Shown: positions 1-64,000 of the stretch, one piece after another
Numbering within the stretch: the first letter of the stretch is position 1
Layout of the letters: each line of letters begins with the position of its first letter
Assembly: GCF_006517255.1 (NCBI RefSeq)
Contig: NZ_CP041185.1
Coordinates: 2,046,001 to 2,110,000 of the forward strand
Reading direction: 5' to 3'
From: Janthinobacterium tructae
Lineage (GTDB): Bacteria > Pseudomonadota > Gammaproteobacteria > Burkholderiales > Burkholderiaceae_D
Length of the DNA stretch: 64,000 nucleotides
Position numbers and translations under genes: made by a program
Notes under the pieces: generated by a model
What the model was told of the DNA's origin: nothing
Seen by the model: the letters and a program-made list of their open reading frames with translations, nothing else
The model's database searches: none

Positions 1-1
1 A

Positions 2-1012
2 TCCGCCGTCACTATTGCAGAGCGACTACGCGGCCTGGTCAAAGGCTACCAGAAACGCGGATTCAAATGTAACGAAGTCATCATCGTCACGCATAGCATG
101 GGGGGCTTGCTGGCCCGTGCATTGATACACCCCAGCTTTGGAAAGATGCTTGATGATAAAGATGTGAAAATTCTGGGCATTTATCACAACGTGATGCCAA
201 CCATTGGAGCCGCAGGGGCATATAAACGCATGCGTTTTGGTTTTCAAGAAAGAGAAGGTTCTATAGCAGAAATAGAAGCCAAAATTCTGGGCATCGACGG
301 TATGCATGCTACCGCCATTCTGGCTAACGCACCAGCGCCACTGGAAATGTTGCCAGGTGCGGCATATGGTCAGAATTGGCTGAAAATTGTGGATGCACAG
401 GATAAAGTTTTATGGAGCTGGCCTCGCGATAAGGCTACTGCACTGGAAAGCATTTACCTTCAACCAGCCAATGCGTGGTGGAGGCTAATCAATCCGAAAT
501 GGGTAAACCCCGCAGACCTCCCTTATGAAAAAGGTGGGGGTATAGAAAGAACAATGGAGAGAATAACATACGCCTCAAAATTTCTATCGTCCATAGAGAA
601 AATTTTCCACCCAAACACTTATGCAAGCTATTGCGCTTCCCGAAATTTTTTAAGTTACGGCGACGTCGTATTTAAATTAATTGACGGTCTTCACAGTGGA
701 TCTAACGATCCATGGAATAAATTTGAGCCGCTACCTGAAAAATGGAAATTACTTGAAGATGATAGCAAGGGGCAACTCCTCGTCCAGGCCGGAGGGAAAA
801 ACTTAAAATTAAAGCTACAGTCAGCCAGTGCACGCGGTGATGGGACGGTACCGTCAGACCGTTCTGCACGGCACATCACAGGCACACTGTTCATACATGG
901 CATGGCGGAAGCGAACGGTTATGACCACCAGAACAGCTATGCCGATACAAATGTAATGGCATCCATGCTGTATTCCATCGTACAAATTGCCAAGACGGCA
1001 AAATGGGATTAA
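2..1012 (+). CDS. Lipase-type alpha/beta hydrolase, probable T6SS effector (5' partial)
   Basis: The reading frame is open from base 2, so the N-terminus lies outside the window. Residues ~30-36 read T-H-S-M-G-G, the nucleophile elbow (GxSxG-like) of lipases and esterases. Near the C-terminus GDGTVPSD and GYDHQNSY are plausible acid and His regions of the triad. The next gene starts 3 bases after the stop and resembles Tli4-type immunity proteins, which protect against Tle phospholipase effectors of type VI secretion. An antibacterial phospholipase effector is therefore inferred. Base composition is much more AT-rich than the rest of the window, a sign of transfer. No VgrG, PAAR or adaptor is visible. 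A plain secreted lipase remains possible. Confidence 0.7.
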   Translation, partial: SAVTIAERLRGLVKGYQKRGFKCNEVIIVTHSMGGLLARALIHPSFGKMLDDKDVKILGIYHNVMPTIGAAGAYKRMRFGFQEREGSIAEIEAKILGIDGMHATAILANAPAPLEMLPGAAYGQNWLKIVDAQDKVLWSWPRDKATALESIYLQPANAWWRLINPKWVNPADLPYEKGGGIERTMERITYASKFLSSIEKIFHPNTYASYCASRNFLSYGDVVFKLIDGLHSGSNDPWNKFEPLPEKWKLLEDDSKGQLLVQAGGKNLKLKLQSASARGDGTVPSDRSARHITGTLFIHGMAEANGYDHQNSYADTNVMASMLYSIVQIAKTAKWD

Positions 1013-1015
1013 GCC

Positions 1016-2143
1016 ATGAATAATAAGATAAAGAAAATAATTTTCCTCACGATCACAGTTATTGCGATGGCTTTCCTATCCGCCCACGCGAAAAAAAATG
1101 CAGACAAGGAGACCATAATGCTTGGGAATGTCAAACTTAGCAAACGTCTGGAAGTTCTCTTTTTAAAAACAAAAATTGTATGCTTCGGGCGCTATGCCCT
1201 AGAGGTTCCGCAAGAAGCACAACTCATATCAGGAGGAACAACAATTCTTTCGGAAATCAAGAGCATACCAGGCGGAATAACAGAAAAAAACGAACGCATA
1301 GCAGAAGAAATTGAAAAAATAAGAAAAAATGACCCAAACTCTGAAATTATATACAATGAAAAAGGTCCAGTAGAAAATAGCTGGCAACTTCAATATTATG
1401 ATGGGAAATTTTCCAAGGAAGATGACCGTTTAATATTCAAGACATACATCATAAAAGGAAACTATATATTTATTCTTGATGGATCAACAAGAAAATGGGA
1501 AACAATAGCAGACTCAAAACGAAATCAAATGGTCCGCGCTAATAATTTACGTTTGCGTGATGAAAATGAAGTTCCCAAGGAACCTGGTTATTGCGTCAAA
1601 AATGGTTTCATGAGCGACAACAAATATGATAGTCAGGAAATGGCGGATGCAGGCTTGTATTTCCCCAGCTTTCCAGACGTGACTTTTTCCATCACTGCGA
1701 ATAAAAATGCCTACGGTGACTATCCTCCTGCCGAATATGATGCAAAAGTACGTGGGAAATTATCATTACTTGCTCGTATCCAGGAAGCAAAAGACCAGCA
1801 AGGCAAGAACTACCCTCCTCGTACTCTGCTACGCGAGGGCAAGCGTGACGTGCAGCACTGGCATGGCGAGGAATCGTTGATACGGCGTACCGATGGCGTG
1901 CACGATTTCGAATGGACGCTGGTGGGTACGCCGCGCGATATCGCCTATCCAGCGGTATTGGAAGCATCCATGTACACCAAAGTCGCCCACAACATGGTCG
2001 GTGCCGCCGAAGCCGCGTCGTTGAGCGACGAAGAGGCCATCGCCTTGTGGGACAAGCTGTTGTCCGGTCTGAAGTTCCGGGTGAAGGTGCCGGGAGCGCC
2101 TCCCGGTTCCTACTATATCGATCCGGACAAGCCGGCGCAGTGA
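1016..2143 (+). CDS. Tli4-like T6SS immunity protein
   Basis: A 375-residue protein with an N-terminal hydrophobic signal segment (IIFLTITVIAMAFLSAHA), hence periplasmic. The segment CFGRYALEVPQEAQLISGG is typical of the N-terminal domain of the Tli4 immunity family, which blocks Tle-type lipase effectors in the periplasm. It follows the lipase gene by 3 bp, the classic effector-immunity order. The gene is compositionally mosaic: roughly the first 780 bases are AT-rich like the effector, whereas the last ~340 bases are GC-rich like the chromosome. This suggests recombination inside the gene. The family call rests on remembered motif style and was not checked by a search. Confidence 0.65.
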   Translation: MNNKIKKIIFLTITVIAMAFLSAHAKKNADKETIMLGNVKLSKRLEVLFLKTKIVCFGRYALEVPQEAQLISGGTTILSEIKSIPGGITEKNERIAEEIEKIRKNDPNSEIIYNEKGPVENSWQLQYYDGKFSKEDDRLIFKTYIIKGNYIFILDGSTRKWETIADSKRNQMVRANNLRLRDENEVPKEPGYCVKNGFMSDNKYDSQEMADAGLYFPSFPDVTFSITANKNAYGDYPPAEYDAKVRGKLSLLARIQEAKDQQGKNYPPRTLLREGKRDVQHWHGEESLIRRTDGVHDFEWTLVGTPRDIAYPAVLEASMYTKVAHNMVGAAEAASLSDEEAIALWDKLLSGLKFRVKVPGAPPGSYYIDPDKPAQ

Positions 2144-2215
2144 CGGCTGGATTAGCTCATGCTGGCGCCATGCCAGCCATTGCGCTAGCATGCTCCTTTT
2201 GCCTGGGAAGCTTCC

Positions 2216-2695
2216 ATGCCCATCACCCTGCGCCCCGCCCTGCCCCTTGACATCGACGCCCTGTGGGCCCTGCGCACGGTGGCCGTGCGCGTCGGTTGTG
2301 CCACGCACTATGCACCGGATCAGATCGCCGTGTGGACGGCCTCTCCCGTGCCGGACGCGTATGCCGCCATGCTGGTTGCCGGCGGCGGCATCGTGGCGAT
2401 GCAGGGCGAGTCCATTGCCGGCTACGCCATGCTGGATGTAGATAAGCACGAAGTCGATGCCGTGTTTGTCGATCCGGCGCGCGCGGGTCTGGGCATCGGC
2501 AAGCGCTTGCTGGCGGCGCTGGAGCCGCTGGCGCGCGGGCGCGGTATAGTCCGCCTGCACCTGTCCGCGTCGCTCAACGCCGTGCCGTTTTACCGCGCCG
2601 CCGGTTTTGTTGCCTTGCGCGAGGAAGCGTATGCGCATCCGAGCGGCATCAGCCTGGCCAGCGTGGCGATGGAAAAGGTGCTGGCGGCCGCCTGA
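2216..2695 (+). CDS. GNAT family N-acetyltransferase
   Basis: A 159-residue single-domain protein. VFVDPARAGLGIGKRLL is the acetyl-CoA pyrophosphate-binding motif (R/Q-x-x-G-x-G/A), followed by a C-terminal beta-bulge region LHLSASLNAVPFYRAAGF typical of GNAT enzymes. It would transfer acetyl from acetyl-CoA to an amine of an unknown substrate in the cytoplasm. The gene stands alone between the immunity gene and a convergent operon. The ATG at 2216 begins directly with the first GNAT strand (MPITLRPA). The substrate cannot be read from sequence. Confidence 0.85.
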   Translation: MPITLRPALPLDIDALWALRTVAVRVGCATHYAPDQIAVWTASPVPDAYAAMLVAGGGIVAMQGESIAGYAMLDVDKHEVDAVFVDPARAGLGIGKRLLAALEPLARGRGIVRLHLSASLNAVPFYRAAGFVALREEAYAHPSGISLASVAMEKVLAAA

Positions 2696-2699
2696 GCCG

Positions 2700-2873
2700 T
2701 CAGTCGTCTGTCGCAGCAGCTTCGGATTCGGCCAGACATTGCTGCAGCTTCGCGATCAGCGCGCGCACTTCGTCGTCGCCCAGATCCAGCGGGTCGCCGT
2801 GCGCGCCGACGGCGATCAGGCAGATGGCCGAGCCGTCGTACCAGGCGTCGAGGCGTTCGTCCTGATGATTCAT
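2700..2873 (-). CDS. Small acidic protein, unknown
   Basis: A 57-residue protein starting MNHQDERLDAWYDGSAICL. Its ATG overlaps the TGA of the upstream gene as ATGA, so I chose 2873 over the longer upstream start. It is the last gene of the minus-strand SulP operon. The sequence has a short beta-like segment (AICLIAVGAHGDPLDL) and an acidic helix ending in EAAATDD. I recognise no family. Translational coupling to its neighbours suggests a shared role, but none can be named. Confidence 0.6.
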   Translation of the reverse strand: MNHQDERLDAWYDGSAICLIAVGAHGDPLDLGDDEVRALIAKLQQCLAESEAAATDD

Positions 2874-3151
2874 ATGACTTGTTCGTCCCACACCCGCAGC
2901 TGCGGCGAGCACCAGCCCGTCACCATGTCGAGGGCGTCCAGTATCACGTCTTCCAGCGGCCCCTCCTGCGCGCCGTCCTGCATAGACGGGCGCAGTTCCT
3001 GCAGCAAGGCTGCCACCTGCGCCGCCGTCACGCCGCTGGCGTGGTAGCGCAGCAAGATAGCGCGCAGCGTCAATAAACCTGCCCTGGCGTCCAGCGCGGC
3101 CAGCAATTCATTGTCGATATCGGCGATGACGGTTTGCGTGGTTTGCAGCAT
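2870..3151 (-). CDS. Small helical protein, unknown
   Basis: A 93-residue protein from ATG 3151 (MLQTTQTVIADIDNELLAAL), which starts 1 base after the stop of the Imm1-like gene. It is predicted mostly helical, with a Leu/Ala-rich middle and an acidic segment EGPLEDVILDALDMVTGWC. It overlaps the next gene by ATGA. The longer in-frame upstream extension lies inside the neighbouring gene and is rejected as a start. No family is recognised; its place between an Imm1-like protein and another small protein is the only clue. Confidence 0.6.
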   Translation of the reverse strand: MLQTTQTVIADIDNELLAALDARAGLLTLRAILLRYHASGVTAAQVAALLQELRPSMQDGAQEGPLEDVILDALDMVTGWCSPQLRVWDEQVI

Positions 3152-3152
3152 A

Positions 3153-3542
3153 TCAATCCGCCTCCCACGCGATGCCGGCCGGCCGCGCGCCGCCTGACCT
3201 GAAAAACGCGATGCAAGCCCGCTGGCATTGTTCCACCTCCACGCACCACGCTTCCGGATACTCGTCCACCTGGCCATTCGCCAGCAGGTAACTGCAAACG
3301 CCGTCTGCCTCCTCGTCGCCCAGCGAGTGAAAACTCAGGTCGTCCTGCCCCGACAGATACATCAGCCAGGCGTTGCCGCCATTGCGCAGCATGCACAGGG
3401 CCGGACCCTGCTCCGCATCAGTCGCCAGGGTCAGCCACAGTTCGCACTGCGCCAGCGCGCGCGCCTCGGTCAGCGCCTGTTCCAGCGCAAGGAGGCTATC
3501 CATCACATGCGGCTCGCCATGCAGATTCAGTTCCATCCTCAT
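3153..3542 (-). CDS. Imm1-like immunity family protein
   Basis: A 129-residue protein. The C-terminal stretch, with LANGQVDEYP, a run of helix, then AFFRSGGARPAGIAWE, matches the pattern of Imm1-type polymorphic-toxin immunity proteins (xFFxxGxRPxxIxW). It has no signal peptide, so it is cytoplasmic. The start ATG overlaps the SulP stop as ATGA (3542-3539), so it is coupled to a sulfate-type carrier, an unusual partner for an immunity gene. No cognate toxin with nuclease or deaminase motifs is seen nearby. It may be an orphan immunity gene or a domesticated relative. Confidence 0.5.
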   Translation of the reverse strand: MRMELNLHGEPHVMDSLLALEQALTEARALAQCELWLTLATDAEQGPALCMLRNGGNAWLMYLSGQDDLSFHSLGDEEADGVCSYLLANGQVDEYPEAWCVEVEQCQRACIAFFRSGGARPAGIAWEAD

Positions 3543-5215
3543 GCATGTTCTCCACTTAAATCAGCCGTCGCCAGCGCCGTACTCAGGTACAGCTTGCCGC
3601 TCAGGTCTTTCAATAAACTGCTCTGGCGCAGGCGGTCCATCACGGGGCCCTTCACTTCGGCCAGGTTCAGGCTGATGCCGCGCTTGCTCAGCGCGCTGTT
3701 GAGTTCGATCAAGCCCAGCAAGGCCGTGCTGTCGATCTGGTTGACGGCCGACAGCACCAGCACCAGGTGGCGCGCCGTCGGATGGCCGCGCAGTTCGTCT
3801 TCCACGCGCTCCGTGACGGCTTCCACATTGCCAAAGAACAGGCCTGCATCTATGCGCAACAGCAAGACGTCGGGCAGGGTTTGCGCCTCGTAGCGCTCCA
3901 CGTTGCGGAAGTGCTCGCTATTCGGAATGCGCCCCAGCACGGCGATGTGCGGGCGGCTGGCGCGCCAGATCAGGGTGCCCATCGACAGCAGCACGCCGAT
4001 CACCACGCCCGCTTCCACGCCCAGCACCAGCACGCCGGCCGTGGTCGCCAGCAGGGCCAGCGCATCGCTGCGGTCGTAGCGCCACGACAGTTTCAAGGTA
4101 TCCCAGTCCAGCAGGCTGGCCACGGCAAAGATGATGGTGGCCGCCAGGACCGGCAGCGGCAGCAGGGCCAGCCAGCCCGTGGGTGCCACCAGCGCCAGCG
4201 CCAGCAAGCCCGCCGTGATGATGCTGGCCAGCGGCGTGTTGGCGCCCGCCTGGAAATTGACGGCCGAGCGGGAAATCGAACCGGTGACGGGAAAGCCGCC
4301 CGACAGCGCGCTGGCCACGTTGGCCGCGCCCAGGCCCAGCAGTTCGCGGTTCGTATGCAATTTTTCACCGCGCTTTTGCGCCAGGGTCTGGGCGGCGGAC
4401 ATGCTCATCAAAAAGATGATGAAGGCGATCAAGAGCGCCGGCGATAGCAAGGTGCGCCAATGGGCGCCGGAGGTGGCCAGGTTCAGGCCCGGCAAGCCGC
4501 TGGGCACGTGGCCCGTCGTCTGCACGCCCATCGCTTCCAGGCCGCCATAGGCGACAAGCGCGATGCCGGCCAGCACCAGCGCCATCGGCGCCAGGCGCGC
4601 GCCCACGTCGGCCGCCACCGGGTTCAAGCCGCAGCGCTGCAGCAGGCGCGACGCGTAACGCCTGGCCAGCCACAGGAACAGCAGGCCGGACAGCCCGAGG
4701 ACCAGGCTGGGCGTGTGCCAGTGGGGAAGGCTGGCGCCCAGCAAGGGCGTGATCTGGCCCCAGATGATCAGGATCGCCGCGCCATTGCTGAAGCCGCTGA
4801 TCACGGGGCGCGACAAAAAGCTGGCCATGAAGCCCAGGCGCAGCACGCCGCACAGCAGCAGGACCAGGCCGCTGATGAAGGCCAGCTGGGCGGCCAGGAC
4901 GATATACAGGGAGGAGCCGGGGTCGGCCAGCGGCGCCAGGGCGGCGGCCGTCATCAGCGAGACGATGGCCATGGGGCCCACCGATTGGGTCATGCTGCTG
5001 CCGAACAAGGCGTACAGCACGGGCGGCAAGATGCTGGCATAAATGCCCACCACGGGCGGCAAGCCCGCCACCAGCGCGTAGGCCATACCCTGCGGCACCA
5101 TCATCATGGCGACAACGATACCGGCCGTAATGTCTCCGGCCAACAGAGGACGCCGGTATTGCCTGAGCCAGAGCAGCATGAATGATCCCGAAATCTGAAA
5201 ACCGAAGCCTATCAT
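3539..5215 (-). CDS. SulP/SLC26 anion transporter with STAS domain
   Basis: A 558-residue inner-membrane carrier. Residues ~20-400 hold about 10-14 hydrophobic segments with the SulP signature near the start (GIVVAMMMVPQGMAYALVAGLPP). Residues ~430-540 form a cytoplasmic STAS domain (LRIDAGLFFGNVEAV ... LVLVLSAVNQIDSTALLGL). SulP proteins move sulfate, bicarbonate or dicarboxylates; the substrate here is undetermined, and no carbonic anhydrase gene is adjacent. It is the first gene of a four-gene minus-strand operon with overlapping stops and starts. A start at 5179 (MLLWLRQ) is also possible and would remove a 12-residue leader. Confidence 0.9.
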   Translation of the reverse strand: MIGFGFQISGSFMLLWLRQYRRPLLAGDITAGIVVAMMMVPQGMAYALVAGLPPVVGIYASILPPVLYALFGSSMTQSVGPMAIVSLMTAAALAPLADPGSSLYIVLAAQLAFISGLVLLLCGVLRLGFMASFLSRPVISGFSNGAAILIIWGQITPLLGASLPHWHTPSLVLGLSGLLFLWLARRYASRLLQRCGLNPVAADVGARLAPMALVLAGIALVAYGGLEAMGVQTTGHVPSGLPGLNLATSGAHWRTLLSPALLIAFIIFLMSMSAAQTLAQKRGEKLHTNRELLGLGAANVASALSGGFPVTGSISRSAVNFQAGANTPLASIITAGLLALALVAPTGWLALLPLPVLAATIIFAVASLLDWDTLKLSWRYDRSDALALLATTAGVLVLGVEAGVVIGVLLSMGTLIWRASRPHIAVLGRIPNSEHFRNVERYEAQTLPDVLLLRIDAGLFFGNVEAVTERVEDELRGHPTARHLVLVLSAVNQIDSTALLGLIELNSALSKRGISLNLAEVKGPVMDRLRQSSLLKDLSGKLYLSTALATADLSGEHA

Positions 5216-5245
5216 GCGACGCGGCCGGCTGACAGGGGGACGTAC

Positions 5246-5815
5246 TTACTCTTGCAGCAATTGTGCCTTCACGGCGTCGAGGATTTCCGCCGACAGGGCC
5301 TCTTCATCGACGGAACGGGCCAGCACCATGGCGCCCACCATGGCCGCAAACGTGGCGATCGCCTGCTGGCGCCGTGCTTCCGGTGCGCCGTCGGGCAGCA
5401 AATCTTGCAGCAAGGCGAACTGCTGCTGGGTGGCTTGCGTAAACGCGGGACGCGCGCCGGGCGACATGCGCGCCGCATCGACGCCCATGGCCGTCGCCGG
5501 ACAGCCACTGCCCGGCTGGTCGCGATGCCTGGTGGTCAGATAGTTCTTGATAATGGCCGGCAGCGCCCGCTGCGGGTCGCTGGCGACCTTCGCCCGCCAG
5601 CCTTCCAGCGACTTGTTCAAGGCATGCTGGCACGCTTCGATCATCAAGTCTTCCTTGGACGCGAAATGGCCATAGAAGCCGCCATGCGTGAGACCCGCGC
5701 TCTTCATCAGGTCGGCCACGCCGATGCCGTCGTAGCCTTTTTCGCGGAACAATCTGGCCGCCACGTCCACGATGCGCTCGCGGTTCAGCACTGCCTGTTC
5801 CCTGCTCACTTTCAT
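5246..5815 (-). CDS. TetR/AcrR family transcriptional regulator
   Basis: A 189-residue regulator. The N-terminal helix-turn-helix spans residues ~10-58 (RIVDVAARLFREKGYDG ... GGFYGHFASKEDLM). The C-terminal ligand domain has CPATAMGVD, a pattern common in this branch of TetR proteins that often control SDR or quinone reductase genes. It is transcribed divergently from the SDR-ku pair. A perfect palindrome (5828-5844) sits 12 bp upstream of its start codon and probably carries autorepression and possibly control of the SDR gene. The effector ligand is unknown. Confidence 0.9.
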   Translation of the reverse strand: MKVSREQAVLNRERIVDVAARLFREKGYDGIGVADLMKSAGLTHGGFYGHFASKEDLMIEACQHALNKSLEGWRAKVASDPQRALPAIIKNYLTTRHRDQPGSGCPATAMGVDAARMSPGARPAFTQATQQQFALLQDLLPDGAPEARRQQAIATFAAMVGAMVLARSVDEEALSAEILDAVKAQLLQE

Positions 5816-5827
5816 GCTGCCTCCACT

Positions 5828-5844
5828 ATGATGTTAATCATCAT
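5828..5844. promoter_or_regulatory. Palindromic operator, probably for the adjacent TetR protein
   Basis: ATGATG-TTAAT-CATCAT is a perfect inverted repeat with 6-bp arms and a 5-bp AT-rich spacer. It lies between the divergent tetR and SDR genes, over the likely core promoter of tetR. Position and symmetry fit a TetR-type operator; binding itself is inferred. Confidence 0.6.
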
Positions 5845-5940
5845 ATAATTTTACACCCGTTTACGCCACTCTGTTAGCAAGCGCACCGTTCGATGCCAGT
5901 GCCGCGCCGATACTGGAGTTTCGTTTCCACGGAGGCCAGC

Positions 5941-6927
5941 ATGAACGAGAACAAGGACCAGTCCGCCGGTCACTTGCAGCGCACGATACAGCAGGAGCAG
6001 GATCAGGACGACAAGCTGCACGATGCCGCCAAAGCCGGCAAGGAAAGCAAGCAGCCCGTGCAGACGGGCCACCGCAGCCAGCCTGTCCCGCCCCTGCCCG
6101 CCCAGCACCTGACCAAGCCCGGCAGCGAAGCGCAGATGTCGTTGAAACCCCGCTTCCTGGCGCCCGATTACTGCGGCAGCGGCAAGCTGGCCGGCATGGT
6201 GGCCATCATCACGGGCGGCGATTCGGGCATCGGCCGCGCCGTGGCCGTGCTGTATGCGCGCGAAGGGGCCGATGTCGTCATCATTTACCTGAACGAGCAC
6301 GCAGACGCCAGCGAAACGAAGCGCTATGTGGAAGCGGAAGGCCAGAGCTGCCTGTTGATACCCGGCGACGTGCGCGAGCAGGGCTTTTGCCAGCAAGCCG
6401 TCAACCAGGTGCTGGAAAGGTTCACGCACATCGACATACTGGTCAACAACGCCGCCTTCCAGGAACACGCGGAGTCCTTGCTGGACCTGAGCGAGGAACG
6501 CTTCGACCTCACCATGAAAACCAATGTCTACGGTTACTTTCACATGGCCAAGGCCGTGTTGCCCCATTTGCAGCGCGGTGCATCCATCATCAACACGGGG
6601 TCTGTGACGGGTTTGCACGGTTCCAGGCACTTGCTCGATTATTCCACCACCAAGGGCGCCATCCATGCGTTCACCATGGCGCTGGCCGGCAATCTGCTCG
6701 ACAAGGGCATCCGCGTCAACGCCATCGCACCGGGGCCCGTCTGGACGCCGCTCAACCCGGCCGACAAGTCGCCCGAGGACATCGCGAAATTCGGCGCCGA
6801 CACGGACATGCGCCGCCCGGCCCAGCCCGAGGAACTATCGCCCGCCTACGTCTTCCTGGCCTCGCCCGCCTGTTCCAGCTACATCACGGGCATCATCCTG
6901 CCCGTCACCGGCAGCGTGGGGAACTAG
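5941..6927 (+). CDS. SDR family oxidoreductase (YghA-like)
   Basis: A 328-residue NAD(P)-dependent short-chain dehydrogenase. A ~75-residue polar N-terminal extension precedes the Rossmann motif TGGDSGIGRA, then NNAA, the catalytic Ser region (NTGSVTG) and YSTTKGA (Tyr and Lys of YxxxK). The GDSGIGRA variant and the long extension are typical of the YghA-like, stress-induced SDR subgroup. The start at 5941 is preceded by GGAGG with good spacing. The ku gene follows 3 bases after the stop, so the two are probably co-transcribed. Substrate unknown. Confidence 0.88.
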   Translation: MNENKDQSAGHLQRTIQQEQDQDDKLHDAAKAGKESKQPVQTGHRSQPVPPLPAQHLTKPGSEAQMSLKPRFLAPDYCGSGKLAGMVAIITGGDSGIGRAVAVLYAREGADVVIIYLNEHADASETKRYVEAEGQSCLLIPGDVREQGFCQQAVNQVLERFTHIDILVNNAAFQEHAESLLDLSEERFDLTMKTNVYGYFHMAKAVLPHLQRGASIINTGSVTGLHGSRHLLDYSTTKGAIHAFTMALAGNLLDKGIRVNAIAPGPVWTPLNPADKSPEDIAKFGADTDMRRPAQPEELSPAYVFLASPACSSYITGIILPVTGSVGN

Positions 6928-6930
6928 GCC

Positions 6931-7806
6931 ATGGCGCGCGCACTATGGAGAGGCGCCATCAGCTTTGGCCTCGTGCACATCCCCGTCGAGCTGATTTCAG
7001 CCAGCCTCGACCATGAATTGGACCTGTCCATGCTGGACCGGCGCGACTTCGCGCCCATCGGCTACAAGCGCTACAACAAGCGCACGGGCAAGGAAGTCGA
7101 GTGGGACGACATCATCAAGGGCTATGAATACAAGGCGGATGAGTACGTGGTGCTGTCCGAAGAAGACTTGAAACAGGCGAATGTGAAGGCCACGCAAACC
7201 ATCGCCATCGACACCTTTGTCGATGCGGTCGAGGTGCCGCTGACCTTTTATGCACACCCGTATTACCTGCTGCCCGCCAAGGGCGGCGAGAAAGTCTATG
7301 CGCTGCTGCGCGAAACCTTGCGCAAGGTCGATAAAGTGGCTATCGCCAGCATAGTCATGCGCACCAAGCAGCATTTGTGCGCGCTCGTCTGCGTCGGCGA
7401 CGCCATCGTGCTCAACACCCTGCGCTACGCCGATGAGCTGCGCCCCACGGAGGACCTGGACTTGCCCGGCAGTACCCTGAAGGCGGCGGGCATTACCGAC
7501 AAGGAACTCAAGATGGCCCTGTCGCTGGTGGAAGGCATGAGCGAAACGTGGCACCCCGGGCAATACCACGACAGCTACCGCGAGGACGTGCTGGCGCTGG
7601 TCAAGAAGAAAATCAAGGCGAAACAGACCAAGACCATCACCGCGCCCGCGCCGGAACCGCAAGAAGAGCACGGCAGCAACGTGATCGACCTGGTCGCCCT
7701 GCTGCAGCAAAGTCTGGGCAAGAAGGCGCCCGCCGTGCCCGCCCGCAAGCGCGCGGCCTCGTCCACCTCCCGGAATCCGCCGCCAGCCAGACGCAAGACG
7801 GCCTGA
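6931..7806 (+). CDS. ku: Non-homologous end-joining protein Ku
   Basis: A 291-residue homologue of bacterial Ku, which forms a homodimer ring on double-strand DNA ends and recruits LigD. The N-terminus MARALWRGAISFGLVHIPVEL is diagnostic, followed by the beta-barrel core (HPYYLLPAKGGEKVYALLRE) and a basic, Pro/Ala-rich C-terminal tail (residues ~255-291, ending PPPARRKTA) that probably binds DNA non-specifically. It sits directly behind the SDR gene. ligD lies 2.4 kb away on the opposite strand, beyond a hybrid kinase, so the NHEJ pair is split into two transcription units. Confidence 0.95.
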   Translation: MARALWRGAISFGLVHIPVELISASLDHELDLSMLDRRDFAPIGYKRYNKRTGKEVEWDDIIKGYEYKADEYVVLSEEDLKQANVKATQTIAIDTFVDAVEVPLTFYAHPYYLLPAKGGEKVYALLRETLRKVDKVAIASIVMRTKQHLCALVCVGDAIVLNTLRYADELRPTEDLDLPGSTLKAAGITDKELKMALSLVEGMSETWHPGQYHDSYREDVLALVKKKIKAKQTKTITAPAPEPQEEHGSNVIDLVALLQQSLGKKAPAVPARKRAASSTSRNPPPARRKTA

Positions 7807-7927
7807 TGCCCATCCCGGCCAGCGAAAATAGTCAACCATATAAATGCATTGACTTTGATCAGGCTTCTCGCTAGCGTATGTACACAGCCTGCCGTCCGGC
7901 AAGCCCTGTCATGCGTGCGGGAAAACA

Positions 7928-10240
7928 ATGGATGCCGAGTTAGATCAGCTTATCCTCAGTGGCGCCCCTGGCGGCGTTGTCATCACCAATGAAGAGCATG
8001 TCGTCGTGCGCTGGACCATCGGCGCGCAGCGCATCTTCGGCTATGCCAGCGATGAGGCGCTGGGCCGCACGCTGTGGGAACTGATCTCGCTGCCGGGACA
8101 GGCCGAAGCGGCTCCGCTGATCGACGAGCAGCTGGCGCTGCATGGCAGCTATGACCGTGAATCGCTGCGGCGGCGCAAGGATGGCGAACTCATCTACGTC
8201 GATGTGGCCTGCCAGACCGCCCGCGCCACGCCGGATGCCCCCTGCTACCTGATTTCCACCATGAAGGACACGACCTTGCTGAAGGCGGCGCGCGACGCCC
8301 AGTTCGTCGACGTGCGCTACCGGGTGCTGTTCGAATCGACGCCGGACAGCGTCATCATGGTCAATGCCACCGGCGCCATCGTGCTGGCCAACCAACAGGC
8401 GCAGCGCCTGTTCGGCTATGCGGAAGGCGAATTGAGCGGCAGGCAAATCGATACCCTGTTGCCACAACGCCTGCGCCACGCGCACGTGGGACACCGCGCG
8501 CGCTATTTCGACCAGCCCCGTACGCGCACCATGGGCGCCGACCTGGAATTGCTGGGTTTACGCAAGGACAACGTCGAATTCCCCGTCGAAATCAGCCTCT
8601 CGCCCATCCAGACCGAGATCGGCACCTTCGTCATCAGCGCCATCCGCGACGTCAGCGACCGGCGCCGGGCCGAGCAGAAGTTTCGCGGCTTGCTCGAATC
8701 GGCGCCGGACGCCATCGTCATCGTCAATGGCGATGGCGAGATCGTGCTCGTCAACTCGCAAACGGAACGCCTGTTCGGCTATTCGCGCGCGGAGCTGCTG
8801 GGACGCAATGTGGAAGTGCTGATCCCGGCCCGCTACGCGATTGACCATCCGCAACACCGGCAAGCCTTTTCCACGGCGCCGCGCGCCCGCTCCATGGGCG
8901 CGGGCCTGGAACTGTACGGCTTGCGCCGCGACGGCACCGAATTTCCCGTCGAAATCAGCCTGTCGCCGCTGGAAACGGACGAAGGCGTGCTGGTGTCGTC
9001 GGCCATCCGCGACATCACGGAACGCAAGCGCATCGAACACACGCTCAATGAACAGAAAATCGAACTGCAGCGGGCCAGCCAGGCAAAGGACCGCTTTCTC
9101 ACCAGCATGTCGCACGAATTGCGCACGCCACTCAATGCCATCCTCGGTTTTGCCCAGCTGCTGGCCAACGAATCGCTGCCCGCGACGGTGCAGCAAAAAC
9201 GCGCCTTCGTGCAAAACATCGTCACCTCGGGCCGCCACCTGCTCACCTTGATCAATGAAATCCTCGACCTGGCGAAAATCGAGTCAGGCAGCCTGAGCCT
9301 GTCGATCGAAGCGGTCGCGCTGCCCGCGCTGATCGAGGAAGTGCGCGTGATGGTGGAAGAGCAGGCGCAGCAGCGCCAGCTCGAGATGGTCTTTTCGGTC
9401 TGCGCGCCACTGACCGTCAGGGCCGACCATACGCGCCTCAAGCAAGTGCTGCTGAACCTGCTATCGAACGCCATCAAGTACAACCGCCCGGCCGGCAAGG
9501 TGGAGCTGGAAATCTCGCAACCCGCTGCGCAGCGCGTGCGCATCGCCATCCGCGACACGGGCAAGGGCCTGGACGACGCGCAGATGGCCGAACTATTCCA
9601 GCCGTTTAACCGGCTGGGCCAGGAGGCGGGCAGTGAGGAAGGCACGGGCATCGGCCTGGTCGTCACCAAGCGCCTGATCGAGCTGATGGGTGGCGCCATG
9701 GGCGTGCACAGCTGCGTCGGCGTGGGCAGCGTCTTCTGGATCGAACTCGACACCATGGCCGCGCCGCCCGCCAGGATGCCACTGGACACGCAGGGGCTGG
9801 CCGAACCTGCTGGCGACGCCGCCGACGATGCCGGCGACCAGGCCCTGCTGCTGTACGTGGAAGACAATCCGGCCAGCCTGCGGCTGGTGGAAGACATCAT
9901 CAGCTTCCTGCCCCATCTGCGCATGATCTCGGCCACCGACGCGCGCCATGGCATCGCGCTGGCGCTGGAGCGCCGCCCCGATGTGATCTTGATGGATATC
10001 AACCTGCCCGGCATGAATGGCAACCAGGCGCAGCGCATCCTGCGCAACGATCCGCGCACGGCGCACATCCCCGTCATCGCGCTGACGGCCAATGCCATGA
10101 AGGGCGACATCCGCCACGGCCTGGCTGCGGGCTTTTTCCGCTACCTGACCAAACCCGTCGAGATTCCCCAGCTCAACGCTGCCATCGACGAAGCCCTGCA
10201 ACTGGCGCGCGCCAGCCTGCCGCTCAGGCCGCCACAGTGA
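7928..10240 (+). CDS. PAS-rich hybrid sensor histidine kinase / response regulator
   Basis: A 770-residue soluble kinase without membrane segments. It has three PAS domains (about residues 5-125, 130-240 and 250-365; the second and third share SAPDxIVIVN / [11 protein letters not shown] style repeats and look duplicated), then HisKA with [15 protein letters not shown], HATPase with [18 protein letters not shown], and a C-terminal receiver with [10 protein letters not shown] (phospho-Asp). It should sense an intracellular cue through PAS and relay phosphate to its own receiver. No Hpt or separate regulator is adjacent. The 3' end overlaps convergent ligD by 17 bp. Confidence 0.92.
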
Positions 10241-12713
10241 AACCCAGTTTCTGCATGGCCCCATCGATGCCCCTGGCGCTGCGCGCATAGCCGGCCCAGG
10301 GCGCATTGCCCACGTCGAGGCGGCTGTGGACGTTGCTCACCGTCCATTGATCGCCCGCCTTCAGTTTGTCGAGCTCTTCCCAGGCCAGCGGCACGGAAAT
10401 GCCCAGCCCGGAGCGCGTGCGGGCCGACCATGCGCACACGGTGGTGGCGCCCCGTCCGTTGCGCAAATAGTCGATGAAGATCTTGCCGACGCGGTTGGCG
10501 GGACCGCTCTTGACGACAAAACGCGCCGGTATCTGCTGCGCCATGTGCGCCACGATGGCTTGCGAAAACGCCTTGACCGTGTCCCAGTCGTATTTCGGGC
10601 GGATCGGCACGACCACATGCAAGCCCTTGCCGCCGCTGGTTTTCAGCCAGGCGGGCAGCCCCAGCTCCGTCAGGAAGGCGCGCAACAGCATGGCCGCTTC
10701 GCGGATGGCGGGCCAGGCCACGCCCTTGCCCGGATCCAGGTCGAACACCATACGGTTCGGCGTGTCGTAGGCGCTGGCCAGCGCGTTTTGCGTGTGAAAC
10801 TCCACCACATTCCACTGCGCCGCCGACAACAGACCCTGTACGCTGGCAACTTCCAGCATGGCGGCATGCTCGGGATCGAGGCCGGGATCGAGTTGTTTGA
10901 CACCCGGCATGGTCGCGGTATCGGCATGCTTCTGGAAAAACAGCTCACCGCCCACGCCGGCCGGCGCGCGCACCAGCGACACGGGCCGGCCCCGCAAGTG
11001 CACGAGCATCAGCTTGCCCACCAACGCGTAATAGCGCACCAGATCGATCTTGCGCGCGCCGCTGTCCTTGTCGATCACCCGGTCTGCATGGCTGACCTTG
11101 AAACTGGCCGGCAAGACGCTGTCCGGCGTGGCTTGCTTCTGCATCGTCGTCTCCCTGTCGATCCGCTGTGCCCGCTCGCGCACGATGGCGGCCGGTTTTT
11201 TATCTTCGCGCAAACCGTGAAACACGGCATGGCGCACGGCACCGCTACTGGTCCATTGCGCAAAGCCGACCTCGGCCACCAGTTGCGGCTTGACCCAGAT
11301 GGGCCGGCGCAAGCCGCCCGCCTTGCCCGCAAACGGACTCGTATCAATGGTGAGTGCGTCGAGGCGGCGGCGCAAGTCGCGCAAGGCGGCATCATCAAAG
11401 CCGCTGCCCACATTGCCCGCGTAGCGCAGCTTGCCCTGCGCATCGTGCACGCCCAGCAGCAGCGAACCGATGCCTTCACGCGCGCCCTGCGGCGCCGTAT
11501 AGCCGCCGATGACGAATTCCTGGCGCAGCCCGCATTTAAGCTTGATCCAGTCGCCGGAACGCCGCGTAACGTAGGGCGAGCCGCGCCGCTTGCCGATCAC
11601 CCCTTCCAGCCCCAGGCGGCAAGCATGGGCCAGCAACTGCTGCGGCGCAGCATCGAGCGCCTCGCTGAAACGCACCAGCGGCGAGGCGGGCGATTGTTCC
11701 AGCAGCCCCTGCAGCAGAGCCCTGCGCGCCTCGACGCTCTGGCTCCGCACATCGTGGCCATCGAAATATGCCACGTCGAACAGGTAATACACGATGGCGC
11801 TGGTCGTTTGCGCATCGAACGCGCGCTGCAAGGCACCGAAGTCAGGGTGACCGCTGGCATCGTTGACGACGATTTCACCGTCATACCAGCCTGGCGGCAA
11901 GCCCATCTGTTCCAGCGCCTGCCGCAGCTTCGGCAGTTTCGCCGTCCAGTCATTGCCATTGCGCGTCATCAGGCTGACCTGTTCGCCATCGCAACGTGCA
12001 AGGATGCGATAGCCGTCAAATTTCGCCTCGAAGATCCAGTCTTGCGCATCTGGCGGCGGCGTATCGACGAGGGTGGCCAGCTGGGGCGACAGGGTGGCGG
12101 GTAAATCGGCATCCGGCGGCGCGGCAGCCACCTTGCGCCTGGGCAGGGCCTTGTTCCTGACGCTGTCGGGGAATTCGTCCACGACAGAAAATTCCAGTGC
12201 CGGCCGGGCAAACGCGTCTTTTTCCTTGATCAGCAGCCAGGCCGGCTGCTTTTCGCTGCGCTTATCTCCTTTGCCCTTCATGCGCACCAGCACCCAGTTG
12301 CCCTGCATCTTGTGGCCATGCAGGGTGAATTTCAGTTCGCCGGCCGCCAGCGCGGCGCGTGCGTCCGGCGTGGCCGCCTGCGCTTGCCATCTGCCCTTGT
12401 CCCAGATGATGACCTTGCCCGCGCCATACTGTTTTTCCGGGATCGTGCCTTCAAAACTGGCGTAGGCCAGGGGATGGTCTTCCACCTGCACCGCCATGCG
12501 CTTGTCGCGCGGGTCGTAGCTGGGCCCTTTCGGCACGGCCCAGCTTTTCAGCGTGCCATCGAGTTCCAGGCGAAAATCATAGTGCAAACGGCTGGCCCAG
12601 TGCTTCTGGATGACGAAGGTGAGCACCTCGCCCGCGTCCTCGCCGCCACCTGCCGGCTCGGGCGTGACGGCGAAATTGCGCTTGGCTTGATAGGTTTTCA
12701 AGGCGGCTTTCAT
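10224..12713 (-). CDS. ligD: Multifunctional ATP-dependent DNA ligase LigD
   Basis: An 829-residue three-module NHEJ ligase. The N-terminal 3'-phosphoesterase has [16 protein letters not shown] and [10 protein letters not shown]. The central ATP-dependent ligase has EAKFDGYR with the adenylated Lys. The C-terminal polymerase/primase has FDLDPG and SGGKGLHV. The PE-LIG-POL order is that of Pseudomonas LigD. With Ku it joins broken DNA ends. I chose ATG 12713 ([14 protein letters not shown], the usual family start); ATG 12740 would add nine residues. Neither has a strong ribosome site. The gene is convergent with, and overlaps, the hybrid kinase. Confidence 0.95.
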
Positions 12714-12804
12714 GGCGGACCCATGCGGTGAGGATGGCATCGAGTCTAGGCCGCCGCTTGGCGTAGCGCGGTACGCCAGCTAACAGAGTGCCTGCCCGGG
12801 CAAA

Positions 12805-12819
12805 TGTAAGTGTTTGTAA
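12805..12819 (+). promoter_or_regulatory. TGTAA-N5-TGTAA box, promoter 1 of the Asr-like array
   Basis: A direct repeat TGTAA-GTGTT-TGTAA. Two more copies with the same 5-bp spacing precede the genes at 13466 and 14987. Direct pentamers at 10-bp pitch are the usual target of OmpR/PhoB-type response regulators. Here the box lies 15 bp upstream of the shared GTCAAC element, against 5 bp in the other two promoters, a difference of one helical turn. Confidence 0.6.
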
Positions 12820-12925
12820 TTACCCAAAAAACCTGTCAACGGTATTGCCGCACGGCGCGTTTTTGGCTCAGTGACAGGGGAAATGCATCTCCTGAACTAC
12901 AACCCACTTCTCGAGGAACTGCACC

Positions 12926-13243
12926 ATGAAAAAAGTAATCGCTACTCTGATCGCCGGCTTGTTCGCTACCGCAGCCTTTGCTCAAACCCCAGCACCAGCA
13001 GCGCCGGCCAAGGCCGAAGCCAAGCACACCAAGGAAGTGGCCAAAGCAGAAGCAAAAGAAACCAAGGCCGTCGTGAAAGCCGATGCGAAAGAAGCCGTCG
13101 TCGCTGCAGACGCCAAAGCCGATGTCGCCAGCGCCAAGGCTGACGCGAAAGCCACCAAGGCCAAAGCCCATCACAAAGCGAAAAAAGCCAAGGCCAAGGC
13201 TGACGAAGCCAAAACTGAAGCGACCGCAGCAGCAGCCAAATAA
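12926..13243 (+). CDS. Exported Lys/Ala-rich Asr/LEA-like protein, paralog A
   Basis: A 105-residue protein. Signal peptide MKKVIATLIAGLFATAAFAQ is followed by an ~85-residue mature part built almost only from Ala, Lys, Glu, Asp, Val and Thr, with no Cys, Trp, Tyr or Phe. Eleven-residue repeats of the type VVKADAKEAxx recur, as in LEA group 3 proteins, and a KAHHKAKK element resembles enterobacterial acid-shock protein Asr. The product is probably a periplasmic, disordered or conditionally helical protector. It is monocistronic, ending in a strong terminator at 13272. Close paralogs lie at 13466, 13855 and 14987, with a more divergent one at 15389. Function is inferred. Confidence 0.7.
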   Translation: MKKVIATLIAGLFATAAFAQTPAPAAPAKAEAKHTKEVAKAEAKETKAVVKADAKEAVVAADAKADVASAKADAKATKAKAHHKAKKAKAKADEAKTEATAAAAK

Positions 13244-13271
13244 TCAGTTCCGCGCGTTTTCCACGCCACTC

Positions 13272-13298
13272 AAAAAGACAGCTTCGGCTGTCTTTTTT
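13272..13298 (+). terminator. Rho-independent terminator after paralog A
   Basis: Stem AAAAAGACAGC with a TTCG tetraloop and GCTGTCTTTTT, ending in a T run. It ends the first array unit. Confidence 0.9.
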
Positions 13299-13345
13299 CA
13301 TTTTCACCACCACATCATGCAGCAACGTCTTTTAAAACACCTGAT

Positions 13346-13465
13346 TGTAAGAAAGTGTAAACAAGGTCAACGGCAACCTTCCGGGGCGCGTTTTATGCTC
13401 AGTGAGACGGGAATCATCCCGCCACCAACAGACATACCAGACAAACCACCACTGAGGACTGCACC
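13346..13465 (+). repeat. Duplicated promoter/5'UTR module, copy 1
   Basis: About 120 bp ahead of paralog B closely match 14867-14986 ahead of paralog D. The order is TGTAA-GAAAG-TGTAA box (13346-13360), GTCAAC, GCGCG, a -10-like TATGCT (13394-13399), CTCAGTGA, a small 5'UTR hairpin CGGGA-ATCA-TCCCG (13408-13421), a CCACCAACAGACATACCAG segment and the ribosome site. The box lies about 33 bp upstream of the -10, a typical activator position. Confidence 0.8.
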
Positions 13466-13813
13466 ATGAAAAAAGCAATTGTTACCCTGATCGCCGGCCT
13501 GTTCGCTACCGCTGCCTTTGCCCAAACGCCTGCAGCCCCAGCAGCGCCCGCCAAAGTGGAAGCGGCCCACACCAAGGCTGTCGTGAAAGCCGACGCCAAG
13601 GAAGCGCAAGCCGTCGTGAAAGCCGATGCCAAAGAAGCGAAAGCCGTCGTCGCCGCCAAGACGGAAGTGGCCAGCGCCAAAACGGAAGCAACGGTCACCA
13701 AAGCCAAGGCGCATCACAAAGCCAAGCACACCAAGGCCAAGGCCGATGCAAAACTGGCTTCGGCCACCGCTGCAGCACCTACACCTGTTCCAGCACCAGC
13801 AGTAGCCAAGTAA
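13466..13813 (+). CDS. Exported Lys/Ala-rich Asr/LEA-like protein, paralog B
   Basis: A 115-residue protein with signal peptide MKKAIVTLIAGLFATAAFAQ. The mature part carries two perfectly phased 11-mers (AVVKADAKEAQ, AVVKADAKEAK), then AVVAAKTEVAS, a KAKAHHKAKH element and an Ala/Pro tail (PTPVPAPAVAK). It is closest to paralog D at 14987 in both protein and upstream DNA, so a segmental duplication made the pair. It is the first gene of a bicistron; paralog C begins 41 bp after its stop. The start is set by the signal peptide. Role inferred as periplasmic stress protection. Confidence 0.7.
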   Translation: MKKAIVTLIAGLFATAAFAQTPAAPAAPAKVEAAHTKAVVKADAKEAQAVVKADAKEAKAVVAAKTEVASAKTEATVTKAKAHHKAKHTKAKADAKLASATAAAPTPVPAPAVAK

Positions 13814-13854
13814 TCATCGACACACCATCACTTACCACTCGCCAGGAAAATAAA

Positions 13855-14187
13855 ATGAAAAAAGTTATCGCCACCCTCGTCGCCAGCCTGTTCGCTACCG
13901 CAGCCTTCGCCCAAACCCCTGCCGCCCCGGCAGCCTCGGCTCCGGCCAAGGCGGAAGCGGCCCACACGAAAGCCGTGGCCAAGGCAGAAGCCAAGGAAAC
14001 CAAGGCAGTCGTGAAAGCCGACGCGAAAGAAGCGGTTGTCGCCGCCGATGCGAAAGCCGATGTCGCCAGCGCCAAGGCCGATGCCAAAGCCACCAAGGCC
14101 AAGGCCCACCACAAGGCCAGCAAAGCCAAAGTGAAAGCGGATGCCACCAAAGCAGACGCAGCAGTTGCTGCCACACCGGCAAAGTAA
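13855..14187 (+). CDS. Exported Lys/Ala-rich Asr/LEA-like protein, paralog C
   Basis: A 110-residue protein with signal peptide MKKVIATLVASLFATAAFAQ. Its central repeat block, from TKAVVKADAKEAVVAADAK to the KAHHKA element, nearly equals that of paralog A rather than of its operon partner B. The array therefore contains two alternating subtypes. The mature chain is Lys/Ala-rich and lacks aromatic residues. It is the second gene of the B-C bicistron and is followed by the terminator at 14258. Confidence 0.7.
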   Translation: MKKVIATLVASLFATAAFAQTPAAPAASAPAKAEAAHTKAVAKAEAKETKAVVKADAKEAVVAADAKADVASAKADAKATKAKAHHKASKAKVKADATKADAAVAATPAK

Positions 14188-14257
14188 GCACGAACATCGT
14201 CACGGGAGCGCGTCCGCCGGGTCTGCGCTAACGTGGCCACTTCGCCTGCACTACCAG

Positions 14258-14280
14258 GGACAGCTTCGGCTGTCCTTTTT
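14258..14280 (+). terminator. Rho-independent terminator after paralog C
   Basis: GGACAGC-TTCG-GCTGTCC followed by five T. It has the same TTCG loop and core as the terminator at 13272, consistent with duplication of whole units. Confidence 0.88.
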
Positions 14281-14397
14281 GCATGTGGCCTCTTGCACTG
14301 CGCCTTCATGCAAACCTCATCGAACAGGCCAGCTTGCGCGCGACAAAGCAACGCACATGAGGGACACCGCTCCGACTATTGCCACGAAGCCCAGCCC

Positions 14398-14871
14398 ATG
14401 CGCCACCTGCCCTTGCTCCTGATTGCCGCCCTGTGCCTGTCTTGCGCCGCCAGCACGCAAGACACCCCCGCCACTCTGGAGCAAGCCCTGCAAGCCCAGG
14501 ACGGCGACAGCCATGGCGACTTGCGCGCCGTCGTCGTGCTGCGCGAGGGCGCCATCGTCGCCGAACGCTATTACAACGGCGAGACGGCCGACGCCCTGCA
14601 CGACATCCGTTCGGCAGGCAAGAGCATCACCGCGCTGCTGCTGGGCGCGGCAATGGCGCGGGGCCAGTTGTCGACAACAAAAACGGTGGGCGAGTATTGG
14701 CCCGAAGTGGCTGGCAGCCCTGCGGGCAATGGCGGCAACAAGATCTATGTGATACCGGCGCGCCGCATGGTGATCAGCATCGCATCGAGCGCGTATGGCA
14801 AGGGTTATGGGCAGCGCCGTTCGGAAGACATCCTCAAAGCCATCCTGAAGGCGGATGCAACGCAGATGTAA
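14398..14871 (+). pseudogene. Serine hydrolase (class C beta-lactamase family) with internal deletion
   Basis: The 157-codon frame starts with a lipoprotein-like signal (LLLIAALCLSCAAS) and keeps the catalytic S-A-G-K motif (SxxK, residues 72-75). It then jumps from VGEYWPEVAGSPAG directly to NGGNKIYVIPARRMVISI, which normally lies near the C-terminus. The central region with the Tyr-x-Asn motif, roughly 200 residues in typical members, is missing while the frame stays open. The product should be inactive. The third TGTAA box of the array (14867-14881) overlaps its stop codon, so the gene has been trimmed and embedded between duplicated array units. Confidence 0.75.
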
Positions 14872-14986
14872 GCGTTTGTAATGACCGTCAACGCAAGCGT
14901 CCGGGGGCGCGTTTTATGCTCAGTGACACGGGAATCATCCCGGCACCAACAGACATACCAGACAAACCACCACCGAGGACTGCACC
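14867..14986 (+). repeat. Duplicated promoter/5'UTR module, copy 2
   Basis: Closely matches 13346-13465: TGTAA-GCGTT-TGTAA box (14867-14881), 5 bp to GTCAAC, GCGCG, TATGCT, CTCAGTGA, hairpin CGGGA-ATCA-TCCCG (14929-14942) and the same leader up to the start codon. The first TGTAA includes the TAA stop of the truncated hydrolase. Confidence 0.8.
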
Positions 14987-15346
14987 ATGAAAAAAGTAAT
15001 TGCTACCCTGATCGCCGGCCTGTTCGCAACCGCTGCCTTCGCTCAAACGCCCGCAGCTCCGGCAGCGCATGCTACCGCAGCAGCCTCGGTTCCCGCCAAA
15101 GTGGAAGCGGCCCATACCAAGGCTGTCGTGAAAGCGGACGCCAAGGAAGCGCAAACGGTCGTCAAAGCGGATGCAAAAGAAGCGAAAGCAGTCGTCGCCG
15201 CCAAAACGGACGTTGCCAGCGCCAAAGCGGAAGCAGCCACCACGAAAGCCAAGGCCCATCACAAAGCCAAGAAAACCAAAGCCCAGGCTGACGAAAAGCT
15301 GGCATCGGCCACCGCCGCTGCACCAGCTCCGGCTCCTGCCAAGTAA
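14987..15346 (+). CDS. Exported Lys/Ala-rich Asr/LEA-like protein, paralog D
   Basis: A 119-residue protein with signal peptide MKKVIATLIAGLFATAAFAQ, nearly the same repeat core as paralog B (AVVKADAKEAQTVVKADAKEA) and the KAKAHHKAKK element, ending in an Ala/Pro tail. Its promoter module duplicates that of B. It is the first gene of the D-E bicistron; E begins 42 bp downstream. The product is expected to be periplasmic, basic and without aromatic residues in the mature part. Function inferred from resemblance to Asr and LEA-type proteins. Confidence 0.7.
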   Translation: MKKVIATLIAGLFATAAFAQTPAAPAAHATAAASVPAKVEAAHTKAVVKADAKEAQTVVKADAKEAKAVVAAKTDVASAKAEAATTKAKAHHKAKKTKAQADEKLASATAAAPAPAPAK

Positions 15347-15388
15347 TTCCGACACACCTGACTGACCACATATACCAAGGATCTTAAA

Positions 15389-15652
15389 ATGAAAAAAGTT
15401 ATCGCCACCCTGATCGCCAGCCTGTTCGCCACCGCCGCTTTCGCCCAGACGCCAGCCGTCGCGCCAGTCGCGCCAGTAGCACCGATTCCTGTCGTCGCCC
15501 CAGTCGTCAAGGCCGAAGCACCGGCAGCAGCCGTCAAGCCGGCTGCGCACAAGAAAGCCAAGCATCACAAGGCAAAGAAAGCCGCGCCGGCCGACAAGGC
15601 AGCGCCTGCGGAACCAGCAGTACCGGCAACGCCAGCTGCGCCAGCCAAGTAA
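15389..15652 (+). CDS. Exported Pro/Ala/Lys-rich Asr-like protein, paralog E
   Basis: An 87-residue protein with the family signal peptide (MKKVIATLIASLFATAAFAQ) but a distinct mature part: Pro/Val/Ala repeats (VAPVAPVAPIPVVAPVV), a basic centre HKKAKHHKAKKAAP very like acid-shock protein Asr, and a Pro/Ala tail. It lacks the 11-mer repeats of the other four. It ends the D-E unit before the terminator at 15670. The signal peptide shared with otherwise different mature regions suggests these genes diversified by swapping their 3' parts. Confidence 0.7.
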   Translation: MKKVIATLIASLFATAAFAQTPAVAPVAPVAPIPVVAPVVKAEAPAAAVKPAAHKKAKHHKAKKAAPADKAAPAEPAVPATPAAPAK

Positions 15653-15669
15653 TCGCGGCTGTACCAGCC

Positions 15670-15700
15670 AAAAAGACAGGGGTTACCCTGTCTTTTTTTT
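15670..15700 (+). terminator. Rho-independent terminator after paralog E
   Basis: Stem AAAAAGACAGGG / CCCTGTC with a GTTA loop and a run of eight T. It also separates the array from the convergent fasciclin gene. Confidence 0.9.
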
Positions 15701-15719
15701 CGTCTGCTTTTTTGTTCGC

Positions 15720-16277
15720 TTATTTCGGCATCAGCACCGTGTCAATGACATTGATCACGCCATTCGACTGGTACACATCATAGGTGCTGATGTTGGCGCT
15801 GTTGCCGCCCTCGTCCATCACGACGATATTGTGCATGCCGTTCATGGCGAACATCAGCTTGCCCCCGCTGGCCGTGGGCAAAGTGGCTTTCCCGTCGTGC
15901 ATCTTGATTTCCCTGGCCAGCGCCTTGAAGTCGTATTTGCCGGGCACAACGTGGTAGGTGAGGATTTTCGTCAGGGTCGCCTTGTTTTCCGGCTTGACCA
16001 GGGTCTCGACGGTGCCGGCCGGCAGTTTGCCAAACGCCGCATTCGTCGGCGCGAACACGGTAAACGGCCCCTTGCCTTTCAGGGTATCGACCAGGCCTGC
16101 CGCCTTGACGGCGGCGACCAGGGTCGTGTGGTCGGCCGAATTGACGGCGTTATCGACGATATCCTTGGACGGATACATGCTCTGCCCCCCCACCATGGTG
16201 CTCATGTCGGCGGCAAAAGGGGCGCTGGCGGCCAGCATGGAAGTGAGGAACAATGCTGCAGGGATGAAGGTGCGCAT
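15720..16277 (-). CDS. Secreted fasciclin (FAS1) domain protein
   Basis: A 185-residue protein. The signal peptide (MRTFIPAALFLTSMLAASAPFAA) is followed by one FAS1 domain with both signature boxes: GPFTVFAPTNAAFGKLP and, at the C-terminus, YQSNGVINVIDTVLMP; ILTYHVVPGKYDF lies between them. Bacterial single-FAS1 proteins are exported and usually linked to adhesion or surface association; the exact role is not known. It is monocistronic, converges on the Asr-like array and is separated from it by the terminator. Confidence 0.92.
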   Translation of the reverse strand: MRTFIPAALFLTSMLAASAPFAADMSTMVGGQSMYPSKDIVDNAVNSADHTTLVAAVKAAGLVDTLKGKGPFTVFAPTNAAFGKLPAGTVETLVKPENKATLTKILTYHVVPGKYDFKALAREIKMHDGKATLPTASGGKLMFAMNGMHNIVVMDEGGNSANISTYDVYQSNGVINVIDTVLMPK

Positions 16278-16357
16278 GATGATATCTCCTGGTTGACTGC
16301 GTTTGCATGATTGCAGGAGTACTTACGCGGTCTGTCGGCAAACGGATTCAACTGATT

Positions 16358-16387
16358 GTCGGCTTACGCGCTGCGCGCCAAGCCGAC
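16358..16387. repeat. REP-like palindrome
   Basis: GTCGGCTT and AAGCCGAC flank a GC-rich 14-base loop, followed by CTACGC. This resembles intergenic REP-type palindromes common in proteobacteria. It is one copy, in the gap between the fasciclin gene and the RND operon end. Confidence 0.5.
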
Positions 16388-16414
16388 CTACGCTGCGTCA
16401 ACGTCCCCGCATAT

Positions 16415-16450
16415 AAAAAAACGGCGCCGTGCAAGCGCACGACGCCGTTC
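16415..16450 (-). terminator. Terminator of the RND efflux operon
   Basis: On the minus strand an inverted repeat AACGGCGTCGTGC / GCACGGCGCCGTT is followed by seven T, about 55 bp past the stop of the outer-membrane gene. Confidence 0.88.
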
Positions 16451-16505
16451 CCGATAGGCATCCCTTGCCGCGGGCCGGATTGATCCAGCCCGCGGTGCCG
16501 GGAAA

Positions 16506-17996
16506 CTAGTTGGCCGCCACCTGCGGCTCCGTCTCGCCCCAGCCGCCGCCCAGGGCGCGGATCAGCGCCACCGTGGTGACGGCGCGGTTACCGCGCAGCT
16601 GCACGGCATTGCGTTCGATGGCCGCCAGGTTGCGCTGCGCATCGAGCAGATCGAGGTAGCTGGAACGGCCCGCGTCGTACAGCTTTTGCGCCAGGTCGGC
16701 CGAGCGGCGCGCCGAGACGACGGCTTCGTCGATCTGCTGCGTCTGGCCCGACAGGATGCGCAGGCCGGCAAGGTTGTCTTCCACCTCGGCGAAGGCCACC
16801 AGCACGCTCTGGCGATACGTCGCCACCGACTCTTCCAGCTGCGCTTCGCTGCGGCTCACGGCCGCCTTGTTGCGGCCACCGTCGATGATCGGCATCGACA
16901 TCAGGGCGCCCAGCAGCCAGGAGCGGCTGCTCCACTTGAAGATATCCGAAAAGGTATCGGACGCGCCGCCACCGGACGCGTTCAGGCTCAAGGCCGGGAA
17001 CATGGCCGATTTCGCCACGCCGATGCGCGCATTCGACGCTTCCATGGTGCGCTGCGCCGATGCGATGTCGGGACGGCGCTCCAGCAGGGACGACGGCATG
17101 CCGGCCGGGATCACGGGCAGGAAGCCGCTGTCCTGCAAGGGGTTGACGCCCGCCGTGAAGCTGGCGGCCGGTTTGCCCAGCAGGACGGCCAGCGCATGCT
17201 CGCCGGTGGCGCGCTGGCGCTGCAGGCCGATGGCTTCGGCGCGCACCGTCGACAGCTCCGTGCGGGCACGCGACAGATCGAATTCGCCGATGTCGCCCAG
17301 GTCATAGCGGCGCTGGTTCACATGCACGCTTTCTTCACGCAGGCGCACCGTCTGTTCGAGGGTCGCCAGTTCGGCGTCCGTGGCGCGCAACTGGAAATAC
17401 GTCTGCGCCACGTCAGCCTGCAGCGACAACAGCACGGAACGGTAGGTCGCTTCCACGGCCAGCGCATCGCTGCGCGAGGCGCTGACGTTGGCCGCCACCC
17501 TGCCGAACAGATCGACTTCGTAGCTTGCCGTCAGGTTCGCCTGGTAGACATTGGTCGCCGCCACCGGTGCGCCGTTCGGCAAGCCGAGCGACACGGCGGA
17601 GGCGCGGTTGCGCTGGCCGCCCACGTTGACGCCCACTTGCGGGATGCGGTCCGCTTCGGCGATACCGGCAATCGCCCTCGCCTGCTTGACGCGGGCGGCG
17701 GCCACCGCCAGGTTGGCATTCGCCTGCGTGGCTTCGCTGATCAGGCCAGTCAAGGCCGGATCATTGAAGGCCAGCCACCATTCGCCGCGCGCCTGGCGCT
17801 CGGCTGGCACGCCCTGCTTCCAGCGCGTGCCATCGGCCGCCGTCTGCACGGCAGGCGCTTGCGCTTCCTTGAACGCCGTGGGCGTCTCGATCTGCGGCTG
17901 CTTGAACTCCGGCGCCGCGCAGGCGGCCAGCAGGACTGCGGCGGCCATGGCGCTCAAGACGGGTGCTGCGCGCCGGATGATTGCATTGGTTTTCAA
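16506..17996 (-). CDS. RND efflux outer-membrane lipoprotein, NodT/OprM family
   Basis: A 496-residue TolC-type channel. The signal and lipobox LLAACAAPEF predict lipidation. Two homologous outer-membrane-factor repeats follow (QAVNANLAVAAARVKQAR-type helices; SYEVDLFG; ERRPDIASAQRTM). It forms the exit duct of the tripartite pump. The start is TTG at 17996, overlapping the permease stop by four bases, with GGAGAT inside the permease end. It is the last gene of the operon. It resembles OprN/OprC-type proteins by synteny. Confidence 0.92.
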   Translation of the reverse strand: MKTNAIIRRAAPVLSAMAAAVLLAACAAPEFKQPQIETPTAFKEAQAPAVQTAADGTRWKQGVPAERQARGEWWLAFNDPALTGLISEATQANANLAVAAARVKQARAIAGIAEADRIPQVGVNVGGQRNRASAVSLGLPNGAPVAATNVYQANLTASYEVDLFGRVAANVSASRSDALAVEATYRSVLLSLQADVAQTYFQLRATDAELATLEQTVRLREESVHVNQRRYDLGDIGEFDLSRARTELSTVRAEAIGLQRQRATGEHALAVLLGKPAASFTAGVNPLQDSGFLPVIPAGMPSSLLERRPDIASAQRTMEASNARIGVAKSAMFPALSLNASGGGASDTFSDIFKWSSRSWLLGALMSMPIIDGGRNKAAVSRSEAQLEESVATYRQSVLVAFAEVEDNLAGLRILSGQTQQIDEAVVSARRSADLAQKLYDAGRSSYLDLLDAQRNLAAIERNAVQLRGNRAVTTVALIRALGGGWGETEPQVAAN

Positions 17997-20900
17997 TATA
18001 TATCTCCTTCCAGGTCCAGCGCTGGCGCGGCGACAGGCTTGGCGACAGCGACGGCTGGTTTTTTCTCAAAACGCTGCGCCAGGGTGCGCAGCAGTACGTA
18101 GAACACGGGCGTCAGGAACAGGCCGAAGAAGGTCACGCCCAGCATGCCGGCAAATACCGCCACGCCCATCGCATGGCGCATTTCCGAACCGGCGCCGTGC
18201 GAGAACACCAGGGGCACCACGCCCATGATGAAGGCGATCGACGTCATCAGGATCGGACGCAGACGCAGACGGCACGCTTCCAGCGCCGCTTGCACGACGC
18301 TGCGGCCATGCTCTTCCAGTTCGCGGGCAAATTCCACGATCAGGATCGCATTCTTCGACGCCAGCCCCACCAGCACGAACAGCGCGATCTGGGTGAACAC
18401 ATTGTTGTCGCCACCGGTCAGTTTCACGCCAAGGAGCGCGCAGAGGATCGACATCGGCACGATCAGGATCACGGCCAGCGGCAGGGTCCAGCTTTCGTAC
18501 TGGGCGGCCAGCACCAGGAACACCAGCAGCACGCACAGCGGGAAGACATAGATCATCGTATTGCCGGACAAGATGTCCTGGTAGGTCAGCTCCGTCCATT
18601 CATACGAAATCCCTTGCGGCAGCACTTCCTTGGCGATGCGTTCCAGCGCGGCTTGCGCCTGGCCACTCGATACGCCAGGGGCGGCGCCGCCATTGAAATC
18701 GGCTGCGGCGTAGGCGTTGTAGCGCTGCACGCGGTCCGGACCATAGCTGTCCTTGACACGCATCAACGACGACAGCGGGATCATTTCGCCTTTGTTACTA
18801 CGCACCTTCAGCTGCGCGATATCCTGCGCATGCGAACGGAACGCGGCATCGGCCTGCACGCGCACCTGGTAGGTGCGGCCAAACTGGTTGAAGTCATTCA
18901 CGTACAGCGAACCGAGGTTGATCTGCAAGGTCTGGTAGATGGTCGCCAGCGGCACGCCCATCTGCTTGGCCTTCACGCGGTCGACATCGGCGAACAGCTG
19001 CGGCACGTTGATCTGGTAGCCCGAGAACACGCCCGCCAGTTCCGGCGTCTGGTAGGCCTTGGCGGCCAGCGCCTGGGTGGCGTTGTACAGCGCGTCGTAA
19101 CCGAGGTTGCCGCGGTCTTCGATCATCATCTTGAAGCCGCCGATGGTACCGAGGCCGTTGACCGGCGGTGGCGGGAAGACCATGATGAAGGCGTCCTGGA
19201 TACCGCCCAGGCGCTTGTTGATCTCGGCCGCGATGGCGCCGCCGGACAGCTCCTTGGTAGTGCGTTCGTCGAACGGCTTCAGGGTGGCGAAGACGATACC
19301 GGCGTTCGGCGCATTGGTAAAGTCGTTGATCGACAGGCCGGGGAAGGCGATGGTCGATTCGACGCCGGGCACCGATTTGATGACGTCGGACATGCGGCGC
19401 ACGACATCTTCCGTGCGGTCCAGCGAAGCGGCGTCGGGCAATTGCGCAAAGCCCACCAGGTATTGCTTGTCCTGCGCTGGCACGAAGCCGGCCGGCACGG
19501 ACTTGAAGGTGAAGATGGCGGCAACGACCAGCAGCGCATACACGCCCAGCGAGGCGCTCTTGCGGCCCAATACACCCTTCACGCCCGCTTCATAACGGTG
19601 CGAAGCGCGGCCAAAGAAGCGGTTGAACCAGGCGAAGAAGCGGCCGAAGACCATGTCCATGCCGCGCGTCAGCGCATCCTTCGGCGCATCGTGCGGTTTC
19701 AGCAGCGCGGCCGACAGGGCCGGCGCCAGGGTCAGCGAGCTGAAAGCGGAGATCACCGTCGAAATGGCGATGGTCAGCGCGAACTGGCGATAGAACTCGC
19801 CCGACAGGCCGGGCACGAAGGCGATCGGCACGAACACGGCGCACAGCACCAGGGCGATGGCGACGATAGGACCGCTGACCTCTTTCATGGCCTGGATGGT
19901 GGCGTCGCGCGGCGAGAGGCCTTCCTCGATGTTGCGCTCGACGTTTTCCACCACCACGATGGCGTCATCGACAACAATACCGATGGCCAGCACGAGGCCG
20001 AACAGCGACAAGGTGTTGATCGAGAAGCCAAAGCCCAGCATCACGGCAAAGGTACCGACGATCGACACGGGAACGGCCAAGAGCGGAATGATCGAGGCGC
20101 GCCAGGTTTGCAGGAAGATGATCACCACCAGCACCACCAGGGCGATGGCTTCCAGCAGGGTATGGATCACGGCTTCGATGGACGAGCGCACGAACTGCGT
20201 CGGGTCGTACTCGATGCGGTATTCCACGCCTTGCGGGAAGTCTTTTTTCAGTTCGTCCATCTTGGCGCGCACGTCGGACGACAATTGCAGCGCGTTGGCA
20301 TTCGGGGCTTCGAAAATACCCATGCCGACGGCCGGATTATTGTTCAGCAGCGAACGCAGCGAGTAGCTGTTGGCGCCCATTTCCACGCGCGCCACGTCTT
20401 TCAGGTGCGTGATGGCGCCGTCGGCATTCGTGCGCACGATGATCGCGCCGAATTCCTCGGGCGTCTGCAGACGGCCCTGGGTATTGACGGTCAGCTGGAA
20501 CGGCGAATTTTTCGCCGGCGATGCGCCGATCACGCCGGCGGCCACCTGCACGTTCTGCTCGCGAATCGCGTCGACGACATCATTGGCCGTCATGCCGCGC
20601 GCCGCCACCTTTTGCGGGTCGAGCCAGATGCGCATGGCATAGTCGCCCGCGCCGAAGATCTGGATATCGCCCATGCCGGGCAGACGGGCCAATTGATCCT
20701 TGACGTTCAGCACCGCGTAGTTACGCAAGTACATGTCGTCATAGCGCTTGTTGGGCGAGACCAGGTGCACCACCATGGTCAGATTCGGCGACGATTTCAC
20801 CGTCGTCACGCCGATCTGGCGCACTTCCTCTGGCAGGCGCGGCAAGGCGCGCTGCACGCGGTTCTGCACCTGCGTCTCGGCCTGCTCGACGTTGGTGCCG

Positions 20901-21193
20901 ATCTTGAAGGTCACGGTCAGCATCATCGAACCATCGGAGGTGTTTTGCGAGGACATGTAGAGCATGTTCTCGACGCCGTTGATCTGCTCTTCGAGCGGCG
21001 CGGCCACGGTTTCGGCGATCACTTTCGGGTTGGCGCCCGGGTATTGCGCGCGCACCACCACCGATGGCGGCACGACGTCGGGATATTCGGAGATGGGCAG
21101 GCCGAATATCGACAGCAGCCCGGCCACGAATATGACGATCGACAGCACCGCCGCGAAAATCGGCTTGTCGATGAAAAAGCGGGAAAAATTCAT
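17993..21193 (-). CDS. RND multidrug efflux permease, MexF/BpeF-like (HAE1)
   Basis: A 1066-residue inner-membrane proton/drug antiporter of the HAE1 family. The N-terminus MNFSRFFIDKPIFAAVLSIV and the segment ISEYPDVVPPSVVVRAQYPG are close to MexF/OqxB/BpeF. Twelve membrane segments flank two large periplasmic loops; TM4 has GIVVDDAIVVVENVERN with the paired Asp of proton transfer. Substrates are probably amphiphilic drugs such as chloramphenicol, trimethoprim or quinolones, known for this subgroup. It starts 2 bp after the adaptor stop. The C-terminus carries an extra ~20-residue Pro/Ala tail. Confidence 0.93.
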   Translation of the reverse strand: MNFSRFFIDKPIFAAVLSIVIFVAGLLSIFGLPISEYPDVVPPSVVVRAQYPGANPKVIAETVAAPLEEQINGVENMLYMSSQNTSDGSMMLTVTFKIGTNVEQAETQVQNRVQRALPRLPEEVRQIGVTTVKSSPNLTMVVHLVSPNKRYDDMYLRNYAVLNVKDQLARLPGMGDIQIFGAGDYAMRIWLDPQKVAARGMTANDVVDAIREQNVQVAAGVIGASPAKNSPFQLTVNTQGRLQTPEEFGAIIVRTNADGAITHLKDVARVEMGANSYSLRSLLNNNPAVGMGIFEAPNANALQLSSDVRAKMDELKKDFPQGVEYRIEYDPTQFVRSSIEAVIHTLLEAIALVVLVVIIFLQTWRASIIPLLAVPVSIVGTFAVMLGFGFSINTLSLFGLVLAIGIVVDDAIVVVENVERNIEEGLSPRDATIQAMKEVSGPIVAIALVLCAVFVPIAFVPGLSGEFYRQFALTIAISTVISAFSSLTLAPALSAALLKPHDAPKDALTRGMDMVFGRFFAWFNRFFGRASHRYEAGVKGVLGRKSASLGVYALLVVAAIFTFKSVPAGFVPAQDKQYLVGFAQLPDAASLDRTEDVVRRMSDVIKSVPGVESTIAFPGLSINDFTNAPNAGIVFATLKPFDERTTKELSGGAIAAEINKRLGGIQDAFIMVFPPPPVNGLGTIGGFKMMIEDRGNLGYDALYNATQALAAKAYQTPELAGVFSGYQINVPQLFADVDRVKAKQMGVPLATIYQTLQINLGSLYVNDFNQFGRTYQVRVQADAAFRSHAQDIAQLKVRSNKGEMIPLSSLMRVKDSYGPDRVQRYNAYAAADFNGGAAPGVSSGQAQAALERIAKEVLPQGISYEWTELTYQDILSGNTMIYVFPLCVLLVFLVLAAQYESWTLPLAVILIVPMSILCALLGVKLTGGDNNVFTQIALFVLVGLASKNAILIVEFARELEEHGRSVVQAALEACRLRLRPILMTSIAFIMGVVPLVFSHGAGSEMRHAMGVAVFAGMLGVTFFGLFLTPVFYVLLRTLAQRFEKKPAVAVAKPVAAPALDLEGDIY

Positions 21194-21195
21194 GT

Positions 21196-22440
21196 TTATT
21201 CCTTGGAAGTCGATGCGGCTTTCGCGGCGATCTTGGCGTCTTTTGCTTCAGGTTTTGCGGGGGCGACGGGCGCGGTCGGATCGAAATCCATGGCCACCAT
21301 CTGCGGCGTCACGGGCGCGCCGGGGCGCACGCGCTGCAAGCCGTTGACGACGATCTTTTCGCCCGCTTTCAAGCCTTCGCGCACCACGCGCAAGCCGTCC
21401 GAGTTCGGACCCAGCTTGACGGCGCGGTACTCGGCCTTGTTGTCGGCACCCACCACGTACACATATTTGCGGCTTTGATCCGTGCCGACGGCGCGGTCGC
21501 TGATCAACAGCGCCGTGCTTTGCGCCTGCGGGCCATTGCCGCCGTCGAGCAAGATGCGCGCGAACAGGCCGGGCACCAGCTGGCGGTCCGTGTTGGCGAA
21601 GGTGGCGCGCATGCGCACGCTGCCCGTGGCCGGGTCGAGCTGATTGTCGACGAATTCCAACTTGCCTTCATGCGGGAAGCCAGTTTCGTTGGCCAGGCCC
21701 ACCTTGACGGTGACGGGCGTGCCCTTTTGCGCCGTGCCGGCCACGCGCAGATACGTATCTTCATCGCCGTCGAAGCTGGCGTAGATGCGGTCCGTCGACA
21801 CCACGGAAGTGAGGATGGCGGAAGCGTCGATCAGGTTGCCGACGGTGATTTCGGCCTTGCTGACGCGGCCGCTGATCGGCGCCTGCACCTGCGTGTACGA
21901 CAGGTTCAGCTTGGCCGCTTCATACGCGGCTTGCGCCGAGCGGGCATTCGCGTCCAGCTCTTTCAGGCCCGATGCCTTTTCATCGAATTCGCGCTGGGCG
22001 ATGGCTTTTTCGGCCAGCAGTTTTTCTGCGCGCGACAGTTCCAGCTTTGCCAGTTCCGCCTTGGCGCGGGCGGAAGCTGCCGTGCCTTCGGCGCGCGACA
22101 CTTCAGCCTGGAATGGACGTGGATCGATGACGAACAACACCTCGCCTTTTTTCACTTCGCTGCCCGGCTTGAAATTGACGGCGGTAATGAAGCCGCCAAC
22201 GCGCGAGCGGATTTCCACGCGCTCGATCGCTTCCAGGCGGCCCGAAAATTCCTGCGTTTCCGTGATCTGTTTTTCAATGACGGCGGCGGCCGAGACGGGC
22301 GGGCCGCCGGCCGCTGGCGCGTCGGGCACCTTGCTGTTGGCCGAATCGCAGCCGGCCAGGCTCACCGCGACCAGTCCTGCCAGCGCAAGCGCGGCAGCCA
22401 GGGGTTTGAGCAGAGTGGAAAATTGTTGAACGTTTTTCAT
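21196..22440 (-). CDS. RND periplasmic adaptor (MexE/BpeE-like)
   Basis: A 414-residue membrane-fusion protein. The signal with lipobox-like LVAVSLAGCDS is followed by SGRLEAIERVEIRSRVGGFI (lipoyl half-motif), a long alpha-hairpin (residues ~105-170), a second lipoyl half (LNLSYTQVQAPISGRVSKAEI), a beta-barrel and a membrane-proximal domain. It bridges the permease and outer channel. It is the first gene of the pump operon, and its 240-bp upstream region carries two palindromic operators. The C-terminus is extended and Ala/Lys-rich. Confidence 0.92.
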   Translation of the reverse strand: MKNVQQFSTLLKPLAAALALAGLVAVSLAGCDSANSKVPDAPAAGGPPVSAAAVIEKQITETQEFSGRLEAIERVEIRSRVGGFITAVNFKPGSEVKKGEVLFVIDPRPFQAEVSRAEGTAASARAKAELAKLELSRAEKLLAEKAIAQREFDEKASGLKELDANARSAQAAYEAAKLNLSYTQVQAPISGRVSKAEITVGNLIDASAILTSVVSTDRIYASFDGDEDTYLRVAGTAQKGTPVTVKVGLANETGFPHEGKLEFVDNQLDPATGSVRMRATFANTDRQLVPGLFARILLDGGNGPQAQSTALLISDRAVGTDQSRKYVYVVGADNKAEYRAVKLGPNSDGLRVVREGLKAGEKIVVNGLQRVRPGAPVTPQMVAMDFDPTAPVAPAKPEAKDAKIAAKAASTSKE

Positions 22441-22640
22441 TTTATTTCCCTGTTTTATGAAAATTTCTAATGGTATGGGCGGCAGGAAGCAACCCAGCTA
22501 AAAGTGGAAACTGCAGCGTATGGTGGTGCCATGGCGCCCGACGGCGCTCGATCAAAGGTAAACAGGCCGCCAGCGGGTTAAAAGCGGACGGGGACGACGA
22601 AGCTGGCTGTGCGAGCGCACAACGCAGACAAGATGGGAAC

Positions 22641-22691
22641 TACACTGCATAGTGTAGCAACCGAAACTCAAAAAGTAAACTAGTTAGTGTA
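22641..22691. promoter_or_regulatory. Tandem palindromic operators upstream of the RND operon
   Basis: TACACT-GCAT-AGTGTA (22641-22656) is a perfect 6-bp-arm palindrome. TAAACT-AGTT-AGTGTA (22676-22691) is the same site with one mismatch, spaced 35 bp centre to centre. The pair resembles TetR-type operators and lies 200-250 bp upstream of the adaptor start and 30-80 bp beyond the hydrolase-fold gene's stop. No TetR gene is adjacent, so the binding protein must be encoded elsewhere or be of another family. Confidence 0.6.
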
Positions 22692-22720
22692 ATTTTTTTG
22701 CGGTGCCGCGGATGGCGGCC

Positions 22721-23581
22721 TCATGACTCGGGCTCCTGCCCCAGTCCAGCGACAAAGCTGGCGATCTCACTCAATACCTGCACCTTGCAGGCGCATTCAT
22801 TACGGGCGGTCGCGTCTTGCAGCGGCGCGGCGGCCATGCGGCGCACCGTGGTCTTGATGCCGCAGGCGATCAGTTTGCTGCCGTATTGTTCAGCCTCGTC
22901 GCGCAATGGATCATCTTCGCTGGACAAGATCAAGGCTGGCGGCAGGTTCTTCAGGCGGCTCGACTGCAATGGCGACGCGTACGGATGGGTACGGTCAGCG
23001 GCATTCGGCAGGTAGCCACGGTAGGCGGCGGCGCATTGATCGGCCACTTCCGCCAGGTCAGGACAACTGGGCAAGCTGCGCATCGAGCAGGTCGACAGGC
23101 CGGGGTCGAGCATGGGCATGATCAGCACCTGGCCCGCGAGGGGCGGTCCGCCCCGGTCGCGCGACATCATGGCGCATACGGCGGCCAGGTTGGCGCCCGC
23201 TTCGATGCCCGACACCACCATCTGCTTGCCCGTCCAGCCCAGCTTGGACTTGTTCTTTTTCGCCCACAACAGCACGGCATGCGCGTCTTCCACGGCGGCG
23301 GGGAATGGCCGCACCTTCGCCAGCGTGTAGTTCGCGGCCAGCACCACGTGGTCCGGGTTGCTCAGCACAAGGCAGCGCAGGAAGTCGTCCGCGTCCTCCA
23401 GGTCGCCGGCGACGAAGCCGCCACCGTGGAAGAAGACGATCAGGCTCGATTGCCTGGCGCCCGGCACGCCGGCCGTGTAGACGCGCGCGGCGAGCGCATC
23501 CTGCGCGCCCTGCACCTCGATGTCGCGTATCTTCAGCGCCTGGCCAGGTGCCAGCTCGGCCGCGGTGTCGGCAACGCTCAT
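22721..23581 (-). CDS. Hydrolase-fold (HSL family) protein lacking catalytic Ser and His, LlpE-like position
   Basis: A 286-residue alpha/beta hydrolase of the hormone-sensitive-lipase group: HGGGF oxyanion motif, PMLDPGLST and the acid motif SSEDDPLRDE are all present. The nucleophile elbow, normally GDSAGG, reads GIEAGA, so Ser is replaced by Glu. The usual PHGF catalytic His region reads APLQDA. It is thus probably a pseudoenzyme. Its place between a divergent LysR gene and an RND pump mirrors llpE in the Burkholderia ceo/bpe locus. The start overlaps the upstream small gene as ATGA (23581-23578). Function unknown, perhaps ligand binding. Confidence 0.75.
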   Translation of the reverse strand: MSVADTAAELAPGQALKIRDIEVQGAQDALAARVYTAGVPGARQSSLIVFFHGGGFVAGDLEDADDFLRCLVLSNPDHVVLAANYTLAKVRPFPAAVEDAHAVLLWAKKNKSKLGWTGKQMVVSGIEAGANLAAVCAMMSRDRGGPPLAGQVLIMPMLDPGLSTCSMRSLPSCPDLAEVADQCAAAYRGYLPNAADRTHPYASPLQSSRLKNLPPALILSSEDDPLRDEAEQYGSKLIACGIKTTVRRMAAAPLQDATARNECACKVQVLSEIASFVAGLGQEPES

Positions 23582-23790
23582 TGCGCCACCACCGGCTGCA
23601 CCGCCACATCGCGCACCGTGTCGTTCAGGCACAACAGGGCGACGCCGCCCACTTCATGGGTCAGGGCGCTATACGCACTGGCTTCGCTTTGCGCCGCCAA
23701 CGAGTAGGCATCCGTCGATACCATCGCGGCCAGAGCGAGCGAGCTCATAGCGAGAGCAAGCACTGCAAAGATTCCATTCCGGTGACCCAT
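23578..23790 (-). CDS. Small exported protein coupled to the hydrolase-fold gene
   Basis: A 70-residue protein with an N-terminal signal or anchor (GIFAVLALAMSSLALAAMVST), then a short mature part containing YSLAAQSEASAYSALTHEVGG and one Cys (ALLCLND). A strong ribosome site (AGGAGAAAGATC) precedes the ATG. Its stop overlaps the start of the hydrolase-fold gene by four bases, so the two are translated together. I recognise no family. It is divergent from the LysR gene, the usual arrangement of an LTTR with its target. Confidence 0.6.
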   Translation of the reverse strand: MGHRNGIFAVLALAMSSLALAAMVSTDAYSLAAQSEASAYSALTHEVGGVALLCLNDTVRDVAVQPVVAQ

Positions 23791-23890
23791 GATCTTTCTC
23801 CTGTTGTACTTCCTGCGGCATCACATTTATGCTGCAGTACAACAACTATAGACTTGATCTACAATCTGATAAAGAGTGCAATGACGAATT

Positions 23891-23914
23891 GATTGTTCAG
23901 GATTGCGAACAATC
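23891..23914. promoter_or_regulatory. LysR-type palindromic binding site
   Basis: GATTGTTC and GAACAATC form a perfect 8-bp-arm inverted repeat with an 8-bp spacer, between the divergent small exported gene and the LysR gene. It contains T-N11-A symmetry typical of LysR targets. It lies 25 bp upstream of the GTG start, which supports that start over the longer ATG options that would place the site inside the gene. Confidence 0.65.
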
Positions 23915-23938
23915 ACGCATAACATGCTAAGGAATCAA

Positions 23939-24898
23939 GTGAACAAGCTGCAAGCCATGGAAGTTTTTATCCAAGTCGTCGATGCGGGCGGCTTTACGCG
24001 CGCGGCGGAAAACATGCAGTTGCCGAAAGCCACCGTGTCGACCCTGATCCAGTCGCTGGAAGCGAGCCTGTCGGTTAAATTGCTCAACCGCACCACGCGC
24101 CACGTCAGCATCACCTCCGACGGCGCCGCGTATTACGAACGCTGCGTGCGCATCCTGTCCGACGTGCGCGAAGCCGAGGAATCGCTGTCGCGCACGCGCT
24201 TGAGTCCCAGCGGGCGGCTGCGCGTGGATGCGCCCACGGCCCTGGCCAGCGAACTGATCATCCCCGCCCTGCCCGATTTCTTCGCCCGCTACCCGGACAT
24301 CTCGCTGGAACTCGGTTGCAGCGACCGGCCCGTCGACCTGATCGAGGAAGGCGTCGACTGCGCCGTGCGGGGCGGCGAACTGGGCGACCTGAACCTGATC
24401 GCGCGCCGTGTCGGCGTGCTGCATTTCATCACCTGCGCGGCGCCCGGCTACCTGGCGCGCTATGGCACGCCGCAGCACCCGAACGACCTGGCGCAGCACC
24501 GGGGCGTGAATTTTTTCTCCGCCAAGACAGGTAAAACGTTTGACTGGGATTTCACGCGCGCCGGCGAACGCATCCAGATGTCCATGCCCAGCCATATCGC
24601 CCTGAACGACTCGAACGCCTACGCGGCGGCCGGCCTGGCGGGCCTGGGCATCGTGCAAATGACGCATTTCATGCTTGCGCCGCTGATGGAACAGGGCAAA
24701 ATGGTGGAATTGCTGGGCGATTGGGAATCCGACCCGCTGCCCATCCACGTGATCTATCCGCCCAACCGCCATCTGTCCGCCAAGGTGCGCGTGTTTGTCG
24801 AATGGGTCGCCGACATGTTTACCAACCACCCGGCCACGCAACTGAAGGGCAAGAGCAATCTTCCCGCGCGTGCCGCCCAGACCGAGGCCCAGCCATGA
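23939..24898 (+). CDS. LysR family transcriptional regulator
   Basis: A 319-residue LTTR. The N-terminal winged HTH (MNKLQAMEVFIQVVDAGGFTRAAE ... LLNRTTRHVSIT) is followed by a substrate-binding domain (residues ~90-300). I chose GTG 23939 because an AAGGA site lies 6 bp upstream and a palindrome occupies the alternative N-terminal region. It is divergent from the small exported/hydrolase-fold pair and the RND pump, the layout of CeoR/BpeT-type pump regulators, so control of efflux is a reasonable inference. The stop overlaps the next gene by ATGA. Confidence 0.88.
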   Translation: MNKLQAMEVFIQVVDAGGFTRAAENMQLPKATVSTLIQSLEASLSVKLLNRTTRHVSITSDGAAYYERCVRILSDVREAEESLSRTRLSPSGRLRVDAPTALASELIIPALPDFFARYPDISLELGCSDRPVDLIEEGVDCAVRGGELGDLNLIARRVGVLHFITCAAPGYLARYGTPQHPNDLAQHRGVNFFSAKTGKTFDWDFTRAGERIQMSMPSHIALNDSNAYAAAGLAGLGIVQMTHFMLAPLMEQGKMVELLGDWESDPLPIHVIYPPNRHLSAKVRVFVEWVADMFTNHPATQLKGKSNLPARAAQTEAQP

Positions 24899-25866
24899 CC
24901 GCAGCAAGCACATCGTCCCACCGCATCGTCTTCCTCGACCGCGACAGCCTGATCGCCACTGTGCGTCCACCCGCCTTCGCGCACAGCTGGGAAGAATATC
25001 CGCACACCAGGGGCAGCGAACAGACTGTGTCCCGTCTGCAAGGCGCCAGCATCGCCATCACGAACAAGGTGCCGTTGCGCGCAGCCGAGCTGGCCCAGCT
25101 GCCGGATTTAAAAATGATCGCCGTGGCCGCCACCGGCACGGATATCCTCGACCTGGCCGCCTGCCGCGAGCGGGGCATCGTGGTGGCGAATATCCGCGAC
25201 TATGCGCGCGCCACCGTGCCCGAGCATACGCTGGCCCTGATGCTGGCCCTGCGCCGCCAGCTGGTCGCCTACCGCGCGGACGTGGAAGCGGGCCTGTGGC
25301 AGGCGTCGGAGCGCTTCTGCCTGTTCGGCCACCCGATCCGCGACCTGGCTGGCAGCCGCCTGGGTTTGCTCGGCTATGGCGCGCTGGGCAAGTCCGTGGC
25401 CCAGCTGGGACGCGCCTTCGGCATGCAAGTGCAGGTGCACAACCGCTCGCCCATAGCCGAAGACGGCGTGACGCAGGTGAGTTTCGACGAGCTGCTGGCC
25501 ACTTCCGACGTGCTGAGCCTGCACCTGCCGCTGACGGACAAGACGCGCAACATCATCGGCGCGCAAGAACTGGCGCGCATGCAGCCGACGTCCCTCTTGA
25601 TCAACACGGCGCGGGGCGGCCTGGTCGATGAAGCGGCGCTGGCCACAGCATTGACGAACGGCGTGATCGCCGGTGCCGGCTTCGACGTGCTCTCCAAGGA
25701 ACCACCGCTGCCGGACAACCCACTTTTAAGTTTGCGCCTGCCCAACTTCATCCTCACGCCGCACACGGCCTGGGCCAGCGGCGAGGCCATGCAAAAGCTG
25801 GCAGACATCTTGATCGGCAACGTGGAAGCGTTCGAGCGGGGCGCGCCGACGAACGTGGTGGCATGA
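24895..25866 (+). CDS. D-2-hydroxyacid dehydrogenase (glycerate/hydroxypyruvate type)
   Basis: A 323-residue NAD(P)-dependent enzyme. The Rossmann motif GLLGYGALGKSVAQLG lies at ~residue 150. Catalytic Arg is in NTARGGLVDE, Glu in DVLSKEPPL, and His in LTPHTAWAS, all as expected. The overall form matches glycerate dehydrogenase/hydroxypyruvate reductase. Translation is coupled to the LysR gene by ATGA overlap and to the following small gene by ATGA, giving a three-gene transcript. Substrate specificity is not certain. Confidence 0.88.
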   Translation: MTAASTSSHRIVFLDRDSLIATVRPPAFAHSWEEYPHTRGSEQTVSRLQGASIAITNKVPLRAAELAQLPDLKMIAVAATGTDILDLAACRERGIVVANIRDYARATVPEHTLALMLALRRQLVAYRADVEAGLWQASERFCLFGHPIRDLAGSRLGLLGYGALGKSVAQLGRAFGMQVQVHNRSPIAEDGVTQVSFDELLATSDVLSLHLPLTDKTRNIIGAQELARMQPTSLLINTARGGLVDEAALATALTNGVIAGAGFDVLSKEPPLPDNPLLSLRLPNFILTPHTAWASGEAMQKLADILIGNVEAFERGAPTNVVA

Positions 25867-26318
25867 GCGTCTTGCGAGAACTCGACGAGCTGCTGCGCAG
25901 CGACGACGATGAATACGAGCGCCTCGACCTGTTTCTCGAGGCGGACGCGCTGATCGGGCAACTGCAGTCCGCCGACGTGCCCGCGCTGCTGGCCCTGTGG
26001 CAGGCGCGCAGCCTGTGCTGGCAACAACGGCTCACGCAAGCGAGCGGTTCCATCGACGGCGCCGTGCTGCGCGCCCTGCTGGCGGGTTTGCTGCAGATCA
26101 AGGAGGCGACCCACGGCGTGTTCGAACTGATGGCGCGCCTGCCGCCCGTGGCCGACACGTCTCCCCTCAGCGAGGCCCTGCTCGACTATGCCGAGCAAGC
26201 CTGGCATGCGCACCAGGCGCGGCAGCGGCAAATCCAGATCAGTTGCTGGAGCTGCGGGCTGTCGGGCCGGCTGCTGAAGCGGCTCGGTTTGTCCTCATGG
26301 AAAGACGCGGGCTTGTAG
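25863..26318 (+). CDS. Uncharacterised helical protein
   Basis: A 151-residue, Leu/Ala-rich, mostly helical protein with an acidic N-terminus (MSVLRELDELLRSDDDEYERL) and a C-terminal CWSCGL motif that could bind metal or form a disulfide. No signal peptide. The ATGA overlap with the dehydrogenase indicates co-translation. I recognise no family. Confidence 0.65.
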   Translation: MSVLRELDELLRSDDDEYERLDLFLEADALIGQLQSADVPALLALWQARSLCWQQRLTQASGSIDGAVLRALLAGLLQIKEATHGVFELMARLPPVADTSPLSEALLDYAEQAWHAHQARQRQIQISCWSCGLSGRLLKRLGLSSWKDAGL

Positions 26319-26321
26319 CAA

Positions 26322-26834
26322 CTACGGCGTGGCCGGATGTTCAAAGCTGAACCCCGGCGCATACGCGTGATAGCCGTCGAAATCGCCCTTGCCGATGGCC
26401 GCGCCGGCGCTGCGCGCGATCGCATACGCCATGCCGAAGTGAAAATAGAAATTCGGCAAAATATACAAATTCAAGTATTCGTCGGCCGGCAGCGCGATGT
26501 CGGCGAAGCCGGCGCGGTCGCGGCAGAGGCGCTCAAGCGGTCCGTCAAAACGTTCAGCAGGAATCGCCATGAGGTAGCGCATGGTCTGCGCGATCTGTTC
26601 CTGCAGGCTGGCGGCGGCGCTGAAATCGGCCACATCCAGCCCCGCCAGCGGGCAGCAGCCGCGCAGGGAAAAGCTCACGGCCGCGCGCACCTGCTGGGCG
26701 AACGGCAGCATGTCCGGGTGCAGGCGCGCCGCCAGCAGTTGCGGTGTCGTGCCCGTCTTGTCGAGCATGGCGGACAGCTGCGCCAGCGAGCGGCAAAAGA
26801 TGGCGGCGGGGTTGATACGCATCAGCTCCGTCAT
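26322..26834 (-). CDS. DUF1993 family protein
   Basis: A 170-residue protein with the DinB-like four-helix form of DUF1993: an N-terminal helix with SLAQLSAMLDK, a MLPFAQQVRAAVSF helix, and the C-terminal LPNFYFHFGMAYAIARSAGAAIGKGDFDGY, which is the family's most conserved part. Members are cytoplasmic and of unknown function. It is coupled (ATGA, 26834-26831) to the upstream gene on the same strand and convergent with 25863-26318. Confidence 0.85.
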   Translation of the reverse strand: MTELMRINPAAIFCRSLAQLSAMLDKTGTTPQLLAARLHPDMLPFAQQVRAAVSFSLRGCCPLAGLDVADFSAAASLQEQIAQTMRYLMAIPAERFDGPLERLCRDRAGFADIALPADEYLNLYILPNFYFHFGMAYAIARSAGAAIGKGDFDGYHAYAPGFSFEHPATP

Positions 26835-27319
26835 GACTTGCCCTCCTGTGCGGCCACCTGCTTCAGCACGCGGATCAGCCGGCGTTCATGGCGGCCCACG
26901 GCATCCCAGTCCCAGTCCTCGGTCGGGCCGAATGCCGGATAATGGCGCTGCCATTTTTCCGCGCGCTGCTGCGAATTGGCACCCACGTTCGAGTCCAGGC
27001 CCTTGCCGCTGGACAAGCGCAGGTAGACGCGGATGACGCCCCAGCCTTCGCACACGTAGCGGTAGCTGAGGCCATCGCACTTGGCCGGATCGAGCGCGAT
27101 ACGGGTCGGGGCAAAGTGTCCGCCCATGTCCGGGTAATGCACGGCCAGCAGCACCTCGCTGGCCCCTTCGGCCTCCAGCCTGGCTGCATACGCGCACAGC
27201 TCGGCAGGCGAGTGAAAATGCAGCGTTTCCTGTTCCGGTGCCGAATACGCTTCTGCCACGGCCGCGCCGGGCTTGGCGAAGATCGCCTCGGCCATGGCCG
27301 CGATACCTGCCTCTGACAT
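26831..27319 (-). CDS. Uncharacterised protein with GxG-poor beta-rich core
   Basis: A 162-residue protein from ATG 27319, preceded by a purine-rich ribosome site (GGGGAGGGGGAG). Conserved-looking segments are LLAVHYPDMGGHFAPTRIAL, YVCEGWGVIRVYL and TEDWDWDAVGRHERRLI. There is no signal peptide and no motif I recognise. The reading frame stays open upstream into a decayed histidine-kinase fragment, but I treat this as chance because the ribosome site and protein boundary fit the downstream ATG. It overlaps the DUF1993 gene by four bases. Confidence 0.65.
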   Translation of the reverse strand: MSEAGIAAMAEAIFAKPGAAVAEAYSAPEQETLHFHSPAELCAYAARLEAEGASEVLLAVHYPDMGGHFAPTRIALDPAKCDGLSYRYVCEGWGVIRVYLRLSSGKGLDSNVGANSQQRAEKWQRHYPAFGPTEDWDWDAVGRHERRLIRVLKQVAAQEGKS

Positions 27320-27720
27320 TGCCACCGTGCTCCCCCTCCCCTGATTTGCCGCATAGCACTGCAGCGATGGCCGCCATCCTAGCATGGCGTCAACGGCGAT
27401 GGCGGGGCCGACATGGAACAGCGCATTCGCCAGGCAACTATTGATGAGCAACATCATCAGCTGCGCATGGGCCAGCGCCAGGGTGTTGTGCATCAGGGGC
27501 AGCGGCGTGCGCAGTTCGTGGCTGGCGTCGCGCGCGAAGGCCTGTTCGCGCCGCAACACCGCCTGCAGTTCGGCAAAGGTGGTTTCCAAGCCGCGCGCCA
27601 GGAAACCGATCTCGTCGGGACGCTCACGTTCGCTGCAGCCCAACGTGCTGCCAGGCTCAAATTGCCTGGCTTCCTGCACCAGTCAGTTCGCCATCCAGGG
27701 TGCCGTGCCACGTCATAGCT
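27320..27720 (-). pseudogene. Decayed sensor histidine kinase fragment
   Basis: On the minus strand this gap encodes the end of a HAMP-like segment (RPDEIGFLARGLETTFAELQAVLRR) and a DHp helix with the phospho-acceptor motif [10 protein letters not shown]. About ten residues later the homology stops (after LALAHAQ), and no ATPase domain exists. The 5' part is also missing. The fragment is a remnant of a two-component sensor. The rest of the 27.32-27.74 kb gap shows no intact gene. Confidence 0.7.
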
Positions 27721-27743
27721 GCGCTGCGTTGCCAGCGGGATGC

Positions 27744-28304
27744 TCAGCCTGCCACTGGCGGAACGTCGGCGATGCGCGCATACAGCCAGAAGTTGCCGGA
27801 TCTTCCACGAATTTGCCGGTAGCAGCGCAGATAAGCTTCCCGCTCGAAAGCGCAGCGTTCGAGCACGCGGATCGAACGTGCATTGCTCTCCAGCACGGTC
27901 GCCTGGATGCGCAGCAAGCCCAGACGCTGGAAGCCCCAGTCCACGACAGCGTTCACGATGGCCGTGGCCACACCCTGGCCCCAGACGGCAGGCGACAGGT
28001 CGTAGGCGATTTCCGCCGTGCGGTGCTGCGGGGAAATGGCATTCAAGCCGATGCTGCCCACCAGCCGGCCACCATCGCGCAGCACCACGGCCAGGCGCAT
28101 GGGCGAGGCCGGGTCGCCTGCTTCGTAGGCGTCGAAATTGGACTGCAGGTCGTCGATGCCGCGCAAGTCCCAGCTCGTGTGCTCGACAACGACAGGGTCG
28201 GCCAGATACGCATACCAGGCGGGCGCGTCGCTACGTTCCAGCTGGCGCAAGGTCACGAGGGGATGATCGGTGAGCGGCAATCGCGGCTTCCCGCGGTGGC
28301 TCAC
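27744..28304 (-). CDS. GNAT acetyltransferase (RimJ/RimL-like)
   Basis: A 186-residue acetyltransferase beginning at GTG 28304, which overlaps the stop of the preceding GNAT as GTGA. It contains LVTLRQLERSDAPAWYAYLAD, GSIGLNAI, and AVWGQGVATAIVNAVVDWGF (acetyl-CoA site), then VLESNARSIRVLERCAFEREAY, all typical of the RimJ/RimL branch that acetylates protein or small-molecule amines. It pairs with a second, diverged GNAT upstream; the two probably arose by duplication. Substrate unknown. Confidence 0.85.
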   Translation of the reverse strand: MSHRGKPRLPLTDHPLVTLRQLERSDAPAWYAYLADPVVVEHTSWDLRGIDDLQSNFDAYEAGDPASPMRLAVVLRDGGRLVGSIGLNAISPQHRTAEIAYDLSPAVWGQGVATAIVNAVVDWGFQRLGLLRIQATVLESNARSIRVLERCAFEREAYLRCYRQIRGRSGNFWLYARIADVPPVAG

Positions 28305-28864
28305 GCGGCGCCCTTGCGGCGCGCTTCCCACTCGCGCCGCAGCAAGCCGTACAGGGCCGAATCGCTGACCTGCCCGCCCACGATCCAGCGTTCTGGCAGG
28401 AAGCCTTCCTTGTTGAAACCCTGGCGTTCCAGCGCGCTGGCCGAAGCGGCGTTGTGCGGATCGATGTCGGCTTCCAGTCGGTTCAGGTCGCGCTCGACGA
28501 AGGCGAATTCCAGCAACGCCGCCAAGGCTTCGTGCATATAGCCACGGCCCCAGTACGGACGGCCCAGCGCGTAGCCGATTTCGGCGCGGCGGTTCTGGCG
28601 GTGTTCGGAAAACAGGCTGCAGCTGCCCAGGTATTCGCCCGTCGCCTTCAGCTCGACGGCGAAGCGGAAGTATTCCTCTTTCTCGAATGCGGCGATGTCT
28701 TCGGCAATCTGGCGCGTGGCACGGCTGGCATCGGTCCAAGGCGGTTCGCTGAAATAGCGCATCACTTCGGGGTCGGCATGCATGGCGAATTGGGGCGCTT
28801 CATCGGATGGCTGCGGCTTGCGCAGGATCAGGCGTTCAGTGGTGAGGATTGTCGTGTAGGCCAT
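28301..28864 (-). CDS. GNAT acetyltransferase (RimJ/RimL-like)
   Basis: A 187-residue enzyme from ATG 28864 (MAYTTILTTERLILRKP, the standard start of this subgroup). The acetyl-CoA loop is RPYWGRGYMHEALAALLEF, and the C-terminal motif is DPHNAASASALERQGF. It is the first gene of a two-GNAT operon joined by a GTGA overlap. A start ten codons upstream (28894) is possible but lacks family support. Ribosomal-protein, amino-acid or antibiotic amine substrates are all possible. Confidence 0.85.
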   Translation of the reverse strand: MAYTTILTTERLILRKPQPSDEAPQFAMHADPEVMRYFSEPPWTDASRATRQIAEDIAAFEKEEYFRFAVELKATGEYLGSCSLFSEHRQNRRAEIGYALGRPYWGRGYMHEALAALLEFAFVERDLNRLEADIDPHNAASASALERQGFNKEGFLPERWIVGGQVSDSALYGLLRREWEARRKGAA

Positions 28865-29042
28865 ACAACTCCAAACAAAGGTTGAGACGGGCAATGCTTA
28901 TTATTCCATGCAACTGTAATGATGTGGCAACTTTACAGCGCAGCTTTTAATGTACTATGGCAATGTTTCTCCATATCATAGATGCAACTTCATGATCCGC
29001 TCATGCACGCAGTAAACGATGCAGCACACACCGAAGCCGACC

Positions 29043-29810
29043 ATGTCCATCCCTAGAATCCACCTCACCTTGCCGCTCGCCATCGGCGCACTGGCCATCT
29101 GGCTGGGCCTGAGCCTCGCAGGCCGCTGGCTGGAAGCGGCCGGCTACGCCTTGCCGGGCACAGCCGTCACCGGCCGTATCGGCCTGTCGTGGGCGCTGGC
29201 CGCCGTGTTCGCGCTGGCGCTGCTGCTGGTGTCAAGCGGGCGCCGCGAAGCAGGCCTGGGTGCGCCGCAGCCATGGAAAACGCTGTGGCTGGTCTGGCCG
29301 CCGCTGCTGTATGCCTTGCTGATGCTGCTGCTGGCCTGGGCGGGCGGCTGGCCGCAGCCGCGCGTGCTGCTGATCGTGGCGTGCAATGCGGCGCTGGTGG
29401 CCATTTCGGAAGAGCTGATGTTCCGCGCCATCTTGCTGCAGGGCATGCTGAACCGCTACGCCGTCTGGCCCGCCGTCCTGATGTCATCGGCGCTGTTCGG
29501 CCTGGCCCACTTGGCCAACGGCCTGGCCACGGGCGACGTCAGCGGCGCCCTGTGGCAAGCCGTCGCCGCCGCCCTGCAGGGCGTCGGCTATGCGGCCATC
29601 CGCCTGCGCACCCGCTCGGTATGGCCCATGGTCCTCGTGCATGGACTGTGGGACTACGCGCTGGTGACGGCCACCTTGCCGAACCCGGCCGAAGACGGCG
29701 CGTCCATCCTGCCGACTATCGCCCTGCTGGCCGTGCTGCCCCTGTGCCTGTATGGCGTCTACCTGCTGCGCCCCAGCCAGAGGGCGGCCATATCTCAACT
29801 GCAACGATAA
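29043..29810 (+). CDS. CPBP family intramembrane glutamic endopeptidase
   Basis: A 255-residue protein with about seven hydrophobic segments. The protease motif EELMFRAILLQG (EExxxR) lies at ~residue 130, FGLAHLANG supplies the first His and VLVHGLWDY the second, all as in CAAX-type Rce1/CPBP proteases. Bacterial members process or modify membrane peptides and sometimes give immunity to bacteriocins. It leads a three-gene operon with 9- and 10-bp gaps. The start could be 29019; 29043 puts the first membrane helix in the usual place. Confidence 0.85.
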   Translation: MSIPRIHLTLPLAIGALAIWLGLSLAGRWLEAAGYALPGTAVTGRIGLSWALAAVFALALLLVSSGRREAGLGAPQPWKTLWLVWPPLLYALLMLLLAWAGGWPQPRVLLIVACNAALVAISEELMFRAILLQGMLNRYAVWPAVLMSSALFGLAHLANGLATGDVSGALWQAVAAALQGVGYAAIRLRTRSVWPMVLVHGLWDYALVTATLPNPAEDGASILPTIALLAVLPLCLYGVYLLRPSQRAAISQLQR

Positions 29811-29819
29811 GGAAGGTGC

Positions 29820-30476
29820 ATGGCGTTTTTTTCCCGTGAGTACGAAGTGTTCCTGCTGCTGGCCGCGCCCGATGCCGCGCCGCTGTGGCAGGCGGCGCAA
29901 TGGGCGCCGTTTGCCGCCAGCCTCGATGGCCTCATGGCGCAAGCGCGGGGCAAGGCCGGCGTGCGCAGCCATCAATACAATCCCAAGGGCAAGCCGATTC
30001 CCTTTGGCCGCCTGGGCTGGGACGCCAAATCGCACGCGAAGTGGACGCACACGGCGGCCACGACGCAAGCGCGCTTCATGACTGTGGAAGCGTGGGCGCC
30101 CACCTGGAGCCTCTGCGAAAAAGACGACCAGGCACCCGATGTATTCCTCGCGCTGGCCAACGAATCGCTGCTGGGCCGGGCCGGCAAGCCCCTGCAATTC
30201 GGCCAGCGCCTGGTGTGCGCCATCGCCACGGACATGGGGCCGGAGGCGGCCGCCACCTTGCGGCAAGCCCTGGTGCAACTGGCCGCGCAGCAAGATGCCG
30301 TCTTCTTCGCCCACACGCGGCGCCAGTGGGGCCGCGCCGCGTACGGCGGCTTCACGGGCGCCATTCAGGATATGCTGATCGGCGGCCTGTTCCAGCCCGA
30401 CGACCCGCATGCGCGGCCGCTCGATGCGGACACGTTCCGTGAAACCTGGTCCTTGCTCGACATCCCCCATTCCTGA
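29820..30476 (+). CDS. Uncharacterised protein in the CPBP operon
   Basis: A 218-residue protein with a good ribosome site (AAGGAAGG). There is no signal peptide or membrane segment. Notable stretches are GVRSHQYNPKGKPIPFGRLGWDAKSHAKW, WAPTWSLCEKDDQAPDVFLAL and a Trp-rich C-terminus. It lies 9 bp after the CPBP protease gene and 10 bp before a DUF6624 gene. I recognise no family. Confidence 0.65.
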   Translation: MAFFSREYEVFLLLAAPDAAPLWQAAQWAPFAASLDGLMAQARGKAGVRSHQYNPKGKPIPFGRLGWDAKSHAKWTHTAATTQARFMTVEAWAPTWSLCEKDDQAPDVFLALANESLLGRAGKPLQFGQRLVCAIATDMGPEAAATLRQALVQLAAQQDAVFFAHTRRQWGRAAYGGFTGAIQDMLIGGLFQPDDPHARPLDADTFRETWSLLDIPHS

Positions 30477-30486
30477 ACGGACTCCC

Positions 30487-31293
30487 ATGCTACGCCTGAC
30501 CTTCGCCATCCTGCTGTGCTGGAGCGTCCATGCGGGCGCCTTCGAACTGAGCGGCACCATCCGCAGCAACGGCCCACCGCTGCCGCCAGCCATCAGCATC
30601 GTTGCCGAGCGCATGCACGGCGAGCCGCGGATACATGGCACGGTCGAGAATGGCCGCTACCGTATTGATGTACCAGAAGGCGCCACACTGGCACTGTTCC
30701 TGCAATCACCCGGCTGGGAAGCGGAACCCAAGCTCATCTTCAGCGCGGCCACGGCGGGCGCGCTGGACTTCCTGCTGTATCCGGCGGCAGTGCCAGAAGC
30801 GTCGCTGGCAGCCGAATTGCGGACCATGGAACAGGAAGACCAGGCCATGCGCGCGGGATTCCCGCCAACGGGGCCGGACCTGGCCACACGCCAGCGCATG
30901 CTGGCCACGGATGGTGCACGCGAGCAACGCTTGCGGCAAATCATCGCCAGTAAGGGCTGGCCCACGCAAACGATGGTGGGCTACAAGGCGGCGGGCAGCG
31001 CCTGGCTGATTGCCCAGCACGGCTCGGAACATTTTCTGAAAAGCAGCCTGCCGCTGATGCGCGCAGCAGCGGCACGGGGGGAGATCACGCCATCGAAGCT
31101 GGCACTGGCGATCGACCGCGACCTGTGTAACGACAATCAGCCGCAGCTGTACGGCAGCCAGTTCCGCACGGACAGCACCGGCAAGACGCTGCCCTTCCCC
31201 ATCGACGATCCGCAGCGGCTGGAGCAGCGCCGCGCCAGCATGGGCATGGAACCGTATGCGCAATACCGGCAGTTACTCGAACAGGACAATTGA
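30487..31293 (+). CDS. Exported DUF6624-like protein
   Basis: A 268-residue protein with signal peptide MLRLTFAILLCWSVHAGAFE. Residues ~25-105 form a beta-rich, carboxypeptidase-regulatory-like module (GTIRSNGPPLPPAISIVAERM). Residues ~115-265 match the DUF6624 pattern: R-QRMLA near the helix start, KGWPTQTMVGYKAAGSAWLIAQH, LAIDRDLCNDNQPQLYGSQF and LEQRRASMGMEPYAQYRQLL. Function is unknown; export to the periplasm is predicted. It ends the CPBP operon. Confidence 0.75.
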   Translation: MLRLTFAILLCWSVHAGAFELSGTIRSNGPPLPPAISIVAERMHGEPRIHGTVENGRYRIDVPEGATLALFLQSPGWEAEPKLIFSAATAGALDFLLYPAAVPEASLAAELRTMEQEDQAMRAGFPPTGPDLATRQRMLATDGAREQRLRQIIASKGWPTQTMVGYKAAGSAWLIAQHGSEHFLKSSLPLMRAAAARGEITPSKLALAIDRDLCNDNQPQLYGSQFRTDSTGKTLPFPIDDPQRLEQRRASMGMEPYAQYRQLLEQDN

Positions 31294-31404
31294 CAACGCC
31301 ATCGGTCGCATGGCATCGTTATCCCATGCAATCGCCATTCCCGCCCCTGCCATCGATTATTGCCGCCACTCCAACGATGGTGGCTTAGCAGGAGTGTGAT
31401 TGCC

Positions 31405-31427
31405 AAAGCCGCCTGCAAGGCGGCTTT
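31405..31427 (+). terminator. Inverted repeat, possible terminator
   Basis: AAAGCCGCC-TGCAA-GGCGGCTTT, a perfect 9-bp stem ~110 bp after the DUF6624 gene. The following T-rich run is weak (GATTTG), so termination is likely but not strong. Confidence 0.55.
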
Positions 31428-31487
31428 GATTTGCAGCAACTGGTCAAGACGTCTCGCAGGTTTTATTTTTCACTTCAGCGAGCGACC

Positions 31488-31994
31488 ATGCACACCACTT
31501 CCAGCACCCCGGTTACCCCCACCCTGCACCTCGTGTGCGGCAAGATTGCATCCGGAAAATCCACGTTGACGGCCCGGCTGGCCTGCGCGCCGCAAACCGT
31601 GCGCATCAGCGAAGACAGCTTGCTGGCGCAGCTGTATCCGGGCCAAATCGCCAGCCTGGCCGACTATGTGGCCTGCACGGCGCGACTGCGCGCGGCCATC
31701 GCCCCTTTGGCCCTGCAGCTGCTGCAGGCGGGCGTATCCGTCGTGCTCGATTTTCCCGCGAATACACCGGCCAGCCGCGCCTGGATGCGCGAACTGTTCC
31801 AGCAGGCGGGCACGCCGCACGTGCTGCATTACCTGGATGTAACGGATGAGGAATGCAAGGCGCGCTTGCGCCAGCGCAATGCCAGCGGATTGCACCCGTT
31901 CTCCACCAGCGACGCTGATTTTGACGCCATCACGCGCCTCTTCTTGCCACCCCAGGCGTCGGAAGGCTTTGATATTGTGCGGATTGCCGCTTAA
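31488..31994 (+). CDS. P-loop kinase (AAA_33/zeta-like)
   Basis: A 168-residue protein from ATG 31488. Walker A is GKIASGKST at ~residue 18, then SEDSLLAQLYPG, VVLDFPANTPASR (DFPAN in place of the Walker-B-like strand) and a LID-type RLRQRN segment. This is the pattern of small ATP-dependent kinases of the AAA_33 or zeta-toxin/chloramphenicol phosphotransferase superfamily. No antitoxin partner is adjacent, so a housekeeping or resistance kinase is more likely than a toxin. It converges on, and just overlaps, the dehydrogenase stop. Confidence 0.75.
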   Translation: MHTTSSTPVTPTLHLVCGKIASGKSTLTARLACAPQTVRISEDSLLAQLYPGQIASLADYVACTARLRAAIAPLALQLLQAGVSVVLDFPANTPASRAWMRELFQQAGTPHVLHYLDVTDEECKARLRQRNASGLHPFSTSDADFDAITRLFLPPQASEGFDIVRIAA

Positions 31995-33136
31995 AACGTT
32001 CCCGGCAGCAGGATTTTTTTATCTACATGCTGCAGGTCGCGCAAGCCGCAAAAGGCCATCGTCAAATCGAGTTCATTGCGGATGATGTCCAGGCACTTGG
32101 TCACGCCCGGACCGCCCATGGCGCCCAGGCCGTATAAAAACGGGCGGCCGATGTACACGCCTTTAGCGCCCAGCGCCACGGCTTTGAGCACGTCCTGGCC
32201 CGAGCGGATGCCGCCGTCCATGTGCACTTCGATCTGGCTGCCGACAGCATCGACGATGGCGGGCAAGGCTTCGATCGACGATTGCGCGCCGTCGAGCTGG
32301 CGCCCGCCGTGGTTCGAGACGATCAGCGCGTCGGCGCCACTGTTGACGGCCAGACGCGCGTCTTCCGGGTCCATGATGCCCTTGATGATGAGTTTGCCGC
32401 CCCAGCGCTGCTTGATCCATTCCACGTCCGCCCACGACAGGCTCAGGTCGAACTGCTGCTGCGTCCAGGCCGACAGCGACGACATGTCGGAGACGGAGGT
32501 GGCATGGCCGACGATGTTGCCGAAGCCCCGGCGTTGCGTGCCCAGCATGCCCGCCACCCAGCGCGGCTTGGTGGCCATGTTGATGATATTGGCGATGGTC
32601 AGTTTCGGCGGCGCCGACAGGCCGTTGCGCAAGTCCTTGTGGCGCTGGCCCAGCACCTGCAAGTCGAGCGTCAATACCAGCGCGCCGCACTTGGCCGCCT
32701 TGGCGCGGTCGATCAGGCGGTTGATGAATTCGCGGTCCTTCATCACATACAGCTGGAACCAGAACGGTTTTGTCGTGTTCGCCGCCACGTCTTCGATCGA
32801 GCAAATGCTCATGGTCGACAGGGTGAACGGCACGCCGAATTTTTCAGCGGCCTGGGCGGCGAGAATTTCGCCATCCGCATGCTGCATGCCCGTCAAGCCC
32901 GTGGGCGACAGGGCCACCGGCATGGAAACCGCCTGTCCGACCATGGTCGAGGCCAGGCTGCGGTTTTCCAGGTTGACGGCTACGCGCTGGCGGAACTTGA
33001 TTTTGGCGAAATCGCTGTTGTTGGCGCGGTACGTCGATTCCGTCCAGGAACCGGAATCGGCGTAGTCGTAAAACATGCGCGGCACCCGTTTCTGGGCCAG
33101 CACGCGCAAGTCTTCGATGCAGGTGATGATACTCAT
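31991..33136 (-). CDS. lldD: FMN-dependent L-lactate / alpha-hydroxy-acid dehydrogenase
   Basis: A 381-residue flavoprotein of the glycolate oxidase/lactate dehydrogenase family. The FMN and substrate motifs are present: MFYDYADSGSW, ALSPTGLTGMQHADGE, QLYVMKDRE, SNHGGRQLDG (catalytic His) and MDGGIRSGQDVLKA. It oxidises an L-2-hydroxy acid, most likely L-lactate, feeding electrons to the respiratory chain. The start at 33136 is preceded by GAGGAAACGC. The subfamily could also be mandelate- or glycolate-type, so the symbol is tentative. Confidence 0.88.
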   Translation of the reverse strand: MSIITCIEDLRVLAQKRVPRMFYDYADSGSWTESTYRANNSDFAKIKFRQRVAVNLENRSLASTMVGQAVSMPVALSPTGLTGMQHADGEILAAQAAEKFGVPFTLSTMSICSIEDVAANTTKPFWFQLYVMKDREFINRLIDRAKAAKCGALVLTLDLQVLGQRHKDLRNGLSAPPKLTIANIINMATKPRWVAGMLGTQRRGFGNIVGHATSVSDMSSLSAWTQQQFDLSLSWADVEWIKQRWGGKLIIKGIMDPEDARLAVNSGADALIVSNHGGRQLDGAQSSIEALPAIVDAVGSQIEVHMDGGIRSGQDVLKAVALGAKGVYIGRPFLYGLGAMGGPGVTKCLDIIRNELDLTMAFCGLRDLQHVDKKILLPGTF

Positions 33137-33228
33137 GCGTTTCCTCGGTCGATGGCAAGTCGAACCATGATCGTGCATTTACCCGCAATTGTCTATCCGG
33201 CAGGCAAGACTGGCGGATAGAACGTGGC

Positions 33229-34185
33229 TTACCAGTCGCGCGCGCCGAGGATCTGCTCGCCCAGCGCAGTCAAACGCGCCTGCGGATAGCGCAGCTTTTC
33301 CTTTTCCTCGGGGTCGCCGGGAAACGCGTAGCCCTGCGGCGCGCTGCGCTCGCGCCAGCTTTGCACGCGCCAGTCGCGCAAGGCCTGATTGTCTTCCTGG
33401 GCTGGCGTGAAGGAAATATATTGCGCCAGGCGCACCTGGTCCGTGGACGTGTTCGGGCGGATGCCGTGCGCCAGCAGGCTGTTGAAGATCAACAGTTCCC
33501 CCTTCTTCATGGCGATGAATTGCATCGGGTACGGCACCGTCGCCAGATCCGGTTGCCACGGGTTGCGATCCGCAGGGACGCTCTTGCGCCACGCCAGCAA
33601 GTTGTTGAACAGCTCCGGATAGCACTGGAAACCGCCGCTCTCGGGCGAGGTGTCGGACAGGGCCAGCACGCCCTGCACGTTGACGGGCAGCGGGTCGAGC
33701 GTGGTGTCCGCATCCCAGTGGATGAAGCCGCCAAACTTGCGCTTGCCATGGTTCGGCGTGTTCAGGTTGGCGCGGTCGATGGTCACCCACAAATCCTCAC
33801 GGTCCCAGATATCGACGAAGGCGTCATATACCCGTTGGGTCTGGCGGTTATCCCACAGGGTCTGGTTGTGATAGGCCTCGACCATGCCGGAACCGTTAAG
33901 TTCCTTCATCGCATGGTCGCGCAACTGGTCCCGGTTCCAGGTGGAGGCATCATGCTGGTCAAGCCCCTGGAATTCCCACAGGAAATCCGTTGTGCGCCGC
34001 ACTTGCTCGGGCGACACGGCATCCTTGACGATGACATAACCATAGGTTTGCCAGTGCAAGAAGTCGCTGTCGGACAGCACGCGCAGGGGCAGCTGTTTCT
34101 CGATGTCGCGCAACTGGGTTTGTTCCGAGTAGGCCACGGACGGGTTGCCGGGACGGTCTTCGCCGTATTGATATTTGTCTTGCAT
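33229..34185 (-). CDS. Phytanoyl-CoA dioxygenase (PhyH) family protein
   Basis: A 318-residue Fe(II)/2-oxoglutarate oxygenase. The iron triad is visible: FIHWDAD gives HxD at ~residue 160, and LLAHGIRPNTS gives the distal His with the oxoglutarate-binding Arg. The start ATG 34185 is preceded by GGAGACAGCG. The AraC-type gene is divergent, 115 bp away, and probably regulates it. Bacterial members hydroxylate amino acids, ectoine or lipids; the substrate here is not known. Confidence 0.85.
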   Translation of the reverse strand: MQDKYQYGEDRPGNPSVAYSEQTQLRDIEKQLPLRVLSDSDFLHWQTYGYVIVKDAVSPEQVRRTTDFLWEFQGLDQHDASTWNRDQLRDHAMKELNGSGMVEAYHNQTLWDNRQTQRVYDAFVDIWDREDLWVTIDRANLNTPNHGKRKFGGFIHWDADTTLDPLPVNVQGVLALSDTSPESGGFQCYPELFNNLLAWRKSVPADRNPWQPDLATVPYPMQFIAMKKGELLIFNSLLAHGIRPNTSTDQVRLAQYISFTPAQEDNQALRDWRVQSWRERSAPQGYAFPGDPEEKEKLRYPQARLTALGEQILGARDW

Positions 34186-34300
34186 CGCTGTCTCCTGTGT
34201 TGGTGTGAGACAGATTGTGCGATGGCACGGCGCCATGAAATGCGCGCTGAGCGGCCAATACTGATACTATCCTGACCATTCATACGCTTCAAACGTCACA

Positions 34301-35173
34301 ATGACGCCTTTATTCGAACAAGTCACGATACCGACAGGCCACTCCTGGGGCTTGCTGTGGCGCGAACTCGACACCATTCCCTTCATCTGGCATTACCACC
34401 CGCAATTCGAGCTGACCCTGACCGTCAATGCGCGGGGACAACGCTACATCGGCGACCACCTGGGCGACTTCGAGCCGGGCGACCTGGTGCTGCTGGGGCC
34501 GAATTTGCCGCACACCTGGTCGGCCAGCGAGCGCATCGACGGCGCGCAGCCGATGCTGGCCGTTGTCGTCTGGTTTTCATTGGAATGGGTGGAGCAGCTG
34601 GCGGCCTGTTTTCCCGAGTTGCACAGTTTGCGGCAACTGGCGGCCCGCGCCGGCCCTGCCCTGCATTTTTCAGCGGACACGAGCGCGCGCAGCGCAGATA
34701 AACTGCTGCAACTGAACGCCCTGCCCGTGCCGCAGCGCTTGCCGCTGCTGCTCGACGTGCTGCTGGATCTGGCCAGTGATGGCGGCGCGCGGCCGCTGGC
34801 CTCGATGGCGCAGGCGCCGCTGCCCGATGGGCAGCACAAGCGCATGGCCAGCGTGTTCGATTTCATGCACGCGCATTTCCGGGAAGAGATCGCACTGGAA
34901 ACCCTGGCGCAGCGGGCGGCCCTGTCGCTGGGCGCCTTCCACCGCTGTTTCAAGCGCCACGCGCATTGCACGCCGGGCGAGTATCTGGCGCGGCTGCGCA
35001 TCGGCCGCGCCTGCCAACAGCTGATCGAGAGCAATCTCGCCATCGCCGTCATCGCGCAAGAGGCGGGCTACCGCAACCTCGCGCATTTCAACCGCCAGTT
35101 CCGTGCCGCCAGGCACGTCACGCCGCGCGCGTTTCGCCTGCAATACCGGCGCGGCGCCACAGGCGCAGCGTAA
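34301..35173 (+). CDS. AraC family regulator with cupin sensor
   Basis: A 290-residue regulator. An N-terminal cupin (IPFIWHYHPQFELTLTVNARGQRYIGDHLGDFEPGDLVLLGPNLPHTW) with metal-type His pairs is followed by a C-terminal double HTH (residues ~185-285; EIALETLAQRAALSLGAFHRCFKRHAHCTPGEYL, then AIAVIAQEAGYRNLAHFNRQF). It is divergent from the PhyH oxygenase and likely senses its substrate. It is followed by a perfect hairpin at 35194. Confidence 0.9.
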   Translation: MTPLFEQVTIPTGHSWGLLWRELDTIPFIWHYHPQFELTLTVNARGQRYIGDHLGDFEPGDLVLLGPNLPHTWSASERIDGAQPMLAVVVWFSLEWVEQLAACFPELHSLRQLAARAGPALHFSADTSARSADKLLQLNALPVPQRLPLLLDVLLDLASDGGARPLASMAQAPLPDGQHKRMASVFDFMHAHFREEIALETLAQRAALSLGAFHRCFKRHAHCTPGEYLARLRIGRACQQLIESNLAIAVIAQEAGYRNLAHFNRQFRAARHVTPRAFRLQYRRGATGAA

Positions 35174-35193
35174 AATCATTCGGAAACGAAAAA

Positions 35194-35221
35194 GGGGATC
35201 AGATTTTACAATCTGATCCCC
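35194..35221. terminator. Bidirectional terminator-like hairpin between araC-type gene and tRNA array
   Basis: GGGGATCAGATT-TTAC-AATCTGATCCCC is a perfect 12-bp stem with a 4-base loop, between convergent units. The core GGATCAGATT/AATCTGATCC recurs at 53603-53645, so it may belong to a small dispersed repeat family as well as act as a terminator. Confidence 0.65.
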
Positions 35222-35228
35222 AATATTC

Positions 35229-35305
35229 TGGTGCGGCTGGCAGGAATTGAACCCACGACCCCTTGGTTCGTAGCCAAGTACTCTATCCAGCTGAGCTACA
35301 GCCGC
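35229..35305 (-). tRNA. tRNA-Arg(ACG), copy 1
   Basis: A 77-nt cloverleaf on the minus strand. Acceptor GCGGCTG pairs with CAGCCGC; the anticodon stem CTTGG/CCAAG encloses loop CTACGAA with anticodon ACG; the T arm is GTGGG-TTCAATT-CCTGC; CCA is encoded. ACG is expected to be edited to ICG and to read CGU, CGC and CGA. This copy has its own -35/-10 (TTGCCA-N16-TATAAT). Confidence 0.97.
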
Positions 35306-35315
35306 CTAAGACAAG

Positions 35316-35343
35316 ATTATAGCAGGGCTTTGTAGAATGGCAA
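35316..35343 (-). promoter_or_regulatory. Promoter of tRNA-Arg copy 1
   Basis: On the minus strand, TTGCCA (35343-35338), 16 bp, TATAAT (35321-35316), 10 bp before the tRNA 5' end. It lies after the internal terminator, so copy 1 is an independent unit. Confidence 0.75.
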
Positions 35344-35413
35344 AGGGGGCCGTGCGAAAATTTCACAATTGCCCAGACCGCCAGCATGACTGCTGTCTGC
35401 CCGCCGCGAGGAC

Positions 35414-35452
35414 GAAAAAAAAACCCGAAAAGTTACCTTTCCGGGTTTTTTC
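35414..35452 (-). terminator. Terminator within the tRNA-Arg cluster
   Basis: AAAAAACCCG, AAAG, loop, CTTT, CGGGTTTTTT with one internal mismatch. Minus-strand transcripts exit into a run of nine T. It separates tRNA copies 2-4 from copy 1. Confidence 0.85.
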
Positions 35453-35466
35453 TTTACTGCTGATAC

Positions 35467-35543
35467 TGGTGCGGCTGGCAGGAATTGAACCCACGACCCC
35501 TTGGTTCGTAGCCAAGTACTCTATCCAGCTGAGCTACAGCCGC
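35467..35543 (-). tRNA. tRNA-Arg(ACG), copy 2
   Basis: 77 nt with encoded CCA, identical in sequence to copy 1, anticodon ACG. It is the last tRNA of the unit transcribed from the promoter at 35868-35896. Confidence 0.97.
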
Positions 35544-35621
35544 AAACTCTGACACACTTCGCCAGACGGCGCGAAGCTTGAAACTTTCATCAAAACGTAG
35601 CAAACTCCGTTCTGGCAATAC

Positions 35622-35698
35622 TGGTGCGGCTGGCAGGAATTGAACCCACGACCCCTTGGTTCGTAGCCAAGTACTCTATCCAGCTGAGCTACAGCCGC
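35622..35698 (-). tRNA. tRNA-Arg(ACG), copy 3
   Basis: 77 nt, identical to the other copies. The spacer to copy 2 is 78 bp. The spacers differ in sequence while the tRNAs do not, which suggests selection or gene conversion on the genes themselves. Confidence 0.97.
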
Positions 35699-35780
35699 AA
35701 AACTTCTACAACATTCCATTAACAACATGGAGGTGAAACTTGTTACAACAAAACCAGGCAAAGTCTGATTTTCAGTATTC

Positions 35781-35857
35781 TGGTGCGGCTGGCAGGAATT
35801 GAACCCACGACCCCTTGGTTCGTAGCCAAGTACTCTATCCAGCTGAGCTACAGCCGC
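35781..35857 (-). tRNA. tRNA-Arg(ACG), copy 4
   Basis: 77 nt, identical to the other copies and promoter-proximal in the minus-strand unit. An 82-bp spacer separates it from copy 3. Confidence 0.97.
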
Positions 35858-35867
35858 GCAGGCAAAC

Positions 35868-35896
35868 ATTATAGCGTATTCATTTCGCTTTGAAAA
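35868..35896 (-). promoter_or_regulatory. Promoter of the tRNA-Arg operon (copies 4-3-2)
   Basis: TTTTCA-N17-TATAAT on the minus strand, with the -10 ending 10 bp before tRNA copy 4. A GC-rich discriminator (GCCTGC) follows. The remaining gap, 35897-36282, shows no further gene or clear element. Confidence 0.75.
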
Positions 35897-36282
35897 GTTC
35901 GATTTTTCAATCGCTTAGCTGATTTTGCAGAATACCGCCCCGCACCATCCACCACCTTTTCACTGCCGAAAAGCGCACGCCTTGCATCGATGGACACAGC
36001 TGCTTTCACAGTGGCATCCAGCGCATCGAGAAGTTGCTGTCTCGAAAGAAGCGGGATTATAGGGACTGCCTTCCCGCCTGTCCAGTGCTATCTGCAGGCG
36101 GCACGCAAGCGTGCGGTGGCGGCGCGCCGCTTGGGGCTACAATACCAGCCAGACAGGGGTGCTTGTGTTTCCTCTCATGCATGACGGCAGGCAATTCCAT
36201 CATGACCCACTAACTAAGCTTGGCGACGGCGGCCCGGCGGGGCAACAGCCCGTGCGGCAGTCTCACCGTTGCAGGATTTCCG

Positions 36283-38760
36283 ATGGCTAAGCATGACCAC
36301 AAGCAATATTTGCTCGCTCCATCAGCGCCGCTGAGCCTGTCAGACGAGCGCCTGGCCAACTTGTTGGAGAGTATTACCGACGGTTTCTGCCTACTCGACC
36401 ACGACTGGACCATCCGCTACGTCAATACGCGCGGCGCCGACATGCTCGCGCCGCAGCGTCCGCCCGGCAGCCAACTGGCTGGCAGCAGCCTGTGGCAAGC
36501 CTGCCCCCACTTGCAGGGTACGGAACTGGAAGTGCAATACCGGCGCAGCATGACGCAGCAGCAAAGCTGCAGTTTCGAGCTGCTGTATCGGCCGCTGGGA
36601 CGCTGGCTGGAAGTGCGCATCTTCCCGTCCAGCGACGGCTTGACCACATATATCCAGGACATCAGCCAACGCAAGGCGGCCGAGGAAAGCTTGCGCCACA
36701 GCGAAGAAGACTTGCGCGCGCTAGCCAACTCCATCCCGCAACTGGCCTGGATCGCCAGCTTCGACGGCACCATCGCCTGGTACAACCAGCGCTGGCACGA
36801 CTACACGGGCACCAGCGCCGAACAGATGGCGGGCGACGGCTGGAGCATCGCCTATGACGCGCGGTACCTGCCGCCCATGCTGCAAGGCTGGAAGGCCGCC
36901 TTGCGCGATGGCACGCCGTTCGAAATGGAGTTCCCCATCCGCGGCGCCGACGGCCAGTACCGCTGGTTCCTGACGCGCGCCAATCCCGTGCGCGACCGGG
37001 GCGGCCAGCTGCTGCGCTGGTTTGGCACGAGCACCGACGTCGACCAGGTCAAGCGCGCGCAGGAAGCCTTGCGCGACGAGACGCGCGTGCTGGAATTGCT
37101 CAATAACACGGGCGCGGCCCTGGCCGGCACGCTCGACTTGCCGGCCCTGCTGCAGGAAACCGTCGATGCGGCCACGCGCATCAGCGGCGCGCGCTTCGGC
37201 GCCTTGTATTATGACGATGCGGGCGATGTCCACGACAGCCCCGGCGCCCTGCCGGCGGCACGCGCCGTCAACGGCATCAGCCTGCGCCAGGCCGACACCA
37301 TCGCCGCGGAACTGCGCCAGGGACCGGCCATGCGCCAGAACGACTTGCTGGCCGCACCCGACGCCAGCGCCGATGGCACGCCGCCGTTGCGCAGTTGCCT
37401 GAGCCTGCCAGTCAGCTCGCGCTCGGGCCTGTTGCTGGGGCGCTTGCTGCTCGGCCATACGCAGGCCGGCATGTTCAGCGCGCGCAGCGAACGCATCGTC
37501 TCGGCCATCGCGGCGCAGGCCGCCGTCGCGCTCGACAATACGCGCCTGTACGCGGCCGCCACGCGCGCCGCCGAAGAGCGCAAAGTGCTGCTCGACAGCG
37601 AACGCGAGGCGCGCGCCGAGGCCGAGCGCACGAATCAGCTGAAAGATGATTTTCTCGCCACCCTGTCGCATGAACTGCGCACGCCGCTGTCGGCCATCCT
37701 GGGCTGGGCCCAGGTGCTGCGGCGCGGCACCCGCGACCAGGCCGACCTGCACCGCGGCCTGCAAAGCATCGAACGCAATGCGCGCGCACAGGCGCAACTG
37801 ATCGAAGACTTGCTCGACATGAACCGCATCACCTCCGACAAGGTGCTGCTCGACCTGCAGCCCCTTGCGCCCGCCAGCATCATCGCCTCGGCCATCGAAA
37901 CCCTGCGCCCGGCGGCCGACGCCAAGCACATCGCCATCCACAGCAGCATCGCCAGCGATGCGGGCACGATCATGGGCGACCCCGGCCGTATCCAGCAAGT
38001 GATCTGGAACCTGCTGTCGAATGCCCTGAAGTTCACGCCGCAGGGGGGACGGGTCGATATCGGCGTGCGCCGCGAGGCGAGCCGCCTGGCCATCACGGTG
38101 GCCGACAACGGCGTGGGCATCAAGAAAGATTTCCTGCCCCACGTATTCGACCGCTTCCGCCAGGCAGACGCCTCCACCACGCGACGGCATGGCGGCCTGG
38201 GGCTGGGACTGGCAATCGTCAAGCACCTGGTGGAACAGCATGGCGGCACGGTCACGGCCAGCAGCGCCGGCGACATGCAGGGCGCCAGCTTTACCGTGTG
38301 CCTGCCCCTGGGTACGTCCAGCGCCGCCGCGCGCCAGGAGGGCGGCGCCCCGTCCGCCAGCCCTGACTTGCGCGGCGTCAGGGTGCTGCTGGTCGATGAC
38401 GAAGCCGATGCGCGCGAACTGACGGAACGCATCCTGCGCGACAATCACGCCGAAGTACACAACGCCGGCAGTGTGGCACAAGCGCTGCAACTGCTGGAGC
38501 AGGTGCGCCCGCATGTCCTGGTCAGCGACATCGGCATGCCCGATGCCGACGGCTTCGACTTGCTGGCGCAAATCCGCGCGCGCGCGTCCCCTGACGCCGC
38601 CCATCTGCCCGCGCTGGCGCTGACGGCATTCGCGCAACCGCAGGATCGCCAGCGGGCGCTGGCCAGCGGCTTCCAGGCCTGGGTCTCGAAACCGCTGGAC
38701 CCGGCAGAACTGCTGGCGGCCGTGGCGCAACTGGCGGCGGCGCGCATCACGCCCCCTTAA
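36283..38760 (+). CDS. PAS-GAF hybrid histidine kinase with receiver
   Basis: An 825-residue soluble hybrid kinase. PAS1 (LANLLESITDGFCLLDHDW), PAS2 (LANSIPQLAWIASFDGTIAWYNQRWHDYTG, with a PAC motif) and GAF (residues ~270-420) precede HisKA with [17 protein letters not shown], HATPase with GLGLGLAIVKHLVEQHGG, and a C-terminal receiver (LLVDDE; VSDIGMPDADG with phospho-Asp). I chose ATG 36283 (MAKHDHKQYL), preceded by GCAGGA; an ATG at 36220 is also open. No membrane segments. It is followed after 308 bp by a receiver-GGDEF gene that could be its partner. Confidence 0.9.
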   Translation: MAKHDHKQYLLAPSAPLSLSDERLANLLESITDGFCLLDHDWTIRYVNTRGADMLAPQRPPGSQLAGSSLWQACPHLQGTELEVQYRRSMTQQQSCSFELLYRPLGRWLEVRIFPSSDGLTTYIQDISQRKAAEESLRHSEEDLRALANSIPQLAWIASFDGTIAWYNQRWHDYTGTSAEQMAGDGWSIAYDARYLPPMLQGWKAALRDGTPFEMEFPIRGADGQYRWFLTRANPVRDRGGQLLRWFGTSTDVDQVKRAQEALRDETRVLELLNNTGAALAGTLDLPALLQETVDAATRISGARFGALYYDDAGDVHDSPGALPAARAVNGISLRQADTIAAELRQGPAMRQNDLLAAPDASADGTPPLRSCLSLPVSSRSGLLLGRLLLGHTQAGMFSARSERIVSAIAAQAAVALDNTRLYAAATRAAEERKVLLDSEREARAEAERTNQLKDDFLATLSHELRTPLSAILGWAQVLRRGTRDQADLHRGLQSIERNARAQAQLIEDLLDMNRITSDKVLLDLQPLAPASIIASAIETLRPAADAKHIAIHSSIASDAGTIMGDPGRIQQVIWNLLSNALKFTPQGGRVDIGVRREASRLAITVADNGVGIKKDFLPHVFDRFRQADASTTRRHGGLGLGLAIVKHLVEQHGGTVTASSAGDMQGASFTVCLPLGTSSAAARQEGGAPSASPDLRGVRVLLVDDEADARELTERILRDNHAEVHNAGSVAQALQLLEQVRPHVLVSDIGMPDADGFDLLAQIRARASPDAAHLPALALTAFAQPQDRQRALASGFQAWVSKPLDPAELLAAVAQLAAARITPP

Positions 38761-39068
38761 CAAGATGATGCAAAGAAATACATACTGCAGAACAAAATGA
38801 CTATTTCTGTGGGTTGGCCTTCCTACTTCCAGACGCGGCACTGTCCTACAAGCAACTTAGCTGAAGTTTGCTACACTAAAATGCACAAGCAAACCTGCGC
38901 GGAAGGCAGGAGACAGGCAGCCTTGGCTGCCATCAGTGGCAGAAGCGAGGTCAAGCGCTGTTGTGCGCCGTATCTTGTTGCAAGGCGCTACTATCCTCCC
39001 CACCGCCGTCAGCCGATCATCAGCGGTACAAGCCAGCGTTGCATAGACCGTATTAACCGAGACCCTAC
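38761..39068. other. Intergenic gap without a supported gene
   Basis: The 308 bp between the hybrid kinase and the receiver-GGDEF gene contain a 98-codon plus-strand frame from 38797. It overlaps the next gene and has neither a good ribosome site nor protein-like composition. I see no terminator or RNA structure here. Confidence 0.5.
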
Positions 39069-40052
39069 ATGCCCAGCCAAGATGAGATTTTGAAAGCCAA
39101 AATTTTGGTCGTCGACGATTCGCCCGACAATGTCGACCTGATGCTGGAAATCCTGCGCGATGCCGGCTATACCAATGTCACGGCCACCATGCGTCCGGCT
39201 CAGGTCTGCCCCCTGCACCGGGAGCATTGCTACGATCTGATCTTGCTGGACCTGCAAATGCCGGAGCTGAATGGTTTCCAGGTCATGAAAGGCTTGAAGG
39301 AAATCGAGCATGGCGGCTACCTGCCCGTGCTGGCCCTGACCGCACAACCGAGTTTCAAGATCGCCGCCCTGGAAGCGGGGGCGCGCGACTTCATCAGCAA
39401 ACCGTTCGACCTGATGGAAGTACACAAGCGCATCCACAACATGCTGGAAGTGCGCCTGCTGTACAAGGAACTGGCGCAATACAGCAAGCAGCAGCAGGAA
39501 CTGGCGCTGCACGACCCGCTGACGGGCCTGCCGAACCGGCGCCTGCTGGAAGACCGCATCGAACACACGCTGCTGCAATCGGCCCGCCAGCGCGGCAAAT
39601 CGGCCATCCTGTACCTGGACCTGGACGGTTTCAAGGCCGTCAACGACAGTTACGGCCACGGCTATGGCGACGAGATCCTGAAAATGGTGGCGACCCGCCT
39701 GGTGAGCGCGTCACGCAAGGAAGACACAGTGGCGCGCATCGGCGGCGACGAGTTCGTCATCGTGCTGGGCAACCTGGCCGGCAAGGGCGATGCGCGCGAA
39801 CCGGCCGCCAAGCTGATTGAAGTCATTTCGGAGCCGTATTTCATCAACGACCTGACCTTGCGCCTGTCGACCAGCATCGGCATCGCCATCTACCCGGACG
39901 ACGCCAGCACCGTCGAATCCCTGCTGGGCGCGGCCGACACGGCCCTGTATGAAGCCAAGCGCGCCGGCAAGAACCGCTTTTGCTGCTCGCCCCACGAAGT
40001 GATCACGTCGCAGGTCAACATGCAGAAAAGCAGCATCGCCTCGATCGCCTGA
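39069..40052 (+). CDS. Response regulator with diguanylate cyclase output
   Basis: A 327-residue protein. The receiver (residues ~10-125; ILVVDDSPDN, LLDLQMPELNG phospho-Asp, FISKPF) is joined by a short helix to a GGDEF domain (residues ~155-315). The active site is intact (RIGGDEFV), and the inhibitory RxxD site is present five residues upstream (RKED). It should make cyclic di-GMP from two GTP when phosphorylated. It probably acts downstream of a kinase such as the hybrid kinase 300 bp upstream. It ends before a strong shared terminator. Confidence 0.92.
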   Translation: MPSQDEILKAKILVVDDSPDNVDLMLEILRDAGYTNVTATMRPAQVCPLHREHCYDLILLDLQMPELNGFQVMKGLKEIEHGGYLPVLALTAQPSFKIAALEAGARDFISKPFDLMEVHKRIHNMLEVRLLYKELAQYSKQQQELALHDPLTGLPNRRLLEDRIEHTLLQSARQRGKSAILYLDLDGFKAVNDSYGHGYGDEILKMVATRLVSASRKEDTVARIGGDEFVIVLGNLAGKGDAREPAAKLIEVISEPYFINDLTLRLSTSIGIAIYPDDASTVESLLGAADTALYEAKRAGKNRFCCSPHEVITSQVNMQKSSIASIA

Positions 40053-40073
40053 AATTAATTTCGCGCGGCACAT

Positions 40074-40113
40074 AAAAAAACCGGCTGGCCATCATCGGCC
40101 AGCCGGTTTTTTT
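40074..40113. terminator. Bidirectional terminator
   Basis: AAAAAAACCGGCTGGCC and its exact complement flank ATCATC, with A/T runs on both sides. It serves the GGDEF gene and the convergent small gene. Confidence 0.92.
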
Positions 40114-40127
40114 CTGCCTGGGAGGCG

Positions 40128-40580
<453 letters not shown>

Positions 40581-40832
40581 CTATGCTGCATGGGGAGAAT
40601 GCATGCCCCACTATGGCAGCGCGCGGCGCCCCGGTATGTGCGCAGCCGTACGCAACGACGGGAACAGTTCCACCTGGCGCAAACGATAATCTTGCCTATC
40701 ATATAAAAATGATGGGTAGAGATAAAAATTGCCGAAAAGACAGAAATTTTTCATCCATGCGCCCTGCGATGAAATCCTCATGTATGATCCACCACTTGAA
40801 TTTGGTCCACCTTTCACCATTCACGGGGCGCT

Positions 40833-41546
40833 ATGTCCGCACAAACAGATCCGAACAAGGAAGCGGCCCAGGCCGATGCGGAACGCGCCGCCGATCTCAG
40901 CGAGTTGCTCGGTCATGTCAACACCAGCTGGGACAATGAACGGCGCGCCCTGTCGCGCCAGCTGCACGACAACCTCGGTTCCTCGCTGACGGCGCTGACC
41001 ATGCACCTGTCGCTGCTGACGCAAAAGATGCCGCAGGAAGCGGCCTTGCTCGACCGTGCGGCGACCATGAAGCAATTGCTGCTGAATGTGATCGAAACCA
41101 ACCGGCAAATGCAGATGAAACTGTGGAACGACAAGCTGGAGTTTCTCGGCGTCAATGTCGCGCTGGGCGAGCTGGCAGCACAATTTGCCGACCAGCACAA
41201 AATTACCGTGCGCTGCAGCCTGCCCGAGGATGAACTGATCTGCCCGCGCAACGTGGGCGTGGCCCTGCTGCGCACGCTGGAAGAAGCGCTCAGCAACATC
41301 GCCACGCACGCCAACGCCACAGAGGTGGACATCATCATCGACGACAACGACGAAGCACTGATGATGACCGTCAAGGATAACGGCACGGGGCTGCCGACCA
41401 GCGAACCCGTCGAAATGAGCAAGCACGGCCTGCGCTCCGTGCGCGAACGCGTGCATTATCTGGGCGGCAACCTGAGCCTGGAGGCCAACCCGCAAGGCGG
41501 CACGGCCCTGACCGTCGTCTTGCCGCGCATTAATCCGAAAGAATAG
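40833..41546 (+). CDS. Orphan soluble histidine kinase (HisKA_3 type)
   Basis: A 237-residue kinase core. HisKA_3 is present with the phospho-acceptor RQLHDNLGSSLTALTMHLSLL (His ~47), then HATPase (EEALSNIATHANATEVDI, VKDNGTGL, GLRSVRERVHYLGGNL). This is the NarX/DegS class that normally pairs with NarL-type regulators. There is no sensor or membrane domain, and no LuxR-type regulator gene lies in the window, so it is an orphan. An AT-rich upstream region of about 140 bp probably holds its promoter. Confidence 0.88.
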   Translation: MSAQTDPNKEAAQADAERAADLSELLGHVNTSWDNERRALSRQLHDNLGSSLTALTMHLSLLTQKMPQEAALLDRAATMKQLLLNVIETNRQMQMKLWNDKLEFLGVNVALGELAAQFADQHKITVRCSLPEDELICPRNVGVALLRTLEEALSNIATHANATEVDIIIDDNDEALMMTVKDNGTGLPTSEPVEMSKHGLRSVRERVHYLGGNLSLEANPQGGTALTVVLPRINPKE

Positions 41547-41584
41547 TACTTGCCAGGCGCCCTCATACGCTGAACGCTTCGACC

Positions 41585-42100
41585 ATGCAACGACTCATCC
41601 CCACCCTGCTGGCAGCGCTGCTGGCCATGAGTACCGCCCAGGCGGCAGAAAAAACCGCGCCACCGCCGGAAACGGTGGACAAGCTGGCCTGGCTGGCCGG
41701 CTGCTGGAACGTCGACGGCGCCGAACCGGGCTCCGGGGAACAATGGAGCACGGCCGCCGGCGGCACCCTCCTGGGCACCAGCCGCACCGTCAAGGGCGGC
41801 AAGACGACGGCCTTTGAATTCGTGCAAATCCGCCTGACGGAACCGGGCCAGCTGGCTTACATCGTGCAGCCGTCAGGCCAGCCGCCCGTGATCTTCAACT
41901 TGCTACGCCAGGACAAGCCGAATGAATTCATCTTCGCCAACCTGGACAATGACTTCCCCAGCCGCATCATCTACCGCCACGACAGCGAGCGCATCTTGCA
42001 CGCCAGCATCACCGGCAGCTTGAAAGGCAAGCTCACCACCATCGATTTCCCCATGACGCGGGGCCGCTGCGAAGCGGCGCCGATGACGCGCAGCAAATAA
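41585..42100 (+). CDS. Exported DUF6265-like protein
   Basis: A 171-residue protein with signal peptide MQRLIPTLLAALLAMSTAQA. LAWLAGCWNVDGAEPGSGEQW is the hallmark N-terminal motif of DUF6265, followed by GGTLLGTSRTVKGGKTTAFEF and FANLDNDFPSRIIY. The fold is a lipocalin-like beta-barrel of unknown ligand. Probably periplasmic. It ends in a terminator at 42101. Confidence 0.8.
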   Translation: MQRLIPTLLAALLAMSTAQAAEKTAPPPETVDKLAWLAGCWNVDGAEPGSGEQWSTAAGGTLLGTSRTVKGGKTTAFEFVQIRLTEPGQLAYIVQPSGQPPVIFNLLRQDKPNEFIFANLDNDFPSRIIYRHDSERILHASITGSLKGKLTTIDFPMTRGRCEAAPMTRSK

Positions 42101-42122
42101 AAAGGGGCCGCAAGGCCCCTTT
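42101..42122. terminator. Terminator between the DUF6265 gene and ndh
   Basis: AAAGGGGCC-GCAA-GGCCCCTTT, a 9-bp stem with a GCAA tetraloop, between convergent genes. Confidence 0.85.
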
Positions 42123-42142
42123 CTGCTCTGACATCCACTCAA

Positions 42143-43441
42143 TTAATGCAGCTTGACCTGCGGCGTGCTGCGCTTGATCAGGAAGCGGCCCATGGCCATG
42201 ACGGCCGTGCGCACACCGCCCAGCACGGCGTTGTGGTGCATCAGGTGCAGGCTGACGTACATCATGCGCGCCACAAAGCCTTCGACGAACCAGCTCAGGC
42301 CCTTCAGCGAACCCATCAGGGTACCCACCGAGGTGGTGCGTCCGAACGACACGAGCGAACCGTAGTCGAGGTACTCGTACGGCCTGGTTTGCGGCGGCTT
42401 GCCCTTCGCTTGCAGCAGGAAAGTTTTCAGCAGGTAATCGGCTTGCTGGTGGGCGGCCTGGGCGCGTGGCGGCACCAGCTTGCCGTCCGGCCCCATGCAG
42501 GCGGCGCAATCGCCGAGCGAGAAGATATTCGCATGGCCCTGCACATTGAGCATGCCCGTCACTTCCAGCTGGCCGGCGCGGTTGGTCGGCAAGCCCAAAG
42601 TGGCCAGGAATTCCGGCGCGCGGATACCGGCGGCCCACACGCAGATGTCGGCCGCATAGCTGGTGCCGCTGGCCACCGTTACCTTGTCGGCTTCGATCGT
42701 GGTGACACGCGTATCGGTCACCACGCTGATGCCATGTTGATGCAGCAGTTTCGAGGCGGCGATGGAGACGCGCTCGGGCAGCGGCGCAAGGATGCGCGGC
42801 GCCCCTTCGAGCAGGGTGATGCGCACATCCTTGATGGCGTTGAGATTCTGGAAACCATACGCGGCATACACGCCGCTCGCTTCGCGCAACTCGGCCGCCA
42901 GCTCCACGCCCGTGGCGCCGCCGCCGATGATGACGATATCGACACCGGGATGGCCCGCGTCACCCTGGCGCTGCTCGGCCATGGCCAGCAGTTTCAGCAG
43001 GGTCAGACGGAAACGTTCGGCGTCTTCCGTGGCATTCAGGGAAATCGTGTTTTCCTTGGCGCCGGGCACGCCGAAGTAATTCGAGGTGCTGCCCACGGCC
43101 AGCACCAGCTGGTCATAGTGGACCGTGCGCTGCGGCAAGAGCTGTTCATGCTTGTCGGTGGCGATGGCGCCTACGGTGAGGCTGTTCGACGCGGCGTCGA
43201 GCGCGATCAGGGGGCCATAGACGTAGGTAAAACCATTGTCATGCGCCAGCATCTGATATGACAGGCCCTCCTGGTGTATATCCAGGGTGCCGGCCGCCAC
43301 CTCATGCAGCGACGGTTTCCAGATATGGTACAGGCGGCTGTCGACCAGGGTCACCTGGCCGGTGCCGAGCTTGCGGCTGAGTTTGCAGGCCAGCTCCAGG
43401 CCGCCTGCGCCGCCACCTACGATGACGATTTTACTATGCAA
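42143..43441 (-). CDS. ndh: Type II NADH:quinone oxidoreductase (NDH-2)
   Basis: A 432-residue flavoprotein. An N-terminal FAD Rossmann motif (IVIVGGGAGGLELACKLSRKLG), a second nucleotide fold for NADH (DIVIIGGGATGVELAAELRE) and IFSLGDCA are present. The C-terminal ~60 residues hold amphipathic helices (GLSWFVEGFVARMMYVSLHLMHH) that attach the enzyme to the membrane face. It passes electrons from NADH to quinone without proton pumping. This fits the nearby cyanide-insensitive oxidase, which would take electrons from quinol. Confidence 0.93.
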   Translation of the reverse strand: MHSKIVIVGGGAGGLELACKLSRKLGTGQVTLVDSRLYHIWKPSLHEVAAGTLDIHQEGLSYQMLAHDNGFTYVYGPLIALDAASNSLTVGAIATDKHEQLLPQRTVHYDQLVLAVGSTSNYFGVPGAKENTISLNATEDAERFRLTLLKLLAMAEQRQGDAGHPGVDIVIIGGGATGVELAAELREASGVYAAYGFQNLNAIKDVRITLLEGAPRILAPLPERVSIAASKLLHQHGISVVTDTRVTTIEADKVTVASGTSYAADICVWAAGIRAPEFLATLGLPTNRAGQLEVTGMLNVQGHANIFSLGDCAACMGPDGKLVPPRAQAAHQQADYLLKTFLLQAKGKPPQTRPYEYLDYGSLVSFGRTTSVGTLMGSLKGLSWFVEGFVARMMYVSLHLMHHNAVLGGVRTAVMAMGRFLIKRSTPQVKLH

Positions 43442-43461
43442 AGATCCTCCGGTTTGCTGAA

Positions 43462-43962
43462 TTAATTGTCGTTGCCCCGGTTGCCGTGACCTTTGTCGTT
43501 GCCGTGACCTTTGTCGTTGCCGTGACCATTGCCGTGGCCTTTGCCCGGCTTGTCGTCATGGTGATCGCGGTCCTTGTAATCGGGGCGTCCATGCTGCTGT
43601 TGCGGCGGACGTCCACCGGGACGGCCATGGTCGCCATGCTGCTGGCGATAGCGGGGCGCATATTGGTTGTTATACCAACTATCTTGGACGAAATAGACCT
43701 CTTGGTTACAGGCATTATACTTGCGGCAGTGCTTGGACCAGTTTTTCGCATGGCCGGGCGGCACGCGCAGATAGATGGGGCGGGCCGAATAGTATTGCGG
43801 GCGCTGCACGATGACGGGCTGGGCGTAGATCAATTGCGGCGCGGGATAGTCGCCTATGTCGATGCGTCCGTAAAAACCGGGCTGGCCGACGGTGACGGAG
43901 ACTTGGGCAACAGCGGCGGTGGCGGCCGACAGCAAGACGGCGGCAAGAATCAGGCTTTTCAT
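43462..43962 (-). CDS. Exported protein with Gly/His/Asn/Asp/Lys repeat tail
   Basis: A 166-residue protein. The signal peptide (MKSLILAAVLLSAATAAVAQ) is followed by a conserved-looking core (RPIYLRVPPGHAKNWSKHCRKYNACNQEVYFVQDSWY) with two Cys that could form a disulfide. A low-complexity tail follows, rich in His, Gly, Asp and Asn, with tandem GHGNDK hexapeptides. The His/Asp-rich tail may bind metal. The core pattern occurs in uncharacterised exported proteins of betaproteobacteria. It lies 20 bp upstream of ndh on the same strand, so co-transcription is possible. Confidence 0.7.
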   Translation of the reverse strand: MKSLILAAVLLSAATAAVAQVSVTVGQPGFYGRIDIGDYPAPQLIYAQPVIVQRPQYYSARPIYLRVPPGHAKNWSKHCRKYNACNQEVYFVQDSWYNNQYAPRYRQQHGDHGRPGGRPPQQQHGRPDYKDRDHHDDKPGKGHGNGHGNDKGHGNDKGHGNRGNDN

Positions 43963-44055
43963 GGGGACATTCCTTTTATCAGTTATGCCTCAATTCTAGA
44001 CCTCATGCGCCACGTTGTTTGTTCGCAAGGACACATAAGGACCAGCGTTACCATT

Positions 44056-44822
44056 TCACCACAGTTTGCCCAAAGGCACGACCAGCCCGCTGAACAGCGA
44101 CCAGTCCGGCGACGCCGCCGTCAAGCCGCGCGCCATGCCGATATCGATGGCCAGCCGTGGCGTGGGACTCCAGGTGGCCGCCAGCAGCAACTGCGCCGTG
44201 GCCGGCGCGCCGCGCAGACGCGTGCCCGACACTTCCGCCGTGGCGCCCCAGCGCGCGCTGACGGGCGTGGAAAAGGAGGCCGCCCAGCCCGTTTGCATCC
44301 GGCCCGTGCCGGGGTCGGATGCACCCAGGCGCGTGGCGTTCAGATTGGCGTCCATGTGCACGACGCCCAGGTCGCGGCTGACAATGCCATTCAGCGACAC
44401 GTCGCTCTTGCCGCTGCCGATGCTGTCCTTGGCCGTGGGCAACTTCCAGCCCAGTTCCAGGCCCAGCGCCGTGGCGTCGCGAGCAAAAAGGCGCGCTTGA
44501 GCACGACAGTCGTGTCGCCCACCCCCGTCTCGCGCCGGCCCGCGTCATCGCGCGCGCGCACGAATCCCTCGCCTTCGAGCAGCACGCCCCATTCGGGCGT
44601 GAACGCCAGTTTGAAGGTATAGGGCTGGCTGGCGCGGCGCGTATCGTCCGTTTTGGACAGCAAGCCACCGGCCTCGAATTCCAGCTGGCCCGGCACGGGC
44701 AGCTGGGCGGGACTGGCCACGGAAGGCCGGTAAGGCAGGATGGGATCGCCCTCCTGCGCCTGCGCCAATGGTGCCAGGGACAGCAGGGAGAAACACAGCA
44801 ACGGCAAGCAGAGAGAAGACAT
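44056..44822 (-). pseudogene. Outer-membrane beta-barrel (transporter-type) gene with a one-base frameshift
   Basis: From ATG 44822 the frame encodes a signal peptide (LLCFSLLSLAPLAQA) and the start of a barrel protein (LPVPGQLEFEAGGLLSKTDD ... GDTTVVLKRAFL). It then derails at an A5 run (44485-44489). One additional A would give AFFARDATALGLELGWKLPTAKDS and continue in the frame that ends at 44056 with SLFSGLVVPLGKLW, a proper barrel C-terminus. The gene is therefore either a recent pseudogene, phase-variable at the homopolymer, or a sequencing error. The rebuilt protein is about 255 residues. Confidence 0.8.
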
Positions 44823-44905
44823 GGAAGACCCGGAAGTGGCAAATACGCAATAGCGACAGCCTCCCACCAAGCCCAGCTGTGCGTGTTGCGCCGATCCTGC
44901 CGGGT

Positions 44906-46561
44906 TCAGGCCAGGCGCCGCACGCCCTGCCTGGCGGCGGGCGCCAGCCGGCGCAGCGGCGAGACATTGCTGGCCGGCGCCACGGCGATGCGCTCGGCCT
45001 GGGCATGCAGGCGGAACACGCCCACCAGGTCCGTCAGGATCTGCGCCTGGTCTTGCAGCGATTCGGCGGCCGCCGCGGCCTCTTCCACCAGGGCCGCGTT
45101 CTGCTGCGTCACCTGGTCCATCTGCAGCACGGCCTGGTTGACTTGCTCGATGCCGGCGCTCTGTTCGGCGCTGGCGGCCGTGATTTCCTGCATGATGTCG
45201 GCCACCTGGCGCACGCTGGTGACGACTTCATCCATCGTCTTGCCCGCGTCATGCACGAGCCTGGAACCGATTTCCACCTTCTCGACGGAGTCGCCGATCA
45301 GGGTCTTGATTTCCTTGGCGGCTTGGCTTGATCGCTGCGCCAGGTTGCGCACTTCGGACGCCACGACGGCGAAACCGCGCCCCTCCTCGCCCGCCCTGGC
45401 CGCTTCCACTGCCGCATTCAGGGCGAGGATGTTGGTCTGGAAAGCGATGCCGTCGATGACGCTGATGATGTCGACGATCTTGCGCGAGGAGGCATTGATC
45501 GATTCCATCGTCTGCACCACTTGCCCCACCACGGCGCCACCCTTGCCGGCCACGTCGGAAGCGGCGCCGGCCAGTGCATTGGCCTGACGCGCGTTATCCG
45601 CATTCTGCCGCACGGCCGAGGTCAGCTGCTCCATCGAGGATGCCGTCTCTTCCAGCGAACTGGCCTGTTCTTCCGTGCGCGACGACAGGTCGAGATTGCC
45701 CTGGGCGATTTCGCTGGAGGCCGTATGGATGGTGTCCGTGCCCGAACGCACCTGGCTGACGATACCCACCAGCTTGTCGCGCATGGCTTTCATGGCAAAC
45801 AGCAGGCTGGCGTTGTCATGGCTGGCCGTGCGGATATCGACGGTCAGGTCACCCTCGGCGATGGCGCCGGCGATCTTGACTGCATACGCCGGTTCGCCGC
45901 CCAGCTGGCGCGTCAGTCCGCGCGTGATCAGCACGCCCAGCGCCAGTCCTGCCGCCATGCTGCCCAGCACCAGCGCGATCATGAAGCTGCGGCTGGCCTG
46001 ATACACGCCGGACGCCTGTGCCGCCGCCGCCGCTGCCCGCGCCTCTTTCTGCAACGATAATTTTTCCAGCATGCCGTCGAGTTCGTCCGCATGCTGGCGC
46101 GTCTGGTTCAGCAAGCCGACAAGCTCGGCGCTGCGCTGGGCCAGCGGCTCGGTCGCCGCCAGGGACAGCGCCTGCGTCATGACGGTGATGTATTGCGCCT
46201 CGACGGCCGCGAAGCGGGCGAACAGCTCCTTGGCGGCCGGCGTGACAAACAGCGGCTGCGCCTTGGTCAGGCTGTCCTTGCTGGCGGCGATGAATCTGGC
46301 GATGTCGGCCTGGCGCGTGGCGCGCTCCTCGGTCGTGGTGGCCAGCAAGAAATTACTGCGCGCGCGGCCCACCTTGATCAGCGCGATATTGGCTTCCTTG
46401 ATGTGGGACAGCCCCAGCAACTCATTGTGGTACATCTGTCCGGCCATGGCGTCGATCTTGCCCATGTTGAAGATGCCGATGCCGGCCACGCTGGCCCCCA
46501 TCAGTGCCACGCAAAAAAACGCCGCGATCAGGCGCGTGCCCACCTTCATTTGACTCAACAT
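44906..46561 (-). CDS. Methyl-accepting chemotaxis protein
   Basis: A 551-residue transducer: TM1 (residues ~10-32), periplasmic four-helix-bundle sensor (~35-185), TM2 (~190-212), HAMP (~212-265) and signalling domain with the hairpin tip [31 protein letters not shown]. Methylation-type helices ([18 protein letters not shown]) are present. It would relay an external cue to CheA/CheW. There is no C-terminal CheR-tether pentapeptide. The gene is monocistronic; its ligand is unknown. Confidence 0.93.
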
Positions 46562-46692
46562 GATTTCCCCATAGTCCGGCCACCAGTGCTCGAAGAAGCA
46601 GCGGAATGTCTTGAATATAAAGAAAATAGCGGGGTAGAAATACGCGCATTGTCACTAAACGACAATAGCTTGATCTATAACAACAAGCACCA

Positions 46693-46716
46693 GGGCTTGC
46701 CGTGCTAGGCAAGCCC
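46693..46716. terminator. Inverted repeat, possible terminator of the copper operon
   Basis: GGGCTTGCC-GTGCTA-GGCAAGCCC, a 9-bp stem between the copper operon end and the divergent-facing MCP promoter region. Flanking DNA is AT-rich but lacks a clear T run on the minus strand. Confidence 0.45.
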
Positions 46717-46753
46717 TTGATATTAATTTAAAATTAATAATATTATTGAGACA

Positions 46754-48136
46754 TCAATGATCGTGCCTGAGCGGCTTGCGCACCGTCATCTCGACGCCGC
46801 CCTTCGCCGCCGCCTTGCCTGTACCCTGGCTGCGCACCGGTTCCGGCAAGGCGCCCGTCCATTCATACGCCACGCTGCCGGCCGGGTGCTTGTACCAGCC
46901 CGGATCGCGGTAGTCGCCCGGCTTCTGGTCCTTGCGCACCTTCACCGTGGTAAACATGCCGCCCATGCCGATGGCGCCGAACGGGCCGTCACCGGCCATC
47001 ATCGGCAAGGTGTTGTCGGGAATCGGCATCTGCATCTCGCCCATGTCGGCCATGCCCCGTTCGCCCATTACCATGTAGCCGGGCACGAGCTGGTTGATCT
47101 TCGCCGCCACACCCTGGTGGTCGACGCCGATCATGGTGGGCACGTCATGCCCCATGGCATTCATCGTGTGGTGCGACTTGTGGCAGTGGAAAGCCCAGTC
47201 GCCCAGGTCGGTGGCCGTAAATTCCACGGCGCGCATCTGCCCCACGGCCACGTCCGTGGTGACCTCGGGCCAGCGCGACTCGGGGCGGGTCCAGCCGCCA
47301 TCCGTGCCCGTCACCTCGAATTCATGGCCATGCATGTGAATCGGGTGATTGGTCATGGTCAGATTACCCACGCGCACGCGCACCTTGTCGCCCTGGCGCA
47401 CCACCATGGGATCGATGCCGGGGAAGACGCGGCTGTTGAAGGTGAACAGATTAAAATCCGTCATGGTCATGATCTTCGGCGTGTAGCTGCCCGGATCGAT
47501 ATCGTAGTTGCTGAGCAAGAAGACGAAATCGCGGTCCACCTTCATGAAGTTCGGGTCTTTCGGATGCGTCACCCAGAATCCCATCATGCCCATGGCCATC
47601 TGCGTCATTTCATCGGCATGCGGGTGGTACATGAAGGTGCCGGGCCGCTTGGCGACGAATTCATACACGAAGGTCTTGCCAGGAGGAATGCCTGGCTGGG
47701 TCAAGCCCGTGACGCCATCCATGCCGTTGGGCAAGCGCTGGCCATGCCAGTGCACGCTCGTGTGTTCCGGCAACTTGTTGGTGACAAAGATGCGCACGCG
47801 GTCGCCCTCCACCACTTCGATGGTAGGCCCCGGTGACTGGCCGTTATAGCCCCACAGGTTGGCCTGCATGCCGGGCGCCAGTTCGCGCACGACAGGTTCG
47901 GCCACCAGGTGGAATTCCTTGACGTTGTTGTTCATGCGCCAGGGCAAGGACCAGCCATTCAGGGTGACGACGGGGTTGTATGGCCGCCCGTTCGGCGGCG
48001 GTGGCGGCGCTTTCGTTTCCGCACCGGCCATGCTGACGGCTTCCGGCAACGAGGCCGCACCGACTCGGCTGACGGCCGCGGCGCTGAGGGCGACGGCGCC
48101 CGCATTCATGAAAAAGTTTCTACGTGTAATCATCAT
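46754..48136 (-). CDS. Tat-exported multicopper oxidase (copper tolerance)
   Basis: A 460-residue oxidase. The twin-arginine signal (TRRNFFMNAGAVALSAAAV) implies folding with copper before export. Copper ligands: HTSVHWHGQ and MYHPHADEMT in the N-terminal cupredoxin, HPIHMHGHEF, and WAFHCHKSHHTMNAMGHD at the type 1 site. Met-rich stretches (MADMGEMQMPI) suit Cu(I) handling. It probably oxidises Cu(I) in the periplasm. It is the last gene of the copper operon, its ATG overlapping the TolC-like stop (TAATG). Confidence 0.92.
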   Translation of the reverse strand: MMITRRNFFMNAGAVALSAAAVSRVGAASLPEAVSMAGAETKAPPPPPNGRPYNPVVTLNGWSLPWRMNNNVKEFHLVAEPVVRELAPGMQANLWGYNGQSPGPTIEVVEGDRVRIFVTNKLPEHTSVHWHGQRLPNGMDGVTGLTQPGIPPGKTFVYEFVAKRPGTFMYHPHADEMTQMAMGMMGFWVTHPKDPNFMKVDRDFVFLLSNYDIDPGSYTPKIMTMTDFNLFTFNSRVFPGIDPMVVRQGDKVRVRVGNLTMTNHPIHMHGHEFEVTGTDGGWTRPESRWPEVTTDVAVGQMRAVEFTATDLGDWAFHCHKSHHTMNAMGHDVPTMIGVDHQGVAAKINQLVPGYMVMGERGMADMGEMQMPIPDNTLPMMAGDGPFGAIGMGGMFTTVKVRKDQKPGDYRDPGWYKHPAGSVAYEWTGALPEPVRSQGTGKAAAKGGVEMTVRKPLRHDH

Positions 48137-49503
48137 TATTCCTTTGCCGCAGTTGCCACGGGGCCGCTGCCATTGATGGCCGATTGCAATTCAGTTTGGG
48201 CGATCCAGAAATCGCGCTGGGTTTCGATGGCGCTGTTCACGCTGGCGACCTGCTCGCGCGCGTCGGCCAGCAGCTCGAACACGCTGGCCAGCATGCCGTT
48301 GTAACGCAGCAATACTTCATGCGAGATCGTCTTGCGCAGCGGCACGACTTCATCGCGGTAGTGGCGCGCCAGGTCGTAGGCCGTGCGGTAGCTGGAATAC
48401 GCCTCGCGCACTTCCGAGCGGGCCCGCACAGCCGTGCCCGCCGTACGCTGCAGCGACTGCTCGTACAGCGCTTGTGCCTTGGCATTGCGCGCTGAACCCC
48501 AGTCGAACAGGGGCAATTCGAGAGAGACTTCGTAGCCGTTTTCGCGCGGCGCCTCGCTGCTGCTCTTGTTGGTATAGCCCACCTCGAGCACGTTAATAAA
48601 ACCCGTCACCTTGGACAGGCCCAGCGCGCCGGCCGTGGCATGCGCGTCGAGTTTCGCTCTTTGCACGTCGAGGCGCTGTTCCATCGCCTGCGCCTCGATA
48701 TTGCCCGCCTCAGCCGCCTGGGCCGGCAAGTCGGGCAGGCGCGACGGCAAAGTAAAGCTGGCCTGCTTGCCCCACAGGCCCAGCAGCCGCGTCAGGTGCT
48801 CGCGCGTCACCAATGCCTGGTGGCGCGCGCGGGCCAGGTCGCCGACGGCATCCGCATAAAACACTTGCTGGCGCGCCTGGTCGAGACGGCTCCAGTTGCC
48901 CGCCTGCCGCAAGCGCGTGGCCAGTTCGGCGCCCGCTTCGGCCGACAGCAGCGCGCGCTGCATGAACGCTTCCGTCTGCACGGCAGCGACCGCATTGAAG
49001 TAGGCGCGACGCGTGTCGGCCGCCAGTTGCACGGCGCTGCTGGCCGCCTGCAGCTTGGCTTGCTCGAAACGGCCCCGCTCGATGTTCACGCGTAGCGGCA
49101 TGGTCAGCAAGCCGGCCAGGTCGAAGCTGACGCCGCGGTCGATCTCATTGCCGTGGCTGCCGTGCGAGCGGCCGAACGACAGGCCCGGGTTGCGCAAGCG
49201 TCCCGCCTGCACCAGGTCGGCCTCGGACGCGCCCAGCTGGGCCAGCGCCACCTTCATGCCGTGGTTGTTCATCAGGGCGATGCGCACGGCGCTGTCGGCA
49301 TCCAGGGGCTGGGCCAGCAGGGCAGCCAGTTTTTCCTCGCCACCCTCGCCGGCCAGCGCCGCGGGGGCGCCCGTGCGGACGTCGGCCAGCGTGGACACCG
49401 TCCGCATGCCGCCGTCCGGGCTGAAGCTGGCGCAGCCACTGAGCAGCAGGACGGCCGCCAGCGCCAGCGGCGTGAGGCAAGTTGATTGTGTGAAACGTGC
49501 CAT
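48136..49503 (-). CDS. TolC-family outer-membrane lipoprotein (copper operon)
   Basis: A 455-residue outer-membrane factor. The lipobox LLLSGCASF and two repeat units of coiled coils and barrel strands (TRRAYFNAVAAVQTEAFMQR; FDWGSARNAKAQALYEQSLQR) are seen. In copper loci such proteins usually work with RND or copper-storage partners; no RND genes are adjacent here, so its partners are elsewhere or it acts with the oxidase. I chose ATG 49503 (MARFTQST) because AAGGA precedes it and the upstream gene ends at 49505. Confidence 0.88.
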   Translation of the reverse strand: MARFTQSTCLTPLALAAVLLLSGCASFSPDGGMRTVSTLADVRTGAPAALAGEGGEEKLAALLAQPLDADSAVRIALMNNHGMKVALAQLGASEADLVQAGRLRNPGLSFGRSHGSHGNEIDRGVSFDLAGLLTMPLRVNIERGRFEQAKLQAASSAVQLAADTRRAYFNAVAAVQTEAFMQRALLSAEAGAELATRLRQAGNWSRLDQARQQVFYADAVGDLARARHQALVTREHLTRLLGLWGKQASFTLPSRLPDLPAQAAEAGNIEAQAMEQRLDVQRAKLDAHATAGALGLSKVTGFINVLEVGYTNKSSSEAPRENGYEVSLELPLFDWGSARNAKAQALYEQSLQRTAGTAVRARSEVREAYSSYRTAYDLARHYRDEVVPLRKTISHEVLLRYNGMLASVFELLADAREQVASVNSAIETQRDFWIAQTELQSAINGSGPVATAAKE

Positions 49504-49504
49504 C

Positions 49505-49834
49505 TCAATGTCCTTCATGCTGGTGTTGCGGAGCGGGTTGGGCGGCCGGCTTCGCCTCCGGCGTGGGCATGGCATGCTTCATCGGCATCGTGTGGCCGTC
49601 CATTTTCATCATGCCCATGTGGCCGCCCGCCTTGCCAACTTTCTCGTTGACGGCGCGCCAGGTCTGGTCGGGCGTGGCGTCTTCCTCGGCGGCGGGACGG
49701 TAGCCGGTGAAGGCGGAGCGGTAGGTGGTGGCCGGTACGGAGGCTTGTGCCTCTTGCGGGGCGGGCTTGGGCTGGGACTGAGCGGCGGCGGCCAGCGGCA
49801 GCGCGGCAAGCGCGAGGCTGAACAGGTATTTCAT
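49505..49834 (-). CDS. Exported Met/His-rich copper-binding protein
   Basis: A 109-residue protein with signal peptide MKYLFSLALAALPLAAAAQ. The second half has Met/His clusters (GGHMGMMKMDGHTMPMKHAMP) and a His tail (QHQHEGH), well suited to Cu(I)/Cu(II) binding in the periplasm. A short Pro/Ala linker connects the parts. It lies between the first copper gene and the TolC-like gene and is probably a copper chaperone or buffer for the oxidase. Confidence 0.8.
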   Translation of the reverse strand: MKYLFSLALAALPLAAAAQSQPKPAPQEAQASVPATTYRSAFTGYRPAAEEDATPDQTWRAVNEKVGKAGGHMGMMKMDGHTMPMKHAMPTPEAKPAAQPAPQHQHEGH

Positions 49835-49949
49835 GGTATTCCTTGAATGACAGGGTATGGCGCGGCGGGCGCGCAGGTGGAACGGGAAGGCGCGGCGAGC
49901 ACGGCCGCGATGGACGTGCAAGGACCGCACCGCCAGGTTCAACGGGCGG

Positions 49950-50369
49950 TCAGGCGGAGTGCGTGCTTCTCGGGGGGCGTTCGGGACCAGGCGGAATATG
50001 CCCGGCGAACAGGGAATCGGGCGCCAGCGCCGGTGGTGGCGCGCGCAGGATCAAGGCGTGCAAGGCGGGCATGCCGGGTGGCGCCGTGGCGCCCACGGTA
50101 CACGCGCCATGGTTGCTGCAATCGTGGCCATGCTGCATGGCGCCGCCATCGTCCATGGACATTGTCATTGGCTGGTGCGCCATTTGCATGTCGGCCGCAT
50201 CGTTCATAGCATGGCACTGCGGCGCCTGCGCTGCCACAACAGTGACCGCTGCCGTCAGCTCGTCCACGCAGCAGCTGCGCATGGCCGACGCAAAGCCCTG
50301 CAAGGGCAAAGTGACGGCCAGCAGCCAGAGCAGCGAGCGGGCGAGTGAGCGGAAAAAGGCACGGTTCAT
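49950..50369 (-). CDS. Exported Met/His/Cys-rich protein, first gene of the copper operon
   Basis: A 139-residue protein with an N-terminal signal (SLLWLLAVTLPLQGFASA), then Cys pairs (MRSCCVDE), His/Met-rich stretches (MQMAHQPMTMSMDDGGAMQHGHDC) and a Pro-rich tail. Such small proteins often lead copper-responsive operons. The predicted transcription start (about 50369) coincides with the start codon, so the mRNA may be leaderless. There is a 115-bp gap to the next gene. Copper binding is inferred from composition. Confidence 0.7.
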   Translation of the reverse strand: MNRAFFRSLARSLLWLLAVTLPLQGFASAMRSCCVDELTAAVTVVAAQAPQCHAMNDAADMQMAHQPMTMSMDDGGAMQHGHDCSNHGACTVGATAPPGMPALHALILRAPPPALAPDSLFAGHIPPGPERPPRSTHSA

Positions 50370-50375
50370 GGCACA

Positions 50376-50406
50376 ACTATAAACCTTCCCACGCGAGGAA
50401 GGTCAA
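50376..50406 (-). promoter_or_regulatory. CueR-type (MerR family) copper-responsive promoter
   Basis: On the minus strand TTGACC (50406-50401), a 19-bp spacer and TATAGT (50381-50376). A dyad ACCTTCC-N7-GGAAGGT (50383-50403) fills the long spacer. This is the hallmark of promoters distorted and activated by MerR-family regulators, and the dyad matches the CueR consensus. No cueR gene is in the window. Confidence 0.88.
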
Positions 50407-50410
50407 GTCC

Positions 50411-50950
50411 CTATTTGCGCACGTAGCCGTGGGTCAGCCAGATGACGTACTCGCCGTAATATCCCTGCCCTTCGAATACGGCCTGGCCATCGGCAAAAGT
50501 CACTTTCTGCACTTCATTGATGGTGAAATACGCGCGGCCATCGGCCGCCTCGACGTCGCCCCAATGGCGCGCGCGCGGTGGCCGGTAGCCGCTGGCGCGC
50601 CCGATGGCTGCCAGCAAGTCGCCGATCATGAAGTCAAGCAACATGTCGGCCAGCAGCGGCCGGTGGCCCGCCAGCATGGCCGTGATGTCCGGGTAGCCCG
50701 CCTGCTTGAGTTCGGGCAAGTCGCTTTCCTCGTACTGCTGGTCGTCTTCGCGGCAAGTCTGGATAAAACTGTTGAACGGCTCGTCGAGCAGGCCCGCCAG
50801 CGCCGCTTCCGGCACGCTCAGGCGGAACGGCTGCAGCGGCAGCGCGCTGTGCTGGCCATAGTTGAGTTCGCGGCAGCCGAGGAAGGCCAGCGGGTGCAGC
50901 TGAGCACCGACCTCGCAGCGGATGCCCGAAACCTGCGCTACCTGCGCCAT
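50411..50950 (-). CDS. Uncharacterised protein at the end of the oxidase operon
   Basis: A 179-residue soluble protein from ATG 50950, whose start overlaps the DUF2474 stop as TGATG. Motifs: LGCRELNYGQHSALPLQPFRL, EEALAGLLDEPFNSF-like helix, and a C-terminal beta region ending YYGEYVIWLTHGYVRK. It has no signal and no family that I recognise. Strict coupling to cioAB suggests a role in oxidase assembly or regulation, or simply hitch-hiking. Confidence 0.6.
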   Translation of the reverse strand: MAQVAQVSGIRCEVGAQLHPLAFLGCRELNYGQHSALPLQPFRLSVPEAALAGLLDEPFNSFIQTCREDDQQYEESDLPELKQAGYPDITAMLAGHRPLLADMLLDFMIGDLLAAIGRASGYRPPRARHWGDVEAADGRAYFTINEVQKVTFADGQAVFEGQGYYGEYVIWLTHGYVRK

Positions 50951-51093
50951 CAGCTGCCCATCCCCGCCGCCCGCATCAGCAGGCGCATCGCCCAGGCGGC
51001 CAGGCCCAGGGTGGTCACGCTGGCCAGCCAGATACCGGCCAGCCACGCCAGTCGTTTGCACCATGATTGTTGTCCCTGTTTAAATCGTGTCAT
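50950..51093 (-). CDS. DUF2474-type small membrane subunit of the oxidase (CydX-like)
   Basis: A 47-residue protein with one membrane helix (LAWLAGIWLASVTTLGLAAWAMRLLM) and a basic N-terminus (MTRFKQGQQSWCKR). Size, helix and position directly after cydB match the DUF2474 family, the accessory peptide of cyanide-insensitive bd-type oxidases. Its ATG overlaps the cydB stop, and its stop overlaps the next ATG, both as TGATG. Although very short, position and pattern make it convincing. Confidence 0.85.
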   Translation of the reverse strand: MTRFKQGQQSWCKRLAWLAGIWLASVTTLGLAAWAMRLLMRAAGMGS

Positions 51094-52100
51094 CAGTGAT
51101 AGCCATCTTCCGGGTGGACTTTGCCACGAAACACATAATATGACCACACCGTATACATCAGGATAACGGGGATGATGAACAGCGCCCCCACCAGGGTAAA
51201 ACCCTGGCTTTGCGGCGGTGACGACGCCTCCCATATCGATACCGACGGCGGGATAATGTTGGGCCACACGCTGACGCCCAGGCCGCTGTAGCCGAGAAAG
51301 ACCAGCGCCAGGGTCAGCAGGAACGGCGCCGTCTGCCGCCCGCGCCGCAGGGAGCGCAGCAGCAGCCAGCCCGCACCCAGTACCAGCAGCGGCACGGGCA
51401 GGAACCAGAACAGCTGCGGCAGCGAAAACCAGCGCGCGGCGATGGCCGGATCGACCAGCGGCGTCCAGGCGCTGATGATGGCGATCACGCCCAGCAGCAG
51501 CCACACCAGCGTGCGCGTGATGCGGCCCGCGCGCGCCTGCAGGCTGCCCTGCGTCTTCATGATCAGCCAGGTGCTGCCCAGCAAGGCATACGCCACCACC
51601 AGTCCCACACCCGTGAACAGCGAGAACGGCGTCAGCCAGTCCAGCGCGCCGCCCGCATAGCTGCGCTTGACTACCGGCATGCCCTGGATGGTGGCGCCCA
51701 GGGTCACGCCCTGGAAAAAGGCGGCCGCCACCGAGCCGCCGATGAACGCCTTGTCCCACACATGGCGCTCATGCTCGCGCGCCTTGAAGCGGAACTCGAA
51801 GGCCACGCCGCGGAAGATCAGGCCCATCAGCATGAAGCTGAGCGGCAGGCAGCAGGCGCTGAGCACCACGGAATAGGCGAGCGGAAAGGCCGCCAGCATG
51901 CCCGCGCCGCCCAGTACCAGCCAGGTTTCATTGCCATCCCAGACGGGCGCGACCGTATTCATCATCACGTCGCGCTCGCTCTTCTCCTGGAAAAACGGAT
52001 ACAGGATGCCGATGCCCAGGTCAAAGCCATCCATCACCACATACATCATGATGCTGAACAAGATAATAATGGCCCACAGTAGTGGCAGATCAATGCCCAT
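51093..52100 (-). CDS. cioB: Cytochrome bd-type quinol oxidase subunit II (CioB)
   Basis: A 335-residue membrane protein with about eight helices. The family motif IIILFSIMMYVVMDGFDLGIG at the N-terminus is followed by GNETWLVLGGAGMLAAFPLAY. It pairs with CioA in the inner membrane to reduce O2 with quinol. The start ATG 52100 is preceded by AGGAGGAAATTCGC and lies 11 bases inside the cioA end. Followed by the overlapping DUF2474 gene. Confidence 0.93.
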   Translation of the reverse strand: MGIDLPLLWAIIILFSIMMYVVMDGFDLGIGILYPFFQEKSERDVMMNTVAPVWDGNETWLVLGGAGMLAAFPLAYSVVLSACCLPLSFMLMGLIFRGVAFEFRFKAREHERHVWDKAFIGGSVAAAFFQGVTLGATIQGMPVVKRSYAGGALDWLTPFSLFTGVGLVVAYALLGSTWLIMKTQGSLQARAGRITRTLVWLLLGVIAIISAWTPLVDPAIAARWFSLPQLFWFLPVPLLVLGAGWLLLRSLRRGRQTAPFLLTLALVFLGYSGLGVSVWPNIIPPSVSIWEASSPPQSQGFTLVGALFIIPVILMYTVWSYYVFRGKVHPEDGYH

Positions 52101-53505
52101 GCGAATTTCCTCCTTGTGCTGCAGACAGTGGCCGCGCGGGTGTACGTTGTTGGCCCGGTCCGCCGTGCTCGACGCGCTCGCCCTCATGCGGCTGCGGCCC
52201 CACGCGGATCAGGCGCAGCAGGTAGCCGATGCCCGTGCCGAAGACGGCAAAATAAATGACGATGAACAGCGCCAGGGTGATGCCCAGCTGCGTGGCGCCG
52301 TGCGCCGAGACGGCGTCTTGCGTGCGCAGCAAGCCGTACACGGTCCACGGCTGGCGGCCGATCTCGGTCGTGTACCAGCCGGCCAGCATGGCCACCAGGC
52401 CGCTGGGCCCCATCCACAGGGCGCAGCGCAGGAACAGGCGCGAGCGCCACAGGGTGCCGCGCCAGCGCAGCCACGCACTCCAGATGCCCAGCGCGATCAT
52501 CAGCATGCCCAGCCCAGCCATGATGCGGAAAGACCAGAAGACGACGGCGGAAGGCGGCCGGTCGCGCGGCGCGAATTCTTTCAAGGCGGGAATCGTGCCA
52601 TTCCAGTCATGCGCGAGGATCAGGCCGCCCAGGCGGGGAATCTCGACCTTGTACAGGGTTTCCTCGCGCTCCATGTCCGGCCAGCCGAACAGGATCAGCG
52701 GCGTGCCCTCGCCGCCCGTGTTTTCCCAGTGGCCTTCCATGGCGGCCAGCTTGGCCGGCTGGTGCTCCAGCGTGTTCAAGCCATGCAGGTCGCCGATCAC
52801 GGCCTGGATGGGCGCGACGATCAGCAGCATCGACAGGCCCATCGTCATCATCTTGCGGATGGCCGCGTTATCATTGCCGCGCAGCAAATGCCAGGCGGCC
52901 GACGCCACCACCAGCAAGGCCGTGGCGAGGAAGGCGGCCACGCTCATGTGCAGCAGCCGGTACGGGAACGAGGGATTGAAGATGACGGCCAGCCAGTCCA
53001 CGGGCACGACCCGGCCGTCGATGATTTCATGGCCTTGCGGCGTCTGCATCCAGCTGTTCGAGGCGATGATCCAGGTGGCGGAAATCAAAGTGCCCAGCGC
53101 CACCATGGCCGTGGCGAACATGTGCAGGCCTGGCCCCACGCGGTGCCAGCCGAACAGCATCACGCCGAGGAAGCCCGCTTCCAGGAAAAAGGCCGTCAGC
53201 ACTTCATAGGCCAGCAGCGGACCCGTGATGCTGCCCGCATAATCGGAAAAGAAACTCCAGTTGGTGCCGAACTGGTAAGCCATGACGAGGCCGGAAACGA
53301 CGCCCATGCCGAAATTGACGGCGAAAATCTTCGACCAGAAGTGGTACAGGTCGCGATACACGCCATCCTGCGTGCGCAGCCACGCCGCCTCCAGTACCGT
53401 CAGGTAACTGGCCAGGCCGATGGTGATGGCAGGAAAAATGATGTGAAATGAGATGGTGAAGCCGAACTGGACGCGCGCCAGTTCCAATGCAGTGAGCCCT
53501 GACAT
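52090..53505 (-). CDS. cioA: Cytochrome bd-type quinol oxidase subunit I, cyanide-insensitive type (CioA)
   Basis: A 471-residue haem subunit. Haem ligand regions include RVQFGFTISFHIIFPA (His of haem b595) and LLHMSVAAFLATALLV; TEIGRQPW and GWHRVGPGLHMFATAMVALG are family motifs. The quinol loop (about residues 240-310) is short, as in CIO rather than E. coli CydA. This oxidase tolerates cyanide, sulfide and NO. It is the first gene of a four-gene operon. A 13-bp palindrome (GACGT-ATG-ACGTC) lies just upstream of the start. Confidence 0.93.
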   Translation of the reverse strand: MSGLTALELARVQFGFTISFHIIFPAITIGLASYLTVLEAAWLRTQDGVYRDLYHFWSKIFAVNFGMGVVSGLVMAYQFGTNWSFFSDYAGSITGPLLAYEVLTAFFLEAGFLGVMLFGWHRVGPGLHMFATAMVALGTLISATWIIASNSWMQTPQGHEIIDGRVVPVDWLAVIFNPSFPYRLLHMSVAAFLATALLVVASAAWHLLRGNDNAAIRKMMTMGLSMLLIVAPIQAVIGDLHGLNTLEHQPAKLAAMEGHWENTGGEGTPLILFGWPDMEREETLYKVEIPRLGGLILAHDWNGTIPALKEFAPRDRPPSAVVFWSFRIMAGLGMLMIALGIWSAWLRWRGTLWRSRLFLRCALWMGPSGLVAMLAGWYTTEIGRQPWTVYGLLRTQDAVSAHGATQLGITLALFIVIYFAVFGTGIGYLLRLIRVGPQPHEGERVEHGGPGQQRTPARPLSAAQGGNSHGH

Positions 53506-53518
53506 GTGTTGCCTTCCC

Positions 53519-53531
53519 GACGTATGACGTC
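53519..53531. promoter_or_regulatory. Palindrome upstream of cioA
   Basis: GACGT-ATG-ACGTC, perfect 5-bp arms, 14 bp before the cioA ATG and so probably within the leader or ribosome-site region. It could be a regulator site; no assignment is possible. Confidence 0.35.
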
Positions 53532-53602
53532 TGTTTTACCCAGGCCTCCACTCTAGGCTTTTCGAGTAAAACATAACAGACTCAGAAGTCGGAGAAAACA
53601 TA

Positions 53603-53645
53603 GGATCAGTTTGACGTTTGCCGAATGACAAGGTCAATCTGATCC
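53603..53645. repeat. Long inverted repeat, REP-like
   Basis: GGATCAGTTTGAC and GTCAATCTGATCC pair over 13 bp with one mismatch around a 17-base loop, between the cioA promoter and the cyclase gene end. It shares the core GGATCAGATT/AATCTGATCC with the hairpin at 35194-35221. It may terminate the cyclase transcript. Confidence 0.5.
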
Positions 53646-53659
53646 AGCGCAACAACGCC

Positions 53660-55252
53660 TCAGGCAGGCTCGGCGAGGCCCACGCGGTTGCGTCCATTTT
53701 CCTTGGCCACATACAGGGCCGCGTCGGCCGCCAGCAGCACGGCGTCCGCACCGAGCACCTTGCCCGCCCCCTGTTCCGACGACACGACGCCCAGCGACAC
53801 CGTGACGGGACCGGCGCCGGGGATCGAGGCGGCGGCCACCCGGGCGCGCAGGCGCTCGGCCACCTGCAGCGCCACGTCGAGGTCGGCCTCGGGCAGCAGC
53901 ATGATGAATTCATCGCCGCCATTGCGGCACAGCACGTCGGCATCGCGCGAGCAGGTGCGCATCAGCTGCGCCAGGTGCAGGATGACTTCATCGCCCACCG
54001 CATGTCCCCAGCGGTCGTTGACTTGCTTGAAATGGTCGATATCGATGGCGATGACGGAAAACGGCCGCGCCTGGGCCTGCCAGGCATCCAGCGCCGCCGC
54101 CATGCCGCGCCGGTTCGACAGGCCCGTCAGCGGGTCCGTCTGCACGTCGAATTTCAGCTTGCCGATCTTTTTCTGCAGCAAGGACATTCCCACCAGCAAG
54201 GCGCGCTTGATCTGCGCCGCTTCCAGATACCAGGCGCGGATGCCGCCGATGCGCTCGGACATGCCGGGCGCGTCCATGCGGCTGGCGCTTTCGGCCAGTT
54301 GTACCAGGGGCCGTGAAATGAGGCGCGCCAGCCACCAGATGAACGGCAGGCTGAGCAAGGCAATGGGCAAGGAATACCACAGGGTGTTGAGCATCAGCTG
54401 GTTCAGCGGCGCCAAAGTGGCAGCCGTGGGCCGCTGGGCCACGATGCCCCAGCCCGTTGACGGCAGCACGGCATAGCCGGCCAGCATGTCCGTGCCCCGG
54501 CTGTTGACGATGCTCGCGCTGCCGCTTTCCTGGCGCAGGATGGCGTCGATCACGGCATTCTTGCCGGCCACTTCGCCGACCCGCAAAGGATCGGGGTGGT
54601 ACAGCAGGCGCCGGCTCTGGTCGACCACATATAAATACGAAGCATCGCGGTAGTAATGCTGTCCCAGCAAGGTGAACAGGATGTTTTTCTGCTTCAGGTA
54701 AATCGAACCGCCCACATAGCCCAGATAGCGTCCGCCGCGATCGAAGACGGGATGGGAAATGAAGACCACCAGGTTGCCCACCGACGACATATACGGCCGG
54801 GTGATCAGCGGGCGGCGTTCGCGCAGCGCCAGGCGCGCGCCTTCCGAGGCCAGCTGGCTGTTCTGCAGGCCCAGCGTCTCGGGCGACACGCCCAGCACCT
54901 TGCCCTGCGCGTTGACGATCAGGACGGAATTGAAGGTGTTGGTCTGCCCGCGCAAGCGTTCGGCTTCCGTCTTGAGGGCGGCAGGGTCGGCAAAATGCCG
55001 GGGCAGCTGGCCGGCGCTGTAGGCCAGCTGCTGGCGCGCCGCCAGCAGGAAGTTCTCCGTGCTGCTGGCCAGCTTCAGCGCATACGCGTAGTTCGCCTCC
55101 AGGGTCGTATCGATCAGCAACTGGCGCTGCACCTGATACGTGGCATAAAAGCTGTTAGCCAGGGAGATGACGGCGCTGGCAAACGCCACCAGCACGATCA
55201 GACGGCGCAGATTGATGCGCAACAGAGGTTGCGCCACAGGTTGAAGCGGCAT
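53660..55252 (-). CDS. Membrane diguanylate cyclase with Cache sensor
   Basis: A 530-residue protein: TM1 (residues ~15-35), a periplasmic double-Cache sensor (~40-280; FNSVLIVNAQGKVLGVSPE, GGRYLGYVGGSIYL), TM2 (~290-312), a HAMP-like linker and GGDEF (~365-525). The active site is intact (NGGDEFIML), with an RxxD inhibitory site (RDAD) five residues upstream. It makes cyclic di-GMP in response to an extracellular small ligand. I chose ATG 55252; 55297 is an alternative. It is monocistronic. Confidence 0.92.
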   Translation of the reverse strand: MPLQPVAQPLLRINLRRLIVLVAFASAVISLANSFYATYQVQRQLLIDTTLEANYAYALKLASSTENFLLAARQQLAYSAGQLPRHFADPAALKTEAERLRGQTNTFNSVLIVNAQGKVLGVSPETLGLQNSQLASEGARLALRERRPLITRPYMSSVGNLVVFISHPVFDRGGRYLGYVGGSIYLKQKNILFTLLGQHYYRDASYLYVVDQSRRLLYHPDPLRVGEVAGKNAVIDAILRQESGSASIVNSRGTDMLAGYAVLPSTGWGIVAQRPTAATLAPLNQLMLNTLWYSLPIALLSLPFIWWLARLISRPLVQLAESASRMDAPGMSERIGGIRAWYLEAAQIKRALLVGMSLLQKKIGKLKFDVQTDPLTGLSNRRGMAAALDAWQAQARPFSVIAIDIDHFKQVNDRWGHAVGDEVILHLAQLMRTCSRDADVLCRNGGDEFIMLLPEADLDVALQVAERLRARVAAASIPGAGPVTVSLGVVSSEQGAGKVLGADAVLLAADAALYVAKENGRNRVGLAEPA

Positions 55253-55378
55253 GGAAGGGACGGGGCAGCGTAGGATTGCGCCTGAAAAAAAGCCCATTAT
55301 ACATGTCCATACAGCAACAAAGTGCCATGGACAACGGTTTATTGCCCCATTTCTCCCCGCCCGACAAGCCTACGCCAT

Positions 55379-55936
55379 TCAGGCATGCACGGCGTGCTTG
55401 CGTACCCAGTCCGCGTAGCGCTGCATCCAGCTCTGGAAGAAACCCAGACTGGCCGGACCGATGCCGCCATGCTCGTCGAACAGGCCTTCCTTGGCCTGGA
55501 TAAACATCTCCGGCTGGCCCAGCAGCGGCACGTCCAGGTAAGCGAGCACATTGCGCAAATGCTGCTGCGCCAGGGCCGTGCCCGTGGCGCCCACGGAGAC
55601 GCCCAGCACGGCGCCCGGCTTGCCGCCCCACACGCTCTGGCCATACGGGCGCGAGCCGTGGTCGAGGGCGTTTTTCAGCACGCCGGGGATCGAGCGGTTG
55701 TATTCGGGGGTGAGAAAGAGCAAGGCTTGCGATGCGGAAATGTCGGATTTGAGGCGTAACACCTGTTCGGCTTGCGCGCCATCGTCATCCTGGTTGTACA
55801 GCGGCAAGTCACCGATCTCGATATGTTTGAAGGAAAACTCGGGCGGCGCCAGCTTGATGATGGCGTCGGCCAGCTTGCGGTTGAAGGAATCCTTGCGCAG
55901 GCTGCCGACGATGATTGCGACTTGATATTGGCTCAT
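55379..55936 (-). CDS. NADPH-dependent FMN reductase (ChrR/YieF-like)
   Basis: A 185-residue flavodoxin-fold protein. The FMN phosphate loop is GSLRKDSFNRKLADAI, and the second conserved motif is LFLTPEYNRSIPGVLKNALDH. This subgroup reduces quinones, azo compounds or chromate by two electrons and protects against redox stress. It has its own promoter region upstream, overlapping the dadA-alr terminator. Confidence 0.9.
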   Translation of the reverse strand: MSQYQVAIIVGSLRKDSFNRKLADAIIKLAPPEFSFKHIEIGDLPLYNQDDDGAQAEQVLRLKSDISASQALLFLTPEYNRSIPGVLKNALDHGSRPYGQSVWGGKPGAVLGVSVGATGTALAQQHLRNVLAYLDVPLLGQPEMFIQAKEGLFDEHGGIGPASLGFFQSWMQRYADWVRKHAVHA

Positions 55937-55956
55937 GAAAATCCCCGATGATGGTT

Positions 55957-55992
55957 AAAAAAAAGCCCTGAGGTGCGATGCACGTCAGGGCT
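55957..55992 (-). terminator. Terminator of the dadA-alr operon
   Basis: On the minus strand AGCCCTGA, a 13-base loop, TCAGGGCT and a run of eight T, 30 bp after the alr stop. Confidence 0.88.
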
Positions 55993-56022
55993 ATCTTGCC
56001 ACACAATTATCGGTTTTGCGCG

Positions 56023-57153
56023 CTAGCGTGCGGATTGCGCCAGGCCTTGATATTCGCGGTAATAACGCCCGCCAAGATTAGTCAGCACTTCATAGCCGAT
56101 GGTATTGGCCATGGCCGCCACGGCATCGACCGGGTGTTCGGCGCAGATCAGGTCGACCAGGCTGCCCGGCACGACACGTTCCTGCGCGATGGCGCTGACG
56201 TCCAGGGTGATCGAATCCATGGAAATGGCGCCGATCTGCGGCACTTTCACGCCATCGACGATGGCCAGGCCCTGATTGCTCATGCTGCGCAGCCAGCCAT
56301 CGGCATAGCCGACGGAAATCGTCGCCACCTGGCGCGGCTCGCTGGCCGTGTAGCGGCGGCTGTAGCCCACGTGGTCGCCGGCGGCAATCGTGCGCGTCTG
56401 CATGACCTTGCCTTGCAGCCGGACCACGGAGCGCAGCGGGTTGGGCTCGCCGCCCTGCGGCGCGATGCCGTACAGGGCCGCACCCGGACGCACCAGGTCG
56501 AAGTGATAGTCGGGCGACAAAAAGATGCCCGAGGAATTGGCCAGGCTGGCGCGGTACTGCGGCAAACGGGCGCGGATAGCGATGAAACGGGCCAGCTGCT
56601 CGCCATTCATGGGGTTGCTACGCTCGTCGGCGCACGCCAGGTGGCTCATGATGTAGCGCACCTTGATGCCGTCAAGAAAGTGGGCATCCTGCAGCCAGGC
56701 GTCGATTTCCTGCGGTGACAGGCCCATGCGCGACATGCCCGTGTCCACCTGCACGATGGCGTCCAGGGTTTTCCCCAATGCCTTGGCGTGCGCGCGCCAG
56801 CCCGCCACCTGCGGCTCGCTGTTGAGCACTGGCGTCAGGCCGTGGGCCGTGAATTCGCCTTCTGTATCGACGGGCGGGCCGTGCAGCACGAAGATGGCCG
56901 CATCCGGCGCCACGTGCGGGCGCAGGCTGATGCCCTCTTCCAGATGCGCCACAAAAAAGTGCCGGCAACCCTCTTCATACAGGGCCGCGCCCACTTGCGC
57001 GGCGCCCAGGCCATAGGCGTCGGATTTGACGACGGCCGAGCAGGCGGCCGGGTGCGCCTTGTCGCGCAGCAAGCGGTAATTGGCGCGCACGGCATCGAGG
57101 TCCACCGTCAGGATGGCGCCGCTACGTTCCTTGGCAGGCATGCTGGCCGCCAT
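56023..57153 (-). CDS. Alanine racemase, catabolic DadX type
   Basis: A 376-residue PLP enzyme. The Schiff-base Lys is in VVKSDAYGLGA, the catalytic Tyr in GYSRRYTASEPR, and ISMDSITLDVS and VDLICAEHP are family signatures. It interconverts L- and D-alanine. Placed 1 bp after dadA, it converts L-Ala to D-Ala for oxidation, the catabolic DadX role. The start is ATG 57153 (MAASMPAKERSG); an earlier start at 57195 would overlap dadA. The operon ends in the terminator at 55957. Confidence 0.93.
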   Translation of the reverse strand: MAASMPAKERSGAILTVDLDAVRANYRLLRDKAHPAACSAVVKSDAYGLGAAQVGAALYEEGCRHFFVAHLEEGISLRPHVAPDAAIFVLHGPPVDTEGEFTAHGLTPVLNSEPQVAGWRAHAKALGKTLDAIVQVDTGMSRMGLSPQEIDAWLQDAHFLDGIKVRYIMSHLACADERSNPMNGEQLARFIAIRARLPQYRASLANSSGIFLSPDYHFDLVRPGAALYGIAPQGGEPNPLRSVVRLQGKVMQTRTIAAGDHVGYSRRYTASEPRQVATISVGYADGWLRSMSNQGLAIVDGVKVPQIGAISMDSITLDVSAIAQERVVPGSLVDLICAEHPVDAVAAMANTIGYEVLTNLGGRYYREYQGLAQSAR

Positions 57154-57154
57154 C

Positions 57155-58444
57155 TCAGGCTCCCGCGTATTGCAGTTTGCCGCCGCGCTGCGCACCGCTG
57201 TAGCGGCTGACGGACAGGTCGTCGGCCAGAATCGCCGGCTGTTTCGACGACATCAGGTCGGCCAGCAATTGCGCCGAACCGCAGGACATGGTCCAGCCCA
57301 GGGTGCCATGGCCCGTGTTCAGGAACAGGTTGCGCAGCGGCGTGCGGCCGACGATCGGCGTGCCGTCCGGCGTCATCGGGCGCAAACCCGTCCAGAACGT
57401 GGCTTCCGCCGTGTTGCCGCCGCCGGGGAACAAGTCGTTGACGACCATTTCCAGGGTTTCGCGGCGGCGCGGGTTCAGGTCCAGGTTGTAGCCGGCGATT
57501 TCCGCCATGCCGCCCACGCGGATGCGGTCGTCGAAACGCGTCACGGCAATCTTGTAGGTTTCATCGAGAATGGTCGACACGGGCGCCTTGGCCGCATTGA
57601 CGATAGGCACGGTGATCGAATAGCCCTTCAATGGATACACGGGAATGTCGAGCAGCGGCTGCATGAAGCCCGTCGAGTAGGAACCGAGGGCCACGACGTA
57701 GGAATCGGCCTTGACGATTTCCGCGCCGCATTGCACGCCAGCGATTTCATCACCTTGGGTCAGCAGCGCGTCGATGGACACGCCATAGCGGAACTTCACG
57801 CCCAGCGCCACGGCCATTTCCGACAGGCGCGTAGTAAACAGCTGGCAATCGCCCGTTTCGTCGTTGGGCAAACGCAAGCCGCCGAACAGTTTATCCTTGA
57901 CCGCTTCGAGGGCCGGCTCGGCGCGCGACAGCTCGTTACGCTGCAGCACTTCATACGGCACGCCCGCGTCTTTCAACACTTCGATATCCTTGGCGGCATC
58001 GTTGTATTGCTTTTCCGTGCGGAACAATTGCATCGTGCCTTGCTGGCGGCCTTCATACGTGATACCCGCTTCGGCGCGCAACACCTTGAAGCAGTCACGG
58101 CTGTACTCGGCCAGGCGCACCATGCGTTCCTTGTTCACCGCATACGCTTCCGGTGTGCAATTACGCAACATCTGCCACATCCATTTGAGCTGGGCGGCGC
58201 TGCCGTCGAGCGAGATGGCCAGGGGCGCGTGGCGCTGCATCATCCACTTCACGGCTTTCAGGGGAATGCCGGGCGCGGCCCATGGCGAAGCGTAGCCGGG
58301 CGAGATTTGCCCCGCATTCGCGAAGCTGGTTTCCAGTGCCGGGCCCGGCTGGCGGTCGATGACGGTCACCTCATGTCCTGCCTTGGCCAGATAGTAAGCA
58401 CTGGTGACGCCGATGACGCCGCTACCCAGAATCACGATACGCAT
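57155..58444 (-). CDS. dadA: D-amino acid dehydrogenase
   Basis: A 429-residue FAD enzyme. An N-terminal Rossmann motif ([24 protein letters not shown]) is followed by [30 protein letters not shown], diagnostic of DadA, and a C-terminal [16 protein letters not shown]. It oxidises D-alanine to pyruvate and ammonia, giving electrons to quinone. It is the first gene of dadA-alr, divergent from an Lrp-type regulator across 105 bp, the classical dad arrangement. Confidence 0.95.
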
Positions 58445-58549
58445 AGTTTCCTCATTATATTTTTTAGGCTATTGCCAGATTAACCGCTATCATATTGGGA
58501 AAGAGCCAGTATTTGTTCACGTATAAATCGAGATATTCAGCAATAAATC

Positions 58550-59050
58550 ATGAGAATCCTTAAAGAATCAGCACGTGGTCTCGACAAGCTGGACCGCCAC
58601 ATCCTGCGCATCCTGCAGCAGGATGGCCGCATCTCGATGAAAGACCTGGGCGAACAGGTGGGCCTGTCGATCACGCCCTGCATCGAGCGGGTCAAGCGCA
58701 TGGAACGCGACGGCGTCATCACGGGCTACCATGCCAAGGTGAACCCGGCCGCGCTCGGTGCCAAGCTGCTCGTCTTTGTGGAGATTACTCTCAATCAAAA
58801 GTCGGCGTCCGCCTTCGAACAATTCCGCCGCGAAGTGTTGCAAATTCCCGAAGTGCAAGAATGCCATCTGGTGTCGGGCGACTTCGATTACCTGATCAAG
58901 GCGCGCATCCATGAAATGGCCGAGTACCGCAAACTGCTGGGCGACATGCTGCTGCAGCTGCCGGGCGCCGCGCAATCGAAAAGCTATGTGGTGATGGAAG
59001 AAATCAAGGAAACCCTGGCGCTCTCGACCGACGTGCTGCAGAGCCGCTAA
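58550..59050 (+). CDS. Lrp/AsnC family regulator (DadR-like)
   Basis: A 166-residue regulator: N-terminal HTH (LDKLDRHILRILQQDGRISMKDLGEQVGLSITPCIERVKRMERDGVI) and C-terminal RAM ligand domain (LVFVEITLN, VQECHLVSGDFDYLIKARI). Divergence from dadA-alr and this branch's known roles indicate L-alanine-responsive control of D/L-alanine catabolism, probably as an activator. The AT-rich 105-bp intergenic region has the A/T tracts typical of Lrp sites. Confidence 0.9.
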   Translation: MRILKESARGLDKLDRHILRILQQDGRISMKDLGEQVGLSITPCIERVKRMERDGVITGYHAKVNPAALGAKLLVFVEITLNQKSASAFEQFRREVLQIPEVQECHLVSGDFDYLIKARIHEMAEYRKLLGDMLLQLPGAAQSKSYVVMEEIKETLALSTDVLQSR

Positions 59051-59197
59051 AGGTAGCACCAGCCGGCACCAAAGGCATCATTTTGTGCGCCTTTGTATAA
59101 TCTTGTAGCACATTCGGCGCGACCCAAGCACACTCCCTCCTGACATCACGCCCGTCCCCTCTGAGATTGGAAGCAGTGATGCACACTGGGAGTCCCT

Positions 59198-59545
59198 ATG
59201 AACACATTGATAAAACTGGCAGCTTCCTGCCTCGCGGGCCTGGCCGTGGCCATGTGCACCGCCAGTGAATACAAGGTCAACCGCGCACCGGACAATGGCG
59301 CCATCTATCAGAACATCAAGGTCGGCAAGACCACCCGCCTCGACCTCGACGCGGCCCTGGGCAACGCCACCGTGGTCAGCTTCGATCCCGGCTATGAAGT
59401 CTGGGTCTACAAGAACCAGTTGCAAACCCCCAAGGTGACGCGGCTGCTCCCCATGCTGGGCGAAAAAGGCACACGCGAAGTGGCCGTCATGTTCGACCAG
59501 GCGGGTGTCGTCAGGAAATTCCGGATACACGAGCCGCGCAAGTAG
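59198..59545 (+). CDS. Exported SmpA/BamE-like small protein
   Basis: A 115-residue protein. An N-terminal signal (LIKLAASCLAGLAVAMC, possibly a poor lipobox) is followed by a BamE/SmpA-type motif: a start helix (QNIKVGKTTRLDLDAALG), then SFDPGYEVWVYKNQL and a closing strand AVMFDQAGVVRKFRIHE. Small proteins of this fold act at the outer membrane or as lipoproteins of unknown role. It converges on the EamA gene; the stop codons overlap by 35 bp in antisense. Confidence 0.7.
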   Translation: MNTLIKLAASCLAGLAVAMCTASEYKVNRAPDNGAIYQNIKVGKTTRLDLDAALGNATVVSFDPGYEVWVYKNQLQTPKVTRLLPMLGEKGTREVAVMFDQAGVVRKFRIHEPRK

Positions 59546-60455
59546 GCGGCCGGTGCGCCGCGGCGCATGCCAGCACGCCCGCCAGCAACAGCATGGTGGC
59601 CGCAGCCTCGGCCAGCGTAGGCCAGCGCTGCTCCCACAAGTAGCCGTACAGCAAGGCAAACAGGAATTCAAAGACAATCATCTGCCCCATCAGGGTCAGC
59701 GGCAAGACGCGGCTGGCATGGTTCCACAAGCCATTGCCAACGACGGAACACAGCAGCGCGACACCCGTGACGACAGCGGCAAACTGCAGCCAGGCCGTGC
59801 CGCCATGCGCGGCGGGAGCGGCAAGCGCCACGGGGATGGCCAGCAGCAGCGCGGCAGCACCCGTGACCACGCCCGTCAGTAGATTCCACTCGTGCGCCGA
59901 GACCGAACGCAACTGCCCCAGCCAGCGGCTGTTGCCGACCGCGTACACCGTCCACGACAGCAGCGCCGCCAGCGCGCACAGCAAACCCGGCAGCGATGCA
60001 TGACGGGGACTGGCCAGCGACTGCCAACTGATGCACAGCAAGCCGGCAATGCTGAGCAGCAGCGAGGGAAGCAGGCGCCGCAACGGCACGGCATGCCGGT
60101 CGCGGCTGGCCACAAGCGTGACGACCAGCGGCAGCAAGCCGATCACCATCGACGTCATGGCCACGCCCCCCATCTGCACGGCGCTGGCCAGCAGCACGTA
60201 ATACGCGATATTGCCTGTCAGGCTGAGCCAGATCAGTCCGCGCCATTCGCGCCAGCTCAGTGTGCGCAGCAGGCGCCGCCACGACGGCGCGACCAGCACG
60301 GCCGCGATCAGGCCATACGCCAGGTAGCGGCCCACGGACAGTTCCAGCGGCTGGAATGCGGGGATCAGCGCCGGCGCCAGGAACACCAGCCCCCATAGCG
60401 CGCCCGCGGCTATGCCGGCCAACATGCCCAGCCGGCTCTTGTTTTCTTGATGCAT
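59511..60455 (-). CDS. EamA/DMT family transporter
   Basis: A 314-residue protein with ten hydrophobic segments in two EamA repeats (GIAAGALWGLVFLAP ... ; LLCALAALLSWTVYAVGNSRW ...). It probably exports an amino acid or other metabolite. The start is ATG 60455 (MHQENK) with AGGAG eight bases upstream, but this ribosome site lies in one arm of a perfect hairpin. The AraC-type gene is upstream on the same strand and may regulate it. Confidence 0.88.
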   Translation of the reverse strand: MHQENKSRLGMLAGIAAGALWGLVFLAPALIPAFQPLELSVGRYLAYGLIAAVLVAPSWRRLLRTLSWREWRGLIWLSLTGNIAYYVLLASAVQMGGVAMTSMVIGLLPLVVTLVASRDRHAVPLRRLLPSLLLSIAGLLCISWQSLASPRHASLPGLLCALAALLSWTVYAVGNSRWLGQLRSVSAHEWNLLTGVVTGAAALLLAIPVALAAPAAHGGTAWLQFAAVVTGVALLCSVVGNGLWNHASRVLPLTLMGQMIVFEFLFALLYGYLWEQRWPTLAEAAATMLLLAGVLACAAAHRPPTCAARVSGIS

Positions 60456-60458
60456 GCT

Positions 60459-60480
60459 CAATCTCCTGAAAAGGAGATTG
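60459..60480 (-). promoter_or_regulatory. Hairpin sequestering the ribosome site of the EamA gene
   Basis: In the mRNA CAATCTCCT-TTTC-AGGAGATTG is a perfect 9-bp stem with a 4-base loop. Its 3' arm contains the AGGAG ribosome site. The structure would repress translation unless opened, and the palindrome could also be a protein site. No ligand-binding aptamer is visible. Confidence 0.6.
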
Positions 60481-60513
60481 TGGCAAGTCTGCCGCGTCCA
60501 TTCTTGGCGCCAG

Positions 60514-61278
60514 CTACTGCCTTATTGACCGTTTCTCGCGACATGCGCGCCGGTAGGCGGCAGGCGTGACATCCATGCTGTCGCGCATGGCCCGCGTCAG
60601 CGCGCTCTGCTCGGAAAAACCGGTCGCCAGCGCGATCCCGGCGAGGCTGGCGTCGCTGGCGGCAAGCAGTTCGCAAGCCCGCGCTATGCGCTGCTGCAGC
60701 AGCCAGGCATGTGGACTGGCATCCATTTCCTCGCGGAACAGCGCATGCAGGCGGCTGACGCTCAGGCTGGCGAAGCGCGCCATCGACACCGTCGACCACG
60801 GCAAGCCAGGCTCGGCTTGCACACGGGCAACCAGCGCGCCCAGGCGCGAACGGGGCTGCGGCTCTCCCGGCAGCAAGGTATCGAGCAATAGCGGCGTCCA
60901 GCCCCTGACGATGGCCGGCGTCAGCGCCTGCTGCTGCGCCATGACGCCCAGGTATTCGATCAGCTTGCGGGCACCCGGCCCGATCGCCGTATAAGGACGC
61001 TCCAGCAGCTGCTGCCAGCAGCCCCTGGCCACGGTGGCCGCATCCACGTCGAGGATGATGGAATGGTTGGCCACCTGGCTATGCTGGGCATGCCAGGTGT
61101 GCGCCGGGATCACCACGGCCTGCTGCGCATCCGCCTTTCCCTGCCTGCCGTCGATGTCCAGCAATAGCTGGCCGTGCAGGGGCAGCACCAGTTGCACGAA
61201 ATCATGCCGGTTCGGCGCACCGATTTCCGCATAGCTGCGAAAGCTGAGGTCGATGGCAGGCTGTGGTGTGCTGGACAT
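60514..61278 (-). CDS. AraC family transcriptional regulator
   Basis: A 254-residue regulator. An N-terminal cupin-like domain (HDFVQLVLPLHGQLLLDIDGRQG ... VVIPAHTWHAQ) is followed by a double HTH (SVSRLHALFREEMDASPHAWLLQQRIARACELL, then ASLAGIALATGFSEQSALTRAMRDSMDVTPAAYRR). It lies 58 bp upstream of the EamA transporter on the same strand. A regulator-transporter pair for an exported metabolite is the natural reading; the inducer is unknown. Confidence 0.9.
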   Translation of the reverse strand: MSSTPQPAIDLSFRSYAEIGAPNRHDFVQLVLPLHGQLLLDIDGRQGKADAQQAVVIPAHTWHAQHSQVANHSIILDVDAATVARGCWQQLLERPYTAIGPGARKLIEYLGVMAQQQALTPAIVRGWTPLLLDTLLPGEPQPRSRLGALVARVQAEPGLPWSTVSMARFASLSVSRLHALFREEMDASPHAWLLQQRIARACELLAASDASLAGIALATGFSEQSALTRAMRDSMDVTPAAYRRACREKRSIRQ

Positions 61279-61392
61279 GGCGAGGCCGCCCGGGTGAACA
61301 AGCCCCTATTTTATCAGCAGGCAGGTGCACCGAGACGCGCGCCTGGCGCTGCCAGCTTGCCCTACACTGGCGTTTTTTATTCCGGTGCCTCC

Positions 61393-62253
61393 ATGCAACA
61401 ACCTGCGAACTTCGCCCACATTTCGGCGGAACAAGACTGGCAACACACGACAGCGTACCCACCGCTCGGCTTCACGCCCTTCGCCGAAGGCGCGCTGGGC
61501 AATGGCGACACCTTCGGCCTGTACTGGCCCATCGGGCGCGAAGCGTCCGAACCGATCGTGGTCGAGACCTGGCACGACGAGTGGCGCCTCCAGCCGCACT
61601 TTTCCAGCCTGGCGGCATTTCTGCAAGCCCATGCGGCAGCGGAGGACGAGTATGTCGGCACGCCATCGCTGACCGATGATCCCGCCTCGCCGCGCGCCGC
61701 CTTTCTGGAAGCCAAGGAGTTGATTGCGCAGCGCAACCCGGAGGCGGCCATCGCGCTGCTGGAAGCGGCGCTGGCCCTCGTTCCCGAATATACGGACGCC
61801 CTGGTGCTGCTGCATGGCCAGTACGTGCGCGCGGGAAGAATCGGGGAAGCCGTCAAGGTGGCCATCGAGGCCATCATCTCGCCACCGTCCTTTGGCGGCC
61901 CGCCCTTCAAGGCCTTGCAATGGCTGCGCACGCAGCCGGTGCCGGACGGGGAACCCGACCCCATCTGGCGCGCCTGCGGGCAGTTGTCGTTCAACTTTGG
62001 CGGCAGCAAGGAAAATGCCGATTATCCCGTGCTGCTGGGCGCCATAGCCACCTATGTGGAGCAGCGCAACTACCTTCGCGCATCGACCCTGATGCAGACG
62101 TATGCCGAACTGATGAGTGCGGAAACCATCTCGTTCCAGCAGCGCTACGGCTTCGAGCCGGCCGCCTTCATCGCACGCCAGATCGCCGTCAGTGCGCGGC
62201 TCCCGCACGGCAGCCGCGACCCGGCAGCGCCATGCCTGCCCGGCAGGGATTAA
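61393..62253 (+). CDS. SMI1/KNR4-like domain protein with TPR-type C-terminus
   Basis: A 286-residue protein. Residues ~25-85 (GFTPFAEGALGNGDTFGLYWPIG ... PIVVETWHDEWRL) match the SMI1/KNR4 (SUKH) fold used by many toxin-immunity proteins. Residues ~105-170 form TPR-like helices (EAAIALLEAALALVPEYTDALVLLHGQYVRAGRIGEAVKVAIEA). There is no signal peptide. No toxin gene is adjacent, so it may be an orphan immunity protein or a cytoplasmic scaffold. The start is ATG 61393. Confidence 0.65.
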   Translation: MQQPANFAHISAEQDWQHTTAYPPLGFTPFAEGALGNGDTFGLYWPIGREASEPIVVETWHDEWRLQPHFSSLAAFLQAHAAAEDEYVGTPSLTDDPASPRAAFLEAKELIAQRNPEAAIALLEAALALVPEYTDALVLLHGQYVRAGRIGEAVKVAIEAIISPPSFGGPPFKALQWLRTQPVPDGEPDPIWRACGQLSFNFGGSKENADYPVLLGAIATYVEQRNYLRASTLMQTYAELMSAETISFQQRYGFEPAAFIARQIAVSARLPHGSRDPAAPCLPGRD

Positions 62254-62583
62254 GTCCCCCTGGCTGACGACATCAGTGCCACATTATTTGGCATATTTGT
62301 CATATTTGTTTCTTCCATACGGCCAGCCGCACTTGTATCCATAAAGAAACATATTCAGCCATCCACCCATCCGGCGTTCACAGGTGTAAGAACAGGAAAA
62401 CTCGGCATCCTGCAGAGAAAAAATCTCAAATACTATTTGACTAATTTGTTGAATATTTGTTTAATTAGGCATATTTAATTTATTTGTTTTTTCAGATGCC
62501 AAGGCAAGCCAGACTGCCACGTGACGCAAACACTCACGCACCGTTGTGCCGGCGCGCGCCGGCCTGAGAACATGGAGATCGCA
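62254..62583. other. AT-rich intergenic region with ATATTTG repeats
   Basis: This 330-bp gap holds a tandem CATATTTGT repeat (62292-62309) and further ATTTG pentamers up to about 62490. It is far more AT-rich than the surroundings. It probably carries the promoter and regulatory sites of the transducer gene downstream. No small gene is supported. Confidence 0.5.
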
Positions 62584-64000
62584 ATGAACTACCCGATGAT
62601 GAAAGCTGAGCAGGCAAAGCAAGGCATCGATGGTGCTGGCCTGGCAGCCGCGCTGGGCAAGATGCAAGGCCTGCTGCAATTCGATTTGCACGGCTGCGTG
62701 AGCAACGCCAACCAGATCGCGCTGGATCTGTTCGGCTATCAGCGCGATGAATTGCTGGGCCAGCCCCACCAGTTGCTATGCCCGGTCACGCGCGAACGGC
62801 AGCAGGAGGAGCGGGAGTTCTGGCGCCTGCTGGCCGGGGGCCAGTCACAGTGCGGCGATTTTCGTCGCGTGGACAGGCAAGGACGGGAACTCTGGATACA
62901 GGCCCGCTATGTCACGCTGTCGCACGACGGCGGACAAGCCGACCACGTCATCGCGCTCATCGACGACATCACGGCCGAGATGCGCGCGCGCCTGGATTTT
63001 TCGGGCAAGATCGAGGCCATTGAACGTGTCCAGGCCGTGATTGAATTTGATTTGCAGGGCCGCGTGTTGCGCGCCAACGACAACTTTCTGCGCACATTCG
63101 GCTATCAGGAGCAGGAACTGCTCGGCCAGCACCATCGCATGTTCTGCACTGCGGAAGATGTGCAGGCGAGCAGCTACCGGCACTTATGGGAAGGCCTGGA
63201 ACGCGGTCAATTCCAGTCCGGCGAGTTCCGCAGGATTGACAAGCTGGGACGCGAAGTCTGGATACAGGCGTCCTATAACCCCATCCTCGATATCGATGGC
63301 CGGCCGCTCAAAGTGATCAAGTTTGCCACCGATATTACTGCCGCCAAGCGCCTCAGCTCCGAGACAGCCGGCAAGATCGAGGCCATCGCCCGCTCGCAAG
63401 CGGTGATCGAATTCGACATGCGGGGCAATATCCTGACGGCCAACAGCAATTTCCTGCGGGCCGTCGGCTACACGCTGGAAGAAGTACAGGGACAGCACCA
63501 CAGCATGTTTTGCGATGACATACTGGTGCGCAGCGAGGCATACCGTAACTTCTGGGCCGATCTCGGCGAAGGCAAATTCAAGAGCGCCCGTTTTCACCGG
63601 CTTGCCAAGCATGGCGCCGCCATCTGGCTGCAAGCCACCTACAATCCGATTCTCGACACCAACGGCCGTGCCTTCAAGGTCGTCAAATTCGCCATGGACA
63701 TCACGCAGCAGGTCGAGCGCGAACAGACCGTCAGCAGCCGCGTCGCCGGCATCGGCGATGCCATGCAGGAGCTCGCCGGCGCCATCAACAGCATCGGCCA
63801 GGGCGCCGCGCATGCGAACACCATCGCACAACAAACGGAACAGCATGCCCGGCAGGGACGCGTACTGCTGGGCCAATCCATCGATTCCATCCTGGAGATC
63901 CAGAAATCGTCGCAGGACGTCCATGAAATCGTCAGCACGATCAGCGATATTGCGATCCAGACCAATCTGCTGGCCTTCAATGCCGCCGTCGAGGCGGCCC
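62584..64000 (+). CDS. Soluble PAS-PAS-PAS methyl-accepting transducer (3' partial, BdlA-like)
   Basis: The frame opens at ATG 62584 (GGAGATCGCA upstream) and runs off the window after 472 codons. Three PAS domains (residues ~25-130, ~145-255 and ~270-380) share the repeats GxLRxNxxFL ... GYxxEELxGQHHxMFC ... WIQAxYNPILDxxGR and clearly arose by duplication. A chemotaxis signalling domain follows, with its hairpin reached at the window end (ISDIAIQTNLLAFNAAVEA). No membrane segments precede it, so it is a cytoplasmic, probably haem- or flavin-based redox/oxygen sensor like BdlA or Aer. The C-terminus is missing. Confidence 0.9.
   Translation, partial: MNYPMMKAEQAKQGIDGAGLAAALGKMQGLLQFDLHGCVSNANQIALDLFGYQRDELLGQPHQLLCPVTRERQQEEREFWRLLAGGQSQCGDFRRVDRQGRELWIQARYVTLSHDGGQADHVIALIDDITAEMRARLDFSGKIEAIERVQAVIEFDLQGRVLRANDNFLRTFGYQEQELLGQHHRMFCTAEDVQASSYRHLWEGLERGQFQSGEFRRIDKLGREVWIQASYNPILDIDGRPLKVIKFATDITAAKRLSSETAGKIEAIARSQAVIEFDMRGNILTANSNFLRAVGYTLEEVQGQHHSMFCDDILVRSEAYRNFWADLGEGKFKSARFHRLAKHGAAIWLQATYNPILDTNGRAFKVVKFAMDITQQVEREQTVSSRVAGIGDAMQELAGAINSIGQGAAHANTIAQQTEQHARQGRVLLGQSIDSILEIQKSSQDVHEIVSTISDIAIQTNLLAFNAAVEAA

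Follow-up and report, generated by a model that had tools for sequence, protein, structure and literature searches.

The window analyzed here is a stretch of 64,000 nucleotides from Janthinobacterium tructae. Listing of its open reading frames showed five genes side by side, A to E, all on the plus strand and all encoding small exported cationic proteins. The first-pass annotation of this DNA had proposed an array of three units, A, B-C and D-E, and the five ORFs were located in just this arrangement. Gene A (12926-13243, +) encodes an exported Lys/Ala-rich protein of 105 aa, and gene C (13855-14187, +), which is second in unit B-C and has no box of its own, encodes a 110-aa protein of the same subtype. 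Genes B (13466-13813, +) and D (14987-15346, +) encode the 115- and 119-aa proteins of another subtype, and gene E (15389-15652, +) encodes an 87-aa protein with a short Pro/Ala chain and a KKAKHHKAKKA core. These subtypes were recovered in a tree of 71 proteins, with support of 100/100 for E, 89/77 for B+D and 96/75 for A+C, the modest values for the last two being due to the few columns in the alignment. The signal peptides had been called nearly the same, and their DNA is indeed 82-92% identical between pairs. The proposed duplication of promoter-gene units also held: promoter elements precede A, B and D, and the units of B and D are copies of each other, with 82% identity across the 135 bp upstream and 98% in the last 40. 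The order A, B-C, D-E was found again in sister genomes, with one extra B-C copy in L003.

A sixth, longer paralogue, which the first-pass annotation had missed, lies outside the array at G000:C1:3427605-3427880(-), and the 400 bp upstream of it contain no box and no promoter. Six same-genus genomes, including this one, gave 3-6 matches each, and selection for dose is a plausible reading of such an array. The family was detected in 24 of 44 sampled genera of its own GTDB family and, within the order, in a few genomes from outside that family. Searches of Pfam and NCBIfam gave no match above cut-off for it; a Chryseobasin RiPP match (17 bits, cut-off 50) and a DUF4148 match of B (14 bits, cut-off 27) were taken as chance. 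The relative P0029 scored 22 bits against DUF4148 over residues 1-41, largely signal peptide, and some homologues carry a precomputed PF27998 annotation.

Each unit had been said to end in its own terminator. By reading, a hairpin with a T run follows A (13272..13298, +), C (14257..14280, +) and E (15670..15700, +), but the pattern scan detected only those after A and E, and its total of 8 is within the range of shuffled sequences (6.7, sd 2.6). Between the second and third units lies a hydrolase gene of the PF00144 (beta-lactamase) family (14398..14871, +), recognized by profile and by its relatives. It had been described as truncated; what it carries is an internal deletion. Both of its parts match in 13 relatives, separated in most of them by about 540 nt, and L011 has a single ORF (6036-7562) that covers both. 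This gene is a bystander between the units. Clustering of neighbours was dominated by antisense ORFs and yielded no functional neighbour, and the single Rfam match in 12700-15800 (20 bits against a gathering score of 229) was rejected.

We analyzed the promoters of the three units. GTCAAC-N17-CGTTT precedes A at 12835..12862, and corresponding elements precede B-C at 13366..13393 and D-E at 14887..14914, all on the plus strand. In the discovery set, all 113 promoters with a TGTAA-N5-TGTAA-like box have GTCAAC, and in 106 of them CGTTT follows after exactly 17 nt of variable sequence. These promoters display the AAC-type -35 and CGT-type -10 at a fixed 16-17 nt that mark an ECF-type promoter. 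The pattern GTCAAC-N16/17-CGTT was also found upstream of 72 of 91 further genes. Leaving aside two genes shared with the discovery set, the count is 70 of 89, made up of 70 of 85 from 23 other genera and none of four same-genus genes of the sixth-paralogue type. The 19 of the 91 that lack the pattern were mostly of the long type. Among genes from other families, three of five had it. The spacing was strict: of 78 GTCAAC, 72 were followed by CGTT at a spacer of 16 or 17, and CGTT at any other spacer from 8 to 31 was seen only twice. The background rate was 2 matches in 290,542 nt. Four control words in the spacer test gave 2 matches; a fifth, CAACTG, gave 5, but it overlaps GTCAACTG and is not an independent control. 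In a whole-genome search covering four genomes, GTCAAC-N17-CGTTT led to no sigma gene. It occurred five times in G000, three of these inside the array, and the reversed pattern three times, which leaves the exact pattern almost confined to the array.

The same promoter has been defined by mutagenesis for SigAb, an ECF sigma factor of Acinetobacter: GTCAAC and CGTT with a 17-bp spacer, where 16 is tolerated and 18 is about threefold weaker (PMC12153292). The available text of that report describes SigAb as Acinetobacter-specific, with sigAb, relA and an sRNA as direct targets, and, unlike what we found at the array, mentions no tandem box (PMC12153292). The array promoter itself is well supported by this comparison of sequences, and we infer that an ECF sigma factor reads it.

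It is unlikely that the elements instead form a sigma-70 promoter independent of any ECF factor, with TnnGCT as the -10 and TGTAA, TGTAA and GTCAA as three response-regulator half-sites recurring each 10 bp. GTCAAC does mostly lie 10 bp past the second TGTAA, in register, and TnnGCTCA shows conservation in the discovery set, which the further genes share in part (G in 48, C in 47, T in 30, C in 38 and A in 41 of 72). However, 34 of the 72 promoters of further genes have GTCAAC and CGTT with no TGTAA box near, which also means that the regulator of the box is not universal. The strict 16/17 spacing and the exact match to the SigAb promoter also argue against sigma-70, and a scan for sigma-70-type sites found none at the three array promoters.

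Transcripts from ECF promoters generally start about 7-10 nt downstream of the -10. By reading and by a family test, a stem-loop was placed in the 5'-UTR of each unit, at 12875..12894 for A, 13408..13421 for B-C and 14929..14942 for D-E (all +).

An OmpR-family tandem box stands upstream of each promoter on the plus strand: TGTAAGTGTTTGTAA at 12805..12819 in unit A, recognized as a family-wide footprint, TGTAAGAAAGTGTAA at 13346..13360 in unit B-C, recognized by sequence, and TGTAAGCGTTTGTAA at 14867..14881 in unit D-E, overlapping the hydrolase stop. The first position of the unit A box is exactly the start, 12805, that the first-pass annotation had given to the region. From box start to GTCAAC the distance is 20 bp for B and D and 30 bp for A, and among further genes it is exactly 20 bp in 34 of 38. 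Each transcription unit has one box: of 186 genes, 113 are boxed, 63 have no box and sit less than 120 bp behind a family gene, and 10 are of other kinds, and none of the 186 is boxed while lying less than 120 bp behind another family gene. The box starts 100-129 bp before the ATG in 99 of the 113. The proposed link to envelope stress gains support because a dedicated ECF-type promoter and an OmpR-family box precede each unit.

We asked which regulator the box fits. The response regulator taken as OmpR passes the NCBIfam OmpR cut-off (419 against 331 bits), and the ompR promoter carries TGTAAC-N4-TGTAA, a 10/10 match, in all 19 same-genus genomes. Position 6 of the box is A in none of 151 boxes (two genes counted twice); it is G in 108 of 113 genus-level boxes, G, C or T outside the genus level, and C in OmpR's own site. 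By contrast, A stands there in the GTAAA-N5-GTAAA sites of 13 of 13 cpxR promoters, and the family boxes do not follow this CpxR-type pattern. The cpxR promoters of this genome and its sisters also have a TGTAAG half-site, outside the 10-bp tandem. By its letters, the box is closer to the site at the ompR promoter than to that at the cpxR promoter. We rejected CpxR (L099) as the main regulator, and OmpR is probably the regulator of the box. An RstA-like response regulator at L126, beside an ORF that we take to be Spy-like, is another candidate. The RstA consensus TACATNTNGTTACA reads TGTAAC-N4-TGTA on the other strand (PMC4117788). The family boxes share with OmpR, RstA and CpxR sites two TGTAA/GTAA half-sites 10 bp apart, and differ from them in mostly standing at a constant distance, 20 bp, upstream of an ECF-type -35 and in never having A at position 6.

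ECF sigma factors usually regulate their own genes. This was not seen here: 30 ECF genes, out of 48 sigma-r4 matches, were examined upstream, and none has the promoter. Two near matches were unconvincing: one at L236 (10/11) is far upstream of its ECF gene, which is followed by a presumably FecR-like ORF, and one at L234 (9/11) falls within the ORF itself. By elimination only, the candidate is an ECF sigma factor of the NF006550/PRK09047 type with a DUF3619 partner (G000:C1:2430139-2430708). G057 and G073, in neither of which a family member was detected, have the PRK09047 sigma as well.

The mature chains are 86 (A), 96 (B), 91 (C), 100 (D) and 68 (E) aa long and consist of 52-63% Ala+Lys, with no aromatic residue or Cys. 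Their net charge is about +7 to +9 at pH 7.5, and it is positive in all 183 genus-level chains scored (of 186, three with unknown residues being omitted) as well as in 53 held-out chains. AlphaFold2 gave one low-confidence helix and no globular fold (pLDDT 63, pTM 0.32), suggesting that the proteins are probably disordered. Their signal peptides predict export.

The 11-residue repeats that had been ascribed to all five proteins stand for A-D, where 11 is the top self-identity lag (z 4.3-5.5 against 500 shuffles), but not for E, where the top lag is 6 and no 11-mer was found. Group 3 LEA proteins have 11-residue repeats (PMC12871917), and A-D share with them such repeats rich in Ala, Lys, Glu and Asp. 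The array proteins could be desiccation protectants whose 11-mers become amphipathic helices on drying. The pairs K40 A41 A43 K44 and K51 A52 A54 K55, eleven apart and invariant over 12 sequences, and the helix-prone AlphaFold2 model would agree with this. However, the array proteins are exported, no LEA profile matched them at E<=10, and hydrophobic periodicity in A-D peaks at 162-163 degrees (11/5; moment 0.90-1.09), with a moment of only 0.07-0.35 at the helix angle of 98-100 degrees, unlike the 11/3 pattern of LEA helices. The LEA resemblance proposed earlier is therefore weaker than the likeness to Asr, and we regard a LEA-like role as improbable.

Buffering of a periplasmic metal (copper) or of protons by His-Lys patches is improbable to the same degree. 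The patch A81 H82 is invariant across all 12 A-D-type sequences in the alignment, and SigAb, with the same promoter, is copper-responsive (PMC12153292). Against this, mature A-E have only 3-4 His each and neither Cys nor Met, and 14 of the 53 held-out chains with the promoter have no His at all.

The resemblance to the acid-shock protein Asr, also proposed earlier, stood in composition and promoter layout but failed in profile and in alignment of A-D. Like E. coli Asr, the array proteins have a signal peptide, a short Ala/Lys-rich, aromatic-free cationic chain and an HHK patch, and E. coli asr has an RstA-type box 104-118 bp before its ATG, a distance similar to that of the array boxes. Asr is reported to act as a periplasmic chaperone that is abundant and intrinsically disordered (PMC10746267), and asr to be under the control of RstA and PhoB (PMC9026648). 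Features that set the array family apart from Asr are its ECF-type promoter and the 11-mers of A-D. The Asr profile PF06392 matched nothing in the genome and none of A-E at E<=10, and the relative P0032 reached 15.8 bits (cut-off 24.9). Aligned with E. coli Asr, A-D scored like shuffled chains (z -0.8 to 0.7) and E scored weakly above them (z 2.1; 35 of 1000 shuffles reach the score). No exact GTCAAC-N16/17-CGTT lies in the 300 bp upstream of E. coli asr; a 9/10 near match, ATCAAC-N16-CGTT, lies 145 bp before the ATG, away from the known -35/-10, which shows that near matches arise by chance. That these are true Asr proteins, acid-induced through RstA/RstB as in enterobacteria, is very unlikely given these results, even with the shared layout, the weak alignment of E and a 39% RstA homologue in the genome, whose own promoter has no box at 9/10 or better.

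The explanation we prefer, with about an even chance of being right, is that the array is an amplified set of disordered, cationic proteins that are exported to protect the envelope, are expressed through an ECF sigma factor with help from OmpR, and act in the manner of Asr. It would be a five-fold amplification of a small exported polycationic protein family. We infer that an envelope stress, with acid or osmotic change as first candidates, triggers the three promoters together: an ECF sigma-RNA polymerase recognizing GTCAAC-N16/17-CGTT, perhaps of the PRK09047 type, would read the three transcription units, aided by an OmpR-family regulator, probably OmpR, on the upstream TGTAA-N5-TGTAA. The mRNAs would start with a small hairpin, and the products, exported by Sec, would accumulate as an abundant pool of disordered polycations rich in Lys and Ala. 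These may shield the anionic outer membrane as well as envelope proteins that are unfolding, as has been proposed for E. coli Asr.

More tentatively, we propose that the PRK09047-type ECF sigma factor of Burkholderiales has exported cationic disordered proteins as its conserved core regulon, and that part of the clade has amplified a composite promoter with OmpR fixed 20 bp from the -35. To our knowledge, an ECF promoter with a two-component site at a fixed distance upstream would be unusual, and no description of the array or its promoter was found in the open PubMed Central literature, outside which most subscription papers lie. A single promoter unites this large and so far unnamed family, whose members are low-complexity exported proteins, and predicts a core regulon for an orphan ECF sigma factor. 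Because this unusual stress-type promoter is shared by the transcripts of the array and used by relatives in other genera, a role in envelope protection is now testable, and Janthinobacterium may be an accessible model for envelope protection by disordered polycations.

The five array genes, on the + strand of a single-contig genome of 6.31 Mb and most similar as an array to Janthinobacterium, encode exported Lys/Ala-rich proteins of 105 (A), 115 (B), 110 (C), 119 (D) and 87 aa (E). Their signal peptides are nearly identical, as the first-pass annotation had stated. Ala and Lys make up 52-63% of the mature chains, aromatic residues and Cys are absent, and the computed net charge is about +7 to +9 at pH 7.5 and +11 to +15 at pH 4.5. 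An 11-residue repeat had been ascribed to all five proteins; lag 11 was indeed the top self-identity lag in each of A-D (z 4.3-5.5), but the same analysis found no such repeat in E. The proposed subtypes were all recovered as groups in a tree built from 71 proteins, those of the window and of 15 loci, with modest support for A+C and B+D. Across 12 aligned A-D-type sequences 28 positions were invariant, including K40 A41 A43 K44, the same four 11 residues on, and A81 H82, so that sequence, beyond composition, is conserved in these chains.

One promoter heads each of the units A, B-C and D-E. That each unit also has its own terminator held on reading, which found a hairpin and T run closing all three, but a pattern scan gave sites after A and E, none after C, and a total not above that of shuffles. 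Between C and D (14398-14871) lies a PF00144-family hydrolase gene; it is incomplete, as annotated, but through an internal deletion rather than truncation, since both parts are present in 13 relatives, in most of which about 540 nt more separate them. Longer copies of this hydrolase lie near the array in sister genomes. Directly 3' of the array, a fasciclin-domain protein (PF02469) is encoded convergently on the - strand (15720-16277).

The best 80 of 97 matches of A, with record titles naming genera that we take to be Oxalobacteraceae, gave 73 loci. A signal-peptide regular expression found 186 genes in 71 of 74 sequences (these loci and the window), every one on the same strand as the match. 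Because the expression overlooks some starts, the true number may be higher. Within the GTDB family, A (queried with its signal peptide) matched 63 of 116 sampled genomes and 24 of 44 genera at 1e-5, and six same-genus genomes, including this one, held 3 to 6 matches each. At the order level, a more distant query matched 7 of 150 genomes at 1e-4, four of them outside the GTDB family. A sixth, longer paralogue of about 160 aa (contig positions 3427605-3427880, - strand; loci L090/L320) has neither the box nor the ECF-type promoter upstream; genes of this long type are also found in other genera, where most of them lack the promoter.

The tandem box TGTAAG-N4-TGTAA occurs upstream of A, B and D, 15 nt (A) or 5 nt (B and D) before GTCAAC. 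Among the 186 genes, 113 had a box matching at 9 or 10 of 10 positions within 260 bp, and none of these followed another member of the family at under 120 bp. The unboxed genes comprised 63 that did and 10 others, at least four of which follow a gene overlooked by the regular expression. A slightly looser pattern gave 117 matches on both strands of the 74 sequences versus 116 genes with a match within 400 bp upstream, so stray boxes are rare. GTCAAC was present in all 113 boxed promoters, at 5-6 nt from the box in 95, 14-15 nt in 8 and 25 nt in 10, several of the last having a second box closer to the promoter. CGTTT followed exactly 17 nt past GTCAAC in 106 of 113, with a variable spacer sequence.

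The promoter was then scored in held-out genes, drawn from 122 matches of A in the GTDB-family survey (29 own-genus, 93 elsewhere). Upstream DNA was read for 91 (4 and 87, respectively; a 92nd region duplicated a gene), and GTCAAC-N16/17-CGTT was found in 72, with a spacer of 17 in 60 and 16 in 12. In 67 of these its first base preceded the ATG by 70-100 bp, and in the other 5 by 213-221 bp. Excluding two genes whose proteins were already in the discovery set left 70 of 89; in the 23 other genera the count was 70 of 85, with at least one gene in every genus. The four own-genus genes, all of the sixth-paralogue type, lacked it. When the 91 were split post hoc by type, the promoter stood before 66 of 70 short genes and before 6 of 21 long ones. 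Of three additional genes among the 93, two had the promoter and one, of the long type, lacked it; another three were left unscored, one being the same ORF as another match. The spacing is strict: of 78 GTCAAC, 72 were followed by CGTT after a spacer of 16 or 17 nt and 2 after a spacer of any other length between 8 and 31 nt. In other families 3 of 5 genes, in 3 of 4 genomes, had the promoter, and the background was 2 matches per 290,542 nt. Right after the promoter a hairpin tendency persists while its sequence changes (mean z -1.62 in 60 held-out and -1.39 in 66 genus-level leaders; -0.11 in a control stretch, n=67; mononucleotide shuffles). This stem-loop is perhaps an mRNA stabiliser; E. 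coli asr has an apparently similar inverted repeat 5' of its ATG.

A box lay near 38 of the 72 held-out promoters, starting 20 bp before GTCAAC in 34. The candidate regulator is OmpR (419 bits vs an NCBIfam cut-off of 331), whose kinase matches EnvZ best, under cut-off. OmpR's own promoter carries a 10-of-10 box in 19 of 19 same-genus genomes. CpxR's own sites read GTAAA-N5-GTAAA in all 13 genomes with a match (14 searched), and the base after TGTAA in family boxes was G, C or T, and A in 0 of 151. The conserved box beside ompR separates it from a divergent ORF for a 129-aa exported, probably disordered protein (L125, own contig, 3235-3624, - strand), for which NCBIfam and Pfam list no match. 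Elsewhere, TGTAAGATGATGTAA stands just 5' of a small ORF, at about 1501-1515 of loci L160, L161 and L177 (genomes G033, G037 and G038), and also occurs in G044; this ORF is possibly another target of the box. E. coli asr has an RstA-type site 104-118 bp before its ATG, by the consensus given in PMC4117788. Beside that site, ATCAAC-N16-CGTT lies 145 bp before the ATG (L092, E. coli K-12), a 9-of-10 promoter match that is probably due to chance.

Which sigma factor reads this promoter? In PMC12153292, mutagenesis defined GTCAAC, CGTT and a 17-bp spacer for SigAb, an ECF sigma factor reported there as confined to Acinetobacter, so that another ECF must serve in the array's host. Two small genomes, G152 (2.6 Mb) and G050 (2.0 Mb), hold family members with the promoter and two strong ECF matches apiece (E below 1e-15) among 6 sigma-r4 matches. 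One of each pair is RpoE-type by reading of its sequence and the other is related to NCBIfam NF006550/PRK09047. Because the RpoE motif is unlike this promoter (PMC12153292), the PRK09047-type ECF becomes the candidate. Behind the host's copy, which scores 286 bits vs 173, come DUF3619, DUF3106 and RDD genes, of which DUF3619 may encode its anti-sigma. G057 and G073, two genomes without a detected family member, likewise carry at least one of these ECF types.

PMC10746267, citing Ren 2022, describes Asr as a chaperone that is intrinsically disordered and accounts for about 2% of ribosome reads at pH 4.4. On the tests applied, the array's family belongs to neither Asr nor LEA, and AlphaFold2 gave, for 12 sequences, one low-confidence helix past the signal peptide (pLDDT 63, pTM 0.32). 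Judged by its export, its positive charge and likely disorder, and by how many copies it has and how these are controlled, the family would most likely do Asr-like work in the envelope.
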